Translations under genes and position numbers: made by a program
Shown here: positions 1 to 22,058 of the stretch, one piece after another
Numbering within the stretch: the stretch's first letter is position 1
How the letters are laid out: each line of letters begins with the position of its first letter
Origin: a virus
IMG/VR virus record: IMGVR_UViG_3300042868_005483
Span: 1 to 22,058 of that record
Reading direction: 5' to 3' (one strand)
Length of the DNA: 22,058 bases
The notes under the pieces: model-generated
Told to the model about the DNA's origin: nothing
The model's input: the letters and a program-made list of their open reading frames with translations, nothing else
The model's database searches: none

Positions 1-1822
1 ATGGTTCAATAATTGCTTGCATTTCTTTTGATATGTAAGAACCTATTGTTTTGATGTGATTATCCATATAAGAAACATCATAAGTTTTACCTTGTATTTT
101 TTCTATTTCGTGGATAATATCTTTGTAATCATCAACCAATACCATTGCCTCTTTTAATTGTGATGGTGATGCTTCATTGTCTTTTATAACATCATCTTCA
201 ATCTTGAAGATAGAATCAGCAACAACCGCTGCTGACCTAATCATACCGATTGTATCATCATTATTTGGATATGATATTAACTCCTTAAATGTTGCCTGTG
301 CTCCAGGACATATTTGGAAATACTTTGTTCTATAACCATAAACATCAAGGTTGATTTCATTTTCAGCAAACTCATCCAAACAAGGACACATAAACTGAAC
401 CCCAACTTTACCTAATGAGTTGATTACATCTTCATTATTATCGTAGTGTTTAACTACCTTAAGGTCTCTAATCTTTTGTAATTTGGCTCTGTTAGAACCT
501 GTGGCAAATACCTTACTACGAGGTATTCCAAGTTCATCAGCAATTGGATACATACGCTCTTTATTTGCTCTTGCTGAAATGATATAAACATCACTACCTG
601 ATTGTAATTCATATAAAGCAAGTCCCCTACCTCTTGGAGTATTCAAGGTATCATCATAGTCAAAACTAACTACTTGTCCTACAGCAAAATCTTCATCTGC
701 GGTTGAATTACAAATTGCGTATGCTTGGTCAGGTTGTTTACCTTCATTCTTGATAAGATATTCAGTACATCTGTTGATATAATCACTCCTATCTTCACCA
801 GGATTTCTTTTAACAAATAATACAGGTTCAACTAACATATCAGGATTAGAACAATCAACCCCACCATTTCTTGCTGGGTCTTTACACTTGGTTTTATCAC
901 CAGTTGGATAGTTTACATAATCAGGTAGTGTTTCTGGCTCATATTCCATATTCTCCTGTTTCTTTGGGTGTTTTGTTGGTAATAAGTCATAATCACTATC
1001 ATACTTTGGATTTTCAGGTCTACCATTTTTAACCAAGTATAAAAACGCATTTACACGAGCAAGAGCCCATTGTTCTGCTGACCTAACTGCGGGTGAGTGT
1101 GATGTGTTGTATGCTCCAACTCCCCTTTGATAAACTGATTTTAACATACCAAGATTTACACCATAACCAAGTTTGTCTTTGTATCTTTCGTTGAAATCAT
1201 CACTCTTGTTTTGTAATGTTTCTTCAACTCTTTTGGATACCTCTGCTCCCCTTGTTGTTGAGGCATCACCTTTGGCACTACCTTCACCTTTTGGGTTCTT
1301 ATTTGGTGTGTCTGACTTTGGTGCTTTTGGACTTTCTTTAACCCCACCTCTTTCACCTATTTCAGCCATCTTTTGTTCTGACTTTGTTATTACTCTTTCC
1401 AAGTAATTCATAACATCATCATAAGTTGATGGTTCAAATCCCCAAGAAGCAAGTGCAAGATACCCACAACCTTCTTCAAATGACTTGGAACTATCCCAAT
1501 CGGTCTTATGTCTTGAACCAAATGCCTTCATTCTTTTCAATGTTTCCAAAGATAAAGGTTCTTTATTAGCGAGTTGGTTAAGACGAGATTTTCCAACAGG
1601 TGTTAAACAACTACCATATCCATTTTCATCAACCCATTTTCTTGCTCTAATAGCAGTATCAGTGATATATTGTGGATAATCTTTTATTGAATCAACAAAT
1701 TCTTGTTTTGTAAAGTAGATAAAGTTCTGTTCTATTGCTGGCATCTCTACCAAGCCAATTCCAGTAACCTTTGTATCCCCTGTGATTGTTCCTTCTATAT
1801 CAAGGTCTATTATTCTAATCAT
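1..1822 (-). CDS. Multidomain phage structural/maturation protein with XkdF-like protease region and HAD-like domain (partial)
   Basis: An open frame runs from ATG 1822 off the left edge: 607 complete codons and no stop. An in-frame TAG lies two codons upstream, so this start is firm. Residues 18-37 (VTGIGLVEMPAIEQNFIYF region) resemble the N-terminus of XkdF-like prohead proteases or scaffold proteins. Residues 55-130 match a module I know from phage maturation proteins (SCLTPVG, LKRMKAFGSRH, EEGCGYLALASWG). Residues 150-215 are a polar linker. Residues 218-265 hold a conserved YQRGVGAY...QWALARVNAFL motif. Residues 363-372 contain the short DQAYAICNS motif. Residues 385-475 look like a HAD phosphatase: DYDDT (D388, D390), YIISARA (S416) and HYDNNEDV (D461). 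A Cys-containing segment follows (FMCPCLDEF, YFQICPGA). It lies 20 bp after the tape measure. Domain calls are by recognition; whether the protease or phosphatase is active is unknown. Confidence 0.75.
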   Translation of the reverse strand, partial: MIRIIDLDIEGTITGDTKVTGIGLVEMPAIEQNFIYFTKQEFVDSIKDYPQYITDTAIRARKWVDENGYGSCLTPVGKSRLNQLANKEPLSLETLKRMKAFGSRHKTDWDSSKSFEEGCGYLALASWGFEPSTYDDVMNYLERVITKSEQKMAEIGERGGVKESPKAPKSDTPNKNPKGEGSAKGDASTTRGAEVSKRVEETLQNKSDDFNERYKDKLGYGVNLGMLKSVYQRGVGAYNTSHSPAVRSAEQWALARVNAFLYLVKNGRPENPKYDSDYDLLPTKHPKKQENMEYEPETLPDYVNYPTGDKTKCKDPARNGGVDCSNPDMLVEPVLFVKRNPGEDRSDYINRCTEYLIKNEGKQPDQAYAICNSTADEDFAVGQVVSFDYDDTLNTPRGRGLALYELQSGSDVYIISARANKERMYPIADELGIPRSKVFATGSNRAKLQKIRDLKVVKHYDNNEDVINSLGKVGVQFMCPCLDEFAENEINLDVYGYRTKYFQICPGAQATFKELISYPNNDDTIGMIRSAAVVADSIFKIEDDVIKDNEASPSQLKEAMVLVDDYKDIIHEIEKIQGKTYDVSYMDNHIKTIGSYISKEMQAIIEP

Positions 1823-1842
1823 TATCTATAAATAGTTTTAAT

Positions 1843-4767
1843 TTATAAGGTCGCAAGTTCATCTAACCTTCTGTTAATTGCCTGTCCACTTGTTATCTCT
1901 GAATTGAGTACATACGCTCTAATTGGTTCTTGATTTGCTCTTGAGATTGCCTGAATCAATCTTTCCTCCATCAATGAGTTAGATGCGTTATTTACAAGTG
2001 GTTGTCCCCCACCTGATTGGTTGATTTGTGATAATAAACCCTCATAGTTCAACGAACTCTGTCTGTTGATGACTGATTCCCCACCTTCCAAGTTAACTCC
2101 ACCAGCGTAAGATACACCACCCATTTCGTGTGATGGACCTACAACCATACCACCGGCACCCATTCTAATTTTACCACCACCAGCAAGTGATTGTGCGTAT
2201 GCTAATTGTTGAGCAATTAAACCAACTTGTATCGCTCCCAACACACCAATAGCAAGTGCTAATGGGGGTATTTCCAAGTTAGAAACTACAGCCTGTGCTG
2301 TATCTGCGATAGCCTGAACTAATTGAAATTGTAATGACTTAACTAATGCTCTTTTTTCAATTTCAGCCTTTTTAAGTTGATATTGTTTTTCAAGTTCAAT
2401 TCTTTTTTCATTTGCTTGTTTTGTATCACCTACAACCTGTTCTGCGGCTTGTTTACTTGTCTTTTCAAGTTGTTGTAATTGTAATTGGTAGTATTGTGCG
2501 TATAGTGATGCTGTCTGTCCTATCAATGAACTAAACTCTTGTAGTGCCTTTGTAACATTGTCTATTGTCTTCTTCTGTGCTTTTTGTTTCTTACTTTCAG
2601 CAGTTTCAACCTCAACAATTTCTTTTTCCAAAGCATCTTTTAACAACTCTAACTTTTGTTCATAAGTTAATTTGGAGATATCAACACCTTTTTGTTTTAG
2701 TTTAGCCTCAAAATCAGCAACATCTTGTTGAAACTTTTTCTCTTTATCATAGGTTTTTTTACCAACCTCACTGATTATTTCATCGGCTTTTTCTCTGTTT
2801 TTAGCCAGTGCTGTTAAATCAACATCATATACTTTAGCAAATAAATCTCTGTTTTGGAATATAAAACCAGTAAGAACCTCAATATTACCACCAAGTTCTT
2901 TTATTTGAGCATTTAAGTCCCCAACTTGTTTTACAGTATTATCAATACCAATATTAAACTTTTCATTTTCTAATACAAGGTTTTTGGTATTCTCAAATAA
3001 GGTATTACCAATCTTTTTGTATTGTTCATCTAATGCGGCAAGTTCTTTAGTCTTATCCTCTGGTAATAATGCTGGGTCATTTAATATCTTATTTTGTGTC
3101 TCAATACTTGCTTTGGTTGTCTTAATATATGAAACATACGCAGCAACAAATCGTTCTTGTTGTTGTTGTGCCGCTAATCTAATTTCAGCCTGTTTTTCAG
3201 GTGAGAATATTGTTGTCTCACTTTCAAGTTGAGCCAATTCCCTAAATGTCGCTCTAAACTCATTGATACTAAATGGTGGTTTAATATTGGCATTACCAAT
3301 CTCAAATAATGTATCACTTAATAGAATTAAATTACTACTTAACTTTTGTACTTGAATAATAGTTTCAGGTGAAACATAATCTTTATTTAATTCAATAAAG
3401 GTTTTAGTCGCAACATTTATCTTTTCCTGTTCAGCCTTTAATTCCCCAAGTGTAATACCTGCTTTACCACTATTTTCACTGAAAATATCAAATGCCTTTG
3501 TTAATGACTTTAATTCATCACCAGCAATATCTTGTAATGTACTAAATTGTTCTTTTAATTTAATATTAAATTGTTCTTCAAGTGGTAATGTTTCTATTAA
3601 CCCATTTTTCAAGTCTTGAAGACTTTTAACTCTGTTTTTACCAGTTTCAACAATCTTGGAATCTGCCTGACCAATCTTATAACCTAATGTTGATAACTTT
3701 GTTTCAAGTTCCAATCTTTGACCTAATAACTCAATTTCTTTTTCAATGATAGCCGCTTTATCTGCCGATAACTTTTTCGCCGCTTGAACCTCTTTAATTT
3801 GTAAATCAATACTATTGAGTGTTCTATCAGTTTCAATCTTTTCTCTCTGTGCTGATAATCTTCTAAACTCTTTTAGAGTTTGTTCCCTTAATTCATTTAA
3901 CGCCTTATCTCTTTCCTTCTCATCTTTAATTGTTTTCTTAATTTCTCTTTCTCTTCGTATATCAAGTCCTATTAAGTTCAATACCTCTTTATTTTGATTG
4001 TCTAATAAATCAGCATAATATTGGTCTTTTATTGCTGATAATGTTTGTATTGATGCCCCTTCTTTTTCTGCGTTCTTTAGTTTAATCGCCAAGTTATTTT
4101 CAATTTGGGTTCTCTCCAAACTGTATTGATAGTTAGCCTCTTCAAGTGTCTTATTAAATCTTTCTTGGGAATCATCTGCTTCATCTGTAGCCCCCGCTAA
4201 TGCGAAATACGCACCAACTAATAAACCAACAACAGCCAGAATAGCCGTAAAAGGGTTTGCCGCAAGTGTGGTATAAAACGCTTTGGTAGCCGCATTAGCC
4301 GCATTTGTTGCAAGGGTTGATGCCTTTTCAGTAATTGTTTTAGCGGCCGTTATTGCTCCACTTCGTACTTCTGCGGCACTTCTAATACCTAACGCTAATG
4401 TTAATAAGTTTTGAGCAGTTGTTGCCGCCTTTTGGACAGATTCACTTTCATTACCAAATAATGATATAGCCGCAGTAGCAGCCGCAAATGAACCTGAAAT
4501 ACCCGCACCTAACTTACTGAATCCCTCAATAGATTTTTCAGGTGTTATTTTTTGACTAACATCTTTAACCTTTCTTAATTCACCTTCAGTTTTAATTACC
4601 TCTGTATTTAATTTCTTGAAATTTTCACTATTGGTTCCAAAATTAAGAGCAATATCTTCTAAATCTTCCTTCGCCTTTTTTAATTCAATTTCTAATGTTT
4701 TTACATCAGTTACTACCTTATCAATACCATTAAGTTGTATTCGTAATCCTACTATTGCTTCAGCCAT
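1843..4767 (-). CDS. Tail tape measure protein
   Basis: 974 aa from ATG 4767. Tape measures fill the tail tube during assembly, set tail length, and are released on DNA injection. Visible features: an N-terminal helical, charged region (residues 15-75); an Ala-rich stretch (80-165); a strongly hydrophobic segment at about 173-193 (FTAILAVVGLLVGAYFALAGA region) that could span a membrane; a long helical, Lys/Glu/Gln-rich coiled-coil middle (about 200-830); a second hydrophobic stretch near 835-860; then a Gly-rich C-terminus with GGESVINR near residue 900. This is a familiar tape-measure pattern in Bacteroidota phages. By the usual rule of about 1.5 angstroms per residue, the tail would be at most about 145 nm. 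It starts 4 bp after the stop of the upstream tail protein, so the two are co-transcribed. No lysozyme or peptidase domain is evident. Confidence 0.88.
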   Translation of the reverse strand: MAEAIVGLRIQLNGIDKVVTDVKTLEIELKKAKEDLEDIALNFGTNSENFKKLNTEVIKTEGELRKVKDVSQKITPEKSIEGFSKLGAGISGSFAAATAAISLFGNESESVQKAATTAQNLLTLALGIRSAAEVRSGAITAAKTITEKASTLATNAANAATKAFYTTLAANPFTAILAVVGLLVGAYFALAGATDEADDSQERFNKTLEEANYQYSLERTQIENNLAIKLKNAEKEGASIQTLSAIKDQYYADLLDNQNKEVLNLIGLDIRREREIKKTIKDEKERDKALNELREQTLKEFRRLSAQREKIETDRTLNSIDLQIKEVQAAKKLSADKAAIIEKEIELLGQRLELETKLSTLGYKIGQADSKIVETGKNRVKSLQDLKNGLIETLPLEEQFNIKLKEQFSTLQDIAGDELKSLTKAFDIFSENSGKAGITLGELKAEQEKINVATKTFIELNKDYVSPETIIQVQKLSSNLILLSDTLFEIGNANIKPPFSINEFRATFRELAQLESETTIFSPEKQAEIRLAAQQQQERFVAAYVSYIKTTKASIETQNKILNDPALLPEDKTKELAALDEQYKKIGNTLFENTKNLVLENEKFNIGIDNTVKQVGDLNAQIKELGGNIEVLTGFIFQNRDLFAKVYDVDLTALAKNREKADEIISEVGKKTYDKEKKFQQDVADFEAKLKQKGVDISKLTYEQKLELLKDALEKEIVEVETAESKKQKAQKKTIDNVTKALQEFSSLIGQTASLYAQYYQLQLQQLEKTSKQAAEQVVGDTKQANEKRIELEKQYQLKKAEIEKRALVKSLQFQLVQAIADTAQAVVSNLEIPPLALAIGVLGAIQVGLIAQQLAYAQSLAGGGKIRMGAGGMVVGPSHEMGGVSYAGGVNLEGGESVINRQSSLNYEGLLSQINQSGGGQPLVNNASNSLMEERLIQAISRANQEPIRAYVLNSEITSGQAINRRLDELATL

Positions 4768-4771
4768 ATTT

Positions 4772-7405
4772 TTAACAATTTTGTTGTAGGATTTGTCCTA
4801 CACTATTTATAACTACATAAGTAGTTGTGTCAGCAGTATATCTTAAATATGTTCCCACTCCAACAGGGATATATTCTGTTCCTGTATCATAATATACTGG
4901 TTGATTATTTGATAAACCAGAAACACCAAATGTCGTTAGATTAACTGTTGGGGCAGTACCATTACATACAGGTGTTATTGTAAATCCTGTATAACAATTT
5001 AGAGTATACGCACTTAATATACCAGGGTATGGTGTGTTACCTGATAAAGTATAATAAGGTGCTGGTGGGATTACTTTATAATATCCTCCCAATTCTTTAA
5101 TTAAAGATATTTCAGTTAGTTTAGTTTCAATTAAACTCCCCTCATTTATTTTTTCAATCCTATAAAAACTATCTTTAACAAATATCCTATCAGTTAAACT
5201 TGTTTCATAGATATCAGTTGGTCTTAACAAAAATCTACCTGATAATCTTCTTGTTTCGTTGGAATAATTGTTTTCCACATAATCCTCCCAAAATAAGTTC
5301 CATAAGTTGTATTGTGTGAACTGAACAGGTAATGGATTATAGTTTCCAAAGAAATCAAATGTTGACTTGAAATTAAGGTCAGATATTAAGTTTGGTATTT
5401 GTATATCCAACGAACTCAAATGTGATACACAAGGATATGTTGTTTGTTCTATTGGTGTTGCTCCTGAACTCAAATACCATGTTCCTTGTACTTGCTTGAA
5501 CTCATCTTTATAACAAAATCTATTACCAGTCCAAAAGAACAAGTGAGGTTTGTTAGAATAAGGTTGTAGTGTTGTATAGGTATATCCTGATGTGGCACCT
5601 GTTGTTCTAATTGTTGTATTTAATTCCCTGTAAACAGCAGGTATAATAAAATTGTCTGCTCCATTAACAACTGTAGTTGGGGTTGCAGCAAAAGGCACTT
5701 CATAGTTTTGTTCTCCCGCCAGTAAGTTATTTGTTGATGTATATTTGAATCTTCCATATTGAAATTTGTTTGCGTCCTCAAATAGTTTATTCAAGTATTC
5801 TTCTGAACCTTTTGTCCATGTAAAGTTTAATTCTTTTGGTAAATCAAATGATAGTGGTTCAATCCTGTATGTTGAGTTCAAATCAAGTCGTTGTGTCCAA
5901 TCCTTCTTAATCCTATCAGATTGATTGTAGTACCAGTTAAATGGTTCTATGATGATTGATTGTGATACCTCATCTTGTATTACAACCAAGTTAAATAATG
6001 TGATTAAACCCTTCAAGAACTCAATACAATTTATCTGTTGTAACCCCAATCTAATATTAACATTTTGTGGTTCAAACAATAAAGGTGTTGAGTATAAATC
6101 CCACATCGGTGCTTCAGAGGTAATTGAATATTCATTGTAAGGTAAAAACCTTAATTGTTTTCCTGGTGTTGATGAACTCTTTAAATCAACATACAATCTA
6201 ACATACTCACCAGTTCCACAAACACCACTAAAGAACCAGTTGACCGAAGCATCGGCACCACAAGTTGGTAATTGGTATAAGTCACTAACGGCAAATGGGG
6301 GTTGTGAATCTAATGTTGATAAATCACCACCTTTTCTTGCGTATATTTGGAAATCAATATCACCACCACAGACATTATTATCATCATAGTTAAATCTAAA
6401 GTTCCAAGCATAATTACCAGCAAACGGAACTCTAAAGTAATTTGTATTAAATGGTGGATTTGGTGGGTCTATTGAACTTGATACACCTGGTCCTAATACA
6501 AAGTTATTCAATGGGTCATAACCATCACCTCTAAATGTTTGGAAATTAAGAGGTCTTGCACCAGCACTACCAAAGGTAATAACTGTTGATGGACGCATGT
6601 ATACCTTGAAGATGTTTTGGTTTGTTACCGCAGAGGCAACAGTTACTCCAAGTTGTCCATTTTGGAATGTATCCATATACATTGACTTGAAATAATCTGT
6701 CTCAAAAAACTCACTAATAACATTGTAATCTGTTTTAGCAAATATTCTATTGATAACCTCTTTAACCCTTATTGATGGTTTCCAAATGTACTCGGGCACA
6801 GATTGTGTTGATTGGTCAAATGAATATTCTTCACCAAAGGTATATGTAAATCCTGGTATTGGAGATGCTGTTGACCCATTATCAACATATGGTAATCCAT
6901 AGTTTATCATTGGGTATAATATCTTACCCCCAAATAAACCATCTACATCGTTGTTCTTTGCCTCCCAAGATTTGGTGATGGCTGAATAAGATAACTTATG
7001 TTGTAAGTCATCCCATTGTAAATCTTGTAGTGTTATGTTTCTTATTTCAGAAGCAAAATCACCAACTTGACCCATTATATAAACCTCATAATCTGTATAA
7101 TTTGGGTTCTCAACAACCGCTGATAATCTCAATAAACCAGTGAATATGTCTGTTCCCCTATATTGAACTACACATTGTATTTTTGTTAAGGGGTTAAACT
7201 CAATACCATTGACCTCAAAGTAGTGTTCAAATATAATAGCGTTTGTATTTGTATTTGGTACAACAAATTGTTTTGTGTATGATGATTTTCTTGAATCTAA
7301 TGCATTGATATCCAACTGTTGTATCATAACAGCAATTGGTATGTCTTCATATATGTCTACACGCTTCCAAATACCATCAAGATATATTAATAAGGATGTA
7401 TCCAT
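4772..7405 (-). CDS. Large tail/baseplate protein with Dit-like N-terminus
   Basis: 877 aa from ATG 7405, one base after the upstream stop. The N-terminal 135 residues (LDGIWKRVDIYEDIPIAV, RKSSYTKQFVVPNTNTN, PLTKIQCVVQYRGTDIFTG) follow a pattern I know from Bacteroidota phage distal-tail or hub proteins encoded next to the tape measure. The middle is beta-rich and aromatic-rich with no enzymatic motif that I can see. The C-terminal 90 residues form a separate Cys-containing module ending in ...GQILQQNC, which resembles the end of the protein encoded at 7960-9471 (both have a YxDxG..L/Y segment and end in Cys). The likely role is tail tip or baseplate assembly and perhaps host contact. The exact structural role is inferred from position and N-terminal pattern. 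Confidence 0.65.
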   Translation of the reverse strand: MDTSLLIYLDGIWKRVDIYEDIPIAVMIQQLDINALDSRKSSYTKQFVVPNTNTNAIIFEHYFEVNGIEFNPLTKIQCVVQYRGTDIFTGLLRLSAVVENPNYTDYEVYIMGQVGDFASEIRNITLQDLQWDDLQHKLSYSAITKSWEAKNNDVDGLFGGKILYPMINYGLPYVDNGSTASPIPGFTYTFGEEYSFDQSTQSVPEYIWKPSIRVKEVINRIFAKTDYNVISEFFETDYFKSMYMDTFQNGQLGVTVASAVTNQNIFKVYMRPSTVITFGSAGARPLNFQTFRGDGYDPLNNFVLGPGVSSSIDPPNPPFNTNYFRVPFAGNYAWNFRFNYDDNNVCGGDIDFQIYARKGGDLSTLDSQPPFAVSDLYQLPTCGADASVNWFFSGVCGTGEYVRLYVDLKSSSTPGKQLRFLPYNEYSITSEAPMWDLYSTPLLFEPQNVNIRLGLQQINCIEFLKGLITLFNLVVIQDEVSQSIIIEPFNWYYNQSDRIKKDWTQRLDLNSTYRIEPLSFDLPKELNFTWTKGSEEYLNKLFEDANKFQYGRFKYTSTNNLLAGEQNYEVPFAATPTTVVNGADNFIIPAVYRELNTTIRTTGATSGYTYTTLQPYSNKPHLFFWTGNRFCYKDEFKQVQGTWYLSSGATPIEQTTYPCVSHLSSLDIQIPNLISDLNFKSTFDFFGNYNPLPVQFTQYNLWNLFWEDYVENNYSNETRRLSGRFLLRPTDIYETSLTDRIFVKDSFYRIEKINEGSLIETKLTEISLIKELGGYYKVIPPAPYYTLSGNTPYPGILSAYTLNCYTGFTITPVCNGTAPTVNLTTFGVSGLSNNQPVYYDTGTEYIPVGVGTYLRYTADTTTYVVINSVGQILQQNC

Positions 7406-7406
7406 T

Positions 7407-7940
7407 TTAGAATCCTATTAGTGTGATATCACTACTATAAACATATGTTAATTCAATGTTTGTGATAGTTCTATTTCCTTTATTTTTTCTTGTGAACTCT
7501 GTGTTAATAACATTGATTGGTCTTAATCCACCATCTTCTCTAATTTCGTATACTTGATTTGATGTATAAACCTCTTCCAAGTACATAAAGTCAGGTTGGT
7601 TTAAGAAACCTGAATTGATAACATGGGTTTCAGACATTGTAAGTTGAAAGTCAGTTAGTCCACGAGCGGTTTGTTCTCTTGTTGGGTCTGAACTACCCCA
7701 ATCAACAGCCCAACGATTATATGATTGTCTATCAATAGCAAGTCCCTCACTCTTACTTGCCGTGAATCTGTAGTAGTCCCAATGTCCATATCTGTTTAAC
7801 CACATAAGTTGTAGTTGAGGGTTTCCACTTCTATTACAGATTGGACCTAAATTGACTGTAAATATTTCTGATACAGGTGTATATCCTGAACAATTCCCAA
7901 GAGTATATGTTGTTGGTACGGGATTAGGTAAGTTTGCCAT
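7407..7940 (-). CDS. Tail-associated structural protein (LNRYGHWDYYRF type)
   Basis: 177 aa from ATG 7938-7940. The central motif LMWLNRYGHWDYYRF (about residues 45-59) is typical of small proteins encoded beside the Dit-like or hub gene in Bacteroidota phages, which are thought to be baseplate or tail-tip components. Two Cys residues lie in the N-terminal 35 aa (GNCSGY, GPICNR). The rest is beta-strand-rich with many Thr, Asn and Tyr residues, and there is no signal peptide or membrane segment. It sits between a Pro/Thr-linker tail protein and the 877-aa tail protein, with a 1-bp gap to the latter, so it probably assembles with them. The structural assignment is by context and motif, not a defined function. 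Confidence 0.5.
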   Translation of the reverse strand: MANLPNPVPTTYTLGNCSGYTPVSEIFTVNLGPICNRSGNPQLQLMWLNRYGHWDYYRFTASKSEGLAIDRQSYNRWAVDWGSSDPTREQTARGLTDFQLTMSETHVINSGFLNQPDFMYLEEVYTSNQVYEIREDGGLRPINVINTEFTRKNKGNRTITNIELTYVYSSDITLIGF

Positions 7941-7959
7941 AGTTTCTTATTTTAATTTA

Positions 7960-9471
7960 TTAACATCCCCCACCTACGGTACATATCACAATAATTGGTG
8001 ATGCGTTGTATATTATTCCTCCGTATTGGTAATCACCGAAGAACAACACAGATAAACCAGCATCGGTGTATATGTTCTCACCAACATCACCTGGTGATAA
8101 ACCTGGTGCCATATAAAGGGTTATTGGTGTTGCACTATCACAGAAACATTCCCCACCCACACAGGTCGCAAAACACTCATTAACTAATTGTGGTACTCCT
8201 TCTGGTGTTGGAGTCGGAGTTCTTGTAAGTGTTGGAGTCGGAGTTGGTGATAATCCTTGAGTTTGGGTAGGTGTTAAAGTCGGAGTTGGAGTTGTTGTAG
8301 ATGTTGGAGTCGGAGTTGGTTGTTCACAATCACCAGTGTTTGTTACAATCAATGCACCCTCAATGATGAAATCTCCCAAATTACATATACAAACATAAAA
8401 CTCTTGATTTGGATTAACAACAAGTGTTCTTTGAATGTTATTACAATCCGCATAATACAAAATACCCTGTGATTCCAATGATGCGTTGAATACACTATAT
8501 TCTTTACAAGCACATACTGTAGGAGTTGCTGACGGAGTAGGTGTCGGTGTTGGGGTTGGTTGTATTGGACTGGTTGTTCCTGTGAATTTACCAAACAACT
8601 GAACTGTATATTGAACAGCGTTTGATGGTGTTATTCCTGATAAGTTTCTTGGACCTGCGGCAACATATAAAGTATTGTAGTTTGTGTTACCTGATGGTAT
8701 AATTAAAGGTAATTCTTGATATACTTGATTACAACTTGTTCTTGGACCCCCACCATTTGTTGTGATGTTGTCTGATGTTACAGCGGTAATAACCAAGCCT
8801 TGGTCATCATAAAAAGTCCATTCGGCATAATATGGTTCTGATATGGTTGATGAATCCAAATAGTAGTTTGTAAAGGCGAGTGTGTAATACTCATCTTGTT
8901 CTAAATCACGGGTTCTTGGTGAGTTGGTTAAGAACAAACCAGATGTGGTTGGGTCAATTGTTGTTGGTGCTCCTGATAAAACAAATGGGGACATATTAAA
9001 GTCCTGTTGTGTTGCTCTACCATTTACCCCCATAGTTGATTGAAATACCTTCTTTAATCCACTTGGAATGCTTGGTGGACCTTGTGTATTACCTGAACCT
9101 GTAAAACCTGTTACAGCCCCCAATTCTGTTGATGAGTATTCATAACCAAAATAAACCTCATAGTTTATTGTCTCTGCTGAATAAGGTGCGGCAAATGGGA
9201 ATGTTTGGTGTTGGTATATTTTTGTTGTGTTCCATAAACCAAATGGGTTATTCTCACAATATGTCTTTAATATTCTTGATGTATCAATAACCCCAAGTCC
9301 ATAAGGGTTTGGTGTTGCTTTTCCCTGAAATACATTATTACCATTTACATACAAATCATAAGTGTATCTAAATCTAAAATTGTTGATTGTATCTGCAGAG
9401 ATTGTATAAAACAACCCATCTGTTAGTACGGGTTGAAATGTTGGTGGTTGGTGTAATATCGCTATACTCAT
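7960..9471 (-). CDS. Tail protein with Pro-Thr linkers and two Cys-rich appended domains
   Basis: 503 aa from ATG 9471, just after the stop at 9473. Residues 1-300 form a beta-rich structural domain (Tyr/Thr/Asn-rich, no enzyme motif). A Pro-Thr linker (about 303-318) leads to a roughly 65-aa domain with five Cys (319-383: CAC, ADCNN, VCICN, GDC). A second, longer linker (384-424) leads to a C-terminal Cys-rich domain (432-503) that ends in GGGC. Such linkers usually make stiff, protease-resistant spacers that display domains on a surface. I infer that the N-terminal part is built into the tail and the two small domains project outward, perhaps for host or polysaccharide binding. A neck gene (10030-10869) carries a similar linker plus Cys domain. 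The binding role is untested. Confidence 0.6.
   Translation of the reverse strand: MSIAILHQPPTFQPVLTDGLFYTISADTINNFRFRYTYDLYVNGNNVFQGKATPNPYGLGVIDTSRILKTYCENNPFGLWNTTKIYQHQTFPFAAPYSAETINYEVYFGYEYSSTELGAVTGFTGSGNTQGPPSIPSGLKKVFQSTMGVNGRATQQDFNMSPFVLSGAPTTIDPTTSGLFLTNSPRTRDLEQDEYYTLAFTNYYLDSSTISEPYYAEWTFYDDQGLVITAVTSDNITTNGGGPRTSCNQVYQELPLIIPSGNTNYNTLYVAAGPRNLSGITPSNAVQYTVQLFGKFTGTTSPIQPTPTPTPTPSATPTVCACKEYSVFNASLESQGILYYADCNNIQRTLVVNPNQEFYVCICNLGDFIIEGALIVTNTGDCEQPTPTPTSTTTPTPTLTPTQTQGLSPTPTPTLTRTPTPTPEGVPQLVNECFATCVGGECFCDSATPITLYMAPGLSPGDVGENIYTDAGLSVLFFGDYQYGGIIYNASPIIVICTVGGGC
8203..8325 (-). repeat. Imperfect GGAGTC/GGAGTTGG tandem repeat encoding Pro-Thr linker 2
   Basis: Low-complexity coding repeat. 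The plus-strand pattern GTTGGAGTCGGAGTTG recurs several times and reads as Pro-Thr dipeptides on the minus strand (residues about 384-424 of the 503-aa protein). A shorter related tract at 8525-8573 encodes linker 1. Length variation by slippage is plausible; the reading frame is kept. Confidence 0.7.
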
Positions 9472-9472
9472 T

Positions 9473-10030
9473 TTATCTTAATTTTTCTGTTAATTTGTCT
9501 ATCTGAAATTGCATAAATCCTGCGATATACTCACCATACTTATCTACAAGTTCTTTCTGTATGGAGTTATAGGCTTTCATAATAAAATCATTTCCACCAT
9601 AACCATACATACCAATAGACCTTCTAATCAAAAATACTAAAGTTTTTCTTGGAATAAACCTACCTTTAGCATCTCTTATACCTTTTATTCCTTGTTTTTG
9701 TCTAACCCATTTATCAATAGGTCCTGTTGGTGGATATCTACCAGGTCTTCTACCTTCTGAAACAAATAATCCTTCCAACGGCATCTCAAGTATTAGTTCA
9801 GGTATTCCTGTTTGTGGGTCTTCTTGAAACTTTACATTAAGATTTTTGTATAAGTTCCCTGAAGCATTGGGTGTTGATATTGGGGTTGGATATCTACCTG
9901 AAACAGGTTTTGGTAATCCTGGTTTACCTGGACTACCATAGGTTGTTGAAGGTCTTGGTATTTCAAGTTGTCTTCTTAACGCACCTTTTAATATTCCTGA
10001 TATCTCATTTAGTATACCTTGTTCTATCAT
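9473..10030 (-). CDS. Head-tail joining / HK97 gp10-like tail completion protein
   Basis: 185 aa from ATG 10030, which overlaps the upstream stop by one base (TAATG), a mark of translational coupling. The central part (GRRPGRYPPTGPIDKWVRQK, then FLIRRSIGMYGYGGNDFI) follows the HK97 gp10-like pattern: a basic 'RPG-PP-I-W' segment followed by a 'RSIG-YG' loop and a C-terminal helix. Members of this family are neck or minor-tail proteins that join the tail to the filled head. The N-terminal 60 residues are Pro/Gly-rich and look disordered. Its neighbour at 10030-10869 has a tail-terminator-like N-terminus, which fits a neck/tail-completion pair. Family assignment is by motif recognition. Confidence 0.6.
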   Translation of the reverse strand: MIEQGILNEISGILKGALRRQLEIPRPSTTYGSPGKPGLPKPVSGRYPTPISTPNASGNLYKNLNVKFQEDPQTGIPELILEMPLEGLFVSEGRRPGRYPPTGPIDKWVRQKQGIKGIRDAKGRFIPRKTLVFLIRRSIGMYGYGGNDFIMKAYNSIQKELVDKYGEYIAGFMQFQIDKLTEKLR

Positions 10031-10869
10031 TATGGTAATATCAAGTTAATTGGACATATACAAGTAGAAGCACTATATGATAATACATCAAAACTTGATA
10101 CACACTCTCCCGGTTGTAATACAGGATTTAGATTAAAATTATGGGTATGGTCGTTATTTTGTATTGTCTCTGTGCCATAAAAAATTGTTCCCATATCACC
10201 ATAAGCAACACCTGAAATTACATAATCACATAAAGCATTTGTTGGATTACTAAATCCACTATCCTCCCATATTTTTAATGAAAAATTAGAACACCCACCT
10301 AAATCTACCTCTAAATATTGTGTTGTAATAGGACAAGTATTAGTAGGAGTAATTGTGGGTGTAGGAGTTATTGTTGGTGTTGGTGATGGTTCTGGTTCAT
10401 AGTAATCACATGCGTTAATATCAGTGAACACCACAAAACTACAATCAAGTGCTACCCCACCAACAAAGTCATTAAATCTCTCTTGAAATGGAACTGCATT
10501 GGTTGGTAGTACAATATCCATCTTATCATACAAATCAGGGTTTTGATTCATACCCCTTTTGATAAAGGACATGAACCTTCTGGCTTGGATATCCATATCA
10601 CTAACCACATCAACCTCATTTGATAAGTCATCATTTATTCTATCAGCAAAGATTAAGGACATATTGTAGGTTACAATGTTTTCCTCATAAGCGATGTTCT
10701 GTGGGGTTACAAATACAAATGGGTAGGTTGGGGTCATACCTGTATTGTCTGTGTTACCAAACTCCACGATATTACCAAACCCAAATGAGTTTAACCCAAT
10801 ACCTACTTGTGATTGTTGGTATTGTTTTATAAGTGATACGATTTTATGTATTGAAACATATTCTTCCAT
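10030..10869 (-). CDS. Probable tail terminator/neck protein with appended Pro-Thr linker and Cys domain
   Basis: 279 aa from ATG 10869. Residues 1-155 look like a tail-terminator or neck fold: an N-terminal helix, then beta-rich segments (YPFVFVTPQNIAYEEN, TYNMSLIFADRINDD) and a helix with 'DIQARRFMSFIKRG'. Residues 160-178 are a Pro-Thr linker (PSPTPTITPTPTITPT), and residues 179-279 form a separate domain with six Cys residues and a GDMGTIFYGTE segment. Tail terminators are normally about 130-150 aa, so the appended domain is an extra; it may be displayed at the head-tail junction or be a late decoration. It overlaps the next gene by 1 bp. The core call rests on context and pattern; the added domain's function is unknown. 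Confidence 0.5.
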   Translation of the reverse strand: MEEYVSIHKIVSLIKQYQQSQVGIGLNSFGFGNIVEFGNTDNTGMTPTYPFVFVTPQNIAYEENIVTYNMSLIFADRINDDLSNEVDVVSDMDIQARRFMSFIKRGMNQNPDLYDKMDIVLPTNAVPFQERFNDFVGGVALDCSFVVFTDINACDYYEPEPSPTPTITPTPTITPTNTCPITTQYLEVDLGGCSNFSLKIWEDSGFSNPTNALCDYVISGVAYGDMGTIFYGTETIQNNDHTHNFNLNPVLQPGECVSSFDVLSYSASTCICPINLILP

Positions 10870-10905
10870 AATAATTAAATAGTGTTTTTATCTGTTGAAC
10901 TGGTT

Positions 10906-11208
10906 TTATTTTTTATATTGCTTTTCCAACTTTTTCATTTCCTCTTTTTGTTTCTGTATACGCTCTTTCATAATTGATGCTGTATTGAGACACAACAATA
11001 AAGGCAACTCATCTATTTGGTTGATTTTGGTGATGTCTTCTCCTGCGAGGTTGAGAGTGATACTAAAATAGTATCTAAAGGCAGCCTCTTTTTTACCCAT
11101 TTTGGGAGTATCTCCCACCCCTTCATTATCATCTGGTTCATTTTGTTCGTCCACATCAAAGAACTCTTTATATTGGTTGTATATATTGTTGCGGTTAGAA
11201 AAAAAAAA
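10906..11208 (-). CDS. -1 frame extension of the chaperone-like gene (no start of its own)
   Basis: This is the open frame that continues after the T10 tract, one base back from the frame of the 11714 gene. The region upstream of the tract has no ATG in this frame; the only possible start is TTG 11226. The 97 residues after the Phe run look like real protein: acidic DVDEQNEPDDNEG, then KEAAFRYYFSITLNLAGEDI, then a Lys/Glu-rich C-terminal helix. By contrast the 0-frame tail after the tract reads like non-coding shadow. I infer that the full-length product is about 269 aa, residues 1-172 of the upstream frame joined to this segment, made by -1 slippage or because one T is missing from the assembled sequence. 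Confidence 0.6.
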   Translation of the reverse strand, partial: FFFSNRNNIYNQYKEFFDVDEQNEPDDNEGVGDTPKMGKKEAAFRYYFSITLNLAGEDITKINQIDELPLLLCLNTASIMKERIQKQKEEMKKLEKQYKK

Positions 11209-11714
11209 CCGCTGGCACCAAACCAATACTTGATTGGTAGTTGTCTAAACTCATATGCTCTATCCTCAATTTCATCAGCCTTATATGGAGCAATCTTATA
11301 CTTACCATTTTTCTTTTCCACAATAGGTCTATATAATATCGCCATAATCAAATGGATATTGTTTTGTATGTCCTCTGATGAGAATACCTCCATGTCCATC
11401 CAAGCACCCCAAGCAAGTTTACTCCAATCATTCTCCAATCCATACTCAACTCCATTATGGGTGAAAACATTATATAGTTCGTCTTTAAGGGAACTTTCGG
11501 TCATTTGGGACATTAGGTATGACTGAACAAACTCCATTTGATTTAATGGTAAATCCTTCAGTTCATTTACAGGAACATTTAATAGTAAGGACAATAAGTC
11601 AGGTGGGGATGTCTTATACATCTCCTCTTTGTTATGTATCCTTTGGAATTGTTCTATTGTAATTTCAGGTTGAACTTGAATCACCCTCTCATTTAATTGT
11701 ATTTCTATGCTCAT
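11013..11714 (-). CDS. Tail-assembly-chaperone-like protein, 0-frame product
   Basis: 233 aa from ATG 11714, overlapping the large terminase stop by 4 bp (ATGA). The N-terminal 50 residues (ITIEQFQRIHNKEE, LLSLLLNVPVNELKDLPL) and the AILYRPI...YKIAPY...RAYEFRQLP block near residues 120-160 match a conserved small protein of Bacteroidota phages that I associate with tail-assembly-chaperone-like genes. Codons 169-172 lie on a T10 tract (11199-11208), after which the 0 frame gives 61 poorly protein-like residues ending at TAG 11013. In gpG/gpGT systems the short form is abundant and the frameshifted form is rare, and both are needed for tail assembly. Here the gene sits after the terminase, not next to the tape measure, which is atypical, so the chaperone role is tentative. 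Confidence 0.55.
   Translation of the reverse strand: MSIEIQLNERVIQVQPEITIEQFQRIHNKEEMYKTSPPDLLSLLLNVPVNELKDLPLNQMEFVQSYLMSQMTESSLKDELYNVFTHNGVEYGLENDWSKLAWGAWMDMEVFSSEDIQNNIHLIMAILYRPIVEKKNGKYKIAPYKADEIEDRAYEFRQLPIKYWFGASGFFFLTATIYTTNIKSSLMWTNKMNQMIMKGWEILPKWVKKRLPLDTILVSLSTSQEKTSPKSTK
11199..11208 (-). other. T10 homopolymer slippery site
   Basis: The minus strand reads GCGGT followed by TTTTTTTTT and CTAACC, ten T in all counting the T of GGT. The 0 frame is GGT-TTT-TTT-TTT-CTA; a -1 shift enters TCT-AAC and opens the extension ending at 10906. A run this long supports ribosomal or transcriptional slippage, but it is also a classic place for a one-base sequencing or assembly error (11 T would fuse the frames outright). 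Confidence 0.6.
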
Positions 11715-12871
11715 ATAATTGTTATTTTTGTTTTTGGTCTATCTAAAAATTGTACTATCCCATATTTCAAGGCATCAATTAAGTGGTCTTTACCTATGGT
11801 ATTATTTGTTATTGCACCTGTTCTGTCCTTCTTAAACTTGAAATTAGTAAACTCACTAATTAAATCCACACTCTCACTATGTAAGTATATCTTAAATTGT
11901 TTCATCTTTTGGATTCCGTATAAGATACTGGTCTTGTTCACTGGTCTAACATTTATCCCCAACCTTTTTAATTCTTCTATAGATTTTGGTTCTGCGGAAT
12001 CAGCAACCACATTTACATTTCGGTCTATACCAATCTCTTTTAATTTGTATGCCAAATCTTCATTGGTTAGTCCAAGTTGATATATCAGTTGTTTAACATA
12101 TAAGTTCTTTCCATCTACATTGATTTCCACAACAGCACACTCATCATTTGAGAATCCAAAATCTATTGAGTAGTATTTTTCTTTGATGTTTCTTGGTAGT
12201 TCATCATATAACTCTGGTTGGGTAAATATCTTTTCTCTTGGTTCAACAATAAGACCCTCTGAATAAATCTTTGCCATGTCAGGGTCAATGTCTATAAGTT
12301 CCTTGATTGCCTGAATTGTTCTTTTATCCAAAAAACTATTCATTCTCCAAGTTGAATGTAACATACACCCATTTTCTTTTCCTTCATATTCTAACCCCCA
12401 CCAATCAATGGGTATTTCAGGGTTATAAAGTGATAAGATGTATCTTGAACATCTAATATCCATTTGGATAAATGCGTTCTTGTCTATTGTGTTTACCTCA
12501 TCAACTAAAATGATGTCTGACTTGAAACCTTTTAGTTTACCTGTGGAATCATCTAATCCAATAAATCTAACAACTGAACCATTTTCAAAGGTATAAACAA
12601 ACTCTTGTTTTTGGAATACACCTTTATCCCACAGGTCTATAGATTCCATTACCATCTTAAAGTCAGGTAGAATTGTATGTCTTAAAGACACTTGTGTTTC
12701 ACGGGCTATGGTTATACTTGTCTTGGGGGTTTTGAGTGCTTCTAACACGATGTATTGTAACGCAGAGATGGTTTTTGATGAACGAGATGAACCCCTCAAA
12801 AAGATATATCTCTTATCTTGTTCCACTGCGTTGTGGATATGTTCCCATACCTCCGTTACTTGGAATTTCAT
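11711..12871 (-). CDS. terL: Terminase large subunit (ATPase/nuclease)
   Basis: 386 aa from ATG 12871, overlapping the upstream gene by 4 bp. This is the motor that pumps DNA into proheads and cuts the concatemer. The ATPase domain shows Walker A RGSSRSSKT (26-34), Walker B IILVDE (120-125) and an LYNPEIP segment near 150 that fits the coupling region. The nuclease domain shows SIDFG (D237), VVADSAEPKSI (D291) and KDHLIDALKYG (D362, D366), the acidic residues expected for a two-metal RNase-H-like nuclease. At 386 residues it is at the short end for the family but has every key motif. Most phages place terS directly before terL; here the two are 3.4 kb apart, separated by methyltransferase genes and the small cassette genes. 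It is translationally coupled on both sides. Confidence 0.92.
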   Translation of the reverse strand: MKFQVTEVWEHIHNAVEQDKRYIFLRGSSRSSKTISALQYIVLEALKTPKTSITIARETQVSLRHTILPDFKMVMESIDLWDKGVFQKQEFVYTFENGSVVRFIGLDDSTGKLKGFKSDIILVDEVNTIDKNAFIQMDIRCSRYILSLYNPEIPIDWWGLEYEGKENGCMLHSTWRMNSFLDKRTIQAIKELIDIDPDMAKIYSEGLIVEPREKIFTQPELYDELPRNIKEKYYSIDFGFSNDECAVVEINVDGKNLYVKQLIYQLGLTNEDLAYKLKEIGIDRNVNVVADSAEPKSIEELKRLGINVRPVNKTSILYGIQKMKQFKIYLHSESVDLISEFTNFKFKKDRTGAITNNTIGKDHLIDALKYGIVQFLDRPKTKITII

Positions 12872-13293
12872 AAACTATCTATAATGTTATCAAACCATTT
12901 ATCAAGGTCGTAGTACCTACTATTTGTTCCTTTATCACTAAAGAATTGTCCTTTAATTTGTTTAACAATATCATTATCAGTTGTTCCAACATATTCTTTT
13001 CTATGTCCCCCAAGATAGTTTCCCTTGTCTTCTCGTGTCTTGTTATATTGAGTTATAACACCATCATTTAACATATCATCACATACCAGTAGGTTTGGTG
13101 TGAATCTACCCCTCACATCAATCTCATTTAATGAACTTTGGAACTTGGTAATAGAACCCTCACTAATCTGTCCTTTTTCAGGCATCTTATAGTTTCCTTC
13201 CAATCTGTATTTTGGATTAGTGGCGGGGTTCTGTGTATCCTCAAATGGTATTCTACAATCATCCAACCACATTATACCTTTACTGTATTTCAT
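12868..13293 (-). CDS. Detached methyltransferase TRD-like cassette 3
   Basis: 141 aa from ATG 13293, overlapping cassette 2 by 14 bp and terL by 4 bp. It has three blocks shared with the two upstream genes: block A MKYSKGIMWLDDCRIPF (1-17), block B RGRFTPNLLVCDDMLNDG (about 61-78) and block C KGTNSRYYDLDKWFDNII (about 121-138). The segments between them (18-60 and 79-120) show no evident similarity to those of the other cassettes. In my knowledge of phage beta-class N-methyltransferases the same A-B-C order (xxWLDDCRIP, GRFPANLL, SRYFDLDxW) is found inside the enzyme between catalytic halves, where target recognition is expected. No catalytic motif (DPPY or FxGxG) is present here, so on its own it cannot methylate. 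A specificity role is inferred. Confidence 0.65.
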   Translation of the reverse strand: MKYSKGIMWLDDCRIPFEDTQNPATNPKYRLEGNYKMPEKGQISEGSITKFQSSLNEIDVRGRFTPNLLVCDDMLNDGVITQYNKTREDKGNYLGGHRKEYVGTTDNDIVKQIKGQFFSDKGTNSRYYDLDKWFDNIIDSL

Positions 13294-13335
13294 CTATAAT
13301 CTTATCAAACCATTTATCCAAGTCGTAGTATCTAC
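13247..13335 (-). repeat. Junction repeat, copy 2 (end of cassette 2 / start of cassette 3)
   Basis: 89 bp spanning the block C codons of cassette 2, the stop/start overlap, and block A of cassette 3. By eye it differs from the copy at 13626-13714 at five positions, with no gaps. Confidence 0.85.
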
Positions 13336-13672
13336 TATTTGTTCCTTTATCTCCAAAGTAAAAGTTATTCTTTACTGAACCTCCACCAAAGTTTCCACCC
13401 CCATATTGCTTTGTTGTGTCTTTTAGATTGTCTTGAACTTTACTAACACTACCATCATTTAACATATCATCACATACGAGTAGGTTGGGTGTGAATCTAC
13501 CTTGTTGATTTTGTTTTGTATCAAATATAGTTTTACTCTCATTATAGGAGTTCCTACCATATATTTTTACATTAGTCATATCTCCAAATGGAACAGCATT
13601 ACCTTTATCTGTTTCATCAACAAAAGGTATTCTACAATCGTCCAACCACATTATACCCTTACTATATTTCAT
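13280..13672 (-). CDS. Detached methyltransferase TRD-like cassette 2
   Basis: 130 aa from ATG 13672, overlapping cassette 1 by 11 bp. Block A MKYSKGIMWLDDCRIPF (1-17) is identical in protein sequence to cassette 3. Block B GRFTPNLLVCDDMLNDG (about 58-74) and block C KGTNSRYYDLDKWFDKIIDEI (about 109-129) follow. The first variable segment is Asn/Lys-rich; the second is Gly/Asn-rich (GGGNFGGGSVKNNF). No methyltransferase catalytic motif is present. Codon use and composition match its neighbours. The boundary DNA with cassette 3 is nearly identical to that with cassette 1, so the genes probably arose by tandem duplication or unequal recombination, with the inner segments kept variable. The function is inferred as for cassette 3. 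Confidence 0.65.
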   Translation of the reverse strand: MKYSKGIMWLDDCRIPFVDETDKGNAVPFGDMTNVKIYGRNSYNESKTIFDTKQNQQGRFTPNLLVCDDMLNDGSVSKVQDNLKDTTKQYGGGNFGGGSVKNNFYFGDKGTNSRYYDLDKWFDKIIDEIQ

Positions 13673-13714
13673 CTATTATCTTATCAAACCATTTATCCAA
13701 GTCGTAGTACCTAC
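13626..13714 (-). repeat. Junction repeat, copy 1 (end of cassette 1 / start of cassette 2)
   Basis: Direct-repeat partner of 13247-13335, 379 bp apart. Half-copies flank the array: a block A half at about 13978-14024 and a block C half at about 12871-12925. Block B gives a third repeated stretch at about 13056-13110, 13450-13501 and 13820-13877. Confidence 0.85.
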
Positions 13715-14024
13715 TTGATGAACCACTATCACCAATTCCTACTCCGTGTGCTTGGGGACTATTACCAAATAAAGAACCAGTATGTTCTGTTGGTTTATAG
13801 GTTCTTTTACTTTGTTTTGTTATAACACCATCATTTAACATATCATCACATACCAGTAGGTTGGGGGTAAATCTACCTCTGTTAGATGGTTCTAATATTC
13901 TATTTTTTATATTCCAACCAGTTTCACTTTGTTTAGTTTCTTTATAATCCGTTGCGACCATAATCTCTTCATTATGAGGTATCCTACAATCATCCAACCA
14001 CATTACACCTTTGGAGTATCTCAT
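13662..14024 (-). CDS. Detached methyltransferase TRD-like cassette 1
   Basis: 120 aa from ATG 14024, overlapping the methyltransferase stop by 4 bp (ATGA), so translation of the two is likely coupled. Block A is slightly diverged (MRYSKGVMWLDDCRIPH). Block B GRFTPNLLVCDDMLNDG (about 50-66) and block C SSSRYYDLDKWFDKIIDEI (about 102-120) are conserved. It has the shortest inner segments of the three (about 18-49 and 67-101) and these show no evident similarity to the others. As the first gene behind the catalytic gene, it is the best candidate for its direct partner. Alternatives are that it is a remnant of an old split methyltransferase or a structural protein that has borrowed the fold; the clean ORF and conserved blocks argue against simple decay. 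Confidence 0.65.
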   Translation of the reverse strand: MRYSKGVMWLDDCRIPHNEEIMVATDYKETKQSETGWNIKNRILEPSNRGRFTPNLLVCDDMLNDGVITKQSKRTYKPTEHTGSLFGNSPQAHGVGIGDSGSSSRYYDLDKWFDKIIDEI

Positions 14025-15034
14025 TTCTTATCCTTGAAGAACTTAATGAGTTGCTCTCTATCAACAGATAATCTTTCCTCACAGATATCAAAGTATTCTT
14101 TTTCCCTCTCCACTCCGATAAAATTGCGGTTTAACAATTTTGACGCAATCCCTGTCGTTCCGCTGCCCAAGAACGGGTCAATTACCCAGTCCCCTTCCCT
14201 TGTGAATAAGGTGATGATGTAGGACATCAACTTAACAGGTTTGGTTGTTGGGTGTATGTTCTTTGATGTTGTCGGTCTGTTCTTTTGTGGAACATTGAAC
14301 TTTTCTTGTCCTTCATCTCTTTGGGGTTTTTTCTTTTCCTCACCAGTTAAACCAAAGTCCTTTTCCTTCTTTGCTGGTTTTGGAACTTGAATAAATGGAT
14401 AAGTCATTTTGATATTATCAGGTAATGCCTCAAAGTTTAATACATTATCAATATAACTTTTTGACCCGTGTGGTTTCATACCAATAATGATATGTTCTAC
14501 TGCTGGTTTTGGTTGGAAACCTAATTTACTACCTTCATATTTTTTGGCGAGGTCTGTTGAAGGTTCTGTAATATCAGCGGCGTTTCCGTGTGGTTTATCA
14601 TCAACAAATGCGTTATTTATATCTGTGTTGAACTCATAAGCATATCTACCATCAGTTCTTTTTCCAACAACCTCACGCTCTGCACCCATCCTTTTATCTA
14701 TCATCTTACTTGTGTCTGATGCTTTTGGAAACCCCGAATGGTACGCCCAATATATTGGACTGAACGACATATCAAACCCTGCATCTTCCAAGTCCTTAAT
14801 CATACGATACAACACATCACTACGAGGACTACTCATCACCGCAATAAATGAACCAGGTTTTAATACCCTATAACACTCTTCCCAAATGTCTTTTGGAGGT
14901 AAAACTTTATCCCACTCTTTACCCATAAATCCTATTGCGTACGGTGGGTCTGTGGCTAATAAGTCCACACTATTATCTTTGAGTTGTTTAAGTACCTCCG
15001 CACTATCTCCATTGTATAAATGTTGTTCTATCAT
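14021..15034 (-). CDS. Beta-class DNA N-methyltransferase lacking its internal A-B-C module
   Basis: 337 aa from ATG 15034 (4-bp overlap with the upstream methyltransferase). It transfers methyl from S-adenosylmethionine to an exocyclic amine in DNA. Motif IV DPPY (29-32) comes first and the SAM-binding motif I DPFLGSGTTG (286-295) last, the beta-class order; HPTTKPVKLM (261-270) is the usual motif X region. Residues 118-190 (AEREVVGKR, QPKPAVEHIIIGMKP) match the common phage enzyme. In that enzyme, the text between 'NVLK' and 'FPFLIVPKASKSEK' normally holds a module with WLDDCRIP, GRFPANLL and SRYFDLD. Here 'DNVLN' (196-200) runs after about 11 residues into 'YPFIQVPKPAKKEKDFGL' (212-229), so the module is missing. 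Three separate genes downstream encode it. DPPY favours m6A, but the base is not proven. Confidence 0.88.
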   Translation of the reverse strand: MIEQHLYNGDSAEVLKQLKDNSVDLLATDPPYAIGFMGKEWDKVLPPKDIWEECYRVLKPGSFIAVMSSPRSDVLYRMIKDLEDAGFDMSFSPIYWAYHSGFPKASDTSKMIDKRMGAEREVVGKRTDGRYAYEFNTDINNAFVDDKPHGNAADITEPSTDLAKKYEGSKLGFQPKPAVEHIIIGMKPHGSKSYIDNVLNFEALPDNIKMTYPFIQVPKPAKKEKDFGLTGEEKKKPQRDEGQEKFNVPQKNRPTTSKNIHPTTKPVKLMSYIITLFTREGDWVIDPFLGSGTTGIASKLLNRNFIGVEREKEYFDICEERLSVDREQLIKFFKDKK

Positions 15035-15852
15035 AATTTTTGTTCTAATCTTTCTTTACTAAACTCTGCGTATTTTTTATTTAACTCAAACCCAATGTAT
15101 TCTCTGTTGTTACAACCCAATCCTGTGGTTCCTATTCCACTGAATACATCAAGGACCACATCACCTTCATCTGTTAGTAAGTTGATGAAGTATGTGGGTA
15201 ATTCTTTGTGATATGGTGCGGGGTGTCTAATGGTATTATCACGAGCAAGTCCTGCTGTTGGAAACCTGAATACATTATCAGGTCTAATACCATTTGTAAG
15301 TTGGCTACCATAATCTATTGTTTTTTCTTTTACTCTTTCCCCATCTTGAATTGTTCCGTGATTCTTTACTGTCCATTGATATTTGGCTCTATCACTTGTT
15401 GCCTTGGCTGGTTCCTTCATTACTCTATCCATGTAGAACTTTAACTCCTTTTGGTTCTTAACAAAGTGGAATATAAACTCTGTATTGTTTCTAAACCTTT
15501 TCTTTGAGCCATTTGGTATTCCATTCATCTTATGCCAGATATAGGTATCATAAAACTTTAACTTGGTTTCCTTTTGACTGCGGTATATCAATTCATAGAT
15601 AAAGGGGTTTCTTAACCCATTGGAACAATTATCATTGATGTTTAGTATGAAACTACCACTTGGTTTAAGAACTCTGTATATCTCGTTGAATAGGGGTAAT
15701 AACCAATCACAATATTCATTTGGTTTTTTGATTGATATATTCTTTCCATAATTCACAATATCAGCATAGGGTGGACTGGTTATTACCAAATCCACACTAT
15801 TGTCTGATAAGTCCTTAATCAACTCAAAACAATCACCCGTTAGTATTCTCAT
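15031..15852 (-). CDS. Beta-class DNA N-methyltransferase (SPPY type)
   Basis: 273 aa from ATG 15852, 4-bp overlaps on both sides. Motif IV is TSPPY (25-29) and motif I is LDVFSGIGTTG (234-244), again with the catalytic motif before the SAM-binding motif (beta class). HPAPYHKELP (210-219) matches the conserved motif X region of SPPY enzymes that make N4-methylcytosine or N6-methyladenine. The target recognition region would be about residues 110-205; no A-B-C module like that of the cassettes is seen. No restriction endonuclease gene lies nearby, so this is most likely an orphan phage methyltransferase that masks phage DNA from host restriction or alters regulation. It is distinct from the 337-aa enzyme outside the motifs. 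Confidence 0.88.
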   Translation of the reverse strand: MRILTGDCFELIKDLSDNSVDLVITSPPYADIVNYGKNISIKKPNEYCDWLLPLFNEIYRVLKPSGSFILNINDNCSNGLRNPFIYELIYRSQKETKLKFYDTYIWHKMNGIPNGSKKRFRNNTEFIFHFVKNQKELKFYMDRVMKEPAKATSDRAKYQWTVKNHGTIQDGERVKEKTIDYGSQLTNGIRPDNVFRFPTAGLARDNTIRHPAPYHKELPTYFINLLTDEGDVVLDVFSGIGTTGLGCNNREYIGFELNKKYAEFSKERLEQKL

Positions 15853-16319
15853 CTTGTTATAAAATCTGTTCTATTTTTATACACATCATAATCCATTGGT
15901 GTCTTGAAATACTCATCATAGATTACTTTAATCATTTCATCTATCAACATTGTTATTTCTTGTTTGTTGAACTTAACCCCCTTGTTTACAAAGATGGTAT
16001 ATTCAAAGGTTACATAACCATTCTTTTGTTCCTCAAATGTGAATGGAATCTCCGCCACATCAATCAACATTCCATTAAAGTAGTATTTGTTGGAATTGAG
16101 TTTGATTGTGTTCTTAATCTGTTCTAATAACTTTTCAACCTTCCTTGTTGCTTTATGGTCAGTATGAACTATAAACCATGCCTTCATTGTTAGAATAAGG
16201 GACTTGAAATTAACCTTATCTATTGTCTCACTTGAAAAGTTGATATTTTCATAGTTATTTTTAATCGCAAAGGTACAACCCTTTTTAATTAGTTCTTGTT
16301 CAATCTTTGCTTTCGTCAT
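15849..16319 (-). CDS. Hypothetical protein between small terminase and methyltransferases
   Basis: 156 aa from ATG 16319, overlapping the small terminase end by 20 bp and the next methyltransferase by 4 bp (ATGA). The frame is open upstream to a TTG at 16349, but the ATG is more likely. The protein is soluble and Lys/Asn-rich: an N-terminal helix (MTKAKIEQELIKKGCTFAIK), then alternating helices and strands including NGYVTFEYTIFVNKG and a C-terminal EMIKVIYDEYFKTP. I do not recognise the family and see no catalytic motif, signal peptide or membrane segment. Its tight coupling with terminase and methyltransferase genes suggests a late role in DNA packaging or modification, but this is context only. 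Confidence 0.6.
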   Translation of the reverse strand: MTKAKIEQELIKKGCTFAIKNNYENINFSSETIDKVNFKSLILTMKAWFIVHTDHKATRKVEKLLEQIKNTIKLNSNKYYFNGMLIDVAEIPFTFEEQKNGYVTFEYTIFVNKGVKFNKQEITMLIDEMIKVIYDEYFKTPMDYDVYKNRTDFITR

Positions 16320-16764
16320 CTTGTCCCATTTGTGATTTAATAATCTCAATCTGTATTGGACTGGTTGAGTTGTCTATTTTCTCCCCTTGTGTTGTAACAT
16401 CAATATGTTTTTCACTCTTCCAATTATTCTTGAACTTGTTGGTCATAATAACCTGCCATAATCTTGTATTAAACCCTGCTCCGTTGTTCTCACTCATTGA
16501 TTCATACGCTTTGTTAAACCACCAATCCTCACATAACTTTTGATACTGCATGAACGCTTCATTATATTTTTTGTTTGTCTTGAGTAATCTATAATGTCCT
16601 TCCCAACTTATCCCCAACTCAATCAAGAATTGTGTAACATGTTTTCCTTGAACACCAGCATCAATGATTATCTTGTACCACTCTGGATTCATTGTTTCCT
16701 CAAGTTTCGGTCTACCTTTTCCTCTCTTTGGAGTATTACCTTCTCCTTGTATATTTTGTTCCAT
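16300..16764 (-). CDS. terS: Probable terminase small subunit
   Basis: 154 aa from ATG 16764; the frame extends to a TTG at 16773, but the ATG is preferred, with AGGA about 12 bases upstream. Small terminases bind the packaging site and load the large subunit. The N-terminus has a basic AT-hook-like KRGKGRPK (about 13-20). A helix-turn-helix-like region follows (GVQGKHVTQFLIELGIS...HYRLLKTNKKYNEAF, about 38-72), then YQKLCEDWWFNKAYESM and RLWQVIMTNKFKNNWKSEKH (about 104-123), which resembles the oligomerisation helix of phage TerS proteins, where a W-x2-K-F-NW pattern is common. The acidic tail may contact TerL. It overlaps the upstream gene by 29 bp. It is unusual in lying 3.4 kb from terL. 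Confidence 0.65.
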   Translation of the reverse strand: MEQNIQGEGNTPKRGKGRPKLEETMNPEWYKIIIDAGVQGKHVTQFLIELGISWEGHYRLLKTNKKYNEAFMQYQKLCEDWWFNKAYESMSENNGAGFNTRLWQVIMTNKFKNNWKSEKHIDVTTQGEKIDNSTSPIQIEIIKSQMGQDDESKD

Positions 16765-17002
16765 ATATCTCAATTCCTATCTTAATTTGATTTATAGCAT
16801 CTCCCACTGATGGTTTGATACTTGATGCGGGGTATAGACCATAATAAGCCCCCATAATTTCAACGATATCTAAATCAGTGAGGTCTTCTATCTCTTTTAC
16901 AGAAATAATTGATTCTACCACATTCTTTGCGTTTTGTATGTGGTCTGGGTTATCAAGGTTATTGATTACCTGTTTCTTTCCTGATTTACAATTACAACCC
17001 AT
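16736..17002 (-). CDS. Small conserved phage protein (MGCNCKSGKK type)
   Basis: 88 aa from ATG 17002, overlapping the upstream gene by 11 bp and terS by 29 bp. It begins MGCNCKSGKK, has a mainly helical middle (NAKNVVESIISVKEIEDLTDLDIVEI), and ends in a basic KYTRRR tail. I know similar short proteins with the same CNCK start and RRR end from Bacteroidota phage late operons, where no function has been settled to my knowledge. The two N-terminal Cys plus basic residues could bind a metal or nucleic acid. Its position directly before terS suggests a role around packaging or head assembly, but that is only context. Confidence 0.6.
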   Translation of the reverse strand: MGCNCKSGKKQVINNLDNPDHIQNAKNVVESIISVKEIEDLTDLDIVEIMGAYYGLYPASSIKPSVGDAINQIKIGIEIYGTKYTRRR

Positions 17003-17252
17003 TTTCTTCCATTCTTTTTTTTATTACTATCTCAATAGCGTCTTTAATATCCTTGAAGGCTTGTGCTACCTCAAAATCATCATTGTGAACAGCATCATCA
17101 ATTAAAGGTTGAAAACATTTAATGATTTCACTTGTGGTTAATCCCAAGTTTATACCTTCTTGAAAATAGTGTTCAGATAGTTCTGCCAATAACTCATCTT
17201 TTTCTATTGGAGTTAATTGGAAATAATTAGCCAATATCTCTTTTATATTCAT
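16992..17252 (-). CDS. Small helical hypothetical protein, first gene of the late operon
   Basis: 86 aa from ATG 17252. The protein is predicted to be all-helical (IKEILANYFQLTPIEKDELLAELSEHYF, then EIIKCFQPLIDDAVHND, then AFKDIKDAIEIVIKKRMEE), acidic, with a single Cys and no recognisable motif. It is the first gene after the double terminator at 17450-17291, so its promoter must lie in the 40 bp before the start, where the minus strand has TTGATTATATTTATATTAA ending close to the ATG. I do not recognise the family. Confidence 0.55.
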   Translation of the reverse strand: MNIKEILANYFQLTPIEKDELLAELSEHYFQEGINLGLTTSEIIKCFQPLIDDAVHNDDFEVAQAFKDIKDAIEIVIKKRMEENGL

Positions 17253-17290
17253 TTAATATAAATATAATCAAATTAAATCTGTTTGGAAAT
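17253..17290 (-). promoter_or_regulatory. Candidate promoter of the late operon
   Basis: A/T-rich minus-strand segment between terminator 17317-17291 and the start codon at 17252. It contains TTGATTATATTTATATTAA, close to sequences ahead of three other minus-strand units (about 17388-17404, 17770-17784 and 18325-18340). No clear -35 box is visible and the Bacteroidota -7 pattern is not exact, so this rests on position and recurrence. Confidence 0.35.
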
Positions 17291-17317
17291 AAAAAACCCC
17301 CAACATTTAATTGGGGG
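17291..17317 (-). terminator. Rho-independent terminator, minus strand
   Basis: Perfect 7-bp stem, CCCCCAA (17297-17303) with TTGGGGG (17311-17317), 7-nt loop, followed on the minus strand by six T (17296-17291). It would stop transcripts arriving from the right, just before the late-operon promoter. The plus side lacks a T run. Confidence 0.85.
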
Positions 17318-17419
17318 CTATATGAAATCGGTGGTTGAGAATTTATAGAAAAATCCTAATGGCAGATATGAGAACAGAGTCAACCACCTCTTATATAAGT
17401 ATAATCAATTTTTAACAAT
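17318..17419 (-). ncRNA. Possible small RNA between two terminators
   Basis: This roughly 100-bp non-coding stretch lies between two minus-strand terminators. It contains 9-bp inverted repeats, GGTGGTTGA (17330-17338) and TCAACCACC (17380-17388), separated by 41 nt, which would pair to close a looped RNA just ahead of the terminator hairpin. Upstream on the minus strand is an A/T-rich candidate promoter (TATACT at 17403-17398, or TATAAG at 17395-17390 with TTGTTA 17 bases further up at 17418-17413). The TATACT reading starts the RNA near 17391 and keeps the stem intact; the TATAAG reading would start it within the stem. A terminator directly after the previous gene and a second one with no ORF between suggests an independent transcript. 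It could instead be an operator or a backup terminator. Confidence 0.35.
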
Positions 17420-17450
17420 AAAAAAACCCTTGTAATGGGACTTACAAGGG
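17420..17450 (-). terminator. Rho-independent terminator, minus strand
   Basis: Perfect 9-bp stem, CCCTTGTAA (17427-17435) with TTACAAGGG (17442-17450), 6-nt loop, followed on the minus strand by seven T (17426-17420). It closes the unit containing the membrane/coiled-coil gene at 17769-17500. Confidence 0.9.
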
Positions 17451-17499
17451 CTTCTCTTATCTAAAATGGGATTATTAGAATATCTTGAATATACAAAAG

Positions 17500-17769
17500 T
17501 TAGTTTTCTTTTGTAGTATTTTTTCTTTTTAATTTTCTGTTTTCTTCCATCAACATATCTACCTTGAGTTCCAACTCTTGAATCTTTGTATTTAACTCAT
17601 GTATTTCATCTTTCAGGTTCTTAATTAACTCCTGATAGATACTCATAGATTTTTCTAAATTGGATAGTACCAGGTTATCTGTTTCCGCATTTGTTTTTCT
17701 TTTTCCAACAAACCAAGCGGCTATGCCTGTTAAAGCGTTGGATAGAAATAAAAGTATTGTGTCGTTCAT
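17500..17769 (-). CDS. Small membrane-anchored coiled-coil protein
   Basis: 89 aa from ATG 17769. Residues 4-21 (TILLFLSNALTGIAAWFV) form one membrane helix, followed at once by the basic GKRK, which by the positive-inside rule puts the long C-terminal part in the cytoplasm. Residues 25-80 are a Leu/Glu/Lys heptad-rich coiled coil (SNLEKSMSIYQELIKNLKDEIHELNTKI), ending in a basic KLKRKN tail. Small TM-plus-coiled-coil proteins of this layout are common in Bacteroidota phages; some people compare them with holins or spanins, but neither role is shown here, and no endolysin is next to it. It is followed after 50 bp by a strong terminator, so it ends its own unit. Confidence 0.6.
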   Translation of the reverse strand: MNDTILLFLSNALTGIAAWFVGKRKTNAETDNLVLSNLEKSMSIYQELIKNLKDEIHELNTKIQELELKVDMLMEENRKLKRKNTTKEN

Positions 17770-17812
17770 TGATATTAAATATAACTCTTTTTTGTTGAAC
17801 TGATTTATTTTA

Positions 17813-17932
17813 CTACCCCCCTTTAGTTTTTTAACCCCTACTATATCTATTCTATATTAGAATTAATAATATAGATAAGGTATAGTTAGTGTAAAGTTTT
17901 TTAAGGGGGTAGGTATAATTTTTTAAGGGGGG
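17813..17932. repeat. Intergenic repeat/palindrome cluster (possible origin or operator)
   Basis: Non-coding region with several symmetric elements. CTACCCCC (17813-17820) is inverted as GGGGGTAG (17905-17912). An imperfect hairpin pairs 17841-17859 with 17867-17885 (16 of 19 positions, 7-nt loop GAATTAA). TTTTTTAAGGGGG occurs twice as direct repeats (17897-17909 and 17919-17931), and a TTTTTTAACCCC variant lies at 17827-17838. The gene to the right encodes a winged-helix-like protein. This resembles an iteron/palindrome region of a replication origin or a phage operator, but no DnaA-box cluster is evident. The stretch could also act as a terminator. Confidence 0.5.
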
Positions 17933-18325
17933 TTATTTACTGGTTTCAACTGAACTTAATAGTTCATATAATTTTTCTAAATCTACTTTGTAGATGTTAT
18001 AGGTATGTAATCCATCAAAAGTTGGTGCTATGGTCAACAACTCTTTTAATACTAAATTCTTTTCAACCTTTCTTTGTTGATAGTCACTCAACCCAAACTT
18101 ACTTTCAATATCTCTACGGAAGACAACTATACCAGTATCAATAACATCTTTATCCCAACTTAACATATGTTCCAACTTATCCAATATGTAAGTAAGAACT
18201 ACTGATTCATTTAGTCCAACTATCTTTATTAGATTGAGATTCAACATCAAAAACTTATCAACACCCAATATACTTCTGATTAGTATTTGGTCGTCATTTT
18301 TCTTTTTTATAGATTTCATATACAT
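17933..18325 (-). CDS. Winged-helix-like protein, possible replication or regulatory factor
   Basis: 130 aa from ATG 18325; another ATG at 18319 is possible, and the frame extends to a TTG at 18346. After a Lys-rich start (MKSIKKKNDDQ) comes LMLNLNLIKIVGLNESVVLTYILDKLEHML, then VVFRRDIESKFGLSDYQQRKVEKNLVLKELLTI and a strand-like LHTYNIYKVD. This order (helix pair, recognition-helix-like region, then a beta-wing) is the pattern of winged-helix domains found in phage replication proteins and DnaD-like N-termini. The protein is divergent from the plus-strand island and lies next to the repeat cluster, which could be its binding site. I do not recognise a named family. Confidence 0.5.
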   Translation of the reverse strand: MYMKSIKKKNDDQILIRSILGVDKFLMLNLNLIKIVGLNESVVLTYILDKLEHMLSWDKDVIDTGIVVFRRDIESKFGLSDYQQRKVEKNLVLKELLTIAPTFDGLHTYNIYKVDLEKLYELLSSVETSK

Positions 18326-18407
18326 ATAAATATAATTTATTTTCAATAAAATACCAAATATTTTGTTTATTTAATAGTTTTTCGTATTTTTATTGATATT
18401 TATAGAT
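18326..18407. promoter_or_regulatory. Divergent promoter region
   Basis: A/T-rich 82 bp between two outward-facing genes. The minus side carries TTATATTTATAT just before the 18325 start; the plus side carries TTGATATTTATAGATATG, which includes the ATG at 18408. Both resemble the A/T element before other starts. Leaders would be very short, as is possible for Bacteroidota-type genes. No clear -35 or -33 box is seen. Confidence 0.4.
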
Positions 18408-18740
18408 ATGGGAAAAGAACAAATCAATTTCAATCTTCGTAGAAGAATGTTAACTGATAATGGATGGATTTACTTCTGTCGTAACTGTGGAACTTATTTA
18501 TCTGAAGATAAGTTTTACAAATCAAAGACAGGTCCATTCAAGATATCAACACAATGTAAGTTACATTATTCAAAGAAAGATAAAGACGAATCAGATGAAA
18601 TGGATTATCTCAAGTTAGACCCCATACAAGATGAGGACTTTGAGGGGGTTCAGACACTATTAGAACGACTTGGATATAAATTTGGAATAGATATACCACC
18701 TGTGTATATTCAGTTCAATACAAAACACAATATAAAATAA
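18408..18740 (+). CDS. Small zinc-finger-like protein, paralogue 1
   Basis: 110 aa from ATG 18408; the frame extends to TTG 18393, but the ATG is preferred. A putative zinc ligand set is YFCRNCGTYL (C-x2-C) and, 28 residues on, QCKLHYSKK (C-x2-H). The C-terminus has LLERLGYKFGIDIPPVYIQF followed by KHNI. The gene at 18917-19222 has the same plan and the same C-terminal pattern (L-x2-LGY-x-F ... QF-x2-KH-x2-I), so the two are paralogues. Zinc ribbons of this size often bind DNA, RNA or a partner protein. It opens the plus-strand island, divergent from a winged-helix-like gene. The specific function is unknown. Confidence 0.65.
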   Translation: MGKEQINFNLRRRMLTDNGWIYFCRNCGTYLSEDKFYKSKTGPFKISTQCKLHYSKKDKDESDEMDYLKLDPIQDEDFEGVQTLLERLGYKFGIDIPPVYIQFNTKHNIK

Positions 18741-18741
18741 T

Positions 18742-18951
18742 ATGGGAGCAATAAAATTATCAGTTGAAAAAGTAAGAAATATCCGTAAGTTGTTAAAAAC
18801 GGGTAATTACACACACCTATCTCTATCCAAGAGATATAAAGTTAGTCGGGGTCATATAACCAAGATTGCCAACAAGATGAGATGGGACGAAAAGAATTAT
18901 CCACAACTAAAAGAAGATGGCAAACAAAAGAGAGAAAATAATATACATTGA
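18742..18951 (+). CDS. Small helix-turn-helix protein (NUMOD/resolvase-type HTH)
   Basis: 69 aa from ATG 18742, one base after the upstream stop. LSVEKVRNIRKLLKTGNYTHLSLSKRYKVSRGHITKIANKMRW (6-48) is a classic HTH: helix, 'LSKRYKVSRGHITKI' turn and recognition helix, similar to the DNA-binding tails of HNH homing endonucleases and to recombinase HTH regions. There is no nuclease or catalytic domain, so it is either a stand-alone regulator or a leftover HTH from a homing element. It overlaps the next gene by 35 bp in a different frame. A role as regulator of the island or of late genes is a guess. Confidence 0.65.
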   Translation: MGAIKLSVEKVRNIRKLLKTGNYTHLSLSKRYKVSRGHITKIANKMRWDEKNYPQLKEDGKQKRENNIH

Positions 18952-19222
18952 TGATGAAGAATATGTTTGGTGTTCTCACGAAAAGGAATATCTTATCCAT
19001 ACTGAATTTGATATAAGCAAATCTGATGAATATGGAATGTTCTGTAAAAAATGTCGCTCACTCTTATATGATAAAAGGGAAATCAACTATCTCAAAGGAG
19101 CACAAGAGAGGAGTGACTATATCAAAGATAAATCAAAACTTATGTTAGAAAATCTTGGTTATGATTTTAATAGTGAATTTACAGTACATCAACAATTCTT
19201 AATTAAACACAAATTGATATGA
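18917..19222 (+). CDS. Small zinc-finger-like protein, paralogue 2
   Basis: 101 aa from ATG 18917, starting inside the previous gene. A short, acidic IIYIDDEEYVW is followed by CSHEKEYL and, 20 residues later, MFCKKCRSLL, giving a likely C-x-H ... C-x2-C metal site in which one half resembles the N-terminal half of paralogue 1 and one half is changed. The C-terminal MLENLGYDFNSEFTVHQQF...KHKLI matches paralogue 1. The two copies probably arose by duplication and then diverged in their metal ligands. The stop overlaps the next start by 4 bp (ATGA). The function is unknown; a nucleic-acid or partner-protein adaptor is plausible. Confidence 0.6.
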   Translation: MANKREKIIYIDDEEYVWCSHEKEYLIHTEFDISKSDEYGMFCKKCRSLLYDKREINYLKGAQERSDYIKDKSKLMLENLGYDFNSEFTVHQQFLIKHKLI

Positions 19223-19428
19223 AAACAAATACAATTATAGGTGGGGTGATTTACTCCACAGAACAGGTAGAAATCAAAGTTATTGATGGAGTGAAGGTAA
19301 CACTTATCCATTGCGTAGAAACTCAATTAGACAAACATTGTGAATGTTCTGGTGATATGTTTGATTACAAGTTGGATTATGATATTTTCAAGGACTACCA
19401 CAACTCTTTTATAAAAAACTCAAAATAA
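19219..19428 (+). CDS. Hypothetical small protein
   Basis: 69 aa from ATG 19219, overlapping the upstream stop by 4 bp. The protein is beta-rich (TIIGGVIYSTEQVEIKVIDGVKVTLIHCV), with three Cys and two His near the middle (IHCVETQLDKHCECSGD) that could form a small metal site. The C-terminus is acidic then basic. I recognise no family. It lies in the plus-strand run of small genes, probably one operon. Confidence 0.5.
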   Translation: MKTNTIIGGVIYSTEQVEIKVIDGVKVTLIHCVETQLDKHCECSGDMFDYKLDYDIFKDYHNSFIKNSK

Positions 19429-19429
19429 A

Positions 19430-19639
19430 ATGGAATATAGAAAACTTAACACTGAAAACAATTTAACACTTGTAGATATGACTTTATACCTACAGGATGT
19501 AAAAGTCCTTTACAACGCTTGTGTGGACATCAACAAACAATTTCCTGAAATGGTTGGTTACATCAAACTTGCAGAGAAACTACAAATCATCATTGATGAA
19601 AAAGAACAAAATTATACTGATGCTGATTTGATTGACTAA
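19430..19639 (+). CDS. Hypothetical small helical protein
   Basis: 69 aa from ATG 19430, one base after the upstream stop. After an N-terminal polar segment it looks mainly helical (LTLVDMTLYLQDVKVLYNACVDIN, then GYIKLAEKLQIIIDEKEQN), acidic overall with one Cys. No motif is recognised. Its middle and the protein from 19832 have a similar size and helical character, but I see no clear sequence relationship. Confidence 0.5.
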   Translation: MEYRKLNTENNLTLVDMTLYLQDVKVLYNACVDINKQFPEMVGYIKLAEKLQIIIDEKEQNYTDADLID

Positions 19640-19662
19640 AAACTTTTTTTTATATTTTAACT

Positions 19663-19830
19663 ATGGGACAAACAAAAAAAATATACGAGCAAATGACTAC
19701 GGATGAACTCCTAAATCATTTTTTTAATCACAATGAAGGTGATGAAGATTATCAGTATGAGTTGTACAGAGAAAGACAACTTGAAGCAGAACAAGAGGCT
19801 TATGAACTACATTTAACAGACAAATACTAA
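19663..19830 (+). CDS. Hypothetical small acidic protein
   Basis: 55 aa from ATG 19663. It starts MGQTKKIYEQMTTDELLNHF, contains an acidic EGDEDYQYE stretch, and ends in a Glu/Gln-rich helix (YRERQLEAEQEAYELH). The stop TAA (19828-19830) is one base before the next ATG. There is no known family. The frame is convincing from spacing and from its helical, polar composition. The acidic character could suit a DNA-mimic or inhibitor, but that is a guess. Confidence 0.5.
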   Translation: MGQTKKIYEQMTTDELLNHFFNHNEGDEDYQYELYRERQLEAEQEAYELHLTDKY

Positions 19831-19831
19831 T

Positions 19832-20050
19832 ATGAAAATGACTGACGATAGAAAACAAGAGTTGATTATAAGACAGGCTCAACTCAATACGGCAATTGAA
19901 TATTTCAAGTTGATTGATAAGAAACCATCAATGGTTGATTTACTCAAAATTTCAACAATGTTAGAACAATTCATTTATAATGGATATTCTGAAAAGTTCA
20001 TAAATGAAAGGATGTCTAAAGTTGATGAACACATTTCTGAAATAAAGTAA
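19832..20050 (+). CDS. Hypothetical small helical protein
   Basis: 72 aa from ATG 19832; a second ATG at 19838 is possible. It looks all-helical and charged (KQELIIRQAQLNTAIEYFKLIDKK, LLKISTMLEQFIYNGYSEKFINERM). There are no Cys and no known motif. It overlaps nothing and follows the upstream stop by one base, so it is in the same transcript. Confidence 0.5.
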   Translation: MKMTDDRKQELIIRQAQLNTAIEYFKLIDKKPSMVDLLKISTMLEQFIYNGYSEKFINERMSKVDEHISEIK

Positions 20051-20062
20051 TATTTATTTGGT

Positions 20063-20218
20063 ATGAAAAATGAAAAAATTGAGTTCTTTACAAAGAAATT
20101 AAACTCTTTGAGAATTAAACAGGCAACATTTACATCATCAGGTTATCAACCACCAGCATATCTTGAAAAAGATATTAGATTGACTGAACTTGCGTTGAAG
20201 CAATTAAACAAGAAATAA
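20063..20218 (+). CDS. Hypothetical small basic protein, last gene of the island
   Basis: 51 aa from ATG 20063, stop TAA 20216-20218. The protein is Lys-rich (pattern KNEKIEFFTKKLNSLRIKQ) with a Pro-containing middle (YQPPAYLEKDIRL) and a basic end (KQLNKK). An A/T-rich stretch with TATTTATTTGG precedes it. Its stop lies one base from the stop of the minus-strand connector gene, so the two units converge with no visible hairpin between. No family is recognised. Confidence 0.45.
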   Translation: MKNEKIEFFTKKLNSLRIKQATFTSSGYQPPAYLEKDIRLTELALKQLNKK

Positions 20219-20219
20219 A

Positions 20220-20870
20220 TTATCGGTTGGGGGAGTTTGACGCTCCTCCATACCATGTTGGAAATCCATTACCAGCACACAACGGACCCATCATATTAAA
20301 GTTTCCGTTCCAACCCCTACCTGAAGCATAGTAACCAGCATTTGGTAAAGTCATTGATGACTTAAATGGTGTATCAGTTTCTGGTGGTAATTCACCATTA
20401 TTTAAGTTTCCACTGAAATATTCAGGGTACCAACCTGAACGGAATAAAAGGTGTCTACGAAGCAAGTTATCTTGGAACTCGGCTTGGTTTTTAGCATTGT
20501 TCTTGAGATATTGTAATGTTTTTAAGTCAACTGCTGAACCTTGTTCGTTTCTGTTCTGAACCAAACCAACATTCATAAACTTTACCCAAAAGTTATCAAG
20601 ACAGATTGTATAGGCATAAGCAATAAGTGCTGGTTGAATAAAGTTATTCATCAACTCCTTATATTTAATCAAAGACACATCAGTATTGATTGTATTATCA
20701 TCAATAATTTTTAACAAATACTCGTATAGGTTCGTTCCCAATGATTCTTGAATTTGGATTGTTTGAGCCATATAAATCCCAAATCTTAATTCACTTGAAT
20801 CAACATTGTCTGTAATAGGTGTGTTGTCCTTTAACTTTTGTTCTGATATGAATAATACATTGTATAACAT
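20220..20870 (-). CDS. Head-tail connector (DUF6712-like)
   Basis: 216 aa from ATG 20870, overlapping the portal stop by one base (TAATG), so the pair is probably translationally coupled. The N-terminal half (LFISEQKLKDNTPITDNVDSS, GIYMAQTIQIQESLGTNLYEYLLKII, YKELMNNFIQPALIAYAYTICLDN) matches the pattern I know as DUF6712, a Bacteroidota phage head-completion or connector protein of the gp6/gp15 adaptor type that docks beneath the portal. The central motif HLLFRSGWYPEYF is followed by a Gly/Asn-rich C-terminal stretch of about 60 residues with many aromatics, likely disordered. No enzymatic motif. Assignment is by recognition and by its place after the portal. Confidence 0.65.
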   Translation of the reverse strand: MLYNVLFISEQKLKDNTPITDNVDSSELRFGIYMAQTIQIQESLGTNLYEYLLKIIDDNTINTDVSLIKYKELMNNFIQPALIAYAYTICLDNFWVKFMNVGLVQNRNEQGSAVDLKTLQYLKNNAKNQAEFQDNLLRRHLLFRSGWYPEYFSGNLNNGELPPETDTPFKSSMTLPNAGYYASGRGWNGNFNMMGPLCAGNGFPTWYGGASNSPNR

Positions 20871-21943
20871 TAGATGATGTTGTTTTGTGTTATGGTTAAG
20901 TCAATCTCTTGACCTGGATATATCAATTCTATAATAGGTTTTAACTCTCTATTCAAGAATTTCTGTAATGGATAAATACTTGTTGATAAAAATAACTTGA
21001 ACCCTGTGTCTAATTGTTCTGCTGATGAACTAAAACCAGTTCTTTGTGGTAAACCAATAATTGAAGCGTCGGGGATATTATGACCACATAAGATTTGATG
21101 TTGTACCAACTCAAATATTGATGAGAAATAACCATCTTCAACATTTGTTTGTATTTGTGTAATATCAGGTTTTTGACCTTCTTCACCATAAGATATAATT
21201 ACTCTGTTTGCGTTATCCGCCCCCATGTATCTATCTTCAATTTTTCTTAAGATGCTATTTTGTTCATATTCTGAATCAGGGGCTGGTTGATTAAAGTGAA
21301 CCCACATACCCATAGAACAACCATTGATGATGTTAGCAAGGTTGTATACAGTAATCTCGTGGTTTAACTTAATATCATTGATACAAGCAAGATATGATGG
21401 AACACCATAAAACTCACTTTGAGGTCCATAAGTTCTAATGTGTATAATTTGTCTGTTAGTAAAGTTCATTGGGTCAAACTCACTAAACTCAATAATGGAA
21501 CTACCCCTTCTCCAATTAGCCCAATCTCTTGAATAAAGGTATTTTGTGGCTGGCTCACCTGGATGTTCAGGTTTATGAACTCTCATATACTTTGATGGAA
21601 TAACATGGAAACCAGCAAGTCCTTCTTTTCTGTCTTTTCTCCAAACAACCTCCAAGAACAAATTACCTGTTACAATCAACTCAAAGAACATCTGTTTAGC
21701 AACATCATTGATGTATTGTTTTGAGTTAATCTTGTAGTCGTTAATATACCCTGAACCAACAGAGTTATCTACTCTTGCTCTAATGGCAGAGTTGTGGATT
21801 GGTGATGCGTCTAATAACATATATAACTCATTTGGAAATAAGTTATCCACACCCCAAGATACAAAAGGTTGTCCCTTTGTTATCACCTCTTGAAATGATG
21901 TTATGGTATTTACACCAAAGTTTAGTTTTTCAATATTTATCAT
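20870..21943 (-). CDS. Portal protein
   Basis: 357 aa from ATG 21943, which overlaps the upstream stop (ATGATAA). Portals form the 12-subunit ring at one capsid vertex through which DNA is packaged and the tail is attached. Matching segments are FVSWGVDNLFPNELYMLL (30-47), SPIHNSAIRARVDNSVGSGY (51-70), FFELIVTGNLFLEVVWRKD (86-104), GFHVIPSKYMRV (111-122), HIRTYGPQSEFYGVPSYLA (about 167-185), and IYPLQKFLNRELKPIIELI near the end. This is the PBSX/HK97-type portal pattern, including the FELIVTGNLF and 'YGVPSYL' elements. At 357 residues it is somewhat short. It is 7 kb upstream of terL in the direction of transcription, whereas terS-terL usually precede the portal directly. Confidence 0.85.
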   Translation of the reverse strand: MINIEKLNFGVNTITSFQEVITKGQPFVSWGVDNLFPNELYMLLDASPIHNSAIRARVDNSVGSGYINDYKINSKQYINDVAKQMFFELIVTGNLFLEVVWRKDRKEGLAGFHVIPSKYMRVHKPEHPGEPATKYLYSRDWANWRRGSSIIEFSEFDPMNFTNRQIIHIRTYGPQSEFYGVPSYLACINDIKLNHEITVYNLANIINGCSMGMWVHFNQPAPDSEYEQNSILRKIEDRYMGADNANRVIISYGEEGQKPDITQIQTNVEDGYFSSIFELVQHQILCGHNIPDASIIGLPQRTGFSSSAEQLDTGFKLFLSTSIYPLQKFLNRELKPIIELIYPGQEIDLTITQNNII

Positions 21944-22058
21944 CCGTTGTATATTTTATAAATATCACTTGTTCCAGAGTAAGTGATAGGTTGTGTTGAT
22001 GCTGAATAGTTTACTTGAGCAATGGTCTCATAAACTACATCATAGGCAAGATTGGGGT
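21940..22058 (-). CDS. C-terminal end of an unknown protein (partial)
   Basis: Reading in from the right edge, 38 codons end at TGA 21942-21940, which overlaps the portal start (ATGA). The peptide (PNLAYDVVYETIAQ..., ending in SDIYKIYNG) is not recognised. The tight coupling suggests a head or packaging gene directly before the portal. The rest lies outside the window. Confidence 0.6.
   Translation of the reverse strand, partial: PNLAYDVVYETIAQVNYSASTQPITYSGTSDIYKIYNG

Follow-up and report, generated by a model that had tools for sequence, protein, structure and literature searches.

The 607-codon reading frame at one end of the analyzed DNA is almost certainly the 5' part of a gene for an XkdF-type prohead protease that is split by exchangeable modules, one of them resembling phosphatases of the HAD superfamily. 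The window, meaning the whole stretch of DNA that was analyzed, is 22,058 bases long and constitutes the entire virus record. Within it, the frame runs on the minus strand from position 1822 to position 2, beginning with an ATG, continuing without interruption, and remaining open at the contig end; since the record stops there, the 3' part cannot be read from it. The fuller reading, in which the HAD module is carried as cargo of the phage head, is about evenly balanced. A sequence-only reading of this DNA had described a maturation-type protein of at least 607 residues with an internal HAD-like domain. Its length in a single frame is borne out, on a strand that the reading did not name, as is its general character; the description was incomplete in that the protein is a prohead protease of the XkdF type and the HAD domain is one of at least 12 exchangeable modules.

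The divided prohead protease

A scan of IMG/VR identified 61 loci that code for relatives, of which L003 (1009 amino acids) served as the full-length reference. Close relatives continue the frame to about 750 to 1095 amino acids and thereby supply the remaining 3' part. The C terminus of L003 is the body of an XkdF prohead protease (Peptidase_S78_2, PF14550, E 2e-10); full-length relatives match above the cut-off as well, with example E values from 2e-10 to 4.6e-18, and the match was found in 83 of 88 diverse members. The window ends before this body. In alignments of the relatives (A5 and A7), the catalytic His and Ser of the body never vary. Because the relatives end in an XkdF/Peptidase_S78_2 body, what had been noticed as an XkdF-like start is the N-terminal strand (amino acids 1 to 38) of the protease itself, cut off from the rest by an insert. 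Module-free proteases of 200 to 209 amino acids have strand and body contiguous (alignment A7), and the protease of the window gene is therefore split by the insert, which in relatives comprises up to about 800 residues of shuffled modules. A search by sequence found no relative of the protease with a solved structure. The nearest cultured protease relatives, at 42 to 43% identity, are those of Nonlabens phages P12024S/L, which makes flavobacteria the likely hosts. The features of the window gene and its surroundings are as follows.

2..1822, minus strand: capsid-maturation protease gene, 5' part with inserted modules; open frame, continuing into Peptidase_S78_2 in L003, L005, L012, and others
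1709..1822, minus strand: N-terminal strand of the XkdF protease (amino acids 1 to 38), motif VExPAIExxFIyF; contiguous with the body in module-free proteases
1370..1705, minus strand: SRH/EEGCG helical module (amino acids 40 to 151); phrog_2859, E 6.8e-12; allele unlike that of the otherwise near-identical L003
959..1369, minus strand: DUF5824 module (amino acids 152 to 288), with YQRGVGAY; PF19141, E 3.6e-7; cleanly missing in L022 and L034
701..820, minus strand: two-cysteine helical hairpin 'RC..L...QAxAIC' (amino acids 335 to 374); module HMM
389..676, minus strand: cap-less HAD phosphatase module (amino acids 383 to 478); alignment A1, conservation, fold, median dN/dS 0.24
2..355, minus strand: 'MIRSAAVVADS' helical module (amino acids 490 to 607), complete save the last residues; module HMM; cleanly missing in L022, L010, and L034
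1843..4767, minus strand: tape measure protein gene, conserved upstream neighbor in the gene order of relatives
20870..21943, minus strand: portal protein gene (PF04860, E 2.3e-14), here without a HAD and without the C-terminal G domain

Both of the modules named in the sequence-only reading by their SRH/EEGCG and YQRGVGAY motifs are present. The second is Pfam DUF5824, which matches above the cut-off and is the sole Pfam match in the 607-residue frame; a literature search found no paper on it. Two pieces had been passed over, a hairpin ('RC..L..EG...QA.AIC') before the HAD and the 'MIRSAAVVADS' helical module after it. The hairpin is the usual N-terminal neighbor of the HAD, and in the model of L003 its region forms helices at 343 to 358 and 362 to 376. 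Module HMMs were built for nine and later for thirteen pieces, and architectures were counted in 143 distinct complete open reading frames (ORFs) holding both strand and body. These ORFs displayed 39 architectures: 30 had no cargo module, 20 had the hairpin and HAD only, and 17 had one module C-terminal to the protease, while the large forms contained up to eight inserted modules in varying order. The modules of relatives include the named domains DUF5824, DUF3721, and DUF6884 (L195) as well as the unnamed SRH/EEGCG (phrog_2859), QAxAIC hairpin, MIRSAAVVADS helical, Cys-rich, and G modules. The G module matches the C-terminal part of portal family phrog_33693 and presumably resembles MuF, as judged by its Cys...NCxHxW pattern.

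Phages that are near identical (DNA mostly 90 to 100% identical) differ by one or two modules, gained or lost precisely and in frame. The window and L003 carry different SRH alleles, with 60 to 75% identity there and 87 to 98% in the flanks; L009 and L015 have different DUF5824 alleles. The DUF5824 and MIRSAA modules present in L005 are missing from L034, L022 is without both of these modules of the window, and L010 is missing MIRSAA. Median dN/dS values of 0.13 to 0.46 across all pieces, including 0.24 for the HAD, indicate that the modules are under purifying selection. Dozens of distinct relatives read through the modules in one frame, with no conserved stop or frameshift in between; the isolated frame breaks, seen in single contigs only (L009, L035, and L043), look like sequencing errors. 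Every member with a HAD of the window type is an uncultured contig, as would be expected had a metagenome assembly chimera or a frameshift artifact created the arrangement. That explanation has a negligible probability, given architectures common to dozens of independent samples, conserved gene order, and purifying selection at the codon level.

Met codons occur at or near module starts, at amino acids 152, 292, and 329 of the 607-residue frame (MAEIGERGG, MEYEPETLPD), the second of them preceded by AGGAG; relics of free genes and internal starts are suggested as alternative explanations.

Other carriers and other passengers were encountered among the relatives. L195 (1606 to 3828, plus strand) includes DUF6884 (PF21818, E 3.9e-34, one A6 member), whose likely place is the unassigned segment of this protein and which is likely to be another enzyme-like cargo of the protease insert. 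In Rhizobium phage RHph_TM16 (L278), the XkdF protein is annotated as "DNA methyltransferase/prohead protease," and BFVD entry A0A6J5KKZ6, a "Zeta toxin domain" protein, aligns with the XkdF-plus-HAD model; further enzymes may ride on the XkdF protease in these two cases. The "major capsid protein" of Roseobacter phage CRP-821 (L063, 4340 to 7264), of about 974 amino acids, consists of SRH, DUF5824, a Peptidase_S78 protease, and a capsid protein, and is thus a fusion in which the SRH and DUF5824 modules are mounted on a different head-protein chassis.

Gene order and neighboring genes

The position of the gene after the tape measure rather than beside the portal had been taken as an oddity, which proves to be an artifact of where the contig was cut. 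The gene order of relatives is TerL, tail chaperone, tail genes, tape measure, protease, scaffold-like gene, gene resembling that for the major capsid protein (MCP), further genes, and portal. A protease just upstream of the scaffold and MCP is ordinary, and an odd gene order was rejected. Contig L020 overlaps both ends of the window (positions 1 to 825 and 20225 to 22058) and therefore spans what the window lacks, a stretch of about 7.9 kb that separates the cut gene from the portal gene and contains the scaffold-like and MCP-like genes. The whole genome would measure about 30 kb.

Several features elsewhere in the window were also recorded. Three tandem, diverged small ORFs of 141, 130, and 120 amino acids lie at 12868 to 14024 on the minus strand, with the motifs SKGxMWLDDCRIP...GRFTPNLLVCDDMLNDG...SRYYDLDKWFD, adjoining an N6/N4 methyltransferase gene at 14021 to 15034. 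IMG/VR contained 55 loci with one to five stand-alone copies of these ORFs, mostly beside such a methyltransferase and never fused to it. They presumably resemble the region of complete beta-class methyltransferases that recognizes the target, and are possibly swappable specificity subunits. At 10906 to 11714 (minus strand), a tail-assembly-chaperone-like frame of 233 amino acids overlaps an ORF in the -1 frame, with in-phase slippery candidates at 11094 (AAAAAAG) and in a T-run at 11204 to 11208; a programmed -1 frameshift is probable here. Two tail-region proteins, at 7960 to 9471 and 10030 to 10869 (minus strand), contain Pro-Thr repeat tracts (TPTPTPTPSATPT).

The HAD module and its carriers

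The HAD-like domain described in the sequence-only reading is present at amino acids 383 to 478, with the motif residues D388-x-D390-x-T, S416-A-R418, K447, and D461...D465. These agree with the defining features of the HAD superfamily, namely, DxDxT/V in motif I, Ser/Thr in motif II, Lys in motif III, and an acidic motif IV, and the ordered pattern appeared in 1 of 20,000 shuffles of the window protein. The module has relatives in at least 568 viral stretches. In a conservation set of 82 unique sequences, the nucleophile Asp was retained in 77 of 77 complete cases, the acid/base Asp in 74 of 77, the motif II Ser in 78 of 78, the Lys in 81 of 81, and the motif IV Asp in 81 of 81; since the scan patterns favored motif II and KHYDNN, the DxD counts alone escape this bias. 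No homologue has lost both aspartates. The three exceptions at the acid/base position have His and belong to one subclade of HADs located C-terminal to the protease (L112, L123, L125, and L131), in which the motif II Arg is also replaced by Ala, unlike the closely related L096, which is intact; from its sequence, this subclade appears to be a natural active-site variant.

The predicted fold of the domain (AlphaFold pLDDT of about 85 to 91) is that of a Rossmann-like, cap-less HAD, and the assignment to the HAD fold is hardly in doubt. Among enzymes, HAD phosphatases gave the highest scores. The model aligned with the 3'-phosphatase domain of T4 Pnkp (Z 11.6, rmsd 1.9, 95 residues), with human phosphoserine phosphatase (Z 11.2), and with a class B acid phosphatase (Z 9.7). 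With Z 11.8, universal stress proteins rank level with the HADs, so that the fold alone leaves the function unfixed and the motifs decide. VIA-align with the smaller model was more informative than Foldseek with the 1009-residue model, which returned mostly generic Rossmann folds at E 0.03 or worse. A profile comparison with T4 Pnkp aligned the D-x-D-x-T and S-x-R motifs at low probability (19%). NCBIfam HAD-IIB reached 0.026, under the cut-off, and phrog_8630, annotated as "nucleotidase," matched six members; the HAD_PNKP profile did not match the window-type HAD, no 5'-kinase domain was recognized in the protein, and the HAD profile drew no convincing hit from PDB sequences. A scan of 84,980 genomes of bacteria and archaea, with stricter patterns than those of the viral scan, confirmed no relatives, and none were found in cultured phage records.

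The absence of any match between Pfam HAD models and the module of the window, together with the three C-terminal HADs that have lost the motif II Arg as well as the acid/base Asp, would be expected of a fold recruited for structure or binding and no longer catalytic. This is very unlikely in view of the near-invariance of the catalytic residues and the use of a second HAD type as a substitute in seven proteins. The module is instead probably an active phosphatase, as its conserved motifs suggest. HADs that lack a cap mostly take large molecules, for example nucleic acids or proteins, as their substrates; a nucleic acid or nucleotide substrate is conceivable here, at somewhat less than an even chance, and activity specifically as a 3'-phosphatase is doubtful.

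HADs were found at three sites: inside the protease insert, C-terminal to the protease (L096, L112, L123, L125, and L131), and within the portal protein, between the portal body and the G domain (L088, L091, L106, L113, and others). The portal-borne HAD interrupts phrog_33693, which matches in two stretches (E 3.6e-99), and phages that have it possess a module-free protease (seen in L088, L091, and L113). In a tree of HADs, the forms carried in the portal or at the C terminus fall among the insert-borne ones, with 6 changes of site compared to 17.5 in shuffles, in a short alignment with many weak forks. A distinct, PNKP-like HAD occurs in seven proteins, recognized by HAD_PNKP (1e-4), phrog_415, and polynucleotide-kinase PHROGs. 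The first HAD is present in 62 proteins, the PNKP-like HAD in 7, and the two together in none (P 0.017 if independent, although shared ancestry makes them nonindependent), which suggests that the PNKP-like HAD may replace the window-type one. Some module-rich relatives (L030 and L048) have neither kind, which speaks against the head-cargo reading.

Free-standing HADs of the same family also exist, in L059 (116 amino acids) and as proteins of 120 to 142 amino acids in BFVD. They are what would be expected if the HAD were a late enzyme acting in the cytoplasm of the infected cell, within the late-expressed fusion or as a fragment, and the head genes merely a well-expressed recombination hot spot, and the internal Met codons at module starts could yield separate products. 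Nearly all HADs in the sampled loci sit in capsid-interior proteins, however, and the use of three different head-protein positions is unexpected were location indifferent; a cytoplasmic role is accordingly improbable. In these viruses, head enzymes seem to be shuffled among head proteins. The carriers of the HAD are all capsid-interior proteins, and this is the main argument for cargo.

Proposed head cargo and relation to known systems

Prohead proteases are coassembled inside the procapsid. The modules would thus ride into the head along with their carrier, since the protease, or elsewhere the portal, becomes part of the procapsid; their packaging and injection are inferred from the nature of the carrier proteins. 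The protease's own cleavage may then free the modules, and the phosphatase might act on nucleic acid ends or nucleotides, either while DNA is being packaged into the capsid or once the contents have been ejected into the new host. Possible roles would be the healing, by a Pnkp-like activity, of RNA or DNA 3' ends left by host nucleases and the removal of a nucleotide signal of host defense. Many prohead proteases do not survive maturation, being destroyed or lost, and the inserted modules might accordingly not remain in the virion; retention of the cargo there has an equal chance of being right or wrong.

It is also conceivable that the modules, including the HAD, serve assembly only, filling the procapsid as scaffold-like or binding domains that are lost at maturation, with the phosphatase having its function in assembly. 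Such a role would fit the position of the gene directly upstream of the scaffold-like and MCP-like genes, the presence in the same insert of the conserved structural module G, which is like MuF and the portal C terminus, and the normal action of prohead proteases within the procapsid. Modules are nevertheless gained and lost between near-identical phages, and 30 of the 143 proteases are module-free, so that no single module is required for assembly; the catalytic residues are kept, and the portal-borne HADs are part of a permanent virion component. An assembly-only role is on balance unlikely. The head-cargo reading extends, as a tentative proposal, to an as yet undescribed cargo system in which protease and portal would be interchangeable chassis, modules would be swapped in frame, and the chief of them, a HAD phosphatase directed at nucleic acids, would enter with the genome and counter host nucleases or nucleotide signals.

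The protease resembles other XkdF-type prohead proteases (PF14550) in its strand, its body, its invariant His and Ser, and its site upstream of scaffold-like and MCP-like genes, and it differs in that the body is displaced by an insert of up to about 800 residues or, in some relatives, followed by C-terminal modules. Literature searches on XkdF, and PMC7824862 among the papers, yielded no description of such inserts. In polyvalent proteins (Iyer et al. 2017, PMC5512222), 2 to 15 unrelated domains are combined in one late or head protein of phages and plasmids, with enzyme domains fused to portal or MuF proteins and, in some, a C-terminal assemblin-like peptidase. The proteins described here likewise join several disparate domains in one polypeptide encoded with virion genes, but their cargo lies inside the protease fold, in small (about 30-kb) uncultured phages, and the main text of PMC5512222 does not mention a HAD or other phosphatase. 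The MuF polymorphic toxins (Jamet et al. 2017, PMC5576092) similarly place variable enzymatic cargo on a minor head protein or a portal-linked one. In contrast to those toxins, the gene here is neither next to nor immediately downstream of the portal gene, and no toxin domain was recognized; the MuF domain (PF04233/PF06152) had no match in 88 members at E 0.01, the likeness of the G module being one of motif.

The module shares with the 3'-phosphatase domain of T4 polynucleotide kinase (PseT) the cap-less HAD fold and the D-x-D-x-T and S-x-R motifs, whereas it has no kinase domain, its sequence similarity is weak, and its carrier is a head protein instead of a soluble repair enzyme. The shuffling of modules is like the domain mosaicism of phage proteins, in which protein fragments have recently been exchanged (Smug et al. 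2023, PMC10684548); the words "protease" and "portal" are absent from the main text of that study. The open-access main texts searched make no mention of phosphatase cargo or of a chassis made from a protease insert. The anatomy is a variation on the polyvalent and MuF-type head-protein theme, and the probable phosphatase is among the commonest modules of the split capsid protease.

If the head-cargo reading is true, a capsid-maturation protease would double as a cargo carrier, its insertion point accepting widely differing domains, and would offer a natural route for loading chosen enzymes into phage heads. Many unnamed head domains (SRH, DUF5824, DUF3721, and QAxAIC) would gain a shared context, and the interval between the XkdF strand and body would become a marker for finding more cargo. 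Whether head-borne phosphatases are at work in the earliest phase of infection, before viral genes are expressed, would thereby be made a testable question.
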